Below, in pieces: positions 1-64,000 of a stretch of DNA of 64,000 nt. Numbering within the stretch: position 1 is the stretch's first letter; each line of letters opens with the position of its first letter. Position numbers and translations under genes: made by a program. A model generated the notes under the pieces. It was not told the origin of the DNA and did no database searches. It saw only the letters and a list, made by a program, of their open reading frames with translations. The stretch covers positions 1-64,000 of the forward strand of contig PFFG01000008.1 in the NCBI GenBank assembly GCA_002783265.1. The letters run 5' to 3'. Origin of the DNA: Candidatus Gracilibacteria bacterium CG17_big_fil_post_rev_8_21_14_2_50_48_13 (lineage in GTDB: Bacteria; Patescibacteriota; Gracilibacteria; 1-14-2-50-48-13).

Positions 1-189
1 GAGCCGATAACGCTTCTTCCCGGGCAGACGATGCCGACGAAGCTGCGGAATATGCGCCTGACGTACCGATTCATTCCGGATCCTCTGCGGGAGAAACCGG
101 AACGTATAGCAGCCTTTAGCGGCACGAAGTACGATGACTCTCGCCTCTATCGCGAAACCGAGGAAAAGGGTAAGGTCAAGAAGACGTAA
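1..189 (+). CDS. C-terminal end of an unknown protein (truncated by window edge)
   Basis: An open frame enters at base 1 and stops at TAA 187-189, leaving 62 residues. The piece begins EPITLLPGQTMPTKLRN, has a basic, charged tail (EEKGKVKKT), and contains no membrane segment or motif I recognise. The LPGQTMPTKLRN stretch looks like the end of a beta-sandwich extracellular domain, but that is only an impression. A strong terminator lies 10 nt after the stop, so this is the last gene of its transcript. Confidence 0.6.
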   Translation, partial: EPITLLPGQTMPTKLRNMRLTYRFIPDPLREKPERIAAFSGTKYDDSRLYRETEEKGKVKKT

Positions 190-198
190 CAGAAAAAA

Positions 199-225
199 GA
201 GGGCCCGCATTGGGGCCCTCTTTTT
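199..225. terminator. Bidirectional intrinsic terminator
   Basis: An 8-bp perfect stem (GAGGGCCC 199-206 with GGGCCCTC 213-220) is followed by TTTTT and preceded by an A-run at 193-198. It can therefore end transcription of the rightward gene stopping at 189 and the leftward gene stopping at 224. Confidence 0.9.
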
Positions 226-649
226 ATTTCCATAGGGTGAGAATGAAACTTAAAATATTGACTGCCAGAAAATAGTATCCAGCATCGATACAGAAAACAG
301 AAAGTGGTCGTTTGCCCCAGAGGTGTTCACCGTACTTAACAGGGAGAATGACGCCACACCAAAGTGTGGTTCCGGTGAGAAGTGCACGTTGCCAGTCTTG
401 AAGAAAAGGTGCAGCAATGCTGAAGGACCATATAACAGTAGACAAAGCAGTCGCCATAAGGAGCGTTCCCATAAATTGCTGGGCATAAGCTGGGCCTGCC
501 GCTTTTTTCATAGCATCCATTTGTAGCTTGTTTGAGACATCCCACCCCATGCCGGTCATCCATGGGCGGCTAAATAATGGCCCGTACCAAAGACCTCCTA
601 GGATAAAAACGACTATGCTCCCGAAAAGCATGGATAGAATGTTGGGCAT
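224..649 (-). CDS. DUF1761-family membrane protein
   Basis: This 141-aa protein has about four hydrophobic segments and the family signature near its N-terminus (GGLWYGPLF followed by W-M), typical of DUF1761 integral membrane proteins of about 130-150 aa. The family's function is unknown. The start ATG follows a Met-Pro context near the first membrane helix and has no Shine-Dalgarno. It appears monocistronic and ends at the shared terminator at 199-225. Confidence 0.75.
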   Translation of the reverse strand: MPNILSMLFGSIVVFILGGLWYGPLFSRPWMTGMGWDVSNKLQMDAMKKAAGPAYAQQFMGTLLMATALSTVIWSFSIAAPFLQDWQRALLTGTTLWCGVILPVKYGEHLWGKRPLSVFCIDAGYYFLAVNILSFILTLWK

Positions 650-711
650 GGTAAGAAAGCTTTAGCTATTAAAAATGTATCCTCTTGTCGTAAAAACTTG
701 CCAGATATATT

Positions 712-1335
712 TTACAGAGATGCACGAGTAGGAGGATTCCAACGATGTAAATGATGAAAGTCTGTGGAGAAAATGCCTGCATCAAGTCCTGCCGTTAATA
801 CAGCCCGCATGCATTGGTAGTCCGTATAAAAATCATGGGTGCCCGCCAGCCAAGCTGACTGTGCGTTATATTCATTCATTTCAATCTGCTCTAATATTTC
901 TTCAGCGGTAAACCATGCGACGTGATCGATTTCTTCCGTTTGTAGTGTAAGGGTTGTAATGTCGCCGTCATAGACGGTGAGAAAGTCACGCATCCATAAA
1001 CTTCCATGCACCTTTTTGCTTGTACGCCAAGGGATGAGCTGAAAACTATGAATTTTTAGCCCAATTTCTTCTTCAAGTTCTTTCAGTGCATTCATTTTGA
1101 AACTTTCTCCTTCCGTGACATGGCCCCCAAGGTGTGTCGACCAAACCCCTGGAAATCGTTCTTTATTTTTTGACCGTTGGTGACATAAAATTTGACCTTG
1201 GGAGTTTAACACGTACACATTTGTCGTTCGACACCATAAACCGTTTGCAATCACTTCTTTTCTCGAAAGTAATTCCCCAGTTGGCTCACCGTCACCTTCG
1301 TGTACGATTTGTAATAGTTCTTCTGAAATACTCAT
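712..1335 (-). CDS. Nudix hydrolase (IPP-isomerase-like subgroup)
   Basis: A 207-aa Nudix protein. The Nudix box is complete at residues about 71-93 (GGHVTEGES...KELEEEIGL), with Lys in place of the usual Arg of the REUxEE core; the metal-binding glutamates are present. The surrounding pattern (WSTHLGGHVTEGES, later HVAWFTAEE) resembles Nudix proteins of the isopentenyl-diphosphate isomerase/YfcD type, but the substrate cannot be read from sequence. I start at the Met of MSISEELL because the in-frame extension upstream is a hydrophobic, promoter-like region. There is no SD. Confidence 0.85.
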   Translation of the reverse strand: MSISEELLQIVHEGDGEPTGELLSRKEVIANGLWCRTTNVYVLNSQGQILCHQRSKNKERFPGVWSTHLGGHVTEGESFKMNALKELEEEIGLKIHSFQLIPWRTSKKVHGSLWMRDFLTVYDGDITTLTLQTEEIDHVAWFTAEEILEQIEMNEYNAQSAWLAGTHDFYTDYQCMRAVLTAGLDAGIFSTDFHHLHRWNPPTRASL

Positions 1336-1401
1336 AGGTACCAATATAATGTATAAAGCGTACCGTATGAAAAACAGTATTAAAAGCAAGGGCAAATCAA
1401 A

Positions 1402-2910
1402 CTATGGTTGTATCTCCCCTGTATAAACGGCTTCAAATGCGCTTCCGGGAATGCTCTTGATCTGTTCCAGATCCTCGTCATTCCAACGGCTATCTGTTGC
1501 TCCAGATATAAACCAGTCTGATCCGTTGTCTGCCACGATCATACCGTAGGTCTTCAAGGCTTCCAGAATAACGCGGCTTGCTCCTGTGATGTGCGAAATA
1601 TCGTAATCTGCCTTGAGACGTAGTCGAAGGCCCATGGGCGGACGGTTTGCATCCACTGAAGAGCTGGCAAAATGTGTTGCAGGGTGGATAAATCCCTTTT
1701 GTGTCTTACTCACTGTAAAGCGCAGTGCATGGGTGATTTTACCACTTTGGACTTCGTCATAGCGCACGAGGCCTGGGAAAATGGGGAGCCCCGCCGCATC
1801 TGCTGATGTCCAGTAATCTGGACGGAGGAGATTGGATGCGAGATCAAAGATTGCTCCGGAACCGACATGCCAAAGGTTGCCTATTTTTTCTGCGGCATAG
1901 AGTTCGTAGAGTGTGCATGTGTCTTTCTGCAGCATGAGTATATGGCGGTCACTGCCTGCTTCAATGGGTGGATTTGCGGGAATGGGGTAGGGACCTGCGT
2001 CCGTTTCATCGGCGTATTCTGCCTGAATATCGCTCATTGGCGTCGTGTTATCGACGACGACAAAGGGAATCCCATAGTCTGGATTTGAGCCAAAGTCTGG
2101 ATGCAGGTATTTTTTCCCCGCGAGGATGCTTGCGATGAAATTATCAGAATTGGGGTGGACGGATAGTGACCGAATGTCCTGATTCCATGGATTATCAGGA
2201 GGAAAAATTTGGCAGCCCATAAATGTCGTTCCCTCCCCACTTTGTATGGCGGGAGTGTCTTGTCTTTCGCTCACAGAGGACGACTCGGTGGTGTGCAGGG
2301 CGAAAAAGTACACGACAAGCTTTGCTGCTTCGCCCCGTGTAAGGGAGCCGGACGGTGCAAAGGTTGCCGTGCTTCGCCCTTGGATGAACCCCCGGCTAGC
2401 TGCGGAAGCGACGTAGGTATAAAACCAGTCTTTTGCATGCACATCGGTAAAAGTCATGCTGGCGGGATTTTTTTCCAGAGGAACCAGACTTGCTGAGAAT
2501 AGGATTTTTAGGGCTTCAGCGCGATTGACGGGAGTGTTCGGACGAAACGTCCCATCGGGGTATCCTGTGACCCATCCTTGTGCGCTTGCCATTCCTATGA
2601 CCGGGGCGAACCAATCTGCACTACGTACATCGGGAAAGGTCTTTGGCGCGCCACTGCCGTAGGGATCCGGGGAACAGGCGAAGATCATAGCAATGAGTTC
2701 CGCGCGGGTGATAGTCACATCGGGATGAAATTCACCTAAAGGGGTACCCTGGGCATCCTTGTAGCCTGTTATGCCACATGTCTCTTGGAGGACCTGAACG
2801 TACATGGCCGAAAAATGCCCCTGGGTGTCATGAAAAGGCAGGGCCGCCTGAGCTAAGTGCGCACTAAACGCAAAAACAACGGAGCACAGCAGAGCGAGTG
2901 GTCGTTTCAT
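1402..2910 (-). CDS. S-layer homology (SLH) protein with a C-terminal domain of unknown function
   Basis: A 502-aa secreted protein. It begins with a signal peptide (MKRPLALLCSVVFAFSAHLAQA), so I start at that Met rather than 18 codons upstream. Three SLH repeats follow in roughly residues 28-205; the second is clearest (FPDV...GYPDGTFRPNTPVNRAEALK). SLH domains normally bind secondary cell-wall polymers and anchor proteins to the envelope. After a Ser/Thr linker, residues about 225-500 form a globular domain with patterns such as FPPDNPWN, GSGAIFDL, SADAAGLPIFPGLVRYDEV and ALKTYGMI. I have the impression of a widespread uncharacterised family of secreted proteins; no catalytic site is assigned. 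Confidence 0.85.
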   Translation of the reverse strand: MKRPLALLCSVVFAFSAHLAQAALPFHDTQGHFSAMYVQVLQETCGITGYKDAQGTPLGEFHPDVTITRAELIAMIFACSPDPYGSGAPKTFPDVRSADWFAPVIGMASAQGWVTGYPDGTFRPNTPVNRAEALKILFSASLVPLEKNPASMTFTDVHAKDWFYTYVASAASRGFIQGRSTATFAPSGSLTRGEAAKLVVYFFALHTTESSSVSERQDTPAIQSGEGTTFMGCQIFPPDNPWNQDIRSLSVHPNSDNFIASILAGKKYLHPDFGSNPDYGIPFVVVDNTTPMSDIQAEYADETDAGPYPIPANPPIEAGSDRHILMLQKDTCTLYELYAAEKIGNLWHVGSGAIFDLASNLLRPDYWTSADAAGLPIFPGLVRYDEVQSGKITHALRFTVSKTQKGFIHPATHFASSSVDANRPPMGLRLRLKADYDISHITGASRVILEALKTYGMIVADNGSDWFISGATDSRWNDEDLEQIKSIPGSAFEAVYTGEIQP

Positions 2911-2992
2911 AAAAAAAGAAAAGAGGACTGCTTTCCACACTAGCATGAGAACCGAGGTTTGCAAGTTTCACACGTTGATCCAAAGGGAATAC

Positions 2993-3023
2993 TTGCCAAA
3001 ATAAACAAAAGTTGTGTTATAAT
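2993..3023 (+). promoter_or_regulatory. Extended -10 promoter for the 77-aa gene
   Basis: TTGCCA (2993-2998), a 19-bp spacer, then TGT-TATAAT with the -10 hexamer at 3018-3023. The TGn extension compensates for the long spacer. Predicted +1 is near 3030, giving a leader of about 20 nt before ATG 3051. Confidence 0.6.
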
Positions 3024-3050
3024 ACAATATGTGATTTTAACCCATGTGTT

Positions 3051-3284
3051 ATGCATCCTAACGAACAACGGATAGAAGAAGAATTTCCTCTGAATCTTTC
3101 AACGAATGTGGAATTGCCTGATGGTCTCGCCGAGGGAGTTAAGATCTCCTTTAAAAATCACACTATGGAAATTGTTGAGACGGGTCATATCATTCGACTG
3201 CAAAACGAAAATGGCCTTCGGTCAGCTTTGGGTCTTGATTCCTTTCTTGACCACTATGCCAGTGGAAATATTGTCAAACAGTAG
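3051..3284 (+). CDS. Small acidic protein, unknown function
   Basis: A 77-aa protein starting at the ATG of MHPNEQRIEEEF. It looks soluble and beta-rich (VELPDGLAEGVKISFKNHTMEIVETGHIIRL), without signal peptide or membrane segment. Its own promoter lies just upstream. The earlier in-frame Met at 3012 falls inside that promoter and is rejected. It stops 4 nt before the end of the convergent aspartoacylase-like gene. I do not recognise the family. Confidence 0.65.
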   Translation: MHPNEQRIEEEFPLNLSTNVELPDGLAEGVKISFKNHTMEIVETGHIIRLQNENGLRSALGLDSFLDHYASGNIVKQ

Positions 3285-3288
3285 GGGT

Positions 3289-4221
3289 TTATCTGTTTGT
3301 CCGAGTGACTCGAGGCAGGGTGAGAAACAGTGCTTCTTCAGCTATCGACGGAGGTTTGCCTCCCTGAAAGGCGAATAAGGTATGACCATCGTGGGGGCAA
3401 AACATAGGTGGGCCGTCACCCGTGGCGATGAGATCCCCTTCTTTTATGGGTGCAAAGTTTCCAAATTCTTCCACGAGGCAGTAAGAACTATGGGGAAAAA
3501 ATATGGAACGAACAACGGTATAGGCATGCTGCGTTGGTGTGGGGTGTACAGGAAAACGATGCAATCCATGCAAATGGAGAAGTGCTTCTACACTGTGCAG
3601 AGCATTGGAGATTGACTTTGGATCTTCGTGCTCCCCACATTCGACTAATAGGGAAGCGCAGGAAGTGCCGGGATATCCGCCAGCGTAGTGCAGTAAAAAC
3701 TGTTCGCCCAAGACATCTCCCACACCTGAGACGATCGTCTCCACAGGAATAGCCTGCAAATGATGTTCTTCTGTTGCGCCTAGGGGAATCAGCATGGGGT
3801 CAGAGGGGAGGGACGTGCTATGCAAATCGAGGGCAATATCGGCGGCCTCCATCAAGGGGAGTATTTCTTGAAGGCGTCTGCCTTCGTAGGAATCCCGCGG
3901 GTGGTCTTTGGGCATGCGATTCATATTGATATCCACGAAGCGGGAGCGCCTTTGTTCATCTACGGTGCTTGCGGATGCATAGTTCTTGAGAGCCTGAGGA
4001 TTACTGACAATAAAGTGAAGGGTGCCCGCCTCCAGTGGATGCTGCGCAAAATACTCCATCAGATGCTCATAGGCATAGAGTCCGACGGGTTCGTTGCCAT
4101 GGGTTCCGAGAAATATGACACAGGTTTTACCCGGATCGCGCCCTGTGAGTGTGTGAACGTAGGGAATAGCCTCGCTCTTTTCGTCAATCGTTTCCAGAAG
4201 TTTTGCTACCCGTTGGTTCAT
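3289..4221 (-). CDS. Succinylglutamate desuccinylase/aspartoacylase-family zinc hydrolase
   Basis: A 310-aa member of the AstE/AspA (M14-like) family, zinc-dependent hydrolases that deacylate N-acyl amino acids or related amides. Zinc ligands are visible: H41 and E44 in GTHGNEP and H134 in DLHS. A later LLVECGEHE likely carries the catalytic glutamate. FVDINMNR matches the substrate-binding DxNR region. The substrate is not predictable. It overlaps the upstream FkbM-type gene by 4 nt (ATGA), so the two are translationally coupled. Confidence 0.85.
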   Translation of the reverse strand: MNQRVAKLLETIDEKSEAIPYVHTLTGRDPGKTCVIFLGTHGNEPVGLYAYEHLMEYFAQHPLEAGTLHFIVSNPQALKNYASASTVDEQRRSRFVDINMNRMPKDHPRDSYEGRRLQEILPLMEAADIALDLHSTSLPSDPMLIPLGATEEHHLQAIPVETIVSGVGDVLGEQFLLHYAGGYPGTSCASLLVECGEHEDPKSISNALHSVEALLHLHGLHRFPVHPTPTQHAYTVVRSIFFPHSSYCLVEEFGNFAPIKEGDLIATGDGPPMFCPHDGHTLFAFQGGKPPSIAEEALFLTLPRVTRTNR

Positions 4222-4913
4222 ACCGTTCGAGTAAAGAAAAGTGTTCCCAGCCCCTTGTGATATTTCGATGCCTCATGATGGCGAAGAACAAAACCATGCT
4301 TCGTCAGCAGAGAAACTAACTCGGTATAGGAATGGCCTTGATGTTCATGGTATTCCATCATGATGGCGCGGATTTTTGCAAAGGTCTCAGGGCTGGTGTG
4401 CGTGAAGATATCATACTCCGCTCCTTCGCAATCCACTTTCAGGAGATCACAAACCTCCAGCCGATTTTTAGAAAAAATTCGGTCGAGCACCACAGTTTGG
4501 ACTTTTTGTTCACGCAAGACCTTATCGTCAAGAGGCGTGCCGAGGGAATTGTTGTGGTTGTTTTGACTCACCTGGAGCACAGATTCACCAGCATGTCCGC
4601 CCACAGCGACTTGTGACGAGACGACGTGAGAGAGATGGTTTTCTTTTATGTGCCGTTTCAGGAGTGTGTAGTTTTCCTCAAGCGGTTCGTAGGCAAAAAT
4701 AGGCACTGTTGCATTGTGTGCCCTCGCGTACAAAACAAACGTGCCGATGTGCGCTCCTATATCAATCACTCCATGGGTTGCCTTTTGTAGGATCTCCTTT
4801 GTGCGACTGTACTCCTGTGACTTAAAGACTTCATAGATGACGGAATCATCTGTGTCGTCGCGTGAGTACAGCGTATATTTTTGTGTGCCCACGGAGATGG
4901 TCTGGGTTTTCAT
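4218..4913 (-). CDS. FkbM-family SAM-dependent methyltransferase
   Basis: A class I methyltransferase of about 231 aa. The SAM-binding glycine loop is visible as GVIDIGAHIGTF, followed by an acidic residue in FAYEPLEENY, and the FkbM hallmark LLKVDCEGAEYDI. FkbM proteins O-methylate sugars or other hydroxyls. I prefer ATG 4913, five bases after the stop of the upstream gene. A TTG at 4946 would extend it by 11 residues into that gene. An AAGGA lies immediately before ATG 4913, too close to be a good SD. Confidence 0.85.
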   Translation of the reverse strand: MKTQTISVGTQKYTLYSRDDTDDSVIYEVFKSQEYSRTKEILQKATHGVIDIGAHIGTFVLYARAHNATVPIFAYEPLEENYTLLKRHIKENHLSHVVSSQVAVGGHAGESVLQVSQNNHNNSLGTPLDDKVLREQKVQTVVLDRIFSKNRLEVCDLLKVDCEGAEYDIFTHTSPETFAKIRAIMMEYHEHQGHSYTELVSLLTKHGFVLRHHEASKYHKGLGTLFFTRTV

Positions 4914-4917
4914 TCCT

Positions 4918-5349
4918 TTAGGCAATATGACTGGCGAAGGCTTCAATTTCGCTTGCGGGCGCAGTTCTAAAATTGAATGTCCATGTTTTTCCTCCCGACG
5001 TCAGGGTGAGCGTTGGATAGCCGAAAGCATTTGTTCCTACTTTTTTTTCTGTGACTGCACCTGGGCCAAAATGAAATGATCCTTTCTCCTGGGCATGCTG
5101 ATCAAGTTTTGTGTAGTCAATGCGCGCTTCACCGGCAGCCACTTTTTTCGCAAACTTTGCCTCGATTTTCTCAAAAATTACTTTCGCCAGCATCTTCGCT
5201 ATGGCACCGCGGATATGCACCTCTTTCAACTCTCTCGCGGCAGGGCCGGTTTTTATGCCGTATATACCTGCATCTGTCACAATCAAGGAATAGGTCATAG
5301 CTCCATTAACGAGACCAGCAGGTTGTATAGCTTTGTGGAGTACGTGCAT
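4918..5349 (-). CDS. Hypothetical protein, possible PH-like beta domain
   Basis: A 143-aa protein without membrane segments. The pattern (MTYSLIVTDAGIYGIKTG..., a Lys/Ala-rich central helix, then TLTLTSGGKTWTFNFRT and a C-terminal helix) resembles bacterial PH-like domains that sense or bind ligands, but the similarity is too weak to assign. The start could also be the Met at 5298 (MTYSLIV). It lies 5 nt upstream of the FkbM gene and forms a short operon with it and the aspartoacylase-like gene. Confidence 0.6.
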   Translation of the reverse strand: MHVLHKAIQPAGLVNGAMTYSLIVTDAGIYGIKTGPAARELKEVHIRGAIAKMLAKVIFEKIEAKFAKKVAAGEARIDYTKLDQHAQEKGSFHFGPGAVTEKKVGTNAFGYPTLTLTSGGKTWTFNFRTAPASEIEAFASHIA

Positions 5350-5414
5350 AGAATGGAAGAAAAATGAATGTATTCCTAGTCTAAAAAGAATTTGCTCGGA
5401 AACAAGAGAATCGC

Positions 5415-6299
5415 TTATGTTGTGCGAAGAAAAAGATTCAGGCGATGACGGAAGTTGGGAAATGTTGAAGCATGACGATATTTGTACAGTTTCTGCACGA
5501 GTATGCTTGTTGCTTCACTCATGATGCGGATAGACCAATGGTGCGGCAGGGGCTTTCTTTGTGCATAGCCCTCAAGTAGGAACGGAACGTGCAGTGGGTA
5601 GTGCACTTTGAAAAATGCCAGATCGTAGAGTTCTCCAGCTACGCGCATACCGCCAAAGTCGATGAAACCTGTGCAGTACCCCTGATCGCAAAAGATATGG
5701 TCGAGCCGAAGATCGCCATGGGCAAGCACGTGAGGGGCTGGACCTAGAGAGTCTGCCTCAATAAGGCACTGCTGAAGAGCCTCATACTCTTCAATTGAAA
5801 TGAAGGATCCGCTCAGAAGTTCCTCCATGCGTAACTGGGTTTGTTCTTCTGCCGGTGACGTAGGAGAGCCTGCAAAGATCACGTCGCGTTCAGTCAAAAT
5901 GGGGCCGTAACCCTCTACAGGAATTTCCTGTAGTTGTGCGAGAAACAGCCCTGCTTCTCGGAGAACAAGCTTTTCCTCATCTTTTGGGCTCTCAACGGAT
6001 GTGCCCGTGAGGGCCGTGCCGCCTATGTGTTTGACCATCATATAGCCCTGTTCTGCGGTATCTTGGGGATCATGGTAGAAGACGACTTTCGGGACGGGTA
6101 TACCATGCTGTTGCAGCTGCTCGTGGAGTGAACACTCAAGGGAAGGTTTTTTGCCCTGTGGCAGAATACGAAGAAAATGGACCTGGTTATTCCTTTGAAA
6201 CCGGTACACTTCTGTGGATACGCCCTGCTGGACTTTTTCGCAGTGCCACTTTGAATATCCATGTTTATCCAACACGTCCTGGAGTAGGTGGTAGGTCAT
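5415..6299 (-). CDS. Aminoglycoside-phosphotransferase-family kinase
   Basis: A 294-aa APH/choline-kinase fold protein. The catalytic loop is HGDLRLDHIF with D196 as the catalytic base, and IDFGG (D214) is the metal-binding DFG equivalent. An N-terminal lobe carries the nucleotide-binding beta strands. Family members phosphorylate small molecules such as aminoglycosides, choline, homoserine or sugars. Resistance should not be assumed, because this superfamily is broad and CPR genomes carry many uncharacterised members. No neighbour points to a substrate. Confidence 0.8.
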   Translation of the reverse strand: MTYHLLQDVLDKHGYSKWHCEKVQQGVSTEVYRFQRNNQVHFLRILPQGKKPSLECSLHEQLQQHGIPVPKVVFYHDPQDTAEQGYMMVKHIGGTALTGTSVESPKDEEKLVLREAGLFLAQLQEIPVEGYGPILTERDVIFAGSPTSPAEEQTQLRMEELLSGSFISIEEYEALQQCLIEADSLGPAPHVLAHGDLRLDHIFCDQGYCTGFIDFGGMRVAGELYDLAFFKVHYPLHVPFLLEGYAQRKPLPHHWSIRIMSEATSILVQKLYKYRHASTFPNFRHRLNLFLRTT

Positions 6300-6410
6300 A
6301 TTTATATGTTTTGTAATGGGGTCAGCTATGGGGTGAGCTTAGAACTGTTGGAGAAGGCACCTTGGAGAACTTAAAGCCATTTGTATGCCTTATATCTCAG
6401 TGGTTGGAAC

Positions 6411-7013
6411 CTACGGCAACAACCGCAGTGCTATAACGTACCAAGTAATGCCGAGCTTTTCTTCACTGCTTACTGTGTAAGCGTAGCCAGTTCTTTCTAT
6501 CAGGTCCTGTAAATGCTCTAGATCGCCGAAAGATGCCCAAGTCATATAGACCTTCCCTCCAGGTTTTAAATACTTGTGTGCATCTGTTAGGAACTGTTCA
6601 ACAACCGAGCTGGCCGATAGATTTATCCAGGCCTCTTCTAAAATAGGGAGGTTAGCGAGAATAGTATCAAATTGTTCTTCAATATCCTCGAAAAGGCTCG
6701 ACATCAGCACTTTGCCTTTGAGATGATGTAGCTGGAGGTTTTCTTTCGTGTTCTCCGTAGCTTCTTTACTTATATCGACAAAGGTAATGCTGGTAGCCCC
6801 GTTCTTAAGGCAGAAAATGCCACCGATGCCTGTACCACATCCCATGTCTAAGACTGAGCCCGTGAGCCGCTCTGGAAGTGAACGAAGCAGCAGCGTACTG
6901 GAGTGGGTAATCTTTGGATCAGGTGTAAATACGCCGTTGTGTACAACTATAGAAATACCTTCAACAGTAGTTGTATATCTGGGGTGCTCAAAGAGCTGCT
7001 TCCACGATGTCAT
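6411..7013 (-). CDS. Class I SAM methyltransferase (HemK/RsmC-like)
   Basis: A 200-aa methyltransferase with motif I LDMGCGTGIGGIF and motif II acidic FVDIS. NLPI stands where N-(D/P)-P-(Y/F) enzymes have NPPY, hinting at N-methylation of a base or protein side chain. The FTPDPKITHSS stretch resembles the substrate loop of PrmC/RsmC-type enzymes. It is the first gene of the AT-rich block 6.4-11.1 kb. Confidence 0.75.
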   Translation of the reverse strand: MTSWKQLFEHPRYTTTVEGISIVVHNGVFTPDPKITHSSTLLLRSLPERLTGSVLDMGCGTGIGGIFCLKNGATSITFVDISKEATENTKENLQLHHLKGKVLMSSLFEDIEEQFDTILANLPILEEAWINLSASSVVEQFLTDAHKYLKPGGKVYMTWASFGDLEHLQDLIERTGYAYTVSSEEKLGITWYVIALRLLP

Positions 7014-7108
7014 ATAGTTCGTAGCTGATAACTGCAGAACTGTAACATACTTTATGGGAAAATACTACATGAGCCGTACAGAGCTTCAGTGCGAATCACT
7101 TAGTAAAA

Positions 7109-7136
7109 TTGACACAAATCTAAAAGTGTTTATTAT
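7109..7136 (+). promoter_or_regulatory. Consensus sigma-70 promoter for the phosphatase gene
   Basis: TTGACA (7109-7114), 16-bp spacer, TATTAT (7131-7136). Predicted +1 is near 7143. Confidence 0.8.
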
Positions 7137-7163
7137 ACAAAAAAACACAAAGGAGATAGTGCG

Positions 7164-7580
7164 GTGAAATTCATAGCAATCTGCTTCGGCAATACCTGTC
7201 GTAGTCCAATGCTCGAAGTGATTTTGAAGGAAGAGTTGAAAAAAGCTGGAACAAAAGATGTGGAGGTTCTGTCTGCAGGTCTCTTAGAGGGATCGGACGG
7301 ACGACCCATATCGGTGTTCTCAAAAGTGGCCCTGGAGCAGCTCGGATATGAGCTGGAGGAGCACTCTAGCAAGCATATTTCCAACCTCTCCATCGAAAGA
7401 GAAGATGTCCTCCTCGTAACATCTACTGATCTTCTACCAAAGGTCCGTGAGATGTACCCGGAGAATAAGATCGTTCTCCTGAACGATCCTGAAGGGGTAC
7501 CAAACCCTTGGGAAAAGCCTTACGAGGAATACCTGGCTTGCGCCAGAGTGATTCAGCAAGAGGCGTTGAAGATCGTCTAA
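7164..7580 (+). CDS. Low-molecular-weight protein-tyrosine phosphatase family
   Basis: A 138-aa LMW-PTP. The P-loop C7-FGNTC-R13-S carries the nucleophilic cysteine and the arginine at the expected N-terminal position, and NDPEGVPNPW holds the general-acid aspartate near residue 108. Substrates may be phosphotyrosine proteins; arsenate-reductase relatives share this fold. The start is GTG 7164, chosen because a strong SD (AAAGGAG, 7149-7155) sits 9 nt upstream. That SD is exceptional here, where other genes lack one, and suggests recent acquisition. It has its own consensus promoter and terminator. Confidence 0.9.
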   Translation: MKFIAICFGNTCRSPMLEVILKEELKKAGTKDVEVLSAGLLEGSDGRPISVFSKVALEQLGYELEEHSSKHISNLSIEREDVLLVTSTDLLPKVREMYPENKIVLLNDPEGVPNPWEKPYEEYLACARVIQQEALKIV

Positions 7581-7598
7581 GATCTTCTCATCGAAGAA

Positions 7599-7621
7599 GC
7601 CACCTACTTGGTGGCTTTTTT
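7599..7621 (+). terminator. Intrinsic terminator after the phosphatase
   Basis: A 6-bp stem GCCACC (7599-7604)/GGTGGC (7610-7615) with a 5-nt loop and six T. It slightly overlaps the 3' end of the convergent gene stopping at 7604. A preceding AAGAAG could let it work in both directions. Confidence 0.85.
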
Positions 7622-9982
7622 GCTTAAACGCACAATCTTACCCTCACCAGCATCTACTATCACTTCTTCACCATCTTCGAGGCTTGTCATAGCATGCAAG
7701 CAACCGACAACACACGGGATACCAAGCTCCCGAGCAATGATAGCGGCATGAGAGGTTATGCCACCTTCGTCAGTAATAATCGCCCCTGCCTTTTGAGCAA
7801 GTACCATCATATTAGGCTGGGTCATCGTTGTAACGACAATCTCTCCTTTTTGGAATTCTTTCAGTGAAGCTTCCAGTGTCGATAGATCACCAACTGACAC
7901 CTTGCGCACCTTGCCCTTATAATACCCGGGATTAGCGACCTGACCTGTGATTGTCTTTGCGTCTTTCTCTACGGAGATACGTATATTGTCATGAAAAAAT
8001 TCATGAGCTTTCTCACCATCCATAATAACAACGGAGTTATCTTGTATGGTTATAAAGTAGCCTGTCTTCCGCCGCTCGATAATGCTGGAGAGTGAAGTGC
8101 CCTCTAACAGACCTGAAACTATGTCAGTATCTGTTAGGTAAGAAAGTACGTCCCAGATATGCAGTGAAAGTCGTCCGGCAATTTCAAGCCATAGTTTTCT
8201 CGCGAGGTAGAGGCTGCCCATCCAATAGGACTTTATAAGAGATCTACGTAATGCCTGCTCTTGCAAGAAGCGAGCTAAGTATTGTGCTTCCTTAGCATCT
8301 CGTATTTCACTCAGGATAGAAGCCTGTGCATTTTGAAGCTTCGTAAACCTTTCCTCTTCAGACGTATCTGATAAAGGCCTGCTTTTCAAAAATTCTGCCG
8401 CCTTCTGTTCATCGAATTCGCCAAAAACAAGCCATGGGAATTTCGATAAATGCTTTGCAACTGATACATCGTCATGTGGAATTTCCTGCCATTCGCGTTG
8501 TTCCCTTTGAATATCGTCTTCTTCAATTGGAGTAATCAACGTAAAGAACGCCTCATGCCATGACTGAGGAAATTGCTCTTTGAGAAGGGAACGAAGGCGT
8601 TCCTCTGCCGCAAAGGTAAACTCAGGACGGGTTGATCCGAAGTATGCTATGGAATCGCGCATATACTCGAAATACTGTGTTAGGTCTTTAATGAGCTTCT
8701 CATTCGATGCATCACTGTATTCTGAGTTTTCTACCCGTCGGATGAAACTGTTCCACAGAGCAAGTTCCTTATCGAATCGTAAGATATAATCGTGATAGTA
8801 CGCCTCATCCAAGAACTGGGGACCGGTAGTATGCCTCAGCATCTCAATATCTTTTTCACTGAGATACGCTGTACATTTTTTACCATCGAAGTATGTCTCT
8901 AGTCTGCAAAGTGGATAGACATCATTACGATCAGTAAGTGCACGTGGAGTCGACAGATAGCTAGGCATAAAAGGGCCTGTCTCCCACATAAAGACATAGG
9001 AATCTGGGGTGATTGTATACTTCTTTGTTAGCGTCGTAATCGGACGCGCCTGTGTTATATAAAGCTTTTCGTCTGCAAATGCCCATTCTACATCTACCGG
9101 AAATGCAAAGTGATTCTCAAGCGTGATAATGGCCTTATGGAGTTCTGCAAGTTGTTTGTCTGTGAGTTTTTGTTTTGAATTGGGCGGTGCGATTTCTTGC
9201 CATGCTATGGTATTTTCCTTCCTCACTAACATCTTTTCCTGAGAGGAAATAGTTGTACTAAGGATCGTAGCCTCCTCATTACCCTTATTGAGGACATAGC
9301 TGTCAGGAGTGATGCTACCTGAGACGACAGCCTCTCCCTGACCTAACCCAGCTTCTATAAGAATGTGTTGAGTATTCTGCGTAACAGGGTGAACAGAGAA
9401 GGCGATACCTGCGGTATCGCTGTCGATCAGTCTTTGGATTACTACGGCCACACTCGCAGGTGTATCAAGGAAACCCTGTGAGATTGCATAAAATATAGCT
9501 CGGGGACTATAGAGTGAAGCCCAGCAATGTTTAACGCTTTCTATAAGTGTATCTTCTGTGACACCTAAGAAGGTTTCTAGTTGGCCTGCCCAAGCGCTCG
9601 TTTTCCCATCTTCGACTGTCGCACTCGATCTAACCGCTACATGAGATGCGCCCAGCTCCTGGAAGCTGTGCTTAATAGCATGCTCAAGTACTGCTGGGAG
9701 TCGACAATTCATGATAGCTCCCTGGATAATCTCCGATGCATTCTCCAGCGTATGGATTTCCTCAGTATTACATTGCTGAAGCGTTTCTTTGATAGAGTAG
9801 GTAAGACTATTATTCTGTAATACCTCATCAAAAGCTTGTGCTGTGATGACAAATCCTTCAGGCACGCTAAGCCCTGTGGTGAGAATTTCGCCTAGCGATG
9901 CCCCCTTTCCGCCTGCAGAATGAGTGCTCTCTTTCGTGACTGCGCTGAGAGGTATTATGAACTTGTTTAGAGAGCTATTCAT
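7604..9982 (-). CDS. Rifampin-phosphotransferase-like PEP-utilising enzyme
   Basis: A 792-aa protein built like PEP synthase but without its C-terminal PEP/pyruvate barrel. Residues about 1-330 form the ATP-grasp domain (GGKGASLGE, VRSSATVEDG, AGLGQGEAVVSG, DVEWAFADEKLYITQARPI). The middle, about 340-680, is a helical domain. The C-terminal swivelling phosphohistidine domain has TSHAAIIARELGIPCVVG, whose His is the phospho-carrier. That order (ATP-grasp, central domain, His domain) matches rifampin phosphotransferase, which moves the ATP beta-phosphate to the drug. Many homologues are uncharacterised, so the acceptor is unknown. The start follows a 163-nt divergent intergenic region. Confidence 0.8.
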   Translation of the reverse strand: MNSSLNKFIIPLSAVTKESTHSAGGKGASLGEILTTGLSVPEGFVITAQAFDEVLQNNSLTYSIKETLQQCNTEEIHTLENASEIIQGAIMNCRLPAVLEHAIKHSFQELGASHVAVRSSATVEDGKTSAWAGQLETFLGVTEDTLIESVKHCWASLYSPRAIFYAISQGFLDTPASVAVVIQRLIDSDTAGIAFSVHPVTQNTQHILIEAGLGQGEAVVSGSITPDSYVLNKGNEEATILSTTISSQEKMLVRKENTIAWQEIAPPNSKQKLTDKQLAELHKAIITLENHFAFPVDVEWAFADEKLYITQARPITTLTKKYTITPDSYVFMWETGPFMPSYLSTPRALTDRNDVYPLCRLETYFDGKKCTAYLSEKDIEMLRHTTGPQFLDEAYYHDYILRFDKELALWNSFIRRVENSEYSDASNEKLIKDLTQYFEYMRDSIAYFGSTRPEFTFAAEERLRSLLKEQFPQSWHEAFFTLITPIEEDDIQREQREWQEIPHDDVSVAKHLSKFPWLVFGEFDEQKAAEFLKSRPLSDTSEEERFTKLQNAQASILSEIRDAKEAQYLARFLQEQALRRSLIKSYWMGSLYLARKLWLEIAGRLSLHIWDVLSYLTDTDIVSGLLEGTSLSSIIERRKTGYFITIQDNSVVIMDGEKAHEFFHDNIRISVEKDAKTITGQVANPGYYKGKVRKVSVGDLSTLEASLKEFQKGEIVVTTMTQPNMMVLAQKAGAIITDEGGITSHAAIIARELGIPCVVGCLHAMTSLEDGEEVIVDAGEGKIVRLSKKATK

Positions 9983-10145
9983 AGCAGAGGTATATCTTAA
10001 TTAATGTCTCCATTTAAACGAATATATTAGTTCATACAACTTAATTGCTGTTATGTGTTTTTACTAAGATGTGGGTAATTTCGTAAACTTGCTCTATGTC
10101 ATAAAGTATATAGCTTATTCCTCAGTATATTCTTAACATCGTAGG

Positions 10146-11084
10146 ATGCAGCAGATCTGCCAACTGTGCTTAAAAGAGAAGACTATCTGTGAAAGTCACA
10201 TACAGCCAAAGTTCATATTTGAGTGGTTAAAGGAAACTTCAGTTACTGGTTACCTACGAGGGGCAGAGTCACCTAATATGCGCATGCAGGATGGATTCAA
10301 ACAGTATCTATTCTGTAAACAATGTGAAGATATCTTCGGTAAGGATGAAAAAAGTTTTTCAGAAGAGGTGTTTAAACCCTATGTAAACGAAGAACTTGAT
10401 GATTGGGGAAGTGCTACATCAAAAATAAAAGCATTCACCCATGAAGAATGGTTACTAAGATTTGTTATCGGTCTACAATTTAGGCATCTGCTAATGGTAG
10501 ATGAGAAATTCGTAGAGAAAGTAGGTAAGAGCCGGTATGATAAATTAAGAATTAATCAGGAGATATGGCGTCAGTATCTACTGGGTGAGAGGCAGGACAC
10601 TGGGGCTCAAAACCGCTCTTATATGATACTTTTGCAGAATCTAGCATTTGCATCAGGCAATTTCCCACCTGGCTTATCTCCAAAGGTTAATAGCTATATT
10701 CTACGAGCTACTGATGCAGACGTTACTTTTTCTAAAGATGGTAAAATGGGGGTTTATTCAAAGATCGGCCCGATTGCTTTATTTACGACAATCGTCCCAA
10801 AGCAAGTTAGGGGTTTAGGTAAAGCAGTTATTAAGAAACAAGGTGCATTTCCTGTGGTACAGCACTTAGATGACAAGAGCGGTATATTACACTTCATCAT
10901 GGTGGATCGGCCTAAAGAGGCAATGGACAAAATCGATATAAGTGAAAAACAGCGAAAGAAGATCGATGACGCCTATAAAAAGAATGAAGATCGAATGGAT
11001 ACTCACAGCGTAAAGGCTCAGATATCTGATCAAATACTTGCAGATAGCTTAGATGCGAATGGTTTCGATGAGTCAGCAGGATAG
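10146..11084 (+). CDS. HNH-like zinc-binding protein, unknown function
   Basis: A 312-aa protein. Its N-terminus has CQLC...ESHIQPKF and then FCKQCED, i.e. two CxxC pairs around an SH-x-xPKF motif, resembling the treble-clef core of HNH endonucleases. The rest is mixed alpha/beta with a highly charged C-terminal helix. Homologues with this SHI-PKF signature are common unannotated genes in accessory regions. Nuclease activity is only an inference. Base composition is AT-rich relative to neighbours such as uvrA, and the gene ends 90 bp from the 3' end of tRNA-His. Confidence 0.65.
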   Translation: MQQICQLCLKEKTICESHIQPKFIFEWLKETSVTGYLRGAESPNMRMQDGFKQYLFCKQCEDIFGKDEKSFSEEVFKPYVNEELDDWGSATSKIKAFTHEEWLLRFVIGLQFRHLLMVDEKFVEKVGKSRYDKLRINQEIWRQYLLGERQDTGAQNRSYMILLQNLAFASGNFPPGLSPKVNSYILRATDADVTFSKDGKMGVYSKIGPIALFTTIVPKQVRGLGKAVIKKQGAFPVVQHLDDKSGILHFIMVDRPKEAMDKIDISEKQRKKIDDAYKKNEDRMDTHSVKAQISDQILADSLDANGFDESAG

Positions 11085-11174
11085 CATGTTGCATTTTGCT
11101 TAACCGAAGGAAAACTAGTCTACGAGCTTAAGGAACCCTTCAATATACTTGTAGGATTTAATCATTACCCTAAA

Positions 11175-11251
11175 TGGGGTGAACGAAGGGGCTCGAACCC
11201 TCGACCGTCCGGACCACAACCGGATGCTCTGCCAACTGAGCTACGTTCACC
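11175..11251 (-). tRNA. tRNA-His (GTG)
   Basis: A 77-nt cloverleaf on the minus strand. It has an extra 5' G (G-1) paired opposite C73, the hallmark of tRNA-His, acceptor GTGAACG/CGTTCAC, anticodon loop TTGTGGT with anticodon GTG, GGTTCGAGCC in the T arm, and an encoded CCA end (TGG at 11175-11177 on the plus strand). Confidence 0.97.
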
Positions 11252-11359
11252 ATGTGGCTGAGACCTATGCCTACAGCCTCCGTAGAGTACAAAATCTTTT
11301 CAAAAAAGCAAGGTTTGTTATGGTGTCGAAGCTCGATTTCACTACTTTTTGCAAAAATT

Positions 11360-12064
11360 ATGTCTCCCGATGATCATTTGAATGACGTTGAAAAAGAAAG
11401 GGACTCTGGGATAGAGGAGGTAGAGAAGGCACCTCAGTCCGAAGATAATACACGACTTGTGAAAATCCATGAGGATTTGCACCAAAGAACTCAAGAATGT
11501 GTTACAGTGGGGAGCTTGTGGGAAGAAAAGATTGCCATCCAAGAGGTGAAAAACTTTCAAATTCTTTCGCTCATCCATCGAAGATACAAGAGATTTCAAC
11601 AAGAACAGCCCGAGTTACAGCGTGCATTTTTTGACCTTGTTTCTTCGTTTGCCTATCCAAAAGATACGAAGAATCTTATTGTAGAATGCTTGTGCAATGG
11701 CAAGTTCGAGTTAATCAATAACGTTGCGCCTGCCAAGATGAAAAAATATAAACAGTTACAGAAATTACTCCAAAGCGGATCGCCACATACCAAGGAAATT
11801 GAGGAACAAATCGAAGCACTTGGGATTGTAGATTTTGGGGTTTTTCTTCCTACATTTCACGCCCTACTGGAAACACTCGTGTGGCGGACACTCGATGTTT
11901 CTCATTCAAGTACCTTTGAAATTGTCGAAGGAAAAAAGATGCCCTTCGAGCAGTTTATGGAAGAACTGAAAGATGCAATCTTTGATAGCCAGTCACCACT
12001 GACGCCAGAACAGGCAGCGATGCTAGCACGGTATGATGTGCTTCTCGAGCACCTTAAGCAGTAG
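11360..12064 (+). CDS. Hypothetical cytoplasmic helical protein
   Basis: A 234-aa protein starting at the ATG of MSPDDHLNDVEKERD; upstream in-frame Met codons lie against the tRNA-His promoter region and are rejected. It is acidic at the N-terminus, mainly helical, and has no membrane segment or recognisable catalytic motif. The centre (ELINNVAPAKMKKYKQLQKLL) is basic and amphipathic. It converges on uvrA with an 18-nt gap. Family not recognised. Confidence 0.65.
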   Translation: MSPDDHLNDVEKERDSGIEEVEKAPQSEDNTRLVKIHEDLHQRTQECVTVGSLWEEKIAIQEVKNFQILSLIHRRYKRFQQEQPELQRAFFDLVSSFAYPKDTKNLIVECLCNGKFELINNVAPAKMKKYKQLQKLLQSGSPHTKEIEEQIEALGIVDFGVFLPTFHALLETLVWRTLDVSHSSTFEIVEGKKMPFEQFMEELKDAIFDSQSPLTPEQAAMLARYDVLLEHLKQ

Positions 12065-12082
12065 TCTCTTGCATATTGAAGA

Positions 12083-14959
12083 TTACAGCATCTTCTTCAG
12101 CCACTGCCCCGTGTAGCTCTTTTGCTCCTTGGCAACCTGCTCTGGCGTACCTTCGGCAATGATGAGACCGCCACCGCTCCCTCCGTCGGGCCCGAGGTCG
12201 ATGATCCAGTCGGCGGATTTAATCATGTCCATGTTGTGCTCGATGATAAGCACGGTGTTGCCCTTATCAACGAGGCGGGAGAGGACTTCGAGGAGGCGCT
12301 TCACATCTTCGAAATGCAGACCCGTTGTTGGTTCGTCGAGAATGTACATTGTTTGCCCCGTGCTGCGCTTGGAGAGCTCTGTTGCGAGTTTTATACGCTG
12401 TGCTTCACCTCCTGAGAGCGTTGTCGCACTCTGCCCAAGGCGAATGTAGCCGAGTCCCACATCCACGAGAGTGGAAAGCTTGTTCTCAATGGCAGGAATG
12501 GCACTGAAGAACTCCCAGGCCTCTTGTACCGTCATGTCGAGGACATCGGCGATGGTTTTGCCCCGGTAGGTGATTTCGAGAGCCTCCTGATTATAACGTT
12601 TGCCCTGACAAACTTCACAGGTCACGTAGATATCAGGGAGAAAGTGCATTTCGATTTTTTTGACACCATCGCCCTGACACGCCTCACAGCGACCACCCTT
12701 CACATTAAAGGAGAAACGACCTGCCTCATAACCACGCATGCGCGCTTCGTTGGTTTTCGCAAACAGCATACGAATATCTGTGAAAACACCCGTATAGGTT
12801 GCCGGGTTACTGCGCGGTGTACGACCGATGGGCGACTGGTCGATGTTGATGAGTTTATCGAGATGCTCGACGCCCGTGATTTTTTCAAAACCGACGGCGA
12901 AACTTTGTGCGCGGTTGAGCTCACCCGCCAAGTGGCTGACGAGAATATCGTTGATGAGGGTGGATTTTCCAGAACCAGAGACACCCGTGATGGCAACCAA
13001 AACGCCCAAGGGAATGGCTGCGGTGATCGACTGGAGGTTGTGCAGATTTGCGCTATGAATAGTCAGATGCTTTTTAGGGTCGATGGGACGACGTTGCTCG
13101 GGTGTTTGAATAGAGAGCTCTCCAGAGAGATATTTTCCCGTAATGGAGGCCTCATGTTGTTTAATTTCCTCCGGTGTCCCCTCTGCCACCACATGGCCGC
13201 CGAGGCTTCCCGCTCCGGGCCCGATGTCAATGATCCAGTCGGAGGCATTCATGGTGTCTTCATCGTGCTCTACAACAACCACGGAATTTCCTAAATCACG
13301 CAGCTCGAGAAGCGTGTGAATGAGGCGATCGTTATCTTTTTGATGCAGTCCAATACTCGGCTCGTCGAGGACGTATAAAACCCCCTGAAGTTTCGAGCCA
13401 ATCTGCGTTGCCAGGCGGATACGCTGTGCTTCACCACCGGACAGGGTGCTGGCGCGACGCTCTAAGGTAAGGTAGGGAAGACCCACATCACGCAGGAACG
13501 TGAGGCGGTCTTTTACTTCCTTGAGGATCATATTCGCAATCTTCTGCTCGTTGGCGGCAAGTGTCATCTGGTCGAAGAACTCCAGCAAATCCACAATGGA
13601 TTTTGTGGTGACGTCGATAATGGACATGCCGTTAATTGTGATGGCAAGTACTTCAGGGCGAAGTCGCTTTCCCTGACAGGCAGCACAGTCCTTCGTACGC
13701 ATGTACTTCTCGATCTTACGCTGCATCAGCTCTGATTCCGACTCGCGATATTTACGCTCGAGGTTCGGGATCACACCTTCATAAATAGTGTCATAGGTAC
13801 CCTTCATGCTGCCACCATTCATTTCGACGGTGTACTTCTTGCGACCAGTGCCATAGAGGACCTTCTGCTGCTGCTCCTCGGTCAGTTCCTTCCATGGGCG
13901 GTTGAGAGGAATTTTTTCCGCCGTGGCCATGGCCGTGAGAATCGATCCCGACCAGCTCATCTGGTTCGAGGTATGCTGCCATGGGTGAATGGTTCCTTCA
14001 TCCAGGGTGAGGGATGTATTGGGAACAACCAGCACAGGGTCGATCTCCAGTTTTGATCCAAGCCCGTGACAGACTTCGCAGGCCCCCTTCGGTGAATTAA
14101 AGGAGAACATGCTTGGTTCGATTTCCGGAAAGCTGTTATTTGGATGGTCCGGGCAGGCAAAATGCTCGCTGTAGGATTCGACCTCGCCGGTATCGTTGTC
14201 AGCTACCAGAATAGAGCCTTCGCCGAAACGCAGTGCGGTTTCAACGGAATCAGAAAGACGCGTGCGGTCGGCGTTCAACTTTTCTACTTTGTCGCCGGAG
14301 GGAAGCTCCGTGAAGGTTTTTTCAAAATTTTTCACCACAAGGCGATCGACGACGATTTCAATATCGTGCTTTTTGTTGGGGTCGAGGGTAATTTCTTCCG
14401 CAATAGTCATGACCTGACCGTCGATGCGCATACGCACAAACCCTTCTTTTTTAATACGTTCAATAACGGCGAGATGCTCACCTTTCTTGCCGCGCACCAT
14501 GGGGGCAAGCAGTAAAATGCGCTTGCCTTCCGGCAGCTGGGCGATGTGTTCCGTGATACTGGAGGCGCTTTGTCGGGACACCTTGAGGCCACAGGTAGGA
14601 CAATGGGGATGTCCAATTTTGGCAAAGAGAAGACGAAGATAGTCGTAGATTTCCGTGACCGTTCCGACGGTACTTCGTGGGTTGCGTGGTGCAGTTTTCT
14701 GATCAATGGAAATGGCGGGGGAAAGCCCCTCAATGTGATCGACGTCAGGTTTTTCCGTGGTTTGCAAAAACTGCCGAGCGTAGGTGGAAAGACTTTCCAC
14801 ATAACGGCGTTGCCCCTCGGCATAGAGGGTATCGAAGGCAAGGGAAGACTTGCCAGAACCGGACAATCCTGTCATAACCACCAATTTGTTGCGTGGTATT
14901 TCGACATTAAGGTTCTTCAAATTATGCGTGCGGGCTCCTCGAACAATGATATGGTCCAT
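12083..14959 (-). CDS. uvrA: UvrABC system protein A
   Basis: A 958-aa UvrA, the damage-sensing ABC ATPase of nucleotide excision repair, of usual length for the family. The first Walker A is GLSGSGKSS near residue 31. A UvrB-binding/zinc region carries CPTC and CPDH; a second zinc region has CEVCHGLGS and CAACQGKR; and the C-terminal half has [17 protein letters not shown] and CEVCQGKR. Two LSGGEAQRI signatures are each followed by a Walker B ([20 protein letters not shown]). The start [16 protein letters not shown] is the conserved N-terminus. No uvrB or uvrC lies nearby. Confidence 0.98.
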
Positions 14960-15052
14960 CTCTCTATAAGGGTGAATTGAGAACACAAAAAACGTACTGG
15001 TATAGTACGGCGGCATGTGTTCCTATACAAGCCCTTTTTCAGGTTTTTTCTC

Positions 15053-15256
15053 CTATGTGCTGAGGGCGGCGTGAATTTTATTGAGTGTCTCGAACAAAAT
15101 CATATTTTTCTTAATGGGGTAGGCATTGTTGGACTTTTTCCCTGAGGGGTGCTTGGATTTTGTTGTTTTCTTAGAAAAAATACCCTCGAGGCGCTCTGCA
15201 TACGTCGCACGTTCTGTTTTTTGTGAAGGTTTTCGTTTTTTAGCAATCTGCGTCAT
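15053..15256 (-). CDS. Small lysine-rich protein, unknown
   Basis: A 67-aa strongly basic frame beginning MTQIAKKRKPSQKTER, with many Lys/Ser/Thr and a C-terminal MILFETLNKIHAALST helix. The composition resembles small nucleic-acid-binding or ribosome-associated proteins, but there is no family match I can name. No SD or clear promoter was seen, and the larger frame extending to 15745 is antisense to the asparaginase-like gene. It is a plausible real gene, weakly supported. Confidence 0.4.
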   Translation of the reverse strand: MTQIAKKRKPSQKTERATYAERLEGIFSKKTTKSKHPSGKKSNNAYPIKKNMILFETLNKIHAALST

Positions 15257-15433
15257 AGGACAGTGTGTGAATTGGGCAGTTGGGGCTGCGATGTGCACTA
15301 TGCGGTCGGTTGTGTTCTCTTGCAAAAAAATTGATTGCGAAGTTCGACAAATGCTATTAAGGCTACTAAAATAAACGCCTGGACTATCGTTGTAGAAGTT
15401 CGTATACTTCAAAAAATTCTTTACCATCTCCCT

Positions 15434-16459
15434 ATGGCACGAGAAAAATTGTGTCTCATTTCCTTCGGTGGTTCTGTTGGCATGTTCTATAATCACCAAA
15501 AGAGTCGTCTTGAGGAAAGTGATGTGGTCTACAACCTGTATGCTTTTATTCCTGAGCTGCAAAGTCGCTTTGAAATTGATATCATTCAAATTTACGCAGG
15601 GAACAGCTACGATGTCGGACCGGAGGAAATGCAGGAACTCTGCACGGCGATTAAAAAGCGATACGATGACTACACAGGGTTCGTTGTTTTGCATGGAACA
15701 AGTACCATGTCCTACACGGCGAGTTATGTCTCCTTTGTCTTCCAAAACCTCGATAAACCCATTGTTTTTACCGGGTCAATTTTGCCGCTGGGAGAGCTGG
15801 GCTCTGAGGCGCGCAATAATATTATTAACAGTTGTATTGTCGCCACACTGGACTTTGCCGAGGTGCTGATTGTGTATGGCGCCTCGATCTTGAGAGGCAA
15901 TCGTGCAAAGAAAGCGGTGGAGCAGTATACGGAGGTTTTTCGCTCCCCAACCTTTCCAAAGCTGGGGGAAATTCGTCGTCCTATTCAGCTGCGGGATGAT
16001 CGGAAGAAGCGTCGGAAGCGCATATTGAAGTATCAGCCCTTTATGAATAACGATATCGCGACCATTCGTGCACATCCGGGTATGCAAGGGGAGCTTGTGC
16101 GTATGGCGGCCGAAGATCTTGGTCAGGCGGTGATTATTCAGGGCTTTGGGGCTGGCGTTATTCCTACGAACATTGTGCCTACCATTCAACGGTTGCTTGA
16201 AGGTGGCCATATTATTGTGCTCACGAGTCAGATGCACCAGGGCATTGCGGCACCCTTTACCTATAATATGAATACGTCTTTAGGGTCACTCCCGCTGATT
16301 TTCAGCTACGACATGACGTCGGAAGCCACGGCGGCGAAGCTCATGTGGGCACTTGGGCAATCAAAGGATGCGCGGATTGTGCGGCAAATTATGAATACGA
16401 ATTTATCCGGTGAAATCACGGAAACACTGGCGGCAATTCCTGTTATGCGGAAGTACTAG
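15434..16459 (+). CDS. Asparaginase-like protein with altered active site
   Basis: A 341-aa protein of the type I (cytoplasmic AnsA/GatD-like) L-asparaginase fold. The N-terminal GGTI(G) loop is present as FGGSVGM (Ser13 replacing the nucleophilic Thr). The second motif, normally HGTDTM-YTAS, reads HGTSTMSYTAS, so the catalytic Asp is Ser90. The Lys of RGNRxxK is kept (K160), as are GFGAGVIPT and SYDMTSEA in the C-terminal domain. Losing the Asp argues against ordinary asparagine hydrolysis. The start is ATG 15434, in a CCCTATG context without SD. It abuts, tail to tail, the membrane gene ending at 16460. Confidence 0.85.
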   Translation: MAREKLCLISFGGSVGMFYNHQKSRLEESDVVYNLYAFIPELQSRFEIDIIQIYAGNSYDVGPEEMQELCTAIKKRYDDYTGFVVLHGTSTMSYTASYVSFVFQNLDKPIVFTGSILPLGELGSEARNNIINSCIVATLDFAEVLIVYGASILRGNRAKKAVEQYTEVFRSPTFPKLGEIRRPIQLRDDRKKRRKRILKYQPFMNNDIATIRAHPGMQGELVRMAAEDLGQAVIIQGFGAGVIPTNIVPTIQRLLEGGHIIVLTSQMHQGIAAPFTYNMNTSLGSLPLIFSYDMTSEATAAKLMWALGQSKDARIVRQIMNTNLSGEITETLAAIPVMRKY

Positions 16460-16792
16460 CTATTTTTTGAGGGATTTTTTTGCCATGGCACCAACTGTTC
16501 TCCAGCGATGGAGAGAGACAAAGGTGAAAAAAGCCTGATCAAAAGCACCTTTGAGACCAAGGAGGCCATTGTAGAGAATGAACACGATGCAGGTCACTTT
16601 GAATGCGAACTGATTGTAGAGACCGTTGAAGGCCTTCCAGAGGTCTGCAGGTTCGAAGGTGGCAAAGTTGGTTTGGAAAATAAAGTAGATCCAAACACAC
16701 AGGGTGACGAGAAAAAAGAGCACGTTCACGATATCGGCGACGAGAAAAAACTTGCCTGCGAGGGAGTCGTACCGATGAAGTATTTTTTCCAT
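16460..16792 (-). CDS. Small two-to-three-helix membrane protein, unknown
   Basis: A 110-aa protein with a hydrophobic segment at about residues 17-40 (FLVADIVNVLFFLVTLCVWIYFIF) and another at about 64-85, and basic ends (MEKILHRYDS, MAKKSLKK). It converges immediately on the asparaginase-like gene, with stop codons adjacent at 16459/16460. No known family recognised. Confidence 0.6.
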   Translation of the reverse strand: MEKILHRYDSLAGKFFLVADIVNVLFFLVTLCVWIYFIFQTNFATFEPADLWKAFNGLYNQFAFKVTCIVFILYNGLLGLKGAFDQAFFTFVSLHRWRTVGAMAKKSLKK

Positions 16793-16864
16793 AGAAAAAG
16801 GTAAGGATGTAGGGACTATAACATGCAGAAAATGAAGCGCAACGCCGCTATTTCAGAAAAATAC

Positions 16865-16892
16865 TTGCGTCCCCACGGCTCCTTGCTATACT
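16865..16892 (+). promoter_or_regulatory. Promoter of tRNA-Gly
   Basis: TTGCGT (16865-16870), 16-bp spacer, TATACT (16887-16892). Predicted +1 is about 10 nt before the mature tRNA 5' end. Confidence 0.7.
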
Positions 16893-16909
16893 TTGCCTGT
16901 TCGGAAGAA

Positions 16910-16985
16910 GCGGGTATAGTTCAATTGGCTAGAATAACAGCCTTCCAAGCTGTGTATACGGGTTCGAGTCCCGTTACCCGCTCCA
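16910..16985 (+). tRNA. tRNA-Gly (TCC)
   Basis: A 76-nt cloverleaf with acceptor GCGGGTA/TACCCGC, anticodon loop CTTCCAA (anticodon TCC), T arm GGTTCGAGTCC, discriminator T73 and encoded CCA. The UCCA 3' end matches the UGGA bulge of the glyS T-box at 45.87 kb. The anticodon TCC does not match the GGC specifier proposed there, so a second tRNA-Gly (GCC) should exist elsewhere in the genome. Confidence 0.97.
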
Positions 16986-17003
16986 AAATCAAATCGTACG
17001 CCC

Positions 17004-17026
17004 CGAAGCAAAGAAGCTTCGTTTTT
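17004..17026 (+). terminator. Terminator of tRNA-Gly
   Basis: Stem CGAAGC (17004-17009)/GCTTCG (17016-17021), loop AAAGAA, followed by TTTTT. Confidence 0.85.
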
Positions 17027-17066
17027 AGTGTGTGCATTGAGAATGCAATACGGGTTACGAGTTATC

Positions 17067-17345
17067 ATGAAGACCTATACTCCTGTGCGAGAAGTGTTCG
17101 AAGAGACTGGTCTTGCCGTGTCCAGTATTGGTGAGTCGTTGGGTACCTACCTGTCGAATATCATGATTCCAATAGATCAAGGTCTTGTAGGTTTGTTGCT
17201 CAGTGTGTATCAGGTAGAGGTCAAAAATGATGCAATACAATTAAGTGTTGAACATACGTCGGCCGAATGGGTATCGATGCAGGAGTTAGTAAAAAGGCTA
17301 CGACATAAGTACCCCGAAGCATTTTTGCAGTTGATTGCGAAGTGA
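17067..17345 (+). pseudogene. 5'-truncated Nudix hydrolase remnant
   Basis: The 92-codon frame from MKTYTPV begins inside a Nudix box: VREVFEETGL supplies the REUxEExGU half, but the upstream GGxxExGE half and the N-terminal beta strands are missing. The remainder (IDQGLVGLLLSVYQVEV...HTSAEWVSMQELVKRL) is a typical Nudix C-terminal half. The frame starts just past the tRNA-Gly terminator, with no promoter or SD, so this looks like the 3' part of a gene cut by recombination downstream of the tRNA. Confidence 0.7.
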
Positions 17346-17376
17346 GGTAATGAAATATGTTCTCTGTAATGTCGCA

Positions 17377-18117
17377 TTATTTGAATTTTTCAATTCTCTT
17401 ATAGAGCTCTTGTGCAGCCTCATCGAGCATATATTCCAGCTCGTGTAATGTACCAGGCGTAAATAGTTTTGTTAAAAGATCCCTATCACTCTGAGGAAGG
17501 TCATTTTCCACATGTTTGAGGTAGAAGTCTTTTTTGGACGGATCAACCGCGAGACGCATAAGCGTCACCAGTGGTTCCAATACATAGTGGTGATAGGCCT
17601 GAAGCGCGCTAAGGAAATGGCCACGTCGAAGATGTTTTTCCACTTTGGGGCGGTACACGGAAAAGGCGGCGGCAATATCTTGGATGCATTGCTTGATGTA
17701 TGTGGCATCAGCGGCGCTTCCTTTGGAAAATCTGAGGACGGTTGCTTTATCGAAAAGAACACAAATCCGTTCATCGGTGTTCGACTCGTTAAAAGTTATA
17801 TTTCTACTGTGTTTCTGAATACAAACATCCAGAAGAAGAAATGGGGAGCTGCCTTTTATGTGATAGAAACATTGAAAGATTTCCTCACCATCGTGGGGTT
17901 GAAGAACCTTCTTATCTAGCGGTCCAAGGGCTTCCAGTATTTGTTCAAGTGCGGAAAACGCATCGGCAATATACGCATCTTCCACATCAATCCAAAGGTC
18001 GAGATCAGAAAACGCATCTGCTCGACCGTGTGCATCTGCACCCTCTAGCCAGAGAGCATAGATGAAGGAGTGCTCGGCGAGTTTTTCTTTGAGTAATGCT
18101 ATAACTTTGTTCCGCAT
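17377..18117 (-). CDS. Nucleotidyltransferase-domain protein
   Basis: A 246-aa protein with a pol-beta-type nucleotidyltransferase active site at residues about 24-45 (WLEGADAHGRADAFSDLDLWIDV), where D38 and D40 are the metal-binding DxD pair. A helical C-terminal half (HFLSALQAYHHYVLEPLVTLMRL) resembles the substrate-binding helical domain of aminoglycoside/lincosamide adenylyltransferase-like proteins. The substrate is unknown and resistance should not be assumed. Paired palindromes upstream (18134-18183) may regulate it. Confidence 0.75.
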   Translation of the reverse strand: MRNKVIALLKEKLAEHSFIYALWLEGADAHGRADAFSDLDLWIDVEDAYIADAFSALEQILEALGPLDKKVLQPHDGEEIFQCFYHIKGSSPFLLLDVCIQKHSRNITFNESNTDERICVLFDKATVLRFSKGSAADATYIKQCIQDIAAAFSVYRPKVEKHLRRGHFLSALQAYHHYVLEPLVTLMRLAVDPSKKDFYLKHVENDLPQSDRDLLTKLFTPGTLHELEYMLDEAAQELYKRIEKFK

Positions 18118-18133
18118 AAATTTATTTAGATCA

Positions 18134-18183
18134 GCAATATTGTACAGCTACCTTACTTGTCGTAGCAATACAGTATTGTACAG
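18134..18183. promoter_or_regulatory. Repeated palindromic operator-like sites
   Basis: Two copies of TATTGTACAG start 36 bp apart (18138-18147 and 18174-18183). Each is preceded by a small palindrome: CAATATTG at 18135-18142 and CAATAC-A-GTATTG at 18166-18178. They lie between the divergent nucleotidyltransferase and membrane-protein genes, about 20-65 bp upstream of the former. Regulator unknown. Confidence 0.4.
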
Positions 18184-18284
18184 GCGAAATAGCTCTTTGT
18201 AGGCGAAGCGTAGTATAGAATCGCCAATAAGGGGTATATTTTCGCCTTGTGATATACTGTCTAAGTATTTATGTTTTCAACATT

Positions 18285-18710
18285 ATGAAACAAAAAGAAA
18301 TTGATTCACGCGTCATGGACGTGATATGGGAAAATATTGCCGAAGTGAAGTCAGCTATTAGGCAAGAAGTGAACAAGGCCTCACTTATCGTTGGATATCT
18401 TGGTACCTTTTTTTTCGTTTTCAGTTCAAAGTTGTCATTGCTAGACAAACTCTTAGTACGAATTGGCATTAGCGGTACTTTTGTTATCAGTTTGCTTCTG
18501 TCTTTTTTTGTGATCTTTTCAGGTAAAGTCCGTCAGTTGGATGTTTTAGATTTTGTAAACCGCGATTGGGATAGAAGTGTCATTCTCAAGAGATGTACGG
18601 TAATCTATTTAGAGGAGCTTCGTGAGCTTCGCAAAAAAGTGTTGATGAATAATCTCAATATCTTGTTTGTGGCACTTGTTACATTGGCGTTCTTAATGTT
18701 TATTGTTTAG
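18285..18710 (+). CDS. Membrane protein with N-terminal cytoplasmic helix
   Basis: A 141-aa protein starting at MKQKEIDS (TTATG context, no SD). A charged N-terminal helix of about 30 residues is followed by two adjacent membrane helices at about residues 36-85 (LIVGYLGTFFFVFS and FVISLLLSFFVIFSG), an amphipathic charged region, and a C-terminal membrane helix ending the protein (ILFVALVTLAFLMFIV). The topology is reminiscent of small defence-type transmembrane effectors, but no signature supports that. Confidence 0.65.
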   Translation: MKQKEIDSRVMDVIWENIAEVKSAIRQEVNKASLIVGYLGTFFFVFSSKLSLLDKLLVRIGISGTFVISLLLSFFVIFSGKVRQLDVLDFVNRDWDRSVILKRCTVIYLEELRELRKKVLMNNLNILFVALVTLAFLMFIV

Positions 18711-18787
18711 CTTCAAGTGTTTGAAGGTTGGAGTATTTGTTAATCATATTCTCGCTTTCATATGTTCGCAGATACAATAGGACTGCT

Positions 18788-18892
18788 ATGGACCTCTATT
18801 ATTCAGTAATCGTATGGAAGAACGAATGCGAAACCTACTTCGTGGCAAAATTACATCATGAAACTCGAAATTCTCTTTATACAAAGCGATAA
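18788..18892 (+). pseudogene. HicB-like N-terminal stub
   Basis: A 34-codon frame (MDLYYSVIVWKNECETYFVAK...) resembling the first beta strands of HicB-type antitoxins (Y-SVIVWKE-Y-AK). It loses similarity after AK and stops at TAA 18890-18892, inside the start of the next gene. There is no hicA. It is probably the broken end of a former toxin-antitoxin gene, although a chance short frame cannot be excluded. Confidence 0.3.
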
Positions 18893-19514
18893 GGATTTTA
18901 CGCCGGAGGATAAAGTAACTTTGCGCGCGCTCATTGAAGAACATGCAGAGAAGGCCGCCGCTGCGCTTCCGTTTACCCAGTCTGTTCTGACGTTGACGGT
19001 CTACCCATGGATAAAGAAAGGCTCCAGTGCCTTCACCAAAACTCGGGACTGGATTCGCATTATGCTCAACCCTGAGGAACTATCGGGGCAGAAGCGTGAA
19101 CAGACGCTGAATCAGCTCATCTACATGCTCTATCACGAAATGCACCATGCGTGTCGTGGGTATGCTGGGTACCTTGGAACGGAGCACATTCTGATTGGTT
19201 CCATGATTTCGGAGGGCATGGCCGACTATTTTGTCCGCGAACACTATCCGTCAGAGCATGTACTGCAAACAACCAGTTTTGACCTTGCGGAGATTGCGCC
19301 ATTTCTTGAGAGGCTGGATGCCATCAAAATGGAAAGGGAATCTGATCACGAGGAATGGATGTATGGCGATGAAGAAAAACCGCGCTTGTTTGGATATAAA
19401 GTGGGCAGGTATCTTATGCAGCGGGTTTTTGTGGCACACCCAGAACAAAATGCTGTGCGGCTGCTTACTGCCGGCATCGATGATGTCTTGAAGCTGAGTG
19501 GTAGTTTGTTGTAG
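18858..19514 (+). CDS. DUF2268-like predicted zinc metalloprotease
   Basis: A 218-aa protein with a gluzincin-type zinc site: H93-E94-x-x-H97 in LYHEMHHACRG, and a downstream glutamate in MISEGMADYF near residue 119, as in DUF2268 proteins. No signal peptide is visible, so action in the cytosol is likely. The start ATG lies in a CATCATG context after the HicB-like stub. The substrate is unknown. It is followed at 25 nt by the 2H phosphoesterase gene on the same strand. Confidence 0.8.
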   Translation: MKLEILFIQSDKDFTPEDKVTLRALIEEHAEKAAAALPFTQSVLTLTVYPWIKKGSSAFTKTRDWIRIMLNPEELSGQKREQTLNQLIYMLYHEMHHACRGYAGYLGTEHILIGSMISEGMADYFVREHYPSEHVLQTTSFDLAEIAPFLERLDAIKMERESDHEEWMYGDEEKPRLFGYKVGRYLMQRVFVAHPEQNAVRLLTAGIDDVLKLSGSLL

Positions 19515-19539
19515 TATCTCTAAGTCCTTTCATAAAATT

Positions 19540-20124
19540 ATGGCAATCTTTGCCCTCATCACAGATTTGGAGATTATCAATCCACCTGAGTGGTATGAGG
19601 ATTTTACCAATCGATACCTTTCACGACCCAAGCCGCATATTACTCTTATTCAGCCTCGGCATATGCACAGGGATGAGGGAGTTGCGCTAATGCATACCTT
19701 GGCGGATGCACTCTCAAACTATGCTGCATGGTTTCCTATGGAGGCTACTGCGCATGGAATCAAACCCTTTGACGATGGAACGGGGTTTCTGATTGGTATT
19801 GCTCACGATCGGATTGATCGTATTCAGCATGAACTCCGTTCCCGTATGCCTTCTCATCTCGAATTCTACAATCCGGCATCGAAAGCCTATGAGCAAAACT
19901 TTTGGTCCCATCTGACCATGGCGGATCAAATACCCAAGGGTGAGCTTGCGCAGATTTTTGAGCAGTTTAATTTAGAGAATCTACGCCTTGAGGTGCGCGT
20001 GCATAAAATCCTCTGCACCCTGCCGCCAGACTTCTCCCTCGAGGAAAGTCTCAAAGAAGAAAACTATCATGTGATGTCCCTAAAGGCTACAAATACCCAT
20101 AAGGATTCACCCGCTTGTTGTTGA
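19540..20124 (+). CDS. 2H phosphoesterase / 2'-5' RNA ligase-like protein
   Basis: A 194-aa protein with the two HxT motifs of the 2H superfamily: H33-I-T35 in KPHITLIQP and H124-L-T126 in FWSHLTMAD. These proteins cleave or form 2'-5' or cyclic phosphodiester bonds in RNA-related substrates. I start at MAIFALITDLE (TTATG), since the upstream extension overlaps the DUF2268 gene. The last dozen residues (KATNTHKDSPACC) are read antisense through a decayed M23 peptidase gene, so the original C-terminus has probably been replaced at a deletion junction. Confidence 0.85.
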   Translation: MAIFALITDLEIINPPEWYEDFTNRYLSRPKPHITLIQPRHMHRDEGVALMHTLADALSNYAAWFPMEATAHGIKPFDDGTGFLIGIAHDRIDRIQHELRSRMPSHLEFYNPASKAYEQNFWSHLTMADQIPKGELAQIFEQFNLENLRLEVRVHKILCTLPPDFSLEESLKEENYHVMSLKATNTHKDSPACC

Positions 20125-20179
20125 TCATGACTTCAAAGTGCAAGTGGAGGCCAGTTGGTCCTCGAGTTATTCCATGGTG
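20087..20179 (-). pseudogene. Remnant of an M23 (LytM) peptidase C-terminus
   Basis: The minus strand encodes HHGITRGPTGLHLHFEV and then NNKRVNPYGYL before the stop. This is the last 30 residues of an M23 zinc endopeptidase (consensus STGRSTGPHLHFEV...G..VNP..YL), including the HxH zinc motif. Upstream the frame continues but similarity vanishes within a few residues and no Met, signal peptide or first zinc ligand follows. Its 3' end overlaps the tail of the 2H phosphoesterase gene. Confidence 0.75.
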
Positions 20180-20238
20180 AAGAAACATTGACGAAGGCAT
20201 AAAAGAGTTGTAATACATCGCCACTATTACTCTCATGG

Positions 20239-20985
20239 ATGGAACAACCATTTGATCGAGCCATATATCAAGAGTCACGGCGCCTAAAACGCAGAGAGCA
20301 GCGTCGCAGAAATGTCCCGAAAATTGTCATGACGATTTTCACCGCGGGATACGCTGCGCTCATCTGTCAGGAGAATAAGATTCTTGGCCAACACACCGTT
20401 TCTGCCCAAATTCCACTGATTGCTGGACGAGTGGAACTGCTGATTCCTCACGTGAAAACGACTTTTACGTCGCTATTGCACACCCTTCTTGAGCCTGTGG
20501 TTTTGCAATTGCGCCTATCGCAAGAGGAGGAGCAAGGTCACCAGAGCTTTACGTACCCGGTCCCAACGAAATTTCTTCTGGAAGAGTCAGATCGTGAGGC
20601 GTATTTGCGTGCTATTTTTGAACATACCTACCAAAAGCTTCCTCACGACCAGGATCGGTGGACACTGGGGGAATATGCTCCTCAAGATGCAGCTGATCCT
20701 ATGAAGGCGCCCCTTATGCCCATTCATCTGCATATGCACATGGAAGATCGCGCAACCATGGTTCTCTTTACAGAAACCCTGCGCACCATGGTACCTGATG
20801 ACTATCTCTTTGTGACCCACACGGAGCTTTCTCAAGATGCACTTGGTGAGGCTCCCTATCTTGTGCTGGAAGCAAATCAGGCCACAAGGGATATCCATGT
20901 CGCGCTTCCTTTGCCGTTATTTTTGCTCCTCCTTATGCTCTTCCGACGAAAAGGCACTTGCCCTTCGAAGGAAAGCGTTCTATAG
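20239..20985 (+). CDS. Hypothetical protein with C-terminal membrane anchor
   Basis: A 248-aa protein starting MEQPFDRAIYQESRRLKRREQRRR, a very basic N-terminus followed by a weak hydrophobic stretch at about 30-45. A soluble middle domain follows and then a C-terminal membrane segment (ALPLPLFLLLLMLFRRK). No motif recognised. The start lies just past the M23 remnant. It is followed at 26 nt by a small gene on the same strand. Confidence 0.6.
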   Translation: MEQPFDRAIYQESRRLKRREQRRRNVPKIVMTIFTAGYAALICQENKILGQHTVSAQIPLIAGRVELLIPHVKTTFTSLLHTLLEPVVLQLRLSQEEEQGHQSFTYPVPTKFLLEESDREAYLRAIFEHTYQKLPHDQDRWTLGEYAPQDAADPMKAPLMPIHLHMHMEDRATMVLFTETLRTMVPDDYLFVTHTELSQDALGEAPYLVLEANQATRDIHVALPLPLFLLLLMLFRRKGTCPSKESVL

Positions 20986-21011
20986 AGTGTTTACTTCTTA
21001 TCTCTCCGTGT

Positions 21012-21305
21012 ATGTCCACTCGCATTTATCCTACCTTGATTCTTGGCGACGCTGAAGTTGCCATCTCCAAAAACCAGAATCAGCAAGATGTACTTTTTGT
21101 CACGGATAAGCTTTCCCGTGATATCCAGGAAATTGTGCTTGGCTCCGCTATACAGACGGAGCAAGTGTTTCAAAGACTCTCCCAGATTGATTCGGCAGAT
21201 GTCGAGACGATTCGTTCTATTTTAGGGGAAATGCTGCAGAAATCTGGCCCTGCTTCACTGCCTCTGACCCAGAACACATCTTCTTATCTCGGCATGGAGC
21301 TGTAA
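21012..21305 (+). CDS. Small hypothetical protein
   Basis: A 97-aa soluble protein beginning MSTRIYPTLILGDAEVAISK (GTATG context). Its N-terminal half is beta-like and its C-terminal half helical (DADVETIRSILGEMLQK-like). No signal peptide or family recognised. An in-frame Met at 20958 would place the start inside the preceding gene and is less likely. It converges on the holin-like gene. Confidence 0.55.
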   Translation: MSTRIYPTLILGDAEVAISKNQNQQDVLFVTDKLSRDIQEIVLGSAIQTEQVFQRLSQIDSADVETIRSILGEMLQKSGPASLPLTQNTSSYLGMEL

Positions 21306-21315
21306 TTTTTCGGTA

Positions 21316-21687
21316 CTATTCCCGACCGCTCAGGAGATCAAAAAACCAGGTAATAATAGACAGTACAATGGTTGCAAGTATAGCACTACCAAAACTACTA
21401 ATGGTGAAGGTCGTTACGAGTGAATCTACCAAAAGGAGCATGAGCGCATTGATGAGCAGCGTGAAAAAACCGAGGGTCAGAATGTTCACTGGCAACGTTA
21501 AAATGAGGAGAATAGGCCGAATGGTGACATTCACTATGCCAAGAACGATAGCCACGATGAGCGCAGTGGTCCAGCCATCCACTGTTACCCCTGGAACAAG
21601 ATAGGTCATAACCATCACTGCAGCCGAGCTCAAAAAGAGGTGTACAAAAAGGCCCAGAAGTCCAAGGTTGTTGCGAGAGTGCGACAT
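21316..21687 (-). CDS. Phage-holin-family-4-type membrane protein (PF04020-like)
   Basis: A 123-aa protein of four hydrophobic helices with the family features VPGVTVDGW, IVNVTIRPIL and TLPVNILTLGFFTLLINALML. The family is widespread in bacteria outside phages and has no established lytic role. It lies 27 nt downstream of a clear paralogue (21715-22077) in the same orientation, so the pair is a tandem duplication. Confidence 0.85.
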   Translation of the reverse strand: MSHSRNNLGLLGLFVHLFLSSAAVMVMTYLVPGVTVDGWTTALIVAIVLGIVNVTIRPILLILTLPVNILTLGFFTLLINALMLLLVDSLVTTFTISSFGSAILATIVLSIITWFFDLLSGRE

Positions 21688-21714
21688 AAATTTTCTACAG
21701 AGGGTAAGCTATGG

Positions 21715-22077
21715 TCACTCTACCGCACCTCGTGGTTCAAGAAAACTAAAAAACCAATTGAGCAGAGAGAGAACGACGCCACAAAGGAGCGCAGACCAGA
21801 AGGAATCCAGGTAAAATCCTGGCACAATTCGCCCAACGAGCAGCAGAATTAGGGCATTAATCACCAGGGTAAAGAGACCCATGGTGAGAAAATTCACAGG
21901 CAAAGCAACAAAGAGCAGAAGAGGACGAAGCGTCACATTCAAAATACCCAGACTGAGCGCGATCCAGATTGCCGTTGCAAGGCTTTCCACGCGCATGCCG
22001 GGAACAAGCCGCTCCGAAATGAGAACGGAAAGAGTTGCAAAGACAAGATGGATACACAACTGGAGTAATCGACGCAT
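21715..22077 (-). CDS. Phage-holin-family-4-type membrane protein, paralogue
   Basis: A 120-aa four-helix membrane protein with the same pattern as its neighbour (VPGMRVES, ILNVTLRPLLLFVALPVNFLTMGLF). About half the residues in the core helices look shared by eye. The C-terminus differs (FFSFLEPRGAVE). It is probably co-transcribed with the downstream copy. Confidence 0.85.
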   Translation of the reverse strand: MRRLLQLCIHLVFATLSVLISERLVPGMRVESLATAIWIALSLGILNVTLRPLLLFVALPVNFLTMGLFTLVINALILLLVGRIVPGFYLDSFWSALLCGVVLSLLNWFFSFLEPRGAVE

Positions 22078-22200
22078 AATTGACGGATTCTCAAAGTATT
22101 TTGGGAAACTTCTTTATTATACCTGAGTTTCGGGTACTTTGCAGAAAAACTTCTCAAAACCCTTGGCCCGCGTACAATGCATGTACGTAACTTTCCCTCT

Positions 22201-22971
22201 ATGAAACTCATTTCTTGGAATATTAATGGCATTCGGGCCGCGGTGAAAAAAGGCTTTCTCGATTTTTTGCATGCAGAGCAGCCCGATCTCCTTTTTGTGC
22301 AGGAAATTAAAGCACAGGTTGATCAGTTGGGAGCAGACCTCCTGGCACATGAACATTATTCTGCCTACTGGAATTCGGCGGAAAGAAAGGGGTATAGCGG
22401 AACGGCGCTCTTTGCAAAAATACCCGTTGATCAAGTTGTTATGGGCACGGGCATAGAGGAATTCGACGCCGAGGGACGTGTCGTGCGAGCAGATGTGGGG
22501 AAATACACGATCTACGGCATTTACTTTCCCAATGGTGGGCGCCCAGACCGTTTACCCTACAAATACCGATTTTACGATCATATGCTCGAAGAGTTTGAGG
22601 CGCGCCGAAAGGAAGGTCGCCTGGTGATCATTACCGGTGATTTTAATGTTGCCCATGAAGAGATAGATCTGGCTCGCCCGAAGGAAAACATGGAGACCTC
22701 CGGCTTTCTCCCAGAAGAACGTGCCTGGTTCACAAAACTGCTAGCGCATGGATACATCGATACCTTCCGACATTTCTATCCAGAGGAGAAGGATATCTAT
22801 ACCTGGTGGAATCAGCAAACCCGCGCCCGCGACAGAAATGTGGGCTGGCGTATTGATTACTTCGTCGTCGCAAAGGAAGTCATGCCGCACGTGCGCAGTG
22901 CAAGTATAATGGCAGATCAGATGGGGTCAGACCATTGTCCCATTACGCTCGAAGTGGATGATGGAGTCTAA
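22201..22971 (+). CDS. xth: Exodeoxyribonuclease III (AP endonuclease)
   Basis: A 256-aa Xth/ExoA-family enzyme of base excision repair. Motifs: MKLISWNINGIRAA, the metal-binding E in LLFVQEIKA, GYSGTALF, ITGDFNVAHEEIDLARPK, YTWWNQQTRARDRNVGWRIDYF and the C-terminal GSDHCPI (catalytic D-H). The start ATG 22201 is chosen from the conserved N-terminus. TACAAT at 22173-22178 with TTCTCA 16 bp upstream gives a leader of about 16 nt. Its 3' end overlaps the NlpC/P60-like gene by 14 nt. Confidence 0.95.
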   Translation: MKLISWNINGIRAAVKKGFLDFLHAEQPDLLFVQEIKAQVDQLGADLLAHEHYSAYWNSAERKGYSGTALFAKIPVDQVVMGTGIEEFDAEGRVVRADVGKYTIYGIYFPNGGRPDRLPYKYRFYDHMLEEFEARRKEGRLVIITGDFNVAHEEIDLARPKENMETSGFLPEERAWFTKLLAHGYIDTFRHFYPEEKDIYTWWNQQTRARDRNVGWRIDYFVVAKEVMPHVRSASIMADQMGSDHCPITLEVDDGV

Positions 22972-23455
22972 AGCGCAGGTACTCGAGAAGTTTTCGAAGG
23001 TACAATTTGACCGGGACCGTTTTTATACCGTCAAAAATACAGGAGACCAAGAATCCATGAACTGCGAAACGGCGGTGCATTTTTTCTTTGCGTATGCCTA
23101 CGACGCCGTACTATCAGAGGATGTCCGTGCCATGGAGCTTCTGAGTGGACACCGTGATTTTCTCAAGGTCCAGGATGCCATGCCTCTCGAAGAAGGCGAT
23201 ATTTTTCTCTTCGGTTCGCGCAAACACCATGCGGTAGCAAAGACGTATGTGCCGGAGTATGATGCCTCTGGAACTCTTCTTAACTACTTTCGTACGCATC
23301 TTGCCGTGCTCATGGATCCCCGTATGCTCACCTTTTTCCATTGTAACAAACAGGGAGTGCAAATTTGGTCATTGAGTGATTTTTTTGCACGGCACTCCTA
23401 CGAAATGGTCTTTGGTGTTCGGCGATATATGCATTTCTCACCAAAAAACCTATGA
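22958..23455 (+). CDS. NlpC/P60-like cysteine peptidase or amidase
   Basis: A 165-aa protein with the papain-like NlpC/P60 order: C36 in MNCETAVHFFFAYAY (helix start), EEGDIFLFGS where the family has GDLVFF, H114 in THLAVLMD, and H128 in FFHCNKQGVQIWSL as a candidate third residue, then FGVRRY. There is no signal peptide, so it acts inside the cell unless exported by another route. It overlaps xth by 14 nt and the ATP-grasp gene by 4 nt (ATGA), making a coupled module that suggests ligation and cleavage of the same peptide-like compound. Confidence 0.65.
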   Translation: MMESKAQVLEKFSKVQFDRDRFYTVKNTGDQESMNCETAVHFFFAYAYDAVLSEDVRAMELLSGHRDFLKVQDAMPLEEGDIFLFGSRKHHAVAKTYVPEYDASGTLLNYFRTHLAVLMDPRMLTFFHCNKQGVQIWSLSDFFARHSYEMVFGVRRYMHFSPKNL

Positions 23456-24279
23456 AAAAGATTTTGCGTGACATTTTAGCGGATTATGCGCGGGAAAAGT
23501 GCTGGGAGGTGCGTCATCTTGGAGATGGCTGGATTACTCATGTGCAAACAGAACACGGACAGTTTTTTATCCATGGGTATGCTTTTCCTCTCAATAATGC
23601 GGCAAGTTTTCTGCTCGCCAAGGATAAGGCAGCTGCAAGCGTTGTACTCGCTGTCCGAGGTATCCCCTGCGTGCCGCATCGTCTTGTACTTGCTCCTGCT
23701 GTCGCGCGTGAATGGTATGGCGACAAAGGAAGTATTGCGGACCAGCTTTCAGGTATTTGCGCTGCCTTTGGAGAAGATTTGGTGCTCAAGCCCAATGACG
23801 GATTTAGCGGCCATGGAGTGGTCCACACGGAAACCTTTGATGCTGCGCTTCGTGAGGTAGAAGATGCTCTTCGCAACGCACGGGATCACGCGGTATCGCC
23901 CTATATTCCCAGTGTACGGGAAGTGCGCGTCGTCCTTCTCGACGGAAATGTGCTGTGTTTGTTCGAAAAAAAACTGGGTACAGACTGGCGTCACAATTTA
24001 GCGCAAGGAGCCACGGCGATTCCTCTTGAAGATACGGAGGAAACAGCTCTGTGCAGTGACCTTGCTCAGGCGGCCGCAAGTGCCATGAGTTTACGCCTCT
24101 GTTCAGTAGATATTTTTCTCACGGAAACAGGTCCGATGGTCATTGAAGTGAACAGCGGCGTGATGATAGAAAAAATGGCAACGCAGTTACCAGGTGGTAT
24201 GGATATCGCGCGGTGTGTTTATGGAAGCGTACTTGGGGCGGTGGAAACCGATTTACGCCTGAGTAACCGGTCGATCTGA
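23452..24279 (+). CDS. RimK-like ATP-grasp ligase
   Basis: A 275-aa ATP-grasp protein. Visible elements are the pre-ATP segment LLAKDKAAASVVLAVRGIPCVPH, the lysine strand DLVLKPNDGFSGHGV with its glycine loop, VREVRVVLLDGNVL, and the metal-binding end VDIFLTETGPMVIEVNSGVM. Such enzymes join a carboxylate to an amine using ATP, e.g. RimK or peptide-tagging ligases. The substrate is unknown. Start CCTATG with ATGA overlap to the NlpC/P60-like gene. Its last 27 nt overlap the convergent trhO. Confidence 0.8.
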   Translation: MKKILRDILADYAREKCWEVRHLGDGWITHVQTEHGQFFIHGYAFPLNNAASFLLAKDKAAASVVLAVRGIPCVPHRLVLAPAVAREWYGDKGSIADQLSGICAAFGEDLVLKPNDGFSGHGVVHTETFDAALREVEDALRNARDHAVSPYIPSVREVRVVLLDGNVLCLFEKKLGTDWRHNLAQGATAIPLEDTEETALCSDLAQAAASAMSLRLCSVDIFLTETGPMVIEVNSGVMIEKMATQLPGGMDIARCVYGSVLGAVETDLRLSNRSI

Positions 24280-25161
24280 GCGTTTCCATGTGCTGCGTGG
24301 TGTCGCCGCACAAGTGCTACTGCACGCATGATTGTGTGTTTGTGCACATGCGTCGCAGCAGAGAAAGAGCTTGTTACACTCGGCGTTAGTACAATTGAGA
24401 TACCTGTCGCAGGAAGTCCCACAATGGTCGCACTGGGCGAGCACATCGTCTGTGATGGGGACACTGATGCGGTCGTCAAAAACAAAGCATTTCCCTTTAT
24501 ATTTACTCTTCGATTTGGGAATCTTTTTCCCGTAGGTCACAATGCCTCCACTGAGTTGGTAGACATGCTCAAAGCCCTCTTTTTTAAACAAAGCAGAGGC
24601 TTTTTCACAACGAATGCCCCCCGTACAGAACATGAGGAGTTTTTTGTCTTTCAGATGGGCATAGTCTTGTACGTGTTCCTTGAGATCACGAAAATTCTGA
24701 ATATCCGGTGTGATGGCACCTTCGAAGGTACCTATGCGTGACTCATAGATATTGCGGGCATCAAAGAGCACCACATCGGGGTCTTTTTCGATCATGTCAT
24801 GAAATGCGGCTGGAGAAAGGTGTTTCCCACCTTCCTTTGCAGGATCCACTGCATCGAAGAGGTCAGATGCAGCAAGCTCAGGACGGGTTCGCACAAAGAG
24901 TTTGCGGAAGGGGAGAAAATCGCTCGCATCTTTTTTAAACTCCGTTCCCCCAAAGAGTGGATGAAACTTCATATACCGCATGTATTCTTTCACCTGTTCG
25001 AGCGTTCCTGCACAGGTACCGTTTATACCTTCATGGGAAATATAAATGCGTCCCAGGAGGCCGAATTTTTGGCAGATCATCCGATGCTCATAACAGGTGA
25101 GCTCTGGATCAGCAATGGCAACGTATTTGTAGTAGAGAAGAACGCGGTAGGGAGATTGCAT
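24253..25161 (-). CDS. trhO: tRNA uridine-34 hydroxylase, rhodanese family (TrhO/YceA)
   Basis: A 302-aa TrhO-family protein. It carries the N-terminal acylphosphatase-like domain (YVAIADPE...GRIYISHEGINGT), a rhodanese domain with the active-site cysteine in LLMFCTGGIRCEKA, and a Cys-rich C-terminus (CDHCGTSCDRYLNC, CNKLFLCCDAC) that could bind zinc. TrhO hydroxylates U34 of several tRNAs with oxygen, the first step to 5-(carboxy)methoxyuridine. It converges on the ATP-grasp gene. Confidence 0.9.
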   Translation of the reverse strand: MQSPYRVLLYYKYVAIADPELTCYEHRMICQKFGLLGRIYISHEGINGTCAGTLEQVKEYMRYMKFHPLFGGTEFKKDASDFLPFRKLFVRTRPELAASDLFDAVDPAKEGGKHLSPAAFHDMIEKDPDVVLFDARNIYESRIGTFEGAITPDIQNFRDLKEHVQDYAHLKDKKLLMFCTGGIRCEKASALFKKEGFEHVYQLSGGIVTYGKKIPKSKSKYKGKCFVFDDRISVPITDDVLAQCDHCGTSCDRYLNCTNAECNKLFLCCDACAQTHNHACSSTCAATPRSTWKRSDRPVTQA

Positions 25162-25219
25162 GAGAAAACGCTAGAGGAAATCGCAGGCGATTGTACCACG
25201 CCCTGGCTTTCTGTGAAGT

Positions 25220-25963
25220 TTATTCGAGGAGAAGCAGCGCATACATGATGCTAACGCCAAGGGCCATGCTCACAATATGGAGTATGGAGATCAGCGATCG
25301 ACTTTCTTTTTGGAGCTCTGGAAGAATATCCGACAAGGCAAGATAGAGGAAGTTTGCGCCTGCGATGGCGATAATCCAGGGGAGGTGACTGGTAATATCC
25401 ATTTGAAAGAGAAAAACGAGTCCAACACCAACAAAGGACACAAGGGCAGAAAGAAAATTCATGAGCAGTGCCTTCGCCGGTTTCCAGCCACCATGGATAA
25501 GAATGCCAAAATTGCCGAGTTCCTGAGGGATTTCGTGCAAAATCACCGCAAAACTCGCGGCGACGCCCAATTTCCAGTCCGCAAGAAAACTCACCGCGAT
25601 TATGACACCGTCAATGAAATTATGCAGGGTATCACCCGCCATGGAGAGGTAGACCATAGAATGGATCTTTTCGTCGTGTGATGTATGGCTATGGTGAAAA
25701 TGGAGCCATTTTTCGAGTCCAAAAAAGAGAAGAATACCTCCGAGAAAGACGAGAGCAATGTCTGTAGGGAGTGGGCCCGTCTCGGTCATCTCCGGCAAAA
25801 TATGCAAAAACGTATCGCCCATCAGCGCTCCTGCAGAAAAGCTGATGAGAAAGGGTATGATCTTGTGGAGCACCTTTTTCCCCAATAGAAGAGTGAACAC
25901 ACCGATAAGAGAGATGGTACTCACACCTGCTACGGCCACTAACGATGAGCTCAGGGCGTCCAT
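25220..25963 (-). CDS. ZIP-family divalent metal transporter
   Basis: A 247-aa inner-membrane protein with about eight helices. The conserved metal-binding helices are clear: HNFIDGVIIAVSF and HEIPQELGNFGILIHGG. A short His-rich loop (HFHHSHTSHDEK) precedes them. ZIP proteins import zinc or other divalent metals. It is divergent from pepF. Confidence 0.92.
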   Translation of the reverse strand: MDALSSSLVAVAGVSTISLIGVFTLLLGKKVLHKIIPFLISFSAGALMGDTFLHILPEMTETGPLPTDIALVFLGGILLFFGLEKWLHFHHSHTSHDEKIHSMVYLSMAGDTLHNFIDGVIIAVSFLADWKLGVAASFAVILHEIPQELGNFGILIHGGWKPAKALLMNFLSALVSFVGVGLVFLFQMDITSHLPWIIAIAGANFLYLALSDILPELQKESRSLISILHIVSMALGVSIMYALLLLE

Positions 25964-26072
25964 AATGCAACTCGTTTGTAAATATTGACCCTACTCTAGT
26001 CATAAAGTCTGATATTGTAAAGAGCGCAGTTCTCCTGTAGATTCCCCCATGTCTTCTCTATAAATACATGCT

Positions 26073-27860
26073 ATGTCGACCATACAAAAAGATCTTCCCC
26101 AGTGGGATTTGCGCGCCCTGTTCACATCCTTTGATGATCCGGCGTTTCTGAGCGCACGCGAACGTGCAGAGGCCTTCGTGGGTAAGCTGAACACCTGGAA
26201 AGAACGAGCGGGAAAGGGAGAACTGACCCTTTCGGATGTTGCGGAGAGTCTTCCTCTCTATGAAGAGCTGGAGGTTCTTCTTCTGCACACCTATGCCTTT
26301 TGTCAGCTGCAGTACGATGTTGATACGAAAAATGCGCGAGCGAAAAAAGAGATGCAATTGGCGAAAAAACTGCTGACGAGTATGGAAACCCAGGTTGAGT
26401 GGTATTCTCAAGCCTTAAAAAAGTTGCCTCAGGATTTGCTGGATGCGATGAAAGATCACCCTGTGCTTTCCCGCTATCTGCACTTTTTGGAGCTGATGAT
26501 GCTCGCAAAACCGTACACCCTGAGCGAGGCAGAAGAACGTGTGCTGAGTATTAAAGATGCACACGGAGCGGACCGATGGGGGCATTTTCATACGGAAGTT
26601 GCGTCCCATTTGCAGTTTGGAACGCTCACCATTGAGGGGAAAGACGTCGCGATGAATCAGGCGTTGCTCGCCTATTACATGGCCTCCAGCGATCGAGATC
26701 TACGCAAAGCTGCTTTTCTGCGCGCAAAGGAACCCTTTTCCGACGTCATGCATGTCTTTTCTTACATGTACGCCTCGGTGGTCGCGGACTTTGAAGAAGA
26801 ATGCCGAACGCTGCGCGGGTACACATCTGGGCTGGCAAGTGCGTGTATTGGTGAAGAGGTACAGGAATCGGATGTCGAGCGCATGGTGAAGGCCGTGGAA
26901 GAGCATATTCCCCTCTACCAAGACTATTTCGCCTGGAAAAAAGAGGCGCTGGGTCTTGAAGTGATGTATGCCTGGGATATGACTGCCCCAGTTGCAAAAG
27001 TGCATAAGGATATCCCATTTACCGAAGCAAAGGAAATGGTGCTGGCTTGTTATAACCATTTTGACCCGGAAACCGCCGACCTGGCGGCGCAGTTTTTTGA
27101 AAAGGGGTGGATTGACGCGCGGGAAGGGGGCAACAAGTATGCGGGAGCCTACTCTTGGTCGATGCTGCACAACCCATACATTTTGCTCAACTATCAACCC
27201 ACGATTCAGCAGGTCTTTACCATGATTCACGAACTAGGCCATGGTGTTCATTCTTTGCTCACCGATCGTACCCAGCCCTTTTTGATGCGTAATCACTCGA
27301 AGGTGGTGGCGGAGTCTGCGTCACAGTTTTCTGAGCTCCTTCTCCTCGATCATATCGTGGCGACATCAGAAGATACGGATTTTGTTCGCGGCCTCCTTGC
27401 ACATCATATTGAAGATTTGCTCTATTGTTTATCGAGTACAATCACGGTTACGGCCTTTGAAATAGAAACCCATGAGCGTCTTGCCGAAGGGACAATGGAT
27501 ACGGAAGAATTATGTGCACTTTGGAAGGCGAAACTCGATCACATTCGCGGCGAAGGTATTGTCTCCCATGAGCTCGATCGAGTGACTTGGGCACGGATTC
27601 CCCATATTTTCCAGACTCCCTTCTACTATTTTACCTATCCGATGAGTTTGTTTGTAGTCCTTTCCCTGTATGAACTCTACACGCAGGATCCAGCAGCTTT
27701 TGTACCCAAATATAAGGCCTATCTATCGGAGGGAACGACTATGACCCCTGCAGCTATGCTGAAAAAACATTTTGACATTACCTTCGGCACGCAGGAGTTT
27801 TATGCTCAGGGTATGGCTGTGGTGAAGAGACTGTTTCAAACTCTGAAAACTCTTGCATGA
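26073..27860 (+). CDS. pepF: M3-family oligoendopeptidase (PepF-like)
   Basis: A 595-aa zinc oligopeptidase of usual PepF length. HELGHGVHS near residue 384 gives the HExxH zinc site, and the third ligand is the Glu of VAESASQFSELLLLDH. It hydrolyses short peptides in the cytosol. Promoter TTGTAA (26015-26020)/TAGATT (26038-26043) with a 17-bp spacer gives a leader of about 23 nt; no SD. Its stop overlaps the next start by 4 nt. Confidence 0.95.
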   Translation: MSTIQKDLPQWDLRALFTSFDDPAFLSARERAEAFVGKLNTWKERAGKGELTLSDVAESLPLYEELEVLLLHTYAFCQLQYDVDTKNARAKKEMQLAKKLLTSMETQVEWYSQALKKLPQDLLDAMKDHPVLSRYLHFLELMMLAKPYTLSEAEERVLSIKDAHGADRWGHFHTEVASHLQFGTLTIEGKDVAMNQALLAYYMASSDRDLRKAAFLRAKEPFSDVMHVFSYMYASVVADFEEECRTLRGYTSGLASACIGEEVQESDVERMVKAVEEHIPLYQDYFAWKKEALGLEVMYAWDMTAPVAKVHKDIPFTEAKEMVLACYNHFDPETADLAAQFFEKGWIDAREGGNKYAGAYSWSMLHNPYILLNYQPTIQQVFTMIHELGHGVHSLLTDRTQPFLMRNHSKVVAESASQFSELLLLDHIVATSEDTDFVRGLLAHHIEDLLYCLSSTITVTAFEIETHERLAEGTMDTEELCALWKAKLDHIRGEGIVSHELDRVTWARIPHIFQTPFYYFTYPMSLFVVLSLYELYTQDPAAFVPKYKAYLSEGTTMTPAAMLKKHFDITFGTQEFYAQGMAVVKRLFQTLKTLA

Positions 27861-28426
27861 AACTGCAAAAATATCGCCCGTACATAAGTTGGGGACTCGG
27901 ACTCCTGTTGCTCGCCTTTTATGTGATGAGCTTGTATCAACGGGGAAACCTCTGGCGTTTTGCGCCGGAGCTCCGCATTGCCGTGATGTCTGAACCGCTC
28001 TATAGCGTCGCAAAGGAAATCGTTGGAGACCTCGCAATGGTGCAGCAAATTGAATACCCCCTCACGAGCACGGGTACCCGCCTCGAACACCTGCTGTCGG
28101 ATACGCATATTGTGCTTGTACCAAGGGCGGCGGATGCGCAGGCATTACCCTTGCCTCCTGATGCACGCGTTCTTTCCATGGAGGACGTCTTTTCTCCCTC
28201 CTTTCAGTATCAGCTTCTCAGGAATAACCGCCAGTTCTTTGCGTATGCGCAACCTGCACTGGAAGACCGCGTCGTCGCTGGCATACGCGATAAATTGGTC
28301 GACGTTGATGTCGTGCGTGCTGGCAAATATGAAGTGGCGGCAAAGGCGATTCGCAGGCGCATTAAAGCCACAGGCGGTTTTCTGGAAGAAAGCCAGCTGG
28401 TGCTACCGACGCCCGATCTTCTTTAA
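27857..28426 (+). CDS. Membrane-anchored TroA/ZnuA-like substrate-binding fragment
   Basis: A 189-aa protein with an N-terminal anchor (ISWGLGLLLLAFYVMSLY) and an extracytoplasmic domain. IAVMSEPLYSVAKEIVGDLAMVQQIEYPLTSTGTRLEHLLSDTHIVLVP is divided as in metal-binding TroA-family proteins (VTSxxPLxxIVxxIxGD...H.-EP..D...L..AD), but the usual metal-binding histidines are not evident and it is shorter than the family's roughly 300 aa. Translation is coupled to pepF by an ATGA overlap. It may be a diverged, non-metal-binding relative. The assignment is tentative. Confidence 0.5.
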   Translation: MKLQKYRPYISWGLGLLLLAFYVMSLYQRGNLWRFAPELRIAVMSEPLYSVAKEIVGDLAMVQQIEYPLTSTGTRLEHLLSDTHIVLVPRAADAQALPLPPDARVLSMEDVFSPSFQYQLLRNNRQFFAYAQPALEDRVVAGIRDKLVDVDVVRAGKYEVAAKAIRRRIKATGGFLEESQLVLPTPDLL

Positions 28427-29763
28427 AGGGAGACCACGGCGATTTTTTGTGGCTCTTTTCCGCCAAATAGTTCGCGGAGAAGTGGGCGTGCGACGTCCTG
28501 GAGATCTTTCTCACTGGACCCAGAGCCCACAAGGCCATATTGACCATAGTTGAGCGCTGCATATCTTGCGACACTAGTTTTTTGTGCTACCGCAATGCAC
28601 GGCACGGGGAGTTTGAGGGAAGCCATAAGACGCACTGCTGTAAAACTGGATGCAGCGTAGATGAGGGCCTCGGCCTTAGAGGCGGCAAGATTTGCGCGAA
28701 TATGCTCAAGTTTGGTAAGCCCGTGATGAATACTCGGGGTTTCCCAAGCTGGTTGATTCTGCATCGATTCTTCTGTTTTGGCGCTGATACGTGCCATAAG
28801 ACCGATGGTTTCAGCAGGGAAATGACCAACGGAGGTTTCTTCGGACGTCATGACTGCGTCAGTTCCATCGTAAACCGCATGACCTACATCGAGAATTTCT
28901 GCACGCGTCGGCGTTGGATTGTCTGTCATGCTTTTCATCATGTGCGTTGCGATAATGCACGGCACCTGCAAGCGATGGCAAACAGAGAGAATATGCCGTT
29001 GCGCTGTAGGGAGCAATTCAAGGGGAATTTCCATGGCGAGGTCACCGCGGGCAATCATAATGCCGTCACAGGCAGAGGCGATGCTCTCGATGTTATCCAG
29101 AGCCATCTGTGTTTCAATTTTTGCTATGAGTGCAAAGGGGTGATTAACGAAATCTGCGATGAATGCTCGAACCTCTTCAACCTGGGCGGCGGTATTCACA
29201 AAACTCATGGCAATCATATCTACTCCACTATTGAGGGTCAGAGCAAGCAGTCGTTTATCATTCGCATCAAGAATGGGAAGGTCCAGATGGATGCTAGGGA
29301 CATTCACATGCCGTCGTGACGTAATCTGCCCACTCTGTTCCGACCGCACGAGCAAGGTTTTTTCCGTTATACCCGTGACATGCATGATGATGGTTCCCCC
29401 ATCAATCAAAATTGCCTGACCGACAGGCACATCACGCAGCAAGTGTGGGTAGTCGACCAAAATATCTGCTCCGCTGTCTTTTGCATATCCTACGGAGTAG
29501 GCACCACCTTCAACAATCTCTATGGGGGTTTCCACATCACAGGTGCGCATTTCTGGCCCTTTTGTATCCACTAAAATACTCACTTTGCGTTGGTGATTGT
29601 CATTGAGAGCGTGGAGCTGGGCGATGGTGTTTTGAAACCACGCGTCGGTTCCGTGGGAAAAATTTAGTCTAGCGATGCTCATACCGCTCGCGTGGAGCTT
29701 CTCCAGCATGGGGAGCTGGTCCGTTACTGGTCCTAGGGTCGCTACTATCTTTGTTTTGTGCAT
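28423..29763 (-). CDS. pyk: Pyruvate kinase
   Basis: A 446-aa pyruvate kinase, final ATP-forming step of glycolysis. Motifs: TKIVATLGP, SIARLNFSHGT, LVDTKGPEMRT, the catalytic IAKIETQMALDNI and GIMIARGDLAMEI, ATHMMKSMTDNPTPTRAEILDV, and DAVMTSEETSVGHFP. It is slightly shorter than the E. coli enzymes; the C-terminal allosteric domain is present but compact. Its start overlaps a small upstream gene by 95 nt. It converges on the TroA-like gene with a 4-nt overlap. Confidence 0.96.
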   Translation of the reverse strand: MHKTKIVATLGPVTDQLPMLEKLHASGMSIARLNFSHGTDAWFQNTIAQLHALNDNHQRKVSILVDTKGPEMRTCDVETPIEIVEGGAYSVGYAKDSGADILVDYPHLLRDVPVGQAILIDGGTIIMHVTGITEKTLLVRSEQSGQITSRRHVNVPSIHLDLPILDANDKRLLALTLNSGVDMIAMSFVNTAAQVEEVRAFIADFVNHPFALIAKIETQMALDNIESIASACDGIMIARGDLAMEIPLELLPTAQRHILSVCHRLQVPCIIATHMMKSMTDNPTPTRAEILDVGHAVYDGTDAVMTSEETSVGHFPAETIGLMARISAKTEESMQNQPAWETPSIHHGLTKLEHIRANLAASKAEALIYAASSFTAVRLMASLKLPVPCIAVAQKTSVARYAALNYGQYGLVGSGSSEKDLQDVARPLLRELFGGKEPQKIAVVSL

Positions 29764-29953
29764 GACTGTTGGAAATGTAAGATTCGAGAAGTTGATCGGC
29801 GAGTCGCGCTTCCTCTTCGGCAGCGTGATCGTTCATCTCCTGAATCACCGGCACCGCGCGAAAAGCTGCTTGCATCTTGCGGCGCTGCGCTGCTGTAAGC
29901 GGTTTTTTCCTGTGATGACCAGATGATATTGGTGATATGTCGCCGTATCCCAT
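29669..29953 (-). CDS. Small charged protein overlapping pyk
   Basis: A 94-aa frame beginning MGYGDISPISSGHHRKKPLTAAQRRKM, with a central amphipathic helix (EMNDHAAEEEARLADQLLESYI) and a disordered C-terminus that runs 95 nt into pyk in another frame. The N-terminal half looks coding; the C-terminal tail is dictated by pyk. Probably co-transcribed with pyk. Function unknown. Confidence 0.45.
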   Translation of the reverse strand: MGYGDISPISSGHHRKKPLTAAQRRKMQAAFRAVPVIQEMNDHAAEEEARLADQLLESYISNSHAQNKDSSDPRTSNGPAPHAGEAPRERYEHR

Positions 29954-30023
29954 AAAATGGAGCTCTGAAGATAGGAGGAGTCCCAAAGGAAATCAAGGGA
30001 CTTTCAAATTAGTATACCATTTC

Positions 30024-30051
30024 TTGCCTTTTTCCGCAGCTGCCGTAGCAT
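30024..30051 (+). promoter_or_regulatory. Promoter of the AI-2E-type permease gene
   Basis: TTGCCT (30024-30029), 16-bp spacer, TAGCAT (30046-30051). Predicted +1 near 30058 gives an 18-nt leader before ATG 30076. Confidence 0.6.
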
Positions 30052-30075
30052 GAAAAAAATGCATTACCTACTTTT

Positions 30076-31176
30076 ATGGAAACGACGGTTACTAATCGCA
30101 CCACGAATCAACTCCTTCGGGTGATGATTTATCTCTTTGTGGGCCTTTTGACGCTTTGGCTTGTAGCGGGGTATTTGGCACCACTTATTATGGCGGCTGT
30201 TGTGGCAAGTATTTTCCTGAAAATCAAAGAGCATCTGCCAAAGTCTTGGCTTCGCTATAAAAATACCATTGCGGCTATTTCCACCCTTCTCACGCTGCTC
30301 GTTATCATTTTGCCGACCTTGTTTATTTTGACTCTGCTTGGCGTGGAAGCCTTTAATTTTGTGCAGTTCGTTCAGGAACTCTTGAACTCGGCGGGATTTA
30401 ACAACCTCATTGCCTGGCTCAATGGTGCAGAGCAATACATTAATATTCTTATTGCGGATATGGGGGTGAGTTTCAGTTTGGAGACGCTGCGTAGTTCTTT
30501 CATTGAACAACTGCAGACCTTTGGTGTGTTGGTGTCGAATAATGCACTGGCTATCATCGCCAATTTTGCGGGGATTCTGGTGAATATTTTCTTCTTTCTG
30601 TTCATTTTGTTTTTTCTTGTGCGCGATGGGGAAACCATGATCAGCGTGGTGAAGTCGCTTATGCCTTTTAGCGCAAAGGATTCTCAGGCCATGGTGGATT
30701 CTGTGGAGCACGTGGGTCAGACGGTTATTTTGGGAAGCATTGCAGCTTCATTGGTTATGGGGGCAATTATGATGGTGGTGTTCTGGCTTTTTGGTTTTCA
30801 TAGTCCCGTGCTCTGGGGGCTCTGTATCGCATTTTTGTCGCTTATTCCCTTGGTGGGAACTTGGCTTGTCTATGTCCCAAGCGCAATTTTTCTGTATTTT
30901 ACGGCGCCGTGGTATGTTGCCCTCATTTTCCTTGTTTGTGTCTTTGGACTCGATAGTTTCCTCTTTTATGCAGTGATTCGCCCAAAGTTTTTGGATGAGC
31001 GTACACATCTCTATCCACTTGCTATTTTTCTTGCAATTATTGGTGGATTGTCGAGTTTTGGGCCAATTGGGATTGTCTACGGCCCGCTCATTATGAGCCT
31101 CTTCATTGCGCTGATGAAGCATGTGCTTCTCACCTCTAATCGAACAGCAGATCAGCAGATGGGGCAAAGTATATAA
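30076..31176 (+). CDS. AI-2E family transporter (UPF0118/PerM-like)
   Basis: A 366-aa polytopic membrane protein with about eight helices and the family features FFLVRDG, GSIAASLVMGAIMMVVFWLFG and LSLIPLVGTWLVYVPSAI, plus GPIGIVYGPLI near the C-terminus. The family includes AI-2 exporters and Na+/H+ antiporters, so the substrate is open. Short leader, no SD, TTATG start. Ends at a strong bidirectional terminator. Confidence 0.9.
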   Translation: METTVTNRTTNQLLRVMIYLFVGLLTLWLVAGYLAPLIMAAVVASIFLKIKEHLPKSWLRYKNTIAAISTLLTLLVIILPTLFILTLLGVEAFNFVQFVQELLNSAGFNNLIAWLNGAEQYINILIADMGVSFSLETLRSSFIEQLQTFGVLVSNNALAIIANFAGILVNIFFFLFILFFLVRDGETMISVVKSLMPFSAKDSQAMVDSVEHVGQTVILGSIAASLVMGAIMMVVFWLFGFHSPVLWGLCIAFLSLIPLVGTWLVYVPSAIFLYFTAPWYVALIFLVCVFGLDSFLFYAVIRPKFLDERTHLYPLAIFLAIIGGLSSFGPIGIVYGPLIMSLFIALMKHVLLTSNRTADQQMGQSI

Positions 31177-31187
31177 ATAAAGAAAAA

Positions 31188-31219
31188 GCCCCGTCTCCTG
31201 TAAGAGGCGGGGCTTTTTT
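31188..31219. terminator. Bidirectional intrinsic terminator
   Basis: Stem GCCCCG-t-CTC (31188-31197) with GAG-g-CGGGGC (31204-31213), loop CTGTAA, followed by six T and preceded by AAAAA. It serves the permease gene and the convergent SLH gene. Confidence 0.92.
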
Positions 31220-31231
31220 GGGTGCAGTGTT

Positions 31232-32692
31232 TTAGGTGCCGCTGCTCGCCTTCTGGACGAGGCGCTTAATGAGACTACTGATCTCCTGGAAGCGTACCGT
31301 TGTGTTTGAGATTTGATCTAAGGCGAGACGGAAGGTAAGGAACTCATCGGAGTTGTCGCCAATGCTCGCAATGATGGTATCCGCCTTGCGGAGGTCTTCA
31401 CGCACGAGGTCAAAGAGTGAGACGATTTGCTGATATTCATCGTATTTACTGAGCGGCGCCAGTTGATTGAGAATATCGTTGGTTTCCGTCGCATGCAGCA
31501 CGTAGAAGAAATAGGTCTTTGCATGGAGCTTCACAATGCTTTTACGCAGGCGGAGAATCTTGTAAATAATGTCGTTTGCTTCATCCTTCGTTATGGGCGC
31601 TTTCTTGTTGATGATTTCTGTGCGTACTTCATTGATATCCGTCTTGATCGCAAGGAGATACAAATTGAGTTCGTCACGATACTTTTGTGTCAGTGATGCA
31701 TGTGCATTCCACGTTGTTTGCAGAGTATCAGCTTCGTTTTGTAAACCATTGATCACTTGAAGAAGATCTTCTCGATGCTCAATGGGGTTTTGGATGAGTT
31801 GGAAAGGGAATTGGAGCATGGGATCAGTTCCCGTGAGCAGGGGAGACGTTTCCAGAAGACTGAGCGTCACAGGTTTTGAAAGTCCATCTGCTGTGGTGAT
31901 TGCCCCATAATAAATGTTGTCCCAGGCAGGAACCGTGATACCCGTACCCGTTGCGCTTTCCGTTATGGTAGAGCCGCTTGCCGTTGGTACCTGATCAAAG
32001 AGCGGGTTACTGGGAAGGGTTTTGACGGCGCGATTGATCGCTACATATTCATTTGCAAGATTAGCGTCGTAGCTGCCGAGTTTGAGCTGTTGAATAATAG
32101 TCAGGCGGAAAATAATTTCGGCCATTTCTCCGCGCGTCGGAAAGAGAGCGGGCTCATTGAGAAGCAGCATGTTCTTTTCCTTGGCGTAGACCAGATACGG
32201 AACAAACCATTGATTATCTCTGTACTGCGGAAAAGCCGTGACAAGCTCCTTTGCGGTATACATATTTTGACTGCTGACACCAAAGGCTCTCGTGGCAATT
32301 TTCAGAATTTCTGAAAAATTGATGAGATCTCCACCACGGAACGTTCCATCTGGATACCCACCAATGATATTGTTTTCCTTTGCGAAGGACGTGTATTTAT
32401 TGAACCAGTCGCTGGTTTTTACATCGGGAAAGCGAGAAATCGTTGCATCAGGGATGCTGGGGTACGCCGCCTCGAGAATAATTTTGAGCGCTTCCGCACG
32501 GTTGACGTAAATATCGGGCTGGAAGGTGTTGTTCTCGTATCCCTTAATGATACCCATTTCCTGCAAAGCGTTTACCGCCGTTGCATATTGGTAGGTAGAA
32601 GCCACATCGGTAAAGGCTGCATTACTCACGGGGAGCGATGAAGCAAGAATTCCTGCGAGTAGCAGGGTGGCGGTTGTGTGCCGGAGAGCCAT
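31232..32692 (-). CDS. S-layer homology protein with helical C-terminal domain
   Basis: A 486-aa secreted protein. The start is MALRHTTATLLLAGILASSL, a signal peptide ending near SNA. Three SLH repeats follow at residues about 25-200: FTDV...GYENNTFQPDIYVNRAEALK, FPDV...GYPDGTFRGGDLINFSEILK, and a more divergent third. A linker rich in Thr/Gly/Ser leads to a helical domain (ENQADTLQTTWNAHASLTQK-like; LRLRKSIVKLHAKTYFFYVLHATETNDIL). Likely attached to the cell envelope. Function of the helical part unknown. Confidence 0.85.
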   Translation of the reverse strand: MALRHTTATLLLAGILASSLPVSNAAFTDVASTYQYATAVNALQEMGIIKGYENNTFQPDIYVNRAEALKIILEAAYPSIPDATISRFPDVKTSDWFNKYTSFAKENNIIGGYPDGTFRGGDLINFSEILKIATRAFGVSSQNMYTAKELVTAFPQYRDNQWFVPYLVYAKEKNMLLLNEPALFPTRGEMAEIIFRLTIIQQLKLGSYDANLANEYVAINRAVKTLPSNPLFDQVPTASGSTITESATGTGITVPAWDNIYYGAITTADGLSKPVTLSLLETSPLLTGTDPMLQFPFQLIQNPIEHREDLLQVINGLQNEADTLQTTWNAHASLTQKYRDELNLYLLAIKTDINEVRTEIINKKAPITKDEANDIIYKILRLRKSIVKLHAKTYFFYVLHATETNDILNQLAPLSKYDEYQQIVSLFDLVREDLRKADTIIASIGDNSDEFLTFRLALDQISNTTVRFQEISSLIKRLVQKASSGT

Positions 32693-32845
32693 AGCATATA
32701 TATACTGAATATCTACTGCGCATTGTACGGGCATCCGGTGTGTGCGCAAGCGCGGAAAGGAGAGTCTTGCTTGAAATATATCTATCTTGTTTTTTGTTGC
32801 TACGCATGCTATAAACGAAGAGTACAAATTCTGACTTGCATCATT

Positions 32846-33337
32846 ATGGAAAATAATCGCGAAAAACTTGATGGATTGCCAACGGCGCCGCAGAAAACAC
32901 CAACCTTTTTTGGTCGACTTCGTGACACTTTGAGCTCCTTAATGGAACAGATCACGTCAGAACCAGAGGCGAAAGCATCAGCAATGCCTGCCCTTGCCAC
33001 GCCACCTTCCTTGCAGGAAGATTTGGGTCGTTCTGCAGAAGAGGATGCGCTGCGTCTTCACGCGCAAACGTCCATTCCAGAGCAGTCAGTGACGAAGAAA
33101 AGCCCAAACCTTTTGTTAAAAGATATCGAACAGGAGGCTTTGTTGGATGGACTGAAATCAAATAAGATTTCCGATGCGGATGCTCTGGAAATCAGTGCTT
33201 CCCACGGTGAAGGTGGGGTAGTGGGGGGACGATCCATTGCCTACGAGGCGGCAAAAGAAGTTCCTCTTCTGCATACGGAAGGGGAAGCTACAGAGGACGT
33301 GGAGAAGGTTGTGCCTTTTCAGCGCCGTGTTGCCTAA
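32846..33337 (+). CDS. Hypothetical disordered acidic protein
   Basis: A 163-aa protein starting MENNREKLDGLPTAPQ (TTATG). It is low in hydrophobics and rich in Glu, Ala, Ser and Pro, with a few short helices (FFGRLRDTLSSLMEQI). No signal peptide or membrane segment. Divergent from the SLH gene and convergent with the next. Family not recognised. Confidence 0.6.
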   Translation: MENNREKLDGLPTAPQKTPTFFGRLRDTLSSLMEQITSEPEAKASAMPALATPPSLQEDLGRSAEEDALRLHAQTSIPEQSVTKKSPNLLLKDIEQEALLDGLKSNKISDADALEISASHGEGGVVGGRSIAYEAAKEVPLLHTEGEATEDVEKVVPFQRRVA

Positions 33338-33355
33338 CGCTTTTGTGCGCGTGAA

Positions 33356-33919
33356 CTAGTTCATGGGGAGACGGTCCACACGGTCCGTACTGTCGGGAAC
33401 GACGATGGGTGGGGCATAGGCGCTGTCTCTTAGGAGACGGACGCTATTTTCCACAAAGGCCTTTGCCGCATGCGCTTCACGTATATCGGAGGCATCAACA
33501 ATAAAACCTGGTGTGTCTGAGCGCGTTGGTCCTGATGTGCGACGGTAGAAGCTGGTGGGGAACAAGTATACGCCAAGTGGATCCAGGTAAATGATTGCGC
33601 CTCGTTTAAAATGCATATACACCGTAAACGAGCTGCCGGGTGCACGCTTCATATCCGCTGCGAGGATCGCGGTTTTTTTTGCCCAGAGCAGATATTCTTT
33701 GAGATGCTCCTCTTCTGGGGCTATGTCAGGTAAGTCGAGGATACGCTGACGCTTCTCTTCTGTTTGTACAGCAGCAAGGGCGCCACCTCGCAGTTCTGCG
33801 CGTAGCTGCTCCGCAGGTTGTACCTGGGGCGTTCGATGCGACTGTAGTGCCGGCTTATAGAGAGGCTTCTCCATTTTAGTGGATTTGCCGCCGCCAAATA
33901 TTGCTTTCAAAAAACTCAT
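33356..33919 (-). CDS. Hypothetical protein
   Basis: A 187-aa protein beginning MSFLKAIFGGGKSTKMEKP. After a basic, Gln/Ala-rich N-terminal third comes a compact alpha/beta domain (SFTVYMHFKRGAIIYLDPLGVYLFPTSF, then HAAKAFVENSVRLL). It appears cytosolic. Divergent from rpmA. Family not recognised. Confidence 0.6.
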   Translation of the reverse strand: MSFLKAIFGGGKSTKMEKPLYKPALQSHRTPQVQPAEQLRAELRGGALAAVQTEEKRQRILDLPDIAPEEEHLKEYLLWAKKTAILAADMKRAPGSSFTVYMHFKRGAIIYLDPLGVYLFPTSFYRRTSGPTRSDTPGFIVDASDIREAHAAKAFVENSVRLLRDSAYAPPIVVPDSTDRVDRLPMN

Positions 33920-34051
33920 AATGTTTTGGTAAAGTACCGCACTCTTCTAGGTCTTTTTTGTTTTTTGTGCAAGAGTGCATCAAAAACCACGGCTGGTAAG
34001 AATAGAAATTGATTGCGTAATATATGAGTGGTCTTTTCCCGGAGAATTATC

Positions 34052-34079
34052 TTGCATTTGTTTGCTCTCACCCTATAAT
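34052..34079 (+). promoter_or_regulatory. Promoter of rpmA
   Basis: TTGCAT (34052-34057), 16-bp spacer, TATAAT (34074-34079). Predicted +1 near 34086; leader about 35 nt. Confidence 0.75.
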
Positions 34080-34120
34080 ACACCTCGTATCACACATTTT
34101 TCAGTTTCAATCGAGCTCTT

Positions 34121-34396
34121 ATGTCACACAAGAAAGCAGCAGGATCAACAAAGAACGGACGCGATTCACGCGCTAAGCGCCTTGGAGTCAAGGTGTTTGG
34201 AGGTCAGCCCGTTGCGGCGGGAGATATTATTGTTCGTCAGCAGGGAAACAAGTTTTTCCCAGGAGCAAATGTCGGACAGGGCCGTGATTTTACGCTCTAT
34301 GCGGAAACAGACGGTGTTGTCGCTTTTACAGAAAAGCGCGCAAAGAAATTTGATGGTCGCATTTACCGCGACATGCTTGTGCATGTCCAGCAGTAA
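34121..34396 (+). CDS. rpmA: 50S ribosomal protein L27
   Basis: A 91-aa L27 starting [20 protein letters not shown], with [35 protein letters not shown] and a basic C-terminus. It sits beside the A and P sites at the peptidyl-transferase centre. The N-terminus begins directly with the functional tail, without a cleavable extension like that of Firmicutes. rplU (L21), its usual partner, is not adjacent. Overlaps the DUF167 gene by 14 nt. Confidence 0.97.
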
Positions 34397-34694
34397 ATCA
34401 GTACCGGTAGACCAGCGTTGCCAAAGGGCAATTCATGAAAACGGGGTGCGGCATATCCTAGCACAGGTCACGCCGTCATCACCCCGTTTTTTGCTGAAAG
34501 AGGCCCGGTTGGAACAGGTGGATGATGCGCAGGTGCTGGTGCTTCGTCTAGCTATTACATCCCCACCGGAAGATGGGCGGGCCAACCGTGAAGTCGCTGC
34601 ACGCCTCGCCCAGTTGTGCGGTGTTCCACCCAAGACACTTTCCCTACAGTCTGGCCATCAAAGCCGATCTAAACGTTTTTTTCTTTCCCTATGA
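34383..34694 (+). CDS. DUF167 (YggU-like) protein
   Basis: A 103-aa protein with the DUF167 core [26 protein letters not shown] and [12 protein letters not shown]. The family is small, widespread and uncharacterised. The start ATG 34383 overlaps the end of rpmA by 14 nt, and its stop overlaps the next small frame by 4 nt, so the three genes form a translationally coupled operon. Confidence 0.85.
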
Positions 34695-34780
34695 ACAAAG
34701 TTTTCCAGCGTATCGTTATTGGAGTCATTCTCCTGATATTTGTGGGGTCCTCACTGCTCATCTACCTGCCTCGCACCTAA
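34691..34780 (+). CDS. 29-residue single-span membrane micropeptide
   Basis: The frame [21 protein letters not shown] plus LLIYLPRT starts at ATG 34691, overlapping the DUF167 stop by 4 nt (ATGA). It has a basic N-terminus, one hydrophobic span of about 20 residues and a short tail, the pattern of small regulatory membrane peptides. The CCCTATG start context matches other genes here. Its stop overlaps the 3' end of the convergent pilin-like gene by 3-4 nt. Function unknown. Confidence 0.6.
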   Translation: MNKVFQRIVIGVILLIFVGSSLLIYLPRT

Positions 34781-35229
34781 AGACCGGTTCCTGAACCGAT
34801 TTTGAAGAGTGTGTCCACAATGGAGTAAATGATCAGGTACGACATCATGATGGCAATAACGCCAATAAGACTACGGAAGATGCCATTGCGCGCATCGCCG
34901 ATTTTTTTCTGATCCCCATCAGACGTAATGAGGGCGCCCGCATTTTTGAGCAGCATAAAGACGGCATAGATACCCGCCAGGGAGGCAATGAAGCCAGTGA
35001 CCATACTAATAATGGTTTTGATGAGTGGCACAATATCACCTTGCTCTGCAATGGTTTCCTGATTGAGCCCCAGAGGGTTTTTTGGTGCGTTGTCCGGCGT
35101 AATACTATTAAGAATATTGGTAGCAGAATCCACTGTATCCTTATCGGCACTGGAAATAGCATGGGCCATAGGCACCGCGCCACAGAGACTCACAGAGAGT
35201 AAAAGCAGGGTGAGGAGTTTTTTTACCAT
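34777..35229 (-). CDS. VirB2/TrbC-type pilin-like membrane protein
   Basis: A 150-aa protein with a signal peptide (VKKLLTLLLLSVSLCGAVPMAHA), a polar segment, and two membrane helices (IISMVTGFIASLAGIYAVFMLL and IGVIAIMMSYLIIYSIV) separated by a charged loop (DGDQKKIGDARNGIF). This layout and loop are typical of TrbC/VirB2-like proteins abundant in CPR genomes. Last of three tandem copies; overlaps the upstream one by 7 nt. Confidence 0.7.
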   Translation of the reverse strand: MVKKLLTLLLLSVSLCGAVPMAHAISSADKDTVDSATNILNSITPDNAPKNPLGLNQETIAEQGDIVPLIKTIISMVTGFIASLAGIYAVFMLLKNAGALITSDGDQKKIGDARNGIFRSLIGVIAIMMSYLIIYSIVDTLFKIGSGTGL

Positions 35230-35642
35230 AAGGTGGTGAGATTAATGTTGAGCACAAGGCGAACGAGCACCCAAGCGCCAGAGACCACAAGCATACCAAT
35301 GGCCGTGAAGGCAAGAGTTTTGACGCCTGTCTCGATTTTCTTTGGGTCGCCTTCGGAGAAAATAATCTGCGCGCCTGCATAGATTGCCATGACGATGGAA
35401 AGAAGGCCGAAAAGCCCGAGAATAATGGTCATAATCCGCGCTGGCCCTACTTCGACCAAATTCACAGCGCCCGCAGGTCTGCTGGTGACATCTGGTGTAG
35501 TGGATGCAGAGGGATTAAAAATATTCACATTTGATGGCTGTACAGGCAGGACATCGTTGTTGATTTGTGCCAGTGCGGCCGGGGCAAAGAACAGGCCAAA
35601 GGCAATGAGAAATGCTGCAAAGATGCGGGAGAGGGCGTTCAT
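35223..35642 (-). CDS. VirB2/TrbC-type pilin-like membrane protein
   Basis: A 139-aa protein starting at MNALSRIFAAFLIAFGLFFAP (signal peptide ending ALA). Two membrane helices flank SEGDPKKIETGVKTL, the same charged loop as in its neighbours. The polar stretch between signal peptide and first helix is Asn/Pro/Ser-rich. Middle gene of the triplet; starts 5 nt after the stop of the upstream copy. Confidence 0.72.
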   Translation of the reverse strand: MNALSRIFAAFLIAFGLFFAPAALAQINNDVLPVQPSNVNIFNPSASTTPDVTSRPAGAVNLVEVGPARIMTIILGLFGLLSIVMAIYAGAQIIFSEGDPKKIETGVKTLAFTAIGMLVVSGAWVLVRLVLNINLTTLW

Positions 35643-35646
35643 AGAC

Positions 35647-36036
35647 TTAGAAAAGGCGAATATTGGACACAATATTGACGATGGCAAAGGAGAGGGTGGC
35701 GAGCAGGAGCCCAAGTAGCGCATAGAGAATGGTGTTGCGCGCCGACTTGAGTTTTTCGTCGTTCCCGAGAGAAAAAATGAGACTCACTCCTCCTTTAATC
35801 ACAAAAACGACAGCGACGACGGCAAAAACGGTCAGGATAGTGCTAATTACCGTGGAGAGAAGGCTGCCAAACTGCGCAGAGGTAGGGCCGTTTACTGTAC
35901 CAGAGTCCTGGCAACCAATGAGAACATTGTCACCACAGGCAATCTCAGGCACTTGCGCCCGTGCGGAGGCAAGAAAGAGAAAACTGCTTCCTGAGAGCAA
36001 ATAGAGGTACCGCTGTGCTGTTGTCCAAAAACGCAT
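35647..36036 (-). CDS. VirB2/TrbC-type pilin-like membrane protein
   Basis: A 129-aa protein (MRFWTTAQRYLYLLSGSSFL start; an alternative Met lies 5 codons upstream). It has a signal peptide ending ARA, a Cys pair in ACGDNVLIGCQD that may form a disulfide outside the membrane, then two helices flanking SLGNDEKLKSARNTILY. First gene of the triplet, divergent from the glucosyltransferase. Confidence 0.72.
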   Translation of the reverse strand: MRFWTTAQRYLYLLSGSSFLFLASARAQVPEIACGDNVLIGCQDSGTVNGPTSAQFGSLLSTVISTILTVFAVVAVVFVIKGGVSLIFSLGNDEKLKSARNTILYALLGLLLATLSFAIVNIVSNIRLF

Positions 36037-36059
36037 AAGGGTGGGGTTCAAATCATTCC

Positions 36060-36088
36060 TTGTAGTATACCATCATAGGCGCTATAGT
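36060..36088 (+). promoter_or_regulatory. Promoter of the glycosyltransferase gene
   Basis: TTGTAG (36060-36065), 17-bp spacer, TATAGT (36083-36088). Predicted +1 near 36095 leaves a 20-nt leader to ATG 36115 and rules out the GTG at 36094 as the start. Confidence 0.75.
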
Positions 36089-36114
36089 ACAACGTGATCA
36101 AATACGTTTTCCCT

Positions 36115-37539
36115 ATGAATAGTACCTCTTCCGAAATTTTTCGTACCAGTGTGGCCATGTTGGGAGGAGTCATCCGTAGCCTGGGGCGAGGCGGGGACTC
36201 AGCACTGACGCGCTCGCTGACAGAATTGGGCGCGGCGTTTATAGCGGAGCTTGGTGGACTTTTGGACCCGAAAAATGCAGAGGAGGCGCGGATACGGCTG
36301 GAGGCTGCATCACAAAAGCTTCTGTATGGCGGTGTTGCCGCTCTTTCCTTTCATGCAGCGGAGGATGACCTGCAGGAGGAAGGTGAAGAGCAACTGCGGG
36401 CATTTTTGGGCTACGTCCGCAAACGTGTTCTTGGGCGCAAGAAAGTGGCTATTTTGACCATAACGGCGGGAAACGGACATAAGGCAGCGGCCTATGCCGT
36501 GGAGGCGGGGCTCACGGAATATTTTGGCGGCGACTATCTCGTGACGGTACATGACATTCAGGCGGACATCGGGGCCATTTATGAGTCGGCAGTGAAGCAC
36601 TCCGCAAGCGTGTATAACTGGTTTTTTGAGGGGACTAATTCAACCGAAAACTCCCAGATCCTCCATACCATCGGCTACCCAATGTTCGCGAAAAAGCTCG
36701 ATACAATTTTCTATGAGGAGCAGCCAGACCTGGTGGTGTCGACCTTTTCTTTTCCGGGCATTCATCACTGGATTAAGAAAACACTCCGGGTGCAAGACCG
36801 TCACATTCCTTTTGTCACGGTGATTACGGATTCTATTTCCATTCACTTTCTGTGGTATGCGGAGGGAACAGATGCCTATATTGTGGCCAATACAGAAACG
36901 CGCGACATTATGGAAAAAAATGGTGTGCCGCGCGACCGCATGGTGGTACTGGGGTTTCCCGTGCATCCCAAATTCTACCGACCGATTGATGTTGCCCATG
37001 AACGCGAGCAGGAGGGGCTTTCTCCGGATAAACCTCTCTTTCTTGTCTCTGTAGGAACGGGCGGCAGTATGAAGGATGTGGATTTTCTTTCGGACTTTGC
37101 AAAAGAATTGGGTGACGAGGCGCAGTGTGTCGTTATTTTAGGGCGCAATACGGATCTCTTGGAAAAACTGCAGAAAAAACGGTTTGGTCCCAGTGTCAAA
37201 CTGCTTGGCTGGGTAGGAGATATGGATAGATGGATGAAAATGTCTGATGTTATGGTGACCAAGGCGGGAGGCGCCACCGTAATGGAATGTGTGGCGGTGC
37301 AGCTGCCCATGCTGATTACTCGCTCGCTTGCCTGGCAGGAGAGTGGGAATGCGGAGCTCGTGGAGACCTATAATATTGGCACGGTTCTTCCTGATCGCGA
37401 CGGTATTCTGACGGCACTGCGGGATTACGTCAAAAACCCGGACATTGCCCGGGAACAGCGCAAGAATTTTGCCAAACTCCACGCTGAGGACGCAACGCGC
37501 AATGTTGCCAATTTTTTGAAGGAACAGTTAGGAGATTAA
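36115..37539 (+). CDS. MGDG-synthase-like diacylglycerol glycosyltransferase (GT28)
   Basis: A 474-aa glycosyltransferase of the processive diacylglycerol glucosyltransferase/MGDG synthase type. An N-terminal helical extension of about 100 residues precedes the GT-B fold: ILTITAGNGHKAAAYAVEAGL (acceptor loop), DLVVSTFSFPG, then the C-terminal donor site (VSVGTGGSMKDVDFL, LLGWVGDMDRWMKMSDVMVTKAGGATVMECVA). It likely makes glycolipids for the membrane from UDP-sugars. Start CCCTATG, no SD. Its 3' end overlaps convergent mazF by 4 nt. Confidence 0.88.
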   Translation: MNSTSSEIFRTSVAMLGGVIRSLGRGGDSALTRSLTELGAAFIAELGGLLDPKNAEEARIRLEAASQKLLYGGVAALSFHAAEDDLQEEGEEQLRAFLGYVRKRVLGRKKVAILTITAGNGHKAAAYAVEAGLTEYFGGDYLVTVHDIQADIGAIYESAVKHSASVYNWFFEGTNSTENSQILHTIGYPMFAKKLDTIFYEEQPDLVVSTFSFPGIHHWIKKTLRVQDRHIPFVTVITDSISIHFLWYAEGTDAYIVANTETRDIMEKNGVPRDRMVVLGFPVHPKFYRPIDVAHEREQEGLSPDKPLFLVSVGTGGSMKDVDFLSDFAKELGDEAQCVVILGRNTDLLEKLQKKRFGPSVKLLGWVGDMDRWMKMSDVMVTKAGGATVMECVAVQLPMLITRSLAWQESGNAELVETYNIGTVLPDRDGILTALRDYVKNPDIAREQRKNFAKLHAEDATRNVANFLKEQLGD

Positions 37540-37871
37540 GGCAGAAGAAGATTGAGGAGCTTGCTGGCCTTTTGTAACCATGCATGGGGGACTGTATCCT
37601 GTGTTGAGAATCCTCTTGTTTTCCAGTCGATGCTGCGGATCTGGTCCAGAAGAACGACACCATGCACTGAGCAGGATTTTGGTAGAGTGAGTTCAAAGGG
37701 GTAGCCCTTTTGCTTTGTTGTAATGGGGCAGGCAAGCATGAGCCCTGTTTTTTGATTGTAGATCGTCGGGCTGATCACCAGTGCTGGTCTTTTTCCTCGC
37801 TGCTCACTGCCGCGTGTTGGCGAAAAATTGAGCAGAAGAATATCGCCCTGTTGTGGGAATTTTATTGCCAT
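37536..37871 (-). CDS. mazF: MazF/PemK-family toxin
   Basis: A 111-aa MazF-like endoribonuclease: QQGDILLLNFSPTRGSEQRGKRPALVIS at the N-terminus, CPITTKQKGYPFELTL and GVVLLDQIRSIDW. The conserved Arg/Thr residues of the RNA-cleaving site are present, so it looks intact. Overlaps mazE by 10 nt in the usual antitoxin-first order. Confidence 0.92.
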   Translation of the reverse strand: MAIKFPQQGDILLLNFSPTRGSEQRGKRPALVISPTIYNQKTGLMLACPITTKQKGYPFELTLPKSCSVHGVVLLDQIRSIDWKTRGFSTQDTVPHAWLQKASKLLNLLLP

Positions 37872-38113
37872 GACTTTGCTTCACGGGTTGTGTCTTCACC
37901 CCAGTCTTCCAGGTGGTGTATTTGCTCCGGCTTGAGAGTGTCTAGCAGATGTACGAGTGTTTGCTCCTTGCTGCGTTGTTTTTCCACAACTAAAGTATCT
38001 TGCGTAACTTTCAGATCAACGGTGCTGTTTTGGCTCAAGCCTAACTCTTCTGCGAGGACTTTAGGTATGCGAAGGGCGAGGCTGTTTCCCCATTTCGTGA
38101 TGGTTGCTTTCAT
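37862..38113 (-). CDS. mazE: MazE/AbrB-type antitoxin
   Basis: An 83-aa protein starting at MKATITKWGNSLALRIPK, the AbrB-type swapped-hairpin DNA-binding domain, followed by a toxin-binding tail rich in acidic residues (HHLEDWGEDTTREAKSW). Such antitoxins bind their own promoter, which lies 29-57 bp upstream of the start. Confidence 0.92.
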   Translation of the reverse strand: MKATITKWGNSLALRIPKVLAEELGLSQNSTVDLKVTQDTLVVEKQRSKEQTLVHLLDTLKPEQIHHLEDWGEDTTREAKSWQ

Positions 38114-38141
38114 CGCGTAGGATTCTGAGATAGATAACATG

Positions 38142-38170
38142 AGTATACAAAGTAGATACAAATACGGCAA
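38142..38170 (-). promoter_or_regulatory. mazEF promoter
   Basis: On the minus strand TTGCCG (38170-38165), 17-bp spacer, TATACT (38147-38142). Related GTATCTAC/GTTATCTATC stretches around the -10 could be MazE(F) binding half-sites. Confidence 0.7.
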
Positions 38171-38310
38171 GAGCCAGCACAAAACTATAAAAATTCCAGG
38201 AAAACTTGGCAACCCGTCGTGCGATTTTCCTGCTGTCCGTGCCAAACAACAGGTTTACAGGAAAAATAGCTTGCTATAGCGAAAAAAATCCATAGGATAT
38301 GTTCATGCTA

Positions 38311-38325
38311 GGCGGAAATTCCGCC
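38311..38325 (+). other. Small hairpin in the rpsB leader
   Basis: GGCGG (38311-38315), loop AAATT, CCGCC (38321-38325), about 33 nt before the rpsB start. It is followed by CATTTC rather than a T-run, so it is not a terminator. It could take part in S2 autoregulation, as happens in other bacteria, but nothing beyond its position supports that. Confidence 0.35.
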
Positions 38326-38358
38326 ATTTCTACATTTGTTTCACCGATCCCCCGGCGT

Positions 38359-39081
38359 ATGAAGGAAGTTAAAATTCAAGAACTATTCGCGAACGCAGTA
38401 CAATTTGGACACCGTAAGTCTAAATGGAACCCAAAGATGAAGAAGTTTATCTTTGCTGAGAAAAATGGTGTGCATGTTCTCGACCTCGAGAAGACAAAGG
38501 CACACCTGGAAAAAGCTTGTACCTTCCTTGCCGCTGCTGCAGCTTCTGGAAAGAAGATTCTGTTCGTTGGAACAAAGCCACAGGTAACGCCTATTATTTC
38601 TGCAATGGCAAAGGAGTTGAATGCTCCTTATATCAGCCGAAAGTGGCCAGCAGGATTGCTCACAAACTACGAAGTATTTAAGGAACGCATTGCGCACCTC
38701 TCCAACTTGAAGGCAGAACGCGATGAAGGAATCTGGGAATCGAAGTATACCAAGAAGGAAATCTCCATGTTCTTGAAGGAAATTGAAAAACTGGAGAAGA
38801 CGCTTGGAGGAGTTGAGGCGATGCGTGGCACACCTGATGTGATTTTTGTCGTCGACCCTATGAAGGATGGTCTTGCTATTAAGGAAGCAAATATCTGCAA
38901 AATTCCTGTGGTAGCTATGGTGGATACCAACGCGAGCCCTGACGGTGTCGATTACATCATCCCTGCGAACGACGATGCGGTTCGTTCCCTCAAGTACGTG
39001 CTTGGGCATGTACAGGAAGCATGTTCTGTGAAAATGGTGAAACAGGACAACGTGAAAAAGATGGAGGAAGTCGCTGCGTAA
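38359..39081 (+). CDS. rpsB: 30S ribosomal protein S2
   Basis: A 240-aa S2. Starts MKEVKIQELFANAVQFGHRKSKWNPKM, with FIFAEKNGVHVLDLEKT, FVGTKPQ, RKWPAGLLTN, GTPDVIFVVDP and VAMVDTNASPDGVDYIIPANDDAVRS. I start here because of the conserved N-terminus. No SD precedes it. Followed by tsf in the classic rpsB-tsf order. Confidence 0.98.
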   Translation: MKEVKIQELFANAVQFGHRKSKWNPKMKKFIFAEKNGVHVLDLEKTKAHLEKACTFLAAAAASGKKILFVGTKPQVTPIISAMAKELNAPYISRKWPAGLLTNYEVFKERIAHLSNLKAERDEGIWESKYTKKEISMFLKEIEKLEKTLGGVEAMRGTPDVIFVVDPMKDGLAIKEANICKIPVVAMVDTNASPDGVDYIIPANDDAVRSLKYVLGHVQEACSVKMVKQDNVKKMEEVAA

Positions 39082-39127
39082 GCGCACGTCACGGTTTGGC
39101 TTGATATATATTTAGAACAATTCAATC

Positions 39128-39898
39128 ATGGAAATTTCAGCAAAAGTTGTTATGGATCTCCGCGCCAAGACAGGCGTGAGTATGATGGCATGTAAAAAGG
39201 CACTTGTAGAAGCGGGTGGCGACGAGGTAAAGGCCATTGAGATTCTTCGCAAGTCTGGTGAGGCAAAGGCGCTTTCCAAGGCAGATCGTGACACGACGGA
39301 AGGTGTTGTGTTCGCAGATATTCGTGGAAACAAGGGAGTTCTTGTGGAGCTTCGTTGTGAGACGGACTTTGTGGCGCGCAATGAAGATTTTGTTGCAACG
39401 GCAAAGGCTATTGCAGAAGCAGCGCACACAGGAGGTGTTGCGGCAGCGGAAGCGACGGCAGATGAGGCGATTAAGGCAGCTGTTGTCAAGCTTGGTGAAA
39501 ACATTCAGCTTGGTGGCGTGAAGATGATTGAAGGCGACAGCCTTGGATTCTACATCCACGCTAATAATAAGACCGGTGCAATTGTTGCCATGACGAGCGG
39601 CAATGAGCAGCTTGGACGCGACTTGTCGATGCAGGCGGTGGCGGCACACCCTGAGGTGGTAAACCCAGAGGATGTGGATAGCGCTCTTGTGGAGTCTGAA
39701 ATGGCTATTGAAAAAGAAAAGCTCCTCAAGGAAGGAAAGCCAGAGCAGATTTTAGAGAAGATTTTGGAAGGAAAAGTACGCAAGTTCCGAGAGGAGCGCG
39801 CGATGCTGACCCAGGATTTCATTAAGGATCCTTCAAAGAAGGTGCGCGATGTTTTAGGTGGCGCGACGGTAACGGGCTTCGTGAAGTTCGCGATCTAA
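39128..39898 (+). CDS. tsf: Elongation factor Ts
   Basis: A 256-aa EF-Ts, nucleotide-exchange factor for EF-Tu. The N-terminal UBA-like domain reads VVMDLRAKTGVSMMACKKALVEAGGD. The conserved core DTTEGVVFADIRGNKGVLVELRCETDFVARNEDF is complete, and a C-terminal LTQDFIKDPSKKVRDVL follows. ATG in TCATG context, no SD. Its stop overlaps the next start by 1 nt (TAATG). Confidence 0.98.
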   Translation: MEISAKVVMDLRAKTGVSMMACKKALVEAGGDEVKAIEILRKSGEAKALSKADRDTTEGVVFADIRGNKGVLVELRCETDFVARNEDFVATAKAIAEAAHTGGVAAAEATADEAIKAAVVKLGENIQLGGVKMIEGDSLGFYIHANNKTGAIVAMTSGNEQLGRDLSMQAVAAHPEVVNPEDVDSALVESEMAIEKEKLLKEGKPEQILEKILEGKVRKFREERAMLTQDFIKDPSKKVRDVLGGATVTGFVKFAI

Positions 39899-40476
39899 TG
39901 TGGTACGGTGCCCGCAAACAAGAGTTTTTGGCGCTTGCCAATCTGGCGATTGCGACCCGTCAGCGAAAAATACCCTGTGTCTCTCCGGAGAACGGGTATT
40001 TTTTGACGCAGATGGTGCGGGTGCGCGGGGCGCTGCGGGTGCTGGAAATCGGCACGGCAACGGGGGTTTCTACCTTGTATTTGCAGAAGGGCATGGGGGC
40101 AGAAGGGGCCATTGATACACTAGAGCGGCAGGCATCTGCGGCGGCGGAAGCACGAGAGAATTTCGCCCGGTTCGGCGATGCGGCGCGCATTCGATTGTTT
40201 GAAGGGGATGCCTTAACTCTGCTGCGAGAAGAGCCGATGCTTGCAGGCCCCTATGATTTGGTGTTTATTGATGCGATGAAACGTGAGTACGGAGAATATG
40301 TGGAAGCGGTGCGCGGGCGACTTGCCCCCGGTGGCGTCATTCTTTGCGATGATGTGATTGCCTTTGGCGACAAAATGACCTCTTTGTGGGCCCTCATGGA
40401 AGAAGGGGATCTGCCCGGCACCATTATTCCGACGGATCCAGAGGATGGGATTCTGCTCTTAACGCCAGAGGTATGA
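39898..40476 (+). CDS. O-methyltransferase (PF01596/PF13578-like)
   Basis: A 192-aa class I methyltransferase. VRVRGALRVLEIGTATGVSTLYL is motif I, IDTLERQ is motif II and YDLVFIDAMKREYGEYV is the metal-dependent catechol-type catalytic region, followed by LAPGGVILCDDVIAFG. Overlap with tsf by 1 nt and with the DD-peptidase by 4 nt puts it in the rpsB-tsf operon. Such enzymes methylate small hydroxylated molecules or tRNA bases (TrmR-like); here the target is unknown. Confidence 0.85.
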   Translation: MWYGARKQEFLALANLAIATRQRKIPCVSPENGYFLTQMVRVRGALRVLEIGTATGVSTLYLQKGMGAEGAIDTLERQASAAAEARENFARFGDAARIRLFEGDALTLLREEPMLAGPYDLVFIDAMKREYGEYVEAVRGRLAPGGVILCDDVIAFGDKMTSLWALMEEGDLPGTIIPTDPEDGILLLTPEV

Positions 40477-41333
40477 TGCCCATGACGGACGGATTGTCGG
40501 AAGTGCGTATTACGGTGCCGCCTATTGCGACGGTGCAGGTTGAGCGGCATGTAGTCTCTCCATGGACTGGCGATTTTTTGCTTCGTGCGTTGGATGAGGC
40601 GACACCATGGCTGGGTGCGCGTGCCTTTTTGGTCGGCGATCTGCGCTCGGGGCAGGTGCTGGTGTCGCACCGTGCGGAGCAAATGCTTCCTATCGCCTCC
40701 CTTACGAAAATTATGACGGTGGTGGTGGCCCTTGAACGATTTGGTCCTGATGCGGAGGTGCTAGTGACGGAGGAGGCTGTTGCAACGGAGGGGGCGAAGG
40801 TGCCACTGCTTTTGGGCGATAGGCTCACGGTGCGCGAACTGGTGCGTGCCTGCATGGTGCGTTCCGGTAACGATGCGGCCATTGCTCTGGCGGCACATGC
40901 GCCGAAGGGAACGGCGCAGTTTGTGGAGTGGATGAACGATAAGGCAAGGACCCTCGGGCTTTCGGGGGTGCATTTTGCGAATCCCATGGGTTTTGATGCG
41001 GAGGATCATTACGCAACGGCCAAAGCTCTCTTCGATCTCGCGCGCTATGCCGTTAAGACGCATCCTATGATTCGTGAAGCGGCGAAACTGCCGGAGGCGG
41101 ACGTGCGCGGTCGGCTGAAGACCTACACGGTGAAAAGCACCAATGCGCTCCTCGGGGACGGACTACTCTCGGTGGAGGGGCTTAAAACGGGAACAACGGA
41201 GGGGGCAGGGCAGTCGCTCATGCTCCTTATACGCTTGCCCGATGGGCGCGAACTGCTCTCGGTGGTTTTGGGCAGCAAGGAACGATTTAGCGAAACAAAA
41301 ACGCTCCTTTCGTGGATCGTGGAGCGTTTGTAA
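40473..41333 (+). CDS. DacA-like serine D,D-carboxypeptidase lacking a signal peptide
   Basis: A 286-aa S11 penicillin-binding protein: S76-LTK79 (SxxK nucleophile), S131-GN (SxN) and KTGTTEGAGQS. This domain trims D-Ala from peptidoglycan outside the membrane. The coupled start (MMPMTDGLSE, 4-nt overlap with the O-methyltransferase stop) has no signal peptide, and the next Met codons do not reveal one either. A 45-residue N-terminal segment precedes the catalytic domain, and the C-terminal beta domain of classical PBP5 is absent. Confidence 0.85.
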   Translation: MMPMTDGLSEVRITVPPIATVQVERHVVSPWTGDFLLRALDEATPWLGARAFLVGDLRSGQVLVSHRAEQMLPIASLTKIMTVVVALERFGPDAEVLVTEEAVATEGAKVPLLLGDRLTVRELVRACMVRSGNDAAIALAAHAPKGTAQFVEWMNDKARTLGLSGVHFANPMGFDAEDHYATAKALFDLARYAVKTHPMIREAAKLPEADVRGRLKTYTVKSTNALLGDGLLSVEGLKTGTTEGAGQSLMLLIRLPDGRELLSVVLGSKERFSETKTLLSWIVERL

Positions 41334-41363
41334 AATTTCGTCTGGATAGGGTGAAAAAATGTT

Positions 41364-41936
41364 TTATGACCCTACACTTCCACCTGCCCAGATAATACCC
41401 ATGATGAAGGACACGATGAGGTAGGAAAAGAAAATGAGCACAAGCCCAATGAGCACGCGAATGATGGTGCTTTTGAGTTCATTGTGCGATTCCTCCGTGC
41501 CGGAGATGGACTGAAACGAACGCATCACTACAAGAAAAATTGCCACTGAGGCGGCGATGCTTGCCGACCATGTGATGATGAGGCGAAGTAGCCCCTGAAA
41601 GTCGATATTTGGCCCGGGGAGTGATTGTAGCTCCTTGCCGAGGCGCGATTGAGAGTTGGTGATGGCGTCTTGCTGGGCGTTGAAGTTGGCAACCGGGTCT
41701 TGTTTTTCAGTCAAGTTCTTGTTTTTATCCTTATCATCAACAGGAACTACGGGAGCTGGAGTTCCCGAAGCTCCTCCAACATTTGAGCCAGTTTGTGTTC
41801 CTGTGGTATTCCCAGAACCTTCTACAGGTTTTTCGCCAATTTTTGCATACACTGCACCATTGGAAACTGAGAAAAAAATTGTAATTAATACAATGGCGGT
41901 GTGTATAGATAAAGACAATTGACTTTTTTGCTGCAT
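41364..41936 (-). CDS. VirB2/TrbC-type pilin-like protein with long linker
   Basis: A 190-aa protein starting MQQKSQLSLSIHTAIVLITIF (signal peptide ending VYA). About 60 residues of Gly/Thr/Pro/Asp/Lys-rich linker lead to two membrane helices (LIITWSASIAASVAIFLVVM and IGLVLIFFSYLIVSFIMGII) around SGTEESHNELKS. Same architecture as the three pilin-like proteins at 34.8-36.0 kb but with a longer extracellular linker. Divergent from, and overlapping the promoter of, the 715-aa secreted protein. Confidence 0.65.
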   Translation of the reverse strand: MQQKSQLSLSIHTAIVLITIFFSVSNGAVYAKIGEKPVEGSGNTTGTQTGSNVGGASGTPAPVVPVDDKDKNKNLTEKQDPVANFNAQQDAITNSQSRLGKELQSLPGPNIDFQGLLRLIITWSASIAASVAIFLVVMRSFQSISGTEESHNELKSTIIRVLIGLVLIFFSYLIVSFIMGIIWAGGSVGS

Positions 41937-41946
41937 AAGGTATATT
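41919..41946 (+). promoter_or_regulatory. Promoter of the 715-aa secreted protein
   Basis: TTGACT (41919-41924), 16-bp spacer, TATATT (41941-41946). Predicted +1 near 41953; 23-nt leader. It overlaps the first codons of the divergent pilin-like gene. Confidence 0.75.
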
Positions 41947-41975
41947 TTTGCTAGAGATTTTAACCCCCCTCGCTT

Positions 41976-44123
41976 ATGTTCCGCCACTTCCCCAGTATAC
42001 GGCAAAAAGGCGAAAATAACAACAAAGCAGGTGCTCAAGAGAGCATTGGGCGATTAGGGAAGAGTATTGCAAAGAAAATTGCAACGGTTGCCCTCGCTTT
42101 TTCGGCGCAGTACGGTGCATTGATTGGTACTCAGCCGGCTCGGGCACAAGAGAATATGAGTGTTTCAAATGTACAAGTTTCTGGGTCTGATGTAGCAGTT
42201 CAAAAGAGAGTGGATGCTACGGAGATGGGAACCTTAGACAAAGTTGATAAAGATTTGTATCAAGTAGACCCTATTCATTCAGTTGAAAATGGCATAGCAA
42301 TTTTGCACGGTGCGCCAGTAGTAATGATGCCCATCATTGACACTACGGATAACAACACTCCTCTTTTGATGATGTATAAAGAGAATGGTGCATTAGGGAA
42401 AGAGTATGCAGATAGAGTTGCTGGACTTTCTCAGATGTTTCCCATGCTGGGAGACTCTTATCGTACTGACTATCCAGGTTACCAATATTTTGTTGATACG
42501 GCCAAATGGGTCGAGGAAAATGTACAAATGAGTAATGCGGAAAAGATACAGCACTACTATAGAATGATTTACTTTTGGTCGAGCATGTCGAAGTGGGAAT
42601 GGGAAGGAGAAGGTGACGCAATGAAGAAAGTAAGTATTCCGATGGATCAGGATAAACAGGATTCTGAAATTGCTCGGTATACAAACTTGATAAATGAACT
42701 GCTCAATCAGCCTGAGTACAAAGGACAACCAAAATATGAGCGTATGCGAGGTGAGGTATCGCAAATGAAGTTAGTAGATCTGGCAAATAATTTGTCATCA
42801 CTTGCTCAAGATACTCAGACGAGAATAACTATTACTCAGTTCATTGAAGAGGAAAATTACTTACAGTACTTAGACAAGTCATTGCAAACTTTTGAGGATA
42901 CAATGGATGCTTTTGAGGCAGGTGACCCAGACGTAACACGAGATTTCCTTGCCATCCAAAGACGAACTATACAATCTTTCATAATCGAAGATCGCGCTTT
43001 TGCAAAAATTGTTCGTGAGAAGAACTGGGATTCCGTGCCAAGTATAAAGAATTTGCTAGCACATACTGAAAAACGTATGTATTCTCTCTTAACAAGGTAT
43101 GCAGATCTCATAGAGAACTTGAGTGATTTCACCAACAAGCAAGATTACTCAACTGCAATGACTAGAGCAGATAATGCTTTGGAATATGCTGAAGCGGTAA
43201 CGCACCACGATACTGCAGTAGGATATGACAACAAAGGCCAAGAAGTCCTGATTGACGCAAGAGATATTGTAAAATTTGAGGAGAAGATTCTCGAGCGCAC
43301 AGCGCGAATTTCTGAGAAGTATGCAATGAAAGATCTTCTTCTTCCGGATATGGTTGTAGATCAAGTCCATGAAGTCAAAGCCCGCATCGACGCCAACCTT
43401 CCGGGCTACAAGGTGATTTCTGATGCAGATATGGCTGGACCGCGTCTGGATCGCTTTGTAGTGAAGACCGCAACCAATAAATCAGGGCTTTCTACTCTGG
43501 AGAAGGCAGAACTGGTGGATATTTTCAACTCCGTTCTGGAAGCGCCAAACCGAAAGAGTGCTGAGGGTCGATTGGTGCGAACGATGCAAAAGTATTTGTA
43601 TCTTGCTCCAGACATGTCAAAAACCTTCATGCGAGTTGCTCGTGCTGAGGATACGGGGCTGGAGATGAACTTTAATGAAGTTGTCTTCCGTGAAGTGAAT
43701 GGTGAGACCGTTTCAACGATGATGCAGCCTGCGGATAAATTGGAAGCGAGATATACCTTTGTTAACGACCTTCCCTTTGATGTGCCAGCGAATATAAAGG
43801 TGTATTATCCGGGTACCCAGCAGCCGATTCAGGATGTGGAAGTTGTGCTCAAGGCGCACAAGGAAGCGGAGGTCAATGTGACGACCTTCCTTGCTGCAAC
43901 ACCTGCCGTACGCGGTCGTTTTGATCAGAATATGCCAAAGTACGACATGCAGATTGCCTCAGTGGAAGTGCCACAAATGCTTGCGAAAAACGAGCCAGAG
44001 TTGCCAGCTGTTCTCGCGAGTTTGCAGACACAGTATGGAAATGGAGCAAGTTCAGTGGATGCACTCTATGTCACCAATGTAAAAACGAACGTCTATGAAG
44101 AGGAAAAAAATGATGTGAAGTAA
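41976..44123 (+). CDS. Large secreted helical protein, unknown function
   Basis: A 715-aa protein. It has a long charged N-region (about 35 residues) followed by a hydrophobic signal-like segment IATVALAFSAQYGALIGTQPARA, so it is probably exported; no twin-Arg motif is present. The mature part is acidic and mainly helical up to about residue 560 (repeated long helices such as DKSLQTFEDTMDAFEAGDP). It ends in a beta-rich domain (KLEARYTFVNDLPFDVPANIKVYYPG, QDVEVVLKAHKEAEVNVTTFL). Own promoter and terminator. Codon use is AT-richer in the first two thirds than in the last. Family not recognised. Confidence 0.75.
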   Translation: MFRHFPSIRQKGENNNKAGAQESIGRLGKSIAKKIATVALAFSAQYGALIGTQPARAQENMSVSNVQVSGSDVAVQKRVDATEMGTLDKVDKDLYQVDPIHSVENGIAILHGAPVVMMPIIDTTDNNTPLLMMYKENGALGKEYADRVAGLSQMFPMLGDSYRTDYPGYQYFVDTAKWVEENVQMSNAEKIQHYYRMIYFWSSMSKWEWEGEGDAMKKVSIPMDQDKQDSEIARYTNLINELLNQPEYKGQPKYERMRGEVSQMKLVDLANNLSSLAQDTQTRITITQFIEEENYLQYLDKSLQTFEDTMDAFEAGDPDVTRDFLAIQRRTIQSFIIEDRAFAKIVREKNWDSVPSIKNLLAHTEKRMYSLLTRYADLIENLSDFTNKQDYSTAMTRADNALEYAEAVTHHDTAVGYDNKGQEVLIDARDIVKFEEKILERTARISEKYAMKDLLLPDMVVDQVHEVKARIDANLPGYKVISDADMAGPRLDRFVVKTATNKSGLSTLEKAELVDIFNSVLEAPNRKSAEGRLVRTMQKYLYLAPDMSKTFMRVARAEDTGLEMNFNEVVFREVNGETVSTMMQPADKLEARYTFVNDLPFDVPANIKVYYPGTQQPIQDVEVVLKAHKEAEVNVTTFLAATPAVRGRFDQNMPKYDMQIASVEVPQMLAKNEPELPAVLASLQTQYGNGASSVDALYVTNVKTNVYEEEKNDVK

Positions 44124-44143
44124 GGAGAGAGTTTAATAAAAAA

Positions 44144-44173
44144 GCCCCACACGTTATGTGCAGGGCTTTTTTT
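44144..44173 (+). terminator. Intrinsic terminator after the 715-aa protein gene
   Basis: GCCC-ca-CAC (44144-44152) pairs with GTG-ca-GGGC (44158-44166), loop GTTAT, followed by seven T; AAAAAA precedes it, so it may also end the minus-strand glyS operon. Confidence 0.85.
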
Positions 44174-44381
44174 AATGGGGGAATCCTATGTTGAACTGTT
44201 GTGTGATAACCAACATCAGTAACCACAAAAGGGCACAGGCGAGCACCAGGAGAAGGAGGCCGAGCGCAATCCACAGCACGAGCTGGGCTGCGGAATGGCT
44301 GGCGTATCCTCCGAGGATGGTGGATTTGGGCTTTTTCGGTGTGACGGCCCTTGAAACAAAGGCGATGAAACGCGCAAACAT
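44172..44381 (-). CDS. Small membrane protein downstream of glyS
   Basis: A 69-aa protein: basic N-terminus (FARFIAFVSRAVTPKKPKS), then a long hydrophobic stretch LVLWIALGLLLLVLACALLWLLMLVI near the C-terminus. Its ATG overlaps the glyS stop (TAATG), so it is translated from the same T-box-controlled mRNA. Function unknown. Confidence 0.65.
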   Translation of the reverse strand: MFARFIAFVSRAVTPKKPKSTILGGYASHSAAQLVLWIALGLLLLVLACALLWLLMLVITQQFNIGFPH

Positions 44382-45793
44382 TAGGCCATGTGGCTACGAA
44401 GGTATGCAGGCAGCTCGCTGATGGCAATGCGTTCCTGCTGCATGCTGTCGCGGTGGCGCACGGTGACGGCGTTATCTTCGAGGGTTTCAAAGTCCACGGT
44501 GACGCAGAAAGGTGTTCCGATTTCATCCTGGCGGCGATAGCGCTTACCGATGGATCCGCTAGAGTCCATTTGCACGCGGAATTGCTTGATGAGGTCCTGG
44601 GCGAGTTCCGTCGCACGGTCCCCCAGCTTGTTCACAAGTGGCAACACGGCTACGGTGACGGGAGCGATGGCAGGAGCGAACCGCATGACGGTGCGCGTGT
44701 CGTCCTCGGAGACGGTTTCTTCATCGTAGGCACTGAGGAGCACGGCGAGCATAAGACGACCCACACCGAAGCTTGGCTCCATGACATGTGGTACAAACTC
44801 CTTGTTGGTGAAGGGGTCGCGGTAGGTGAGGGTTTTACTACTGTGGGTCTGGTGCTGCGTGAGATCATAGGCACCGCGGTAGGCACCCGCCGCACACAAC
44901 TCTCCCCAGCCGAAGGGAAACTCAAACTCGATATCTGTGGTTCCCTTCGAATAGTGTGACAGTTCATCGGGATCATGGTCGCGGAAGCGCAGGCGCGTCT
45001 CGTCCATACCGAGTTGATCGCGTACAAAGGCCATGCTGGTGGTTTTCCAGGTCTCGAGCAGTTCCTTCCAGTCGGTGGTTTCCGGGTCGAAGAAATACTC
45101 GATTTCCATCTGCTCAAACTCGCGTGTGCGGAAGATGTAGTTTCCCGGCGTGATTTCATTGCGGAAGGCCTTGCCGATTTGGGCGATACCAAAAGGAAGC
45201 TTGCGGCGCGTGGTGTCGAGGACGTTTTTGAAGTTCACAAAGATTCCCTGGGCAGTTTCGGGCCGTAGAAAGACATCTTTTCCTTCACCTTCCACCACAC
45301 CCATTTTCGTTTTGAACATGAGGTTGAAGGCTTTCGGCTCCGTCCAGTCGCATTTGCCACAGCTGGGGCAGGGCATTTTTTTCTCGTTTATGAAGGCAAG
45401 AAGATCCGCGGGAGGCGTTTTTTCTCCGGCCCAGTTTGCAGGTTTTTCGTCCGAATTGTTCGCGTGCTGCCACTCATCCACCATTTTATCAGCGCGGACG
45501 CGGGCTTTGCAGGCGCGGCAGTCCATAAGAGGATCCGTGAAGCTTGCCACGTGTCCGGATGCTTCCCAAACGCTGGGGTTCATGAGAATCGCAGAGTCGA
45601 GCCCCACCATGTCCATGCGCTCTTCCACCATGGTTTTCCACCACAGGTCCTTGATATTTTTGAGGAGCTGCACACCAAGAGGACCGTAGTCCCAGCTGTT
45701 GGCCAGACCTCCGTAAATGTCGGAGCCCTGAAAAATAAAGCCGCGCTGTTTACACAAGTTCACGAGCTGCTCCATGGAAATCTTCGTGGTCAT
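44381..45793 (-). CDS. glyS: Glycyl-tRNA synthetase, single-chain alpha2 type
   Basis: A 470-aa class II GlyRS of the homodimeric archaeal/eukaryotic/Firmicutes-Mycoplasma type, not the bacterial alpha2beta2 GlyQS. Visible: LCKQRGFIFQGSDIYGGLANSWDYGPLGVQL (N-terminus), RPETAQGIFVNFKNVL (motif 2 region), FRNEITPGNYIFRTREFEQMEIEYF, DIEFEFPFGWGELCAAGAYRGAYDL, and VMEPSFGVGRLML (motif 3). An anticodon-binding domain follows. Start ATG 45793 (MTTKISMEQLV); upstream codons belong to the T-box leader. No SD. Confidence 0.97.
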   Translation of the reverse strand: MTTKISMEQLVNLCKQRGFIFQGSDIYGGLANSWDYGPLGVQLLKNIKDLWWKTMVEERMDMVGLDSAILMNPSVWEASGHVASFTDPLMDCRACKARVRADKMVDEWQHANNSDEKPANWAGEKTPPADLLAFINEKKMPCPSCGKCDWTEPKAFNLMFKTKMGVVEGEGKDVFLRPETAQGIFVNFKNVLDTTRRKLPFGIAQIGKAFRNEITPGNYIFRTREFEQMEIEYFFDPETTDWKELLETWKTTSMAFVRDQLGMDETRLRFRDHDPDELSHYSKGTTDIEFEFPFGWGELCAAGAYRGAYDLTQHQTHSSKTLTYRDPFTNKEFVPHVMEPSFGVGRLMLAVLLSAYDEETVSEDDTRTVMRFAPAIAPVTVAVLPLVNKLGDRATELAQDLIKQFRVQMDSSGSIGKRYRRQDEIGTPFCVTVDFETLEDNAVTVRHRDSMQQERIAISELPAYLRSHMA

Positions 45794-45945
45794 AAATAGA
45801 AGATCAGGGGATAGAAAAAAGCTCGTCTCTACATACATCAGTGATGTTTGCAGGGACGAGCTCTTGCCCGCGGTTCCACCCGGCTTCGCCACGAAGGCGC
45901 TCTTTTATGGAGAGACTAACTGACAAACAGGTGCCATGCTGTTCG
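45794..45945 (-). promoter_or_regulatory. Glycine T-box riboswitch with very short specifier hairpin
   Basis: Minus-strand leader of glyS. The T-box core GGGTGGAACCGCGGG (45881-45867) and CGTCCC (45858-45853) form the canonical antiterminator: GGG/CCC and GCG/CGU around a TGGAACC bulge, whose UGGA pairs with the UCCA end of uncharged tRNA-Gly. The alternative is a terminator at 45862-45815. Upstream, ACGAACAG-CATGGCAC-CTGTTTGT makes an 8-bp hairpin (9 bp with the flanking G-C) starting at the predicted +1. Its loop holds a glycine codon GGC (45935-45933) followed by A, as expected for a specifier. A small GC-rich hairpin (45901-45885) stands in the stem III position. No long stem I exists. 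Confidence 0.92.
45815..45862 (-). terminator. T-box-controlled terminator
   Basis: AGCTCGTC (45862-45855) pairs with GACGAGCT (minus strand, ending 45820), extended by imperfect pairing across ACATCA/TGATGT, then TTTTTT (45820-45815). It shares the CGTCCC strand with the antiterminator, so the two exclude each other. Confidence 0.93.
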
Positions 45946-45950
45946 TCTGC

Positions 45951-45978
45951 AGGATAATTGACTCCTTTACAATGTCAA
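45951..45978 (-). promoter_or_regulatory. glyS promoter
   Basis: Minus strand TTGACA (45978-45973), 16-bp spacer, TATCCT (45956-45951). Predicted +1 at 45945-45944, directly at the specifier hairpin. Confidence 0.8.
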
Positions 45979-45982
45979 GGAA

Positions 45983-46010
45983 TTGACACGCTGAAAAAGT
46001 GGGGTAATTT
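45983..46010 (+). promoter_or_regulatory. Promoter of the RDD gene
   Basis: TTGACA (45983-45988), 16-bp spacer, TAATTT (46005-46010); leader about 27 nt. Its -35 box lies 4 bp from that of the divergent glyS promoter, so the pair forms the palindrome TGTCAAGGAATTGACA. Confidence 0.7.
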
Positions 46011-46043
46011 ACAAATGTAGAACATTCCTACTCTTTCTCAATT

Positions 46044-46541
46044 ATGAAATCTTCCATACATATAACAAGCCTGATGCGGGAGTTCTCAGGTTTCGATGCG
46101 TTGATATTGCGCATATTTGCACGTTTGCTGGATATGATACTTATTTTCGTTCCAGCGTATCTTTTTATAGCGGGTAGTGGTATGCAATTACTCTTGGGTT
46201 GGCCCTCGTGGGGCGTAAGTGTATTTTCAGCTGCTCTCTTGTCTGGTATTGTTTTGTACCATCCCGTTTGTGAGCTACTGTGGGGAGGGAGTATGGGAAA
46301 GTTATTTGTTGGACTGAGAGTTGTGAATGAAGAAGGTAACCGTATCTCCATACAACAAGCGTTCATACGCGTGTTTACGAGTGTAGTGGGGGCCCTTATA
46401 CCTCTAGGGGTGTTGGTTGGCGCGGGGGCAATTCTCCTCACGAAAGAGCATCAACGCATCGGTGATGTCATGGCAAAAACATTTGTTTTACCCCAGCGTC
46501 TACTTTCTGGCGAGCCGCTTTCGGATTGGGATCAGTTCTAG
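46044..46541 (+). CDS. RDD-family membrane protein
   Basis: A 165-aa protein with the RDD core: RIFARLLDMILIFVPAYLF (Arg-Asp pattern of the first helix), YHPVCELLWGGSMGKLFVGLRVVNEEG, and EHQRIGDVMAKTFVL at the end. RDD proteins have about three helices and some act as Na+/H+ transporters; here the role is unknown. A paralogue lies at 56142-56654. TTATG start, no SD. Confidence 0.88.
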   Translation: MKSSIHITSLMREFSGFDALILRIFARLLDMILIFVPAYLFIAGSGMQLLLGWPSWGVSVFSAALLSGIVLYHPVCELLWGGSMGKLFVGLRVVNEEGNRISIQQAFIRVFTSVVGALIPLGVLVGAGAILLTKEHQRIGDVMAKTFVLPQRLLSGEPLSDWDQF

Positions 46542-46577
46542 GTTGCAAAAGAACAGAGTTCGCCCTCCAATAGAACC

Positions 46578-47291
46578 ATGATCTATCTCAAACATCTTCA
46601 TCTAGAGCTTCCCGCGGAGGTTGCAGGCTATCCCTTTGATATTCCTGCTCTTCGCACGCTTGGGCATCTTGCGTTTACGACTTCCGTGACATTTCTGGTG
46701 GGGGAAAACGGCTCGGGGAAATCGACGCTGCTGGAGGGGATTGGGCGGGAAGTGGGCTTTAACGTGGCAGGGGGGAATGCCAATCATCTCTATCAGACGG
46801 ATCAGAAAGAGGCGCCTCTGGCGGATGCTCTCCGTCTTAGCTGGTTTCCGCGGACACACAAGGGGTTTTTTATGCGTGCGGAGAGTTTGTTTCATTTCGC
46901 AACGTTCATTGACGAAAACAATGCTGAGGATCCAGGCCTGTTACAGGCCTATGGCGGCAAATCGCTGCATGTGCAATCCCATGGGGAATCTTTTCTTGCG
47001 CTCTTCAATAATCGTTTTCGCGAGGGTTTGTTTTTGCTCGATGAGCCGGAGGCGGCGCTCTCACCCTTAAGGCAGTTAAGTTTGATGCGCATCATTCATG
47101 ATTGTTTGCCCAAAGCGCAGTTTATCATTGCGACGCATTCACCTATTTTGCTGGCCTATCCCGGTGCGCGAATTTTGTATTTTGATGAGAGCGGTATGCG
47201 GGATATTGCCTATCATGACGTTCCGCATGTGCAGTTGACGCAGAATTTTCTGGATCGTCCGGAGCGGTATTTGGAGGAGTTGTTTCGCTAG
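46578..47291 (+). CDS. AAA/ABC-type ATPase (COG3910-like)
   Basis: A 237-aa soluble ATPase. Walker A GENGSGKST at residues 42-50, a diverged signature around QSHGESFLALF, Walker B FLLDEPEAALSP near 152-162 and the H-loop IIATHSPILLAYP. It lacks transmembrane or coiled-coil domains. Family members are orphan ATPases of unknown role, sometimes related to RecF/SMC-like repair or defence proteins. Converges on the 656-aa unknown. Confidence 0.85.
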   Translation: MIYLKHLHLELPAEVAGYPFDIPALRTLGHLAFTTSVTFLVGENGSGKSTLLEGIGREVGFNVAGGNANHLYQTDQKEAPLADALRLSWFPRTHKGFFMRAESLFHFATFIDENNAEDPGLLQAYGGKSLHVQSHGESFLALFNNRFREGLFLLDEPEAALSPLRQLSLMRIIHDCLPKAQFIIATHSPILLAYPGARILYFDESGMRDIAYHDVPHVQLTQNFLDRPERYLEELFR

Positions 47292-47310
47292 AATAGAGTA
47301 AAAAGATGCT

Positions 47311-49281
47311 CTAGTTTCCCTCCGGTAATTCAGATCTTTTCTCGTGGGTAGCCTCTGCAATATTGGTGGCGATGGTCTGACAAAGTTGTTTGATATCTTG
47401 TTTGAGGATACGCGCCCGCTTGTAGGTTTTGGAATGGAGTATCCAAAAGAGCGCAGCGGGTATACGAAGCGCATTGAGGACACTTACAAGGGTTTTCGGT
47501 TTCGCCTGATCCTGATAATGTGCCAAAATCGTCGCCCGAAAACGTTCATCACCATTCTCTGTCTGCACTGTGCGGAAATATTGCATGTGAGACCCTGTTT
47601 GCCTATCTTTTTCCAGAAGAAAATGTTGCAGCAAGATGCGTTCCACTTGCTGCCATGTGACCGAGGATTCGCTATAAGGAATGCTACACAGGATGTAGCC
47701 ATGAGGGAGTTCTTTGCCCGTCAAGTTTCTGTATCGTTCGGCGCTATCTGCATTGGCTCGATGTGACTTTGTTGCGCGTAGGTAGAAGACTTCTTTCTCC
47801 AGGGCATCATAGAATATGGTCGGTTGATGATCATCGAGGGCGGGGAGAGGTGCGATGTGTGCGATCTCTTCATGGGCCGCTTCTTTATCAACGGGAAGTA
47901 TTTCTTCATGGATGGGCTCTATGACACTCCGGGCAGTAGTGGCAAGCTGGTCAACGAAGGCATCGCTATTTTCAAAGACTTCAGCCTCGAGATACAGGTT
48001 TTCTAACGATTGCATGGCAGGCAGCAGAATCTCTTCAAGCCAGGCGAGGGCACCCGTATACGAGCGACATAAGTCGAAGAGAGTGATTTGCGGTTCTAGC
48101 GCTCGCTCCTTGCCTTCCTCCGAAAATCCCCTGAGCAATTCACGTGGGAGTAATGCAAGACCCTGTTCCTGGATAAGAAGGTACGAATGCTTATCCGATT
48201 GGAGGTAGGCCTTGTTCCTGTCTTTCGGCCACATGCGTAGAGCTGTTGGTGCCTGAGCATCCGGAGAAATACGCAAAATGACTTTGGGGTTTTTATAGCC
48301 TTGGGATCTCCAATGTCGTCCCGCAGTATGGAGGAGCTCTATGGTGTAGGATCCTTCTTCATCAGTAACCGTATGCATCACGTTCGGCAATAAGGAACCG
48401 TTTTGAGCTGCGTGAAGTATAAAGAGAAGATGGTTCCGAAAGGTTTCCTGCATTTTCCCTTGCTTCCTTAGGCGAGAAAGTGCGACCTCTTGCTCAATGT
48501 AACCCTGGAAAGGTAGGCGCTTTTTTGGATACTTATTACGCAAAGCTTGCGCGAGATGTTGCTGCTCCTCCATCTCTTTCTGTATATGTTCCGGACGCAC
48601 AACCCGCCCGAAGAGCTTATGATACCGTTGGTGTGTTTCGAGCATGGTGCCATAGAGATGTTCAAAACTTTTGCGGTGAAAAGAATATTGGCGATATTCT
48701 GTTTGCTGAAGGAATCTGTCTTTTTCGCCACCTTGTATGAACCACTCGAAGACGAAGGCATGAAACCATTGTGCGACGGTGGGCCAGAGAAGAAAGTAAT
48801 AGGTGCGGTATGCAGCAACAGGTTCGTAACTTTCCCACATATTTGTACGTCGAGCAGAATCCACTAATGGTTGGATCAGTGATTTATCCAGATCTTTGAG
48901 CATTGATAGGAAAAAACCGTTGAGATCACTGTGTTTCCCATTTTTCCCCTGATAGCGGGCAAAAGCGGTAACGGCAGATGTTCGTCCTAAAAATAACAAT
49001 TCTTCAAGTTTGTAAAAATAATCTGCTTCTTCCTCGATCATATCCATTTCTAGCATCTTCCGCTCTTTCTCGGAGGCGGGGGTTGTGTGATAGGAGGAGG
49101 TGAAGAAGTGCGTCGTTATCTCGTGCAACAGTTGGTGCAGTACCCCGTCGACCACAATATTTTCGCTTTCTGTCCGAATGATCGGGGGGAGGGCATGGGT
49201 AGATGGTGCCTTCAGTTCCCGTAAAAGCCTATCAATTTCCGGGAAAAAGGTGTCAGGTGTTTTGTCTGGGGTGTGATTCAT
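47311..49281 (-). CDS. 656-aa unknown protein of the lineage-specific block
   Basis: No recognised domain and no signal peptide or membrane helix. Residues about 1-320 are helical and rich in aromatic and charged residues (DYFYKLEELLFLG, FVFEWFIQGGEKDRF). About 330-440 looks like a beta domain (TDEEGSYTIELLHTAGRHW, PKVILRISPD). A long helix follows (AWLEEILLPAMQSLENLYLEAEV), and the C-terminal 150 residues are mixed, ending basic. This order (helical, beta, helix, basic C-terminus) resembles the 512-aa protein at 50879. It follows the 482-aa gene with a 23-nt gap. Confidence 0.7.
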   Translation of the reverse strand: MNHTPDKTPDTFFPEIDRLLRELKAPSTHALPPIIRTESENIVVDGVLHQLLHEITTHFFTSSYHTTPASEKERKMLEMDMIEEEADYFYKLEELLFLGRTSAVTAFARYQGKNGKHSDLNGFFLSMLKDLDKSLIQPLVDSARRTNMWESYEPVAAYRTYYFLLWPTVAQWFHAFVFEWFIQGGEKDRFLQQTEYRQYSFHRKSFEHLYGTMLETHQRYHKLFGRVVRPEHIQKEMEEQQHLAQALRNKYPKKRLPFQGYIEQEVALSRLRKQGKMQETFRNHLLFILHAAQNGSLLPNVMHTVTDEEGSYTIELLHTAGRHWRSQGYKNPKVILRISPDAQAPTALRMWPKDRNKAYLQSDKHSYLLIQEQGLALLPRELLRGFSEEGKERALEPQITLFDLCRSYTGALAWLEEILLPAMQSLENLYLEAEVFENSDAFVDQLATTARSVIEPIHEEILPVDKEAAHEEIAHIAPLPALDDHQPTIFYDALEKEVFYLRATKSHRANADSAERYRNLTGKELPHGYILCSIPYSESSVTWQQVERILLQHFLLEKDRQTGSHMQYFRTVQTENGDERFRATILAHYQDQAKPKTLVSVLNALRIPAALFWILHSKTYKRARILKQDIKQLCQTIATNIAEATHEKRSELPEGN

Positions 49282-49304
49282 GGTACGACCATTGCAATGA
49301 GCTT

Positions 49305-50753
49305 TTAAAACACCAACGGTCCTCTCCGGGTTCGCTTGGTTCGACGTTCGTGCTTTGCCACAAAAGAATCAAATCGCAAAGCGCCAATTTCTTGTTCCAC
49401 GATTTTTTCATCAATCTGCCACTCGTCTAGCCAGGTGTAGAATTCCTGCCGGGTCATAATTACCTCTTCCTCCGTGCCATGAGGATATAGATGCACTTCC
49501 AGAGTAAGACCGTGTGCTTGGGAAAATGCAGGAGCGTCGGCACTGGGGCGGAAGCCCTTGGGCAACAAGGTCGTGTGCGCAGGAATGGTGGTTTTCCCCG
49601 CATATACCTGCGTGTGCTCGACCTGGGGATTGTCTGTATGCTCTATCTGATGATGCAATGTACGACCACGGGGCACATGGAGGTATGCCTTGGAGGAGCG
49701 TGTGCCCGTACTGGATATACCTGAAGCACTGCGAGAGTGGGGTTCTCCTTTTTTTTCTTCAATGGGCCACCCGACCATAGCACGCAATGCGGGTAGGTGT
49801 GTGTCGCGCAAAGTGAGCAGACCAAGTTTATAGAGTATTTGGCGAAGGAGAGGTTCTCGCGCTTGCCCAAGGGCAGCAAGCAGCGCAGCATCCCCATCAG
49901 CATATGTACACATCATTCCACCATCTTTTCGAATCTGTAGGTCAAGGCATCCTGGATAACTGGTAAGGGAAAGTGTACCGTTATCGGTGGTATACTCTTC
50001 TAAGGCATTATAAAGCGAAAAAGACGCACAGAGCGCTGCGTATGCTTCAGGGCGGATAAGGAGCATGCGGCAAAGGGGCTTTTCGCCGCGAATGGTGATG
50101 GGTTCTAAGAATGAAAGCGTATATCCTTCCAAGGGTGCAAGGGCGGGATCAAGGTATGTTTCCACTGGGGTATCAGCATGAACGATGTCAACATGCTTGT
50201 TGCGCGCAATAAAATCTGCTGCTTCTTTGCACTCAGATGCAATCTCGAGTGCATCAGAAGTAAGGCAGATGTCTTGAATACGCCCATAGAATGATGTAGC
50301 GATGGAGGCAATACATTTTCCGGTGGCATTGATAGAAGGTTCATCAGCAGAGAGTTTCATTCTTTTCCTACCTGCCAGGTGAATGTTCAGGACTAAAGGG
50401 GTGTATCGCATCTCGATGATCTTAAGCGGTTTTTCTACCTTGGTTAGCTCGCTGAGCGTCCCTAGGGTCTGGAGAATGCTAAAGGCGTCACGCAATTTGT
50501 ATACAAGTGTATTGATCCCATCAGTTAGTGTGCCTGCATAAAGAAGTGTTTTATCATTTTCATTCACTTGGAGATACTCCTGGAAACTCTGTAGGGCAAT
50601 TTCTTCCATGACGCCTCGCATGTTGGTTTTTTTTCTCTGTTCCCAAAGGAGTTTCGCAGCTGAAAAGATGGAGCAGGTATCCTGGAGCTTCAGAAGCTGC
50701 TTTCTGGGCTGTTCGACAGAATGTAGGCGATTTTTGCGAGAATAATTTTTCAT
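49305..50753 (-). CDS. 482-aa unknown protein of the lineage-specific block
   Basis: Starts at MKNYSRKNRLHSVEQPRKQL, because a promoter -10 box lies just 7 nt upstream. The first 55 residues are very basic. The rest is alpha/beta without a recognised fold, with a low-complexity Ser/Thr/His linker (SRSASGISSTGTRSSKAYL) near residue 370 and a very basic end (KHERRTKRTRRG). Cytosolic by appearance, with possible nucleic-acid contact from the charged ends. Probably co-transcribed with the 656-aa gene downstream. Confidence 0.65.
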   Translation of the reverse strand: MKNYSRKNRLHSVEQPRKQLLKLQDTCSIFSAAKLLWEQRKKTNMRGVMEEIALQSFQEYLQVNENDKTLLYAGTLTDGINTLVYKLRDAFSILQTLGTLSELTKVEKPLKIIEMRYTPLVLNIHLAGRKRMKLSADEPSINATGKCIASIATSFYGRIQDICLTSDALEIASECKEAADFIARNKHVDIVHADTPVETYLDPALAPLEGYTLSFLEPITIRGEKPLCRMLLIRPEAYAALCASFSLYNALEEYTTDNGTLSLTSYPGCLDLQIRKDGGMMCTYADGDAALLAALGQAREPLLRQILYKLGLLTLRDTHLPALRAMVGWPIEEKKGEPHSRSASGISSTGTRSSKAYLHVPRGRTLHHQIEHTDNPQVEHTQVYAGKTTIPAHTTLLPKGFRPSADAPAFSQAHGLTLEVHLYPHGTEEEVIMTRQEFYTWLDEWQIDEKIVEQEIGALRFDSFVAKHERRTKRTRRGPLVF

Positions 50754-50759
50754 GGTTTT

Positions 50760-50788
50760 GTTATATATATGCACAGGGGCCTGGTCAA
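50760..50788 (-). promoter_or_regulatory. Promoter giving a leaderless mRNA
   Basis: Minus strand TTGACC (50788-50783), 17-bp spacer, TATAAC (50765-50760). The start codon A is at 50753, 7 nt from the -10 box, so transcription should begin at or next to the AUG. Confidence 0.7.
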
Positions 50789-50826
50789 GGTGTATTTCTG
50801 CCCATTAAATTGAGACGGAATGAAGC

Positions 50827-50856
50827 TTGACAAGAGTAAAAAAAGTAATTTAATGC
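50827..50856 (+). promoter_or_regulatory. Promoter of the 512-aa unknown
   Basis: TTGACA (50827-50832), 18-bp spacer, TAATGC (50851-50856). Predicted +1 near 50863; about 16 nt to ATG 50879. Divergent from the promoter at 50760-50788, with -35 boxes about 38 bp apart. Confidence 0.55.
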
Positions 50857-50878
50857 TCGCGATAAATTGAATACGCGT

Positions 50879-52417
50879 ATGCAATCGCACTTTTCCCTCC
50901 CCACATCTGAGACCCACGCACGGCGTGAACGCGCCGTAAATGCCATGCGTGTTGATAAGCTGCCAGAAAAGGTCGGGAGCGATTTTCGTAGTGCTCTTCT
51001 CAATCTGCTGGGGGAAATGCACTACCGCTACCTCTCCGTGCCTGTGGATGCGGCAGAACCAACTAGGCAGGCCTTTTTTCATGTCACAAATCATCAGCCC
51101 GTTGTAAAGGTTTTTACCGCTTTCTACCAGAGTTTGCGAAGGTATATTCTGGAAAAAATTCGCACCACGGCAACGTCGATGCGTGTGACAGGAGCGGATG
51201 ATCGCAGGCGAGAACTCCAAAAAGCCAGGACATTTCTTGAGCGTGATTTTCAGTTTCTGGAGAACTTGGCAAAAAAAGATCCAGTTGCGGAGCAGGTTCT
51301 GGAATTGACCGTCATTTATCGCGCACTGTTTTTTTATACACTGCAATTTTCCGCGTACTCCAATGCGGAGTATCCTAGTTTGTATATGACGCCCCCGACG
51401 GAGCCGGCAGGCATGTCCGACTATTATCATGAATTTCTTGCCTATTATTTCCGCAAGAAAAATATTGTTGCTACACTGCACAAAAGTGCACCCATGAAGG
51501 CAAAAGAGAGTTTTGAGGGGGGCTCTTTCTTTCACGACTGGGTGAGGTGGTCCGCCCTGGTCCAAAGTTTTCATGGTAAATCTGATGAGGAGGTTACGCA
51601 GACCATGACTCATATGAAGCGGGATTTTATTCCCATGGAGATGGGCATTGCCGATCGTGAACGCACGCTCAAAAATGAGGCAGAGCTGGTACAAAAACTG
51701 ACGAAAGAGGATGCCTCTCTATACATGCATGTTTCCAAGGATGCCCTTGCGGTGAAAATGGCTCAGCTAACGCCACATCTTTCTGTGCTGGAAAACATTT
51801 CACGCCTTTCTGCGGAAGAACTGGATATGCTCCAGTCATACCTGCCGAGATGCACGTATCGTCATTTTTCCTTTGAGCTCATGCCGGGGACGGGGATGAC
51901 GGAGGGGCGCGTTCGTTTTGCGGTCCATGATCAGAGAGATAACCTGTATTACGAGCATACCCTGGAGCTGGCACTGAACCCTCCTTGTGTGCGGATTGAG
52001 CAGTACCCATACCTTGATCTCGATGAAGAATCGGCTTTTGTCGGTCTGGGTACGCCATTTCGGGCTCTGGGCATGCATTTGCTGGAGCGTGCACTGGAGT
52101 TGGTGGATGCGTACCAGACGCTCTATGCGGAGGAGGAGTGCACGGAAGAAGATTGTGGATCGACCATGCAGAAGGATCCTCTTGGCAAGTGGTTAGATGG
52201 TATTCACTCGAAATATCATGCGCAATTGCGTCGCGCTATGCAGGACGTCATTGACAACAACCTTGCGTCCTATAAACAGGTGGATATTCGGGCAGAAAAA
52301 AATCTTCGCCGCATTCGCGTGGGTGGCTATCGCATCGTCTTTGAGCGCAATGGTAGCTACAATACCATTGTTGAAGTGGGGGCACGCCAGGATGTGTACC
52401 GGAAATGGGGCGGGTAA
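50879..52417 (+). CDS. 512-aa unknown with a RelE/ParE-like C-terminal segment
   Basis: Starts at ATG 50879 (MQSHFSLPTSETHARRERAV); an upstream TTG lies at the predicted transcription start. The first 320 residues are helical, then a beta-rich stretch (RHFSFELMPGTGMTEGRVRFAVHD, YYEHTLELALNPPCVRIEQYPYL) and a long helix (HLLERALELVDAYQTLYAEEE). The last 45 residues (NLRRIRVGGYRIVF and TIVEVGARQDVYRKW) read like the final strands of RelE/ParE toxins (RIRVGDYRIIY...V..IGHR.DVY). Whether this is a true toxin-fold fusion needs structure comparison. No antitoxin gene is adjacent. Confidence 0.65.
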   Translation: MQSHFSLPTSETHARRERAVNAMRVDKLPEKVGSDFRSALLNLLGEMHYRYLSVPVDAAEPTRQAFFHVTNHQPVVKVFTAFYQSLRRYILEKIRTTATSMRVTGADDRRRELQKARTFLERDFQFLENLAKKDPVAEQVLELTVIYRALFFYTLQFSAYSNAEYPSLYMTPPTEPAGMSDYYHEFLAYYFRKKNIVATLHKSAPMKAKESFEGGSFFHDWVRWSALVQSFHGKSDEEVTQTMTHMKRDFIPMEMGIADRERTLKNEAELVQKLTKEDASLYMHVSKDALAVKMAQLTPHLSVLENISRLSAEELDMLQSYLPRCTYRHFSFELMPGTGMTEGRVRFAVHDQRDNLYYEHTLELALNPPCVRIEQYPYLDLDEESAFVGLGTPFRALGMHLLERALELVDAYQTLYAEEECTEEDCGSTMQKDPLGKWLDGIHSKYHAQLRRAMQDVIDNNLASYKQVDIRAEKNLRRIRVGGYRIVFERNGSYNTIVEVGARQDVYRKWGG

Positions 52418-52424
52418 TGGTCCC

Positions 52425-53486
52425 TCAATCTAAGCGCAGGAGCTGAGTAATGGATTGAAGATTTTCACGAAACTCAGCACGATTGGGGATGGCGACTTCT
52501 GTTCGCTGTTCTTCTGCGTAGGCGTACTCTGAGAGGTAGTAATGGAAGAGAAAATACCGGTAGAGTGATGCAAGCGAGTGGACTTTTTCTTCTTCAAGCG
52601 GGAGAAATACATCCGCGTGGGATGGAAGAATACGTGTTGTGGTGAGGTATTCGATTTTGCCACGAATATCCGTCGGAAAGGACGTGAGGTGACGTTTCAT
52701 GATTGCCTCTGTTAATTCCTTTTCTCGCAAGGCGCGAACAAACTTGTAGGCAAGAAAGAGTTGCACGGCGCGTAGTGGACCAAACTTCACGGAACCTGTT
52801 TGAATGACGCCCTCACGATCAAAAAACATGAGGCCTTCCTCCGTATCAAAATGTGCCAGGTCGCGGCCACCAAAGCGGCCCTTACCATTCTTTTGACAAA
52901 TGGAACGGTATTGAATGAGGTTCTTTCTCAAGCGATACAGCATTTCTTTTCCCTCTTCTTGGTGTGCAATTGTTTGTCCGAGCATGCCTTTTGCCTCGTT
53001 TAAGACATAACCCGAACGGGAATCAAGACTCCGCGCGTCGAAAATTCGTGTTGGCCAACTGCTTTCCAACTTGGATTTGTTATTTTTGAAGTAGGGAAGA
53101 AGCGAAGGGTCAAGAAACTTTACTTCGACGTCACCAAAAACTTTCTTACCACCATGCGTTTGATCAAGGAGGAGATGCTCGATAGTGCTTGCAATCTCTT
53201 TTTGCACGTGGTCGATGAAGACTATTGCTTCGAGGGGCGACGTTTCAACGCCCTTTTTTTCCCAGCGACCGTCACTCCCCGTGGTGGCGAAGTGGAGTCT
53301 TCCTTCATATCCTGTTTCATCGCGAAGCACATTGCTTAAATCCTGGTGGAGTTTGTTGATGACGGGTTCGAGTACCCAGTGATCATAGTGATTGCGCAGA
53401 TGCACATCGATTAAATAGCACTCGGGATGCGTGACGAGCTCAAAGGGGCTGCGAAGGCGGGGTGCAGAGTGTAGAGGAATGTTCAT
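52425..53486 (-). CDS. Degenerate GlnD-like nucleotidyltransferase-fold protein
   Basis: A 353-aa protein. Residues about 65-90 read HFATTGSDGRWEKKGVETSPLEAIVFID, which matches the GS-GR-E...SDxD core of GlnD/DUF294 nucleotidyltransferases except that the DxD carboxylates are replaced (SPLE). Further GlnD-like points are WPTRIFDARSLDSR, an RFGGRDLAHFDT stretch where GlnD has GPGGLRD, and the helical FGPLRAVQLFLAYKFVRALRE. It is probably a non-catalytic regulator or a divergent enzyme. A TACTAT box 8 nt before ATG suggests a nearly leaderless mRNA. Confidence 0.55.
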   Translation of the reverse strand: MNIPLHSAPRLRSPFELVTHPECYLIDVHLRNHYDHWVLEPVINKLHQDLSNVLRDETGYEGRLHFATTGSDGRWEKKGVETSPLEAIVFIDHVQKEIASTIEHLLLDQTHGGKKVFGDVEVKFLDPSLLPYFKNNKSKLESSWPTRIFDARSLDSRSGYVLNEAKGMLGQTIAHQEEGKEMLYRLRKNLIQYRSICQKNGKGRFGGRDLAHFDTEEGLMFFDREGVIQTGSVKFGPLRAVQLFLAYKFVRALREKELTEAIMKRHLTSFPTDIRGKIEYLTTTRILPSHADVFLPLEEEKVHSLASLYRYFLFHYYLSEYAYAEEQRTEVAIPNRAEFRENLQSITQLLRLD

Positions 53487-53647
53487 AGATTTGCATAGTA
53501 GATGGAATACTTTTACAACAAAAATTTACTTTTGCAATTCCTTTTTGGGTCAGAGATGATTAGCTTTTGAAAAATTCCGTTGCGATGGTTGGTAGGGGGT
53601 GAGAGGGTAGTGTCACGAAATTTGTATACATCTTCTGGAATTTTCTT

Positions 53648-54139
53648 ATGCATATTGAGCGTATATCACAGGAAATTCTGGCTATGTTCCAAGCAGATCA
53701 ATCAATGCGGCTTGCATGGAGTGATGATGGTGGGCAGTGGGATGCACAACTTGATGTGAACAACACAGACCGCCTGAGGGAGATACTCTGCCGCATTGAG
53801 GGATGGCCGCGGTTGCGTATTTTTGGTGATCAGGTGTGCAACGCTACCTGGGTATTGGTGCAGCACGCGGATCATGATGTTGCATGGCAGAAGGCGTGTT
53901 TGGCCATGATGCAACAGCTTCCCCTGAAGGACGTGAACCAGGGGAATATTGCTTTTCTTATGGATCGCATTGCCGCGAATGAGGGGCGCCCGCAGGTTTT
54001 CGGAACGCAGCTGCAGAAGGGATTTGATGGGCGGTGGGAGGCGAGAAATCTGGCGGAACCGGAAAGTGTGGATTCCCGAAGATATATCTATGGTTTAGAG
54101 CCTCTTTGCTTATACCTTGAAGGTGCGAACAGATGGTAA
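53648..54139 (+). CDS. DUF6624-like protein
   Basis: A 163-aa protein with the pattern ATWVLVQHADHDVAWQKACLAMM, NIAFLMDRIAANEGRPQVFGTQLQ and ESVDSRRYIYGLEPLCLYL, which I recall as DUF6624, a family of unknown function whose conserved His/Asp/Gln residues suggest an enzyme. No signal peptide. TTATG start, no SD. Confidence 0.7.
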   Translation: MHIERISQEILAMFQADQSMRLAWSDDGGQWDAQLDVNNTDRLREILCRIEGWPRLRIFGDQVCNATWVLVQHADHDVAWQKACLAMMQQLPLKDVNQGNIAFLMDRIAANEGRPQVFGTQLQKGFDGRWEARNLAEPESVDSRRYIYGLEPLCLYLEGANRW

Positions 54140-54145
54140 TACAAT
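54117..54145 (+). promoter_or_regulatory. Promoter of the 268-aa anchored protein
   Basis: TTGAAG (54117-54122), 17-bp spacer, TACAAT (54140-54145). It overlaps the last codons of the DUF6624 gene. Leader about 18 nt to ATG 54170. Confidence 0.7.
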
Positions 54146-54169
54146 GGGGCTAACCTTACTCAACCTTGT

Positions 54170-54976
54170 ATGAAAAATACCCTCATCGGAGTCCTTCTTG
54201 TTCTTGTGGCGGTTCTTGTGGGCACGCTACTTATGGTGACAGTGAAGGCGCCGCCCCTCGCCTCGACGGGCGTGCTCATGAATACCAATGTTGCGACGGA
54301 GCCTTCGAATACGAATGCGGTGAGCGTGCCTATAACACAAAAATTGGAATCGCCTGCAACCATGACGCGCTCTGTTGCCTTTGGAAAGGAAATTTTTACA
54401 TCGACTGCGCAGGCCGATCTTCGCCTCGTCAGTACAACCGCAACTTCGATACCGACGCGTACCGAGTATTGTGCCACCTTTGCCGATGGGGGAACGTGTG
54501 ATTACGATGCGGGGAAACTTCGGGATGCGCAGCGCGCTCAGGTGAGTGTCCTTTCCCGCTATCTGGCAGGTGAACGACCAGCGCTTGAGGCACCTTTGCA
54601 CAGTGCGTTCGCCACAGAGGCCGGGGGCTATATGTCCACGATGATTATGGAACTGGATAAACAGCTCCCTGGCAGTGACCAGTCCTATGTTGCTGTCACT
54701 ATGGAGGGGCAGGATGTGGGCGCGGTTTTGACACTTCGTGCTTTTGCGAAAAAAGGTGACGTGTACTATACACTCACCTATCCGCTCAATGATGCAACCT
54801 GCGTGCTGAACAGCAAGGGCTGTGCCATAACATCACGCGTGGAGGCCGCCTATGCGACCTGTAAAATGGAAGAGGCACTGCTTCCGTGTCTGACGGCTAC
54901 CATGTCATCTGATGCTCGTTTGCGAGCAGAAGCAACAAAGAGCACGGAGGAGTTGTTTTCCCATTTGACGCTCTAG
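54170..54976 (+). CDS. Membrane-anchored extracytoplasmic protein, unknown
   Basis: A 268-aa protein with an N-terminal anchor (MKNTLIGVLLVLVAVLVGTL), an Asn/Thr/Ser-rich linker (about residues 35-60), and a soluble domain containing six cysteines (YCATF, GTCDYD, TCVLN, GCAIT, ATCKME, PCLTA) that may form disulfides outside the membrane. No family recognised. Confidence 0.65.
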   Translation: MKNTLIGVLLVLVAVLVGTLLMVTVKAPPLASTGVLMNTNVATEPSNTNAVSVPITQKLESPATMTRSVAFGKEIFTSTAQADLRLVSTTATSIPTRTEYCATFADGGTCDYDAGKLRDAQRAQVSVLSRYLAGERPALEAPLHSAFATEAGGYMSTMIMELDKQLPGSDQSYVAVTMEGQDVGAVLTLRAFAKKGDVYYTLTYPLNDATCVLNSKGCAITSRVEAAYATCKMEEALLPCLTATMSSDARLRAEATKSTEELFSHLTL

Positions 54977-54988
54977 GGAAGTGTGATA

Positions 54989-55033
54989 TTGACAGGGTAA
55001 ATAAGCAGTGTAAAAAGTCACAAAACTTTTTAC
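54989..55033 (+). promoter_or_regulatory. Promoter overlapped by a perfect inverted repeat
   Basis: TTGACA (54989-54994), 16-bp spacer, TAAAAA (55011-55016). The -10 lies in the left arm of a 9-bp perfect inverted repeat: GTAAAAAGT (55010-55018), CACAAA, ACTTTTTAC (55025-55033), which ends 8 nt before the start codon. It could be an operator for repression, or a 5' hairpin. Confidence 0.6.
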
Positions 55034-55041
55034 ATTAAGTT

Positions 55042-56091
55042 GTGTTTGTACAAAAAACTCCAGAGAATTTTACTGCGGGACGTTACATAGCTCGACCTTT
55101 GACGAAGGCTATCGACCTGGAAGTTCCGCGTCTCCGTAGTATTTTGCGCGAACGCTTTGCGCTGGGAGATATCCTCTCCTTCAACAAAGATGAATGCCTG
55201 AATAAGGCCATCCTCATTGATCGAACTCCTGTTTCCTTCAGGCAGATTTTTGCATTTTTTGACATTCCAGTACCCAATCGATGGTCAGTCAGCGAGATTC
55301 CACCACCCTATTATCTTGCAGAAGAAGTCTGGCCTGAACTGGAGGTCATACCGCAAGAGATACGTCAGGAGAAATGGCATGTCATGAGAAAACTGCTCGT
55401 GTGGGAATCTGCTTTTCTTGTAGGAAAGTTGGGGGAACAGTTTCCTGAACCGGACGCGTTTCTGCGCGCCCTATTTGCCATGCCTCACGGGAGGTGGGGA
55501 GATATGGTGGTGGCAGAGCCTGCGCCGAGAGCGGAGATTACGCTGCGTCATGCAGTCCATGTTTTGCTGAAGCGATATAAGCCAGACTATCAAATCAGAG
55601 CAACTTTTCAGCCCGGTAAGGAATTGATCGCAGAAATGATCACCTTGGTGTGGGTAAAGTATTCTTTTGAGGACGCGGTAGCGCTTTTTGAGCGAGAACA
55701 AAAAGCGGCTTATCGCAAGGAAATTATGCATGCGGCCTTAGATCCCATTGAATTTCTCGATACCTATATTGGGAAACAAGGCATTGGTCACATACCCATG
55801 AGAGTGGTCGGGACGGTTCTCGATCTTCCCTTTTCCATGGTGGCGAAATCTGCTCTTCTGCAATTGTTGACCTCACTTTACCCTGAGTCTGCGCTGGTGC
55901 AAACCCTGTGGGCGTATTGGGAAGATCCGCGGCTTTTTCTTACGGATATGCAGACAGGTGAAGGTATTGCGCGCGAGCTCCCACCGCGCGTTGTGGCGCA
56001 CATGCTGGGCAAAGATCCGAACTATTATGGAAGAAATCCGAAGAAGCTGCAGGCCTATGTAGAGCACCTGATGACGCAGGGGATATCTTGA
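55042..56091 (+). CDS. 349-aa unknown protein of the lineage-specific block
   Basis: Starts at GTG 55042 (MFVQKTPENFTAGRYIARPL). Soluble and helical, with no recognised motif; aromatic- and Glu-rich in the middle (EEVWPELEVIPQEI) and a basic, helical end. A promoter with an inverted repeat sits directly upstream. Its stop overlaps a TTG that could start the RDD gene. Unknown function. Confidence 0.65.
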   Translation: MFVQKTPENFTAGRYIARPLTKAIDLEVPRLRSILRERFALGDILSFNKDECLNKAILIDRTPVSFRQIFAFFDIPVPNRWSVSEIPPPYYLAEEVWPELEVIPQEIRQEKWHVMRKLLVWESAFLVGKLGEQFPEPDAFLRALFAMPHGRWGDMVVAEPAPRAEITLRHAVHVLLKRYKPDYQIRATFQPGKELIAEMITLVWVKYSFEDAVALFEREQKAAYRKEIMHAALDPIEFLDTYIGKQGIGHIPMRVVGTVLDLPFSMVAKSALLQLLTSLYPESALVQTLWAYWEDPRLFLTDMQTGEGIARELPPRVVAHMLGKDPNYYGRNPKKLQAYVEHLMTQGIS

Positions 56092-56141
56092 CTTCTGCCC
56101 GTAGGCGCGTTAGATCAGAAGAGTACTTTAGCAGACTTTTT

Positions 56142-56654
56142 ATGGAAGCACCCAAGCAGCCCATCGTCGAGACAGAAATTATGCGCATCGCACGTGAATC
56201 TCGCCCATGGCGATTGCTGGTTTTGCGCGGTGTTGCCCGCTTTTTGGATGGGATTTTTTTGATGGTGCCCATGGGCCTGTTCGTCTCAGGCGTTCTGAGT
56301 ATGGCACCACAGGGGAAGCAAAGTTCATTCACGCTTTGGCTGGGTCTTGCATGCATGCTTGTCATCATGTTGTATCACCCGGTTTGCGAGGTTCGCTTTG
56401 GAGGAAGTCTTGCAAAACAGTTGCTAGGGCTGCAGGTCCTCACAGCGGAGGGGGAGTACATTTCGAGTATGCAAGCGGCCAAACGGTGGCTAACCACGCT
56501 TTTTGGTTCCCTTGGTCAGGTAGGCGATATTGTTGCGGCTGTTGCTATCATTACCAACGAATACCACCAACGTGTTGGTGACTACTGGGCAAACACCTAT
56601 GTTATTGAAAAATCAGCAAGAGAAAAGCTTCACGAGGGAGCTTTGCATCTGTAG
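56142..56654 (+). CDS. RDD-family membrane protein, second copy
   Basis: A 170-aa protein (ATG 56142, TTATG context; a TTG at 56088 overlapping the preceding stop would add 18 residues). LRGVARFLDGIFLMVPMGLF, YHPVCEVRFGGSLAKQLLGLQVLTAEGEYISS and YHQRVGDYWANTYVI align by eye with the copy at 46044 (YHPVCE-x-GGS...K...GL.V...EG..IS..QA). The duplicated genes bracket the block of unknown genes. Confidence 0.82.
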   Translation: MEAPKQPIVETEIMRIARESRPWRLLVLRGVARFLDGIFLMVPMGLFVSGVLSMAPQGKQSSFTLWLGLACMLVIMLYHPVCEVRFGGSLAKQLLGLQVLTAEGEYISSMQAAKRWLTTLFGSLGQVGDIVAAVAIITNEYHQRVGDYWANTYVIEKSAREKLHEGALHL

Positions 56655-56695
56655 GGGCACGTTTGCCTAACGCGTAGGAAAGGGCGAAAAATCTC

Positions 56696-56998
56696 TCAGC
56701 TCCGAGCGACATGACGATAATACGACTCCAGGAGTTCTGCATGCTCCGTACGAAGAAGGATCATGAGTTCACGAATACTGTCCTCCGACGCTGTTTCGAT
56801 ACTGCGCGGTTGGATCCCAAGGTATCGATGCAGGAATCCCCCGTATTTACTGAGTAAGTGATATTTGACCGTATCAAGCTCTGTGGCTGGCACAGGAAAA
56901 CTGAGTCGCTCAAGCACATGCTCCATCTCGCTATCAAAATGGTGCGCTTTGGGTGAATGTTCAGATGGCATAGACAGAAAAATCATGCGTTCATGCAA
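56696..56998 (-). CDS. Small helical protein
   Basis: A 100-aa soluble protein (MHERMIFLSMPSEHSPKAHH start; MPSEHSPK nine codons on is an alternative). Mainly helical and His-rich, no motif recognised. Follows the 270-aa gene by 3 nt, so the two are one operon. Confidence 0.55.
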   Translation of the reverse strand: MHERMIFLSMPSEHSPKAHHFDSEMEHVLERLSFPVPATELDTVKYHLLSKYGGFLHRYLGIQPRSIETASEDSIRELMILLRTEHAELLESYYRHVARS

Positions 56999-57001
56999 GG
57001 G

Positions 57002-57814
57002 TTACTTAAGTCCACAAAGAAAAATATCGAGGGAACGAATATACTTTTCGAGGAGTACCATATAATTTTGTGCGGATCGGAGGAGGGCAAAGGACTCACC
57101 GGTGCGCATGGAGGGTACAAGTGCCATGATATGCACGTTGATGGCTTCCTTGGCCTTGTGCATGTCATCAAGAATTTGTGTTGCACTCTTCGTATGCTGG
57201 GTATCGCGTGGCAGTGTCGTTAGGTGTGGTGTGAAGTCTTCAAACTCGAAGAGGGGAATGCCATGCTCGATGCACGTTGTGGTGCTTGCCCAAATCCAGA
57301 GGAGCCCCTGACTGATCACTTCGCTCGGCATAAAGAGACTCAGCGTTACATGATATGCACTGGTATTCACGTCGTCGGTTTTGAGACCATGCCTTGTGGT
57401 TAAAGCGTTGGTTAAGTGCAGATAGTGCTCAGAGAGGGAGCGTATAAAGGGAAGTTGGTGCAAGGAAGCAGCCTTCTCCTCACCGGTTGTGCGGTTGTAT
57501 ATTTCCAGTTCTTTCATTGCTGTGTGATACAACTGGCGACGTGCTGCTTTACTTTCGTCTCGTTGTAAGGGGACCTGCAGTAAGAGCGAAGCAACTTGAT
57601 CTTTGCGCTCTTGGACAAGGGTTTCGAGAATTGGTAGCGAAAGCACATTTGGATGTTGTTTAGTGTAGGTGGAAAGGCGAATAGATTGATACAACCTTTG
57701 AGCAAGGTACTCTGTTACTTCATCAAGAACAAGACGACCATTGTTTTCTTTTGAGGGTACGCAAGAGCTCGGCAACAGAGACGCAAGTTTTTCGAAGTCC
57801 AGGTATTTTTTCAT
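57002..57814 (-). CDS. 270-aa unknown helical protein
   Basis: Starts MKKYLDFEKLASLLPSSC. Helical throughout, with several His/Thr-rich loops, and without membrane segments or catalytic signature. A TTGACT lies about 45 bp upstream on the minus strand but no convincing -10 follows it. Part of the lineage-specific block with the 100-aa gene. Confidence 0.6.
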   Translation of the reverse strand: MKKYLDFEKLASLLPSSCVPSKENNGRLVLDEVTEYLAQRLYQSIRLSTYTKQHPNVLSLPILETLVQERKDQVASLLLQVPLQRDESKAARRQLYHTAMKELEIYNRTTGEEKAASLHQLPFIRSLSEHYLHLTNALTTRHGLKTDDVNTSAYHVTLSLFMPSEVISQGLLWIWASTTTCIEHGIPLFEFEDFTPHLTTLPRDTQHTKSATQILDDMHKAKEAINVHIMALVPSMRTGESFALLRSAQNYMVLLEKYIRSLDIFLCGLK

Positions 57815-57927
57815 GGTGGAGAATAATTTTAGGGTATTTTGCGATTATTTTAACTATAGTCAATACATCTTTTATCTTGCTATGAAACAGAGAAACAGTC
57901 ACTATACTTGCCGTATTATCCACCTGC

Positions 57928-59256
57928 ATGCTGCAAACCACTGCCCTCGACATCTTGAAAATGGGACGAAACGTTTTCCTGACCGGCGCGCCAGGTACCG
58001 GGAAAACCTATGTGCTTCGATCCTATGTGCGCTATTTGCGTGACCATGGCGTTTTTCCCGTGCTGTCGTCGCCGACGGGTATTGCGGCTAGCCATATCGG
58101 CGGCATGACCATTCATTCGTGTTTTGGCTTGGGGCATGTGGAAGAGGTGCCCTCGCCTTCCTATTTGAAGCGCGCTTTGGGTAAACCCTTGGTACGCCGT
58201 CGTCTTTCCGGCATGCAGGTGTTGATTGTGGATGAAGTCTCCATGCTTTCGCCCGTGCTCTTCGAAACCATGGATCTCATGCTGCGCCTAGCTAAAGAAA
58301 AGGATGTGCCCTTTGGCGATGTCCAGGTCGTATTTTCTGGTGATTTTTTCCAGTTAGCACCAGTTTCCCGCACACGTGAAGAAATTCGGTATGCATGGCA
58401 AACGCCGCTCTGGGAGGCGCTGGGATTTCATACCTGCTACCTCCATGAAGTTTACCGCCAGCGTGATGGGGAGCTCTTAACACTGCTTGAGGAAATTCGC
58501 TGCGGCAATGTTTCTGAAGGATCTATGGATGCACTGCGAAGGCGGTATCGACGGTTGCCAAAGGTGCTTGTGGAGCCAACAAAACTCTATACACACAACG
58601 CGGATATTGACCGTATAAATGCGGAGCGCCTTGAGGCGCTGGATGGGAGAAGTGCAACCTTTCTCATGAAAGAACAGGGGCCACCCGATAAAACGAAGAA
58701 AATTCTTTCCTCGAGTTTGCTGAGTCCTGCCTTGCAGCTGAAGGTCGGTGCCGCCGTGATGTTTATAAAAAACAGCCCACAGGGAGAGTTTATTAATGGT
58801 ACCATGGGTACAGTGCTGGATTTTGATGAAGAGGATGGGTATCCCCTCGTGGAAACAGAGGGGGGCCTGATACATGCAACGCCGCTGGAGTGGCTTATGG
58901 AGGATGAAGAAGGTAAAACGGAGGCAAAGGTGACGCAGGTGCCGCTTCGTCTTGCCTGGGCAATTACGGTGCATAAATCTCAGGGTATGACCCTGGATGC
59001 AGCGGAAATTGATCTTTCCAAGACCTTTGAACCTGGCCAGGGGTACGTCGCTCTTTCGCGTCTGAAAACCATGGATGGACTTATGCTCATGGGGATGAAT
59101 CAGGTGGCGCTTCTGGTGGATGAAGTGGTTTCCAGTTACGATGCACAAATGCGGCGCTTATCGGAATATATTGAGGGACGATTTTCCGAAGCGGATGTCT
59201 TGGATGTCCAGGTGACCCAGCGAAGTTTTCTGTTAGCCGCTGGTGGAGAAAAATAA
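57928..59256 (+). CDS. Pif1-family DNA helicase
   Basis: A 442-aa SF1B helicase. Walker A GAPGTGKT at residues 20-27, SSPTGIAASHIGGMTIHS (motif Ia), VLIVDEVSMLSP (II), FSGDFFQLAPV (III), LHEVYRQ (IV), and the C-terminal UvrD-like part AWAITVHKSQGMTLDAAEIDL and GQGYVALSRLKTMDGL (V, VI). Compact, without accessory domains. Pif1 helicases unwind 5'-3' and help with G-quadruplexes or replication-fork problems. TATTAT box 8 nt before ATG suggests a nearly leaderless mRNA. Confidence 0.93.
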   Translation: MLQTTALDILKMGRNVFLTGAPGTGKTYVLRSYVRYLRDHGVFPVLSSPTGIAASHIGGMTIHSCFGLGHVEEVPSPSYLKRALGKPLVRRRLSGMQVLIVDEVSMLSPVLFETMDLMLRLAKEKDVPFGDVQVVFSGDFFQLAPVSRTREEIRYAWQTPLWEALGFHTCYLHEVYRQRDGELLTLLEEIRCGNVSEGSMDALRRRYRRLPKVLVEPTKLYTHNADIDRINAERLEALDGRSATFLMKEQGPPDKTKKILSSSLLSPALQLKVGAAVMFIKNSPQGEFINGTMGTVLDFDEEDGYPLVETEGGLIHATPLEWLMEDEEGKTEAKVTQVPLRLAWAITVHKSQGMTLDAAEIDLSKTFEPGQGYVALSRLKTMDGLMLMGMNQVALLVDEVVSSYDAQMRRLSEYIEGRFSEADVLDVQVTQRSFLLAAGGEK

Positions 59257-59311
59257 CTTGATTTTGTAGGATGAGCAACTAAGGTTGCCAGGAAGTCAAT
59301 AACTGAACATA

Positions 59312-60430
59312 GTGATAACTCCACAGGAAGATCCAAAAGAGAAAGGGCCCTTTTCTGCAGCAACGGAAGCCTTTAAAAATCGCCTCAGATCTTTGCGTTT
59401 TTCGGGCGCAGATCTTTCACCACTGGCCAGGGCGTACCTGAGGCAAGAAGAAACCATCATCGAGGAAGTAACTTCTGCCATGCAGAGGTGGATTTCCCAT
59501 ATAGTAGATGATGCCTGGGAGGCAACCGTGCAAAAGAGCTATTCCAAGGAATCCTATCATGTACAAAGGCAAATCTATGCACCCAACCGCCCCTATGGCA
59601 AGGAAATTGCATGGTCGAATGGTGCGCGTATAGAACGCTTTCGAGGTCCTACTCTCCAGGGAACGGGATTGACGCACCCGGGTATTTCCTATCGTAAGCC
59701 CTGGGAAGAAAAACACGCCGCGGAAACACCCAATGAAGACAATTTTGCCTTAATGCCGGAGTATAATGTTTTTGCTGTGTGCGATGGTGTTGGTGGCACG
59801 GATGCTGGAGCAATGGCAAGTCATGTAGTCTTGGAAGAAATTCGGCGCCATGCAGGGGGGCTCATCGATGGTATGAAGGCAGCGAATCATCGACTTGGAG
59901 CCATGCCTTTTAGTGCGGAAACCACGGTGGCTGCTGTGGAAATCACCTCGGATGGTGAGTTGTATCCGCTTTGGGTTGGAGACTCGCGTATTCTTGTCCT
60001 GACAGACAAAAACGAACTGTGTTTTCGGTCCCATGATCACGGGGCACCCGCTGTATTGGCCGATAAAGAATTGCAGGAAGATTTAGATTACGAAGACCGC
60101 TATCTTATTTCTGAAAGTGTCGGATACGGCAAGGGGCCCATGCGTACCTCCCTCGAGACAAATCCGTCAGATTTTTTTGTCCAGCTACACCCCGGATACA
60201 CGGTCCTTCTTCTAACGGATGGTGTGTTGGATTCCATGAATTCCTATGATATTGCATCATTTTTTCAGCAGCACCCCTACGTTCCCAAAGATCGCTGGGC
60301 AGAATTTCTAGCGGTGGAAATGCATGAGCGTATGGCGCGCGTGCAGTTTACGGAATATGCACTGCTCGGTGGACTGCGCGCCAGAAAACTGGATAACTTC
60401 AGTATTGTCGTCTTGGAGTATCTTGGCTAG
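59312..60430 (+). CDS. PP2C-family serine/threonine phosphatase
   Basis: A 372-aa protein starting at GTG 59312. Residues about 1-130 are an extension without recognised domain. From there the PPM/PP2C core is complete: NEDNFAL, FAVCDGVGGTDAG (metal-binding D), VGDSRILVL, LLTDGVLDSM and KLDNFSIVVLEYL. It dephosphorylates Ser/Thr proteins or serves in a partner-switching module. No kinase, STAS or anti-sigma gene is adjacent. Confidence 0.9.
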   Translation: MITPQEDPKEKGPFSAATEAFKNRLRSLRFSGADLSPLARAYLRQEETIIEEVTSAMQRWISHIVDDAWEATVQKSYSKESYHVQRQIYAPNRPYGKEIAWSNGARIERFRGPTLQGTGLTHPGISYRKPWEEKHAAETPNEDNFALMPEYNVFAVCDGVGGTDAGAMASHVVLEEIRRHAGGLIDGMKAANHRLGAMPFSAETTVAAVEITSDGELYPLWVGDSRILVLTDKNELCFRSHDHGAPAVLADKELQEDLDYEDRYLISESVGYGKGPMRTSLETNPSDFFVQLHPGYTVLLLTDGVLDSMNSYDIASFFQQHPYVPKDRWAEFLAVEMHERMARVQFTEYALLGGLRARKLDNFSIVVLEYLG

Positions 60431-60515
60431 GAACTCTTCGTTGCGATTGCTTTAGAACATGAACCGCTCTATACTGCCTCCGTCCTCACTTACGGCATGT
60501 ACTGTCAGGCAAGAT

Positions 60516-60561
60516 GTCATATTCTATGACCTTTTCCCCGAGAGTATATGCGCATAGGGGA
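60516..60561 (+). other. Hairpins in the pnp leader
   Basis: GTCAT-ATTCT-ATGAC (60516-60530), then TCCCC (60535-60539) pairing with GGGGA (60557-60561) around an inner TATGCGCATA. They lie 26-71 nt before the pnp start. Structured leaders of pnp mediate autoregulation with RNase III in enterobacteria; here it is only a structural observation. Confidence 0.35.
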
Positions 60562-60586
60562 CAGATATATTCCCTATTTATGGTTC

Positions 60587-62920
60587 ATGAGTATTATAAC
60601 GAAAAGTTTTCCTTTTCTTGGAAAGGAGATCACCTTTGAGACGGGTCGCCTTGCAAAACTTGCGACAGGCTCCGTGACGGTTCGTTGTGGCGACACAATT
60701 TTGCTGGTCACGAACACCGTGAGTGATCGTGTCCGTGACGGTATCGATTATTTCCCCTTGTTGGTGGATTATCAGGAAAAGTTCTACGCCACAGGAAAGA
60801 TGAAGGGAAGCCGCTTCATTAAACGTGAAGGACGACCGAGCGATAAGTCTATTTTGGCAGGACGCATGGTGGATCGCCCCCTTCGCCCTTTGTTTCCCAA
60901 ATACATGCGTAATGACATGCAAATTGTCATTTCCATTTTGTCCGCTGATATGGTGCATAATCCTGAGGATTTCGCCATTTTGGGGTCATCTCTTGCCTCC
61001 ATGCTGACAGGGGTTCCCTTTGGTGGACCCGTTGCAGGGGTACGAGTTGGTTTGGTGAAAAATGCCGAAGGTAAGGAAGAGTTAAAGGTCAACCCAAGCT
61101 ATGACGAACTCATTGGCGGACGGCTCGATTTAATGGTGGCAGGTTCAGAAAAGGCCATTACCATGATTGAAGCGGCTTGTGAGGAGGTCGATGCTGAGAC
61201 AATGATGCGCGCCCTTGAACTTGCCCATGAGTCGATTAAGGCACTTTGTGCCATGCAAAAGGAGTTTGTTGCCCAGTGTGGAGAACTGCCAAAGGTGGAA
61301 GTGGTCTATAGCCCGTCTGCTGAAGATGCGGAGACGTTTATGCGCGACTTTATGACCACGGCGAAGATTGAGAGTGTCTTTGGACATGGGCACGATCTTG
61401 CAGCCTTCCGCGCCTCCGTTTCAACGCTCAAAGCAGCCATGACGGAGGAAGCAGCTCCCTATATGGAAAAAGAGGGAAACACATGGACAAAAAATATGCT
61501 CGCCGAGCTTTTTGATAAGCATTTACATAAGGGGATCCGCGCGAAAATGCTGAAAGAAAAGACACGACTTGATGGTCGTGCACTGACGGATATTCGCCCT
61601 GTAAGCTGTGAAGTAGGCCTTATCCCACGAACCCACGGATCAGGTCTCTTCAATCGTGGAGCGACGCAGGTGCTCTCTCTTGTGACGCTGGGATCGCCTG
61701 GCGATGCACAGGTCATTGATGAAATGGATGCGACGGATGAAAAACGCTATATGCATCACTATAATTTCCCAGGGTTTAGTGTTGGAGAAGTTTCCCCGAT
61801 GCGTGGTCCTGGTCGTCGAGAAATTGGTCATGGCGATCTTGCAGAACGTGCCCTCGTGGCGGTGTTGCCCTCAAAGGAAGATTTTCCATACACTATTCGT
61901 GTGGTGTCTGAGGTACTCGGTTCCAACGGTTCCTCGAGTATGGGCTCTGTTTGTGGATCAACCCTCTCATTGCTTGATGCAGGTGTACCACTGAAGGCAC
62001 CTGTGAGCGGTATTGCTATGGGACTGATCATGGATAAGGAGACGGGTGAGTATATTGTTCTTTCCGATATTCAGGGGCAGGAAGACTATCTCGGTGATAT
62101 GGACTTCAAGGTAGCCGGTACAGAAAAGGGAATGACAGCGCTCCAGCTGGATATTAAGCTCGAGGGACTCACACTTGATATTCTTCGCAAGGCGATTGCC
62201 CAAGCCAACGAAGGACGCGCGTTTATTTTGAGCAAGATGCTCGAGGTACAAAATATGCCACGACCTGAGCTGTCGCAGTTTGCTCCGCGTATCATTACGC
62301 TGAAAATTCCGATGGCAAGTATTGGAGAAGTCATCGGCCCAGGCGGTAAGATGATTCGCAGTATTATTGAAATGACAGGAACGAAGATCGATATTGACGA
62401 TGATGGCACTGTGATGATTACGGGGGCGGATATGGAAAGTTCCTACAAAGCCCGTGATTATATTCAAAAACTTACCTATGTGCCGAAACCCGGTGATGAG
62501 TTTGAGGGGAAGGTGAAGCGTATCATGGACTTCGGTGCTCTCGTGGAATATGCACCGGGCAAGGAAGGTATGGTCCACATTTCTGAAATGGCACCATTCC
62601 GTGTTGGACGTGTGGAAGATATTATGAAGCTGGGTGATATGGTGAAGGTGCGAGTCCTTCGAGTGGAAGAGGGAGGCAAAATTGCCCTGTCGCATAAAGA
62701 GTACTGCACTATTGATGCCTCAACGTTGCCACCAGCACCACCGATGCCTGAGCGTCGCCCTATGGGTGATCGCGGACCACGTCGCTTCGACGACCGGCCT
62801 CGTCATGATCGACCGCAAGGAGATCGTGGACCACGGCCTGAGGCTCCACGTGATCCTGCTCCTCGCGAGCAGGCACCACGCCCTGCGCGCGATATTGACA
62901 GTGAAATTGACAACCTTTAG
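60587..62920 (+). CDS. pnp: Polyribonucleotide nucleotidyltransferase
   Basis: A 777-aa PNPase. Two RNase PH domains: FETGRLAKLATGSV...GDT and FPLLVDYQEKFYATGKMKGSRFIKREGRPSD in the first, and TRLDGRALTDIRPVSCEVG, HGSGLFNRGATQVLSL and SDIQGQEDYLGDMDFKVAGT in the second, catalytic one. A KH domain (IPMASIGEVIGPGGKMIRSI) and an S1 domain (KVKRIMDFGALVEY...EGMVHISEM) follow. The last 60 residues are an unusual Pro/Arg/Asp-rich disordered tail. Start MSIITKSFPFLGKEITFETG. It trims RNA 3' ends using phosphate. Ends at a strong terminator. Confidence 0.97.
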   Translation: MSIITKSFPFLGKEITFETGRLAKLATGSVTVRCGDTILLVTNTVSDRVRDGIDYFPLLVDYQEKFYATGKMKGSRFIKREGRPSDKSILAGRMVDRPLRPLFPKYMRNDMQIVISILSADMVHNPEDFAILGSSLASMLTGVPFGGPVAGVRVGLVKNAEGKEELKVNPSYDELIGGRLDLMVAGSEKAITMIEAACEEVDAETMMRALELAHESIKALCAMQKEFVAQCGELPKVEVVYSPSAEDAETFMRDFMTTAKIESVFGHGHDLAAFRASVSTLKAAMTEEAAPYMEKEGNTWTKNMLAELFDKHLHKGIRAKMLKEKTRLDGRALTDIRPVSCEVGLIPRTHGSGLFNRGATQVLSLVTLGSPGDAQVIDEMDATDEKRYMHHYNFPGFSVGEVSPMRGPGRREIGHGDLAERALVAVLPSKEDFPYTIRVVSEVLGSNGSSSMGSVCGSTLSLLDAGVPLKAPVSGIAMGLIMDKETGEYIVLSDIQGQEDYLGDMDFKVAGTEKGMTALQLDIKLEGLTLDILRKAIAQANEGRAFILSKMLEVQNMPRPELSQFAPRIITLKIPMASIGEVIGPGGKMIRSIIEMTGTKIDIDDDGTVMITGADMESSYKARDYIQKLTYVPKPGDEFEGKVKRIMDFGALVEYAPGKEGMVHISEMAPFRVGRVEDIMKLGDMVKVRVLRVEEGGKIALSHKEYCTIDASTLPPAPPMPERRPMGDRGPRRFDDRPRHDRPQGDRGPRPEAPRDPAPREQAPRPARDIDSEIDNL

Positions 62921-62932
62921 AAAGGTTTTCAA

Positions 62933-62960
62933 TAGACAAATACGACGCCATGCTTATAAT
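62933..62960 (+). promoter_or_regulatory. Promoter embedded in the pnp terminator hairpin
   Basis: TAGACA (62933-62938), 16-bp spacer, TATAAT (62955-62960), whose -10 lies in the terminator loop and right stem. Predicted +1 near 62967; 19-nt leader to ATG 62986. Confidence 0.65.
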
Positions 62961-62975
62961 GGCGTCGTATTTTTA
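62940..62975 (+). terminator. pnp terminator
   Basis: A perfect 12-bp stem ATACGACGCCAT (62940-62951)/ATGGCGTCGTAT (62959-62970) with loop GCTTATA, followed by TTTT. Confidence 0.95.
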
Positions 62976-62985
62976 TTGCCACCCT

Positions 62986-63300
62986 ATGTTACCAGAAGAA
63001 GTTATATCCTTGACGGTGCCAGAGCTATCCGTTTTGCCAAGTTATAGCGGTGATGTTAGCAGCTATGAGAAAGAAAAGGAGTATTTTTACCAGTTAAAAA
63101 GCCAGATTCAGGCTATCACTACTCCAGGTGAGGGGATATCCAAATTTGATCTACGCGGCCAGATGGAGCTCGCAAGACTCATGAAGGAGATACAGACGCT
63201 CTATGTCCATTTGCTTCGTATGGCTGGTATCCATGAGGAATCTTCTCGAGCATATATTCATATGGATCGACGAAGAAATCGTAAAAAAAAGCAGGGTTAA
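62986..63300 (+). CDS. 104-aa hypothetical protein
   Basis: Starts MLPEEVISLTVPELSVLP (CCCTATG; the upstream Met lies inside the terminator). A soluble helical protein (EKEKEYFYQLKSQIQAI, ELARLMKEIQTLYVHLLRM) with a very basic tail (MDRRRNRKKKQG), suggesting nucleic-acid or ribosome contact. No family recognised. Followed by rarA. Confidence 0.65.
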   Translation: MLPEEVISLTVPELSVLPSYSGDVSSYEKEKEYFYQLKSQIQAITTPGEGISKFDLRGQMELARLMKEIQTLYVHLLRMAGIHEESSRAYIHMDRRRNRKKKQG

Positions 63301-63320
63301 GTTTCAGTGCAGAAGAACTC

Positions 63321-63350
63321 TTGCCACGGAAACACGGGCAAGCCTATAGT
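63321..63350 (+). promoter_or_regulatory. rarA promoter giving a leaderless mRNA
   Basis: TTGCCA (63321-63326), 18-bp spacer, TATAGT (63345-63350). ATG follows after 7 nt (63358), so transcription should start at or next to the AUG. Confidence 0.65.
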
Positions 63351-63357
63351 GGTGCAT

Positions 63358-64000
63358 ATGCATACTCCTCACCAACCCCTCGCGTATAGAATGCGGCCGA
63401 AGCATGTGACTGATCTCATTGGTCAGGAGCATTTATTCGCGAAGGGTAGCCGTCTTATGCGTGCTATTGAGGCAGGGCAGGGGCATCTGTTTTCGTTTAT
63501 TTTGTGGGGGCCACCGGGTGTGGGCAAAACCTCCCTTGCTCGGGCGCTCGCTCAGGATGTCGATTATGACTATGTCTCTCTCAATGCGGTGGAAGCGGGG
63601 GTAAAAGATCTTCGTGCTCTGGTGGAAAAAGCTCGGCAGAGTCAGGCAGGCTTTTTTCATAAACCCATGCTGCTCTTTATCGACGAAATTCACCGATTTA
63701 GTAAATCGCAGCAGGATTTTTTGCTGCCGCATGTAGAAAGTGGGCTTTTGACCTTGGTTGGTGCAACCACGGAAAACCCCTCCTTTGAAGTGAATAGTGC
63801 GCTGCTTTCCCGTATGAAAGTGTTTGTCTTGAAAGAGCTGACAGAGGCACATATCGATGCCATTATACGGCGCGCCGTCGCTCTGGATGAAGAAATGGCG
63901 CAGTTTGCGCCCATGCTTCGCGACTCCGACCTTGCCTTTATTGCGCGCACCAGTTTTGGTGATGCGCGTACGGCACTCAACCTTCTTGAGCAACTCACCT
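63358..64000 (+). CDS. rarA: Replication-associated recombination protein A (runs off window)
   Basis: The first 214 residues of a RarA/MgsA AAA+ ATPase. Starts MHTPHQPLAYRMRPKHVTDL, then IGQEHL, Walker A GPPGVGKT at residues 51-58, Walker B FIDEIHRFSKSQQDFLLPHVE, sensor 1 LVGATTENPSFEVNSALLSR and the arginine-finger region. RarA acts at stalled forks, related to clamp loaders and RuvB. The window ends inside the sensor-2 region (FGDARTALNLLEQLT). No SD; the predicted transcript is leaderless. Confidence 0.95.
   Translation, partial: MHTPHQPLAYRMRPKHVTDLIGQEHLFAKGSRLMRAIEAGQGHLFSFILWGPPGVGKTSLARALAQDVDYDYVSLNAVEAGVKDLRALVEKARQSQAGFFHKPMLLFIDEIHRFSKSQQDFLLPHVESGLLTLVGATTENPSFEVNSALLSRMKVFVLKELTEAHIDAIIRRAVALDEEMAQFAPMLRDSDLAFIARTSFGDARTALNLLEQLT

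Follow-up and report, generated by a model that had tools for sequence, protein, structure and literature searches.

A probable glycine-specific, transcription-terminating T-box with a "decapitated" stem I upstream of glyS in a Patescibacteria genome

The 64,000-nucleotide stretch of DNA that we analysed (the window) carries on its minus strand the gene glyS (45793-44381, start codon ATG at 45793-45791), which is preceded by a short structured leader. The encoded glycyl-tRNA synthetase (GlyRS) matches NF003211 and TIGR00389 (glyS_dimeric), both above their cut-offs, and is hence of the alpha2 type that an earlier note on this DNA had assigned to it. Its best named relative, at 70% identity, is the GlyRS of the Patescibacteria MAG KLAP129, which supports the CPR origin proposed in the same note; no T-box core was found in KLAP129. 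The genome is small (1.28 Mb), and the GlyRS genes of some class mates contain in-frame TGA codons, as expected for UGA-recoded lineages, which we take to be Gracilibacteria-like.

The leader opens with a putative sigma-70 promoter, identified by its match to the consensus, in which a -35 hexamer TTGACA (45978-45973, minus strand, as are all parts of the leader) and a -10 hexamer TATCCT (45956-45951) are separated by an N16 spacer. This site has 10/12 consensus matches in a promoter scan of the window, and the glyS leader of a relative (G079) is likewise preceded by a -10 TATCCT. Transcription would start at about 45946-45942, at or near the base of the first hairpin, although the exact +1 is uncertain because a further promoter-like site with 9/12 matches lies on the minus strand at 46041-46014. 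The earlier proposal that the hairpin starts at +1 is compatible with the promoter, but the exact +1 is read from the consensus and faces this rival site. An inverted repeat, TGTCAA-TTCC-TTGACA (45988-45973, minus), overlaps the -35 hexamer and is possibly an operator or a chance occurrence.

At the place of a stem I stands a single 9-bp specifier hairpin, GACGAACAG-CAUGGCAC-CUGUUUGUC (45947-45922), an ultrashort stem I supported by sequence, fold, shuffles and covariation. Its 5' arm ACGAACAG (45946-45939) forms 8 bp with the 3' arm CUGUUUGU (45930-45923), the ninth pair being G45947-C45922, and the 8-nt loop CAUGGCAC (45938-45931) presents GGC-A, such that the glycine specifier triplet GGC (45935-45933) is preceded by U, followed by A and complementary to the anticodon of tRNA-Gly(GCC). 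A mostly single-stranded linker of 22 nt (45921-45900) occupies the position where stem II would be and ends at its 3' side in the purine string AAAAGAG. Beyond it the fold gives stem III, CGCC-UUCGU-GGCG (45899-45887), flanked by AAAAGAG on the 5' side and AA on the 3' side, and then the antiterminator (45884-45850), recognized by its pairing and by a weak RF00230 match, with the T-box bulge UGGAACC at 45878-45872. Its sequence runs GCCGGG-UGGAACC-GCGGGC-AAGA-GCUCGU-CCCUGC, from which helices A1 (GCcGGG/CCCuGC) and A2 (GCGGGC/GCUCGU, the first pair being G.U) are formed. An intrinsic terminator with a U6 tract follows at about 45865-45815; the strand GCUCGUCCCUGC is common to both structures, so that the two compete and are mutually exclusive, with predicted energies of -25.8 kcal/mol for the terminator and -12.2 kcal/mol for the antiterminator. 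Sequence and fold thus bear out in place the promoter, the antiterminator and the exclusive terminator with its U-tract that had been described before, and 45850-45947 holds, together with the specifier hairpin, all that makes up a T-box discriminator: stem III, the UGGAACC bulge, the antiterminator and a terminator that competes with it.

The perfect hairpin with GGC-A in an 8-nt loop, as first reported, extends to 9 bp and goes beyond chance: when 45978-45884 was shuffled 20,000 times with dinucleotides preserved, UGGNR loops closed by 8 bp or more arose with a frequency of 0.0003. The fold of the full leader is more stable than that of 200/200 shuffles (z -3.8). General features of T-boxes are present, including the UGGN bulge between A1 and A2, the G.U pair that opens A2 and, around stem III, the expected RRRxG (PMC7583486) and AA purines, here AAAAGAG-CGCC..GGCG-AA. 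No stem II was apparent by eye in the 22 nt between hairpin and stem III, where the minimum free energy fold of the full leader has a few weakly paired bases, the centroid has none and a weak CUCU/AGAG hairpin forms when a longer sub-region is folded. Upstream of the hairpin, a fold of 45880-46010 gave no convincing outer helix or stem I, and only ~100 nt of intergenic DNA, promoter included, are available there. RF00230 reports no T-box in the window at its gathering threshold. The search of the leader with this model that the earlier note had called for does return a match, but it scores 27-30 bits where the gathering threshold is 93; the discriminator aligns well, whereas the sole alignment over the upstream region has low posterior support and mismatched pairs. 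We attribute this weak recognition to the 5' half of the leader, which has no proper counterpart in the model, and the lack of the usual long stem I that had been inferred at the outset is upheld.

We then consider how these parts might work together. The tRNA-Gly(GCC) of this genome has the anticodon loop UUGCCAU and the discriminator base U73; AUGGCA inside the loop CAUGGCAC complements its U33-U38, and the bulge UGGA complements U73-CCA. The tRNA-Gly gene within the window, at 16910-16982 on the plus strand, encodes tRNA-Gly(UCC), an isoacceptor other than the one expected at the GGC specifier. In the proposed mechanism, RNA polymerase would start at or near the hairpin base, and the U-GGC-A of the loop would meet the anticodon loop of tRNA-Gly(GCC), where as many as 5-6 Watson-Crick pairs could form (U33-U38). 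The U73-CCA end of an uncharged tRNA would pair with the bulge UGGA and stabilize the antiterminator, allowing transcription of glyS, whereas charged tRNA-Gly could not pair with the bulge and the stronger terminator would form. Neither a tRNA-elbow platform nor stem II would take part, and extended loop-loop pairing may, as a hypothesis, compensate for both. The U that precedes the codon can pair with A37, and it belongs to the motif searched for and detected in 59/60 leaders described below; this U and the purine after the codon agree with extended pairing and equally resemble the U-turn pattern of an anticodon loop, so that the data do not decide between the two. The affinity of a bare hairpin is open to doubt, because published T-boxes all hold the tRNA by the IDTM, the motif that contacts the tRNA elbow, or by stem II (PMC10482949).

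The same genome has a second T-box outside the window, upstream of aspS (L001, G000:C1:317797-317959), whose short apical loop shows GAC-A and whose bulge is UGGC, both of which fit tRNA-Asp(GUC) with G73.

Homologous leaders occur throughout the class. RF00230 detected T-boxes in 38/357 class genomes, with 0/357 over the gathering cut-off; a covariance model built from 13 glyS leaders found them in 87/357, and 67 of its matches lie upstream of GlyRS as judged by tblastn, although most near relatives lack a detected element. Removal of near copies left 60 non-redundant GlyRS leaders. Given that the A+T-richness of these leaders made codon-box enrichment on hairpins uninformative, we adopted an approach in which a fixed stretch ahead of the T-box was searched for UGGNR from the sequence only, ignoring pairing, and the flanks of UGGNR were then tested against shuffled partners. 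UGGNR is at the expected place in 59/60 leaders, with one site in 54, two in 5 and none in 1. In the 53 leaders used for the closing-stem pairing test (L188 being set aside), the contiguous stem around UGGNR has a mean of 4.83 bp; when 3' flanks were reassigned among leaders the mean fell to 1.77 (sd 0.18, max 2.53), and 0/5000 trials reached the observed value. UGGNR is therefore found in the terminal loop of stems that covary strongly. A lack of conservation of the GGC loop among homologues, which the earlier note would have taken as a refutation, was thus not observed. The hairpin stem of the window is the longest among the 53, and its loop fits the consensus. A model-fitted alignment of 69 leaders, which leans towards structure because it was fitted to that structure, has changes on both sides in 22/23 pairs and a covariation score of 0.609, compared with 0.205 when shuffled and ≤0.145 when slid, counts that take in stem III (helix 3) and the antiterminator (helices 4-6); the 53-leader test is free of this bias.

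The third base of the codon is A in 35, C in 11, U in 4 and G in 3 of the 53 leaders, and the codon is followed by A in 51 and by G in 2. The GGU (L134, L155, L156 and L176) and GGG (L178, L191 and L198) specifiers have no obvious Watson-Crick tRNA partner. Apart from L200, the GlyRS-linked leaders have UGGA as their T-box bulge. A proposed covariation of T-box position -2 with tRNA nucleotide 38 was not supported, tRNA-Gly(GCC) having U38 in 4/4 GGC genomes checked and the base at -2 being A, U or G. In L143, L044, L168, L176 and similar GlyRS T-boxes, stem III is absent or almost absent and the purine strings run straight into each other, e.g. AAAAGUAAAA.

Other T-boxes were seen beside the glycine family. 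A set before ileS (L055, L059-L061, L064, L066 and L071) presents AUC in ∼6-nt apical loops and contains stem II-like GAAGAAA/AGUAGA motifs, i.e. it is class III-like; at least L055 is transcriptional, since it ends in a clear terminator. Longer T-boxes in the same class of bacteria (L047-L053 and L056) precede argG/argF-like genes and score up to 83 bits against RF00230.

The published scheme recognizes four classes of T-box, in which binding is augmented by the IDTM, by the S-turn of stem II or by both (PMC10482949). Classes I and II have a long stem I with the IDTM, class II being glycine-specific and without stem II (PMC10482949). Like class II, exemplified by Bacillus subtilis glyQS, the leader in the window is glycine-specific, lies upstream of GlyRS, has a linker (45921-45900) in place of stem II and is of the transcriptional design with stem III and an antiterminator/terminator pair, but the RF00230 alignment and the fold reveal no convincing long stem I with IDTM and no internal-loop specifier, only one 8-9-bp hairpin with an apical specifier. 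Class III has a short stem I with a 5-6-nt apical specifier loop and requires stem II (PMC10482949). With these "ultrashort" T-boxes of Nocardia and Mycobacterium ileS our leader shares the short stem I without IDTM and the apical specifier, whereas they have a stem II S-turn and a IIA/B pseudoknot, neither recognisable here, and are directed to tRNA-Ile and mostly translational; the present leader is for glycine and ends in a terminator. Its loop, when all 9 bp of the stem are counted, has 8 nt where class III has 5-6 nt, and in homologues the size ranges over 6-10 nt with the choice of closing pairs. Class IV, as in Actinomyces odontolyticus ileS, also lacks the IDTM but has a side-bulge specifier on an intermediate stem I (PMC10482949), together with stem II, and is mostly translational. 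Judged from its sequence, the leader is a T-box by every discriminator feature tested, yet it fits none of the four published classes; with neither IDTM nor stem II recognisable, it would belong to a further class, transcriptional and glycine-specific.

We weighed four other accounts of the locus. Transcription might start further upstream, at 46041-46014, and the hairpin only cap a cryptic stem I of greater length and with more contacts, as the promoter-like site there and the outer helix seen around the specifier hairpin in many relatives could suggest. This we regard as unlikely: TTGACA-N16-TATCCT scores higher than the upstream site, the fold of that region yields no convincing outer helix or stem I, its RF00230 alignment is weak with many broken pairs, and in L196 the distance from promoter to hairpin is even shorter, 13 nt. 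That the T-box is vestigial, a constitutive attenuator or a decaying element whose hairpin no longer binds tRNA, would accord with the reduced genome, the loss of a canonical-type stem I and the failure to detect the element in most near relatives, but it is improbable for a hairpin with the longest stem of 53 and a consensus loop, in a family of about 60 leaders in which stems covary and the codon is kept.

We give still less credence to the view that the known classes suffice and that the leader is simply a T-box of class III (ultrashort ileS-like) or class II (glyQS-like). The apical specifier of the former and the glycine specificity without stem II of the latter (PMC10482949) are indeed both present, but the leader is without the stem II and IIA/B pseudoknot required by class III and, unlike class II, has neither a long stem I nor an IDTM; its loop under the full 9-bp stem has 8 rather than 5-6 nt, and it ends in a terminator. 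A chance resemblance, in which an unrelated attenuator happens to contain the word TGGAACC, would explain the sub-threshold Rfam score, but is hardly credible when discriminator, gene, codon and tRNA all agree and the homologues covary. The parts of the leader, their fit to tRNA-Gly(GCC) and the conservation and covariation in about 60 leaders instead point to a glycine-specific T-box riboswitch that acts by transcription termination and has a "decapitated" stem I, which we consider very likely from the sequence evidence and in which uncharged tRNA-Gly would bring about antitermination.

The design extends beyond the class. In a phylum-wide sample, 75/381 Patescibacteria genomes were matched, and among 28 loci inspected the same hairpin was seen at GlyRS in other Patescibacteria classes, for example CGG-CUUGGCAA-CCG (L287) and AAAG-GUUGGAAA-CUUU (L293). 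The minimal glycine T-box architecture put forward for this leader in the earlier note is therefore supported but not unique, being class-wide and present in other classes, usually with an extra outer helix, which is found in many relatives and is not apparent in the window. Several other-class leaders, inspected by eye, have UGA and GAG on either side of the inner stem. This arrangement resembles the base of a canonical stem I and suggests an origin of the short stem in which all parts above the specifier loop were lost; these flanks were not seen in the window. K-turn-like GA flanks, noted by eye in L287, L293, L294 and L296 from other classes, are not claimed as a class feature, since only 2/53 leaders of the class have them and the window does not.

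In most relatives the hairpin follows closely behind a good promoter. Counted from the end of the best promoter-like site to the U of UGGN, the gap is 14 nt in the window and 13 nt in L196, the shortest promoter-to-specifier distances; in other leaders the commonest distance is ∼22-43 nt, and some figures are larger because a site farther away was picked by the scan. Two GlyRS T-boxes of the same family, L188 (G160:C13:7802-7932) and L200 (G149:C21:9478-9577), have a strong promoter abutting stem III (TTGACA-N17-TATACT and TTGACT-N16-TATACT, respectively) and the bulges UGGA and UGGG. With the promoter directly before stem III there is no room for any stem I, and by eye the sole upstream UGGAA of L188 belongs to the 3'-terminal part of the open frame before it, so these two are apparent discriminator-only T-boxes. 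Family-wide, a discriminator-only model found T-boxes in 24/27 genomes, the abutment of promoters having been inspected in part of the matches.

Together these data make it fairly likely that Patescibacteria possess a fifth class of T-box, transcriptional and glycine-specific, with a bare apical-loop hairpin that makes a 5-6-bp kissing contact with the anticodon loop without the IDTM or stem II otherwise regarded as necessary in T-boxes, and reduced in two genomes to the discriminator. A literature search found no paper on T-boxes in Patescibacteria, subscription papers being outside its reach. The family would add T-box regulation to this phylum, where the Rfam cut-off misses all examples in the class (0/357 genomes), and would define a minimal tRNA-sensing RNA of roughly 100 nt. 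Transcriptional T-boxes must bind fast (PMC7583486, PMC10482949), and as a rule they depend on the IDTM (PMC7583486); a large natural family devoid of both IDTM and stem II would make the IDTM/S-turn rule directly testable.
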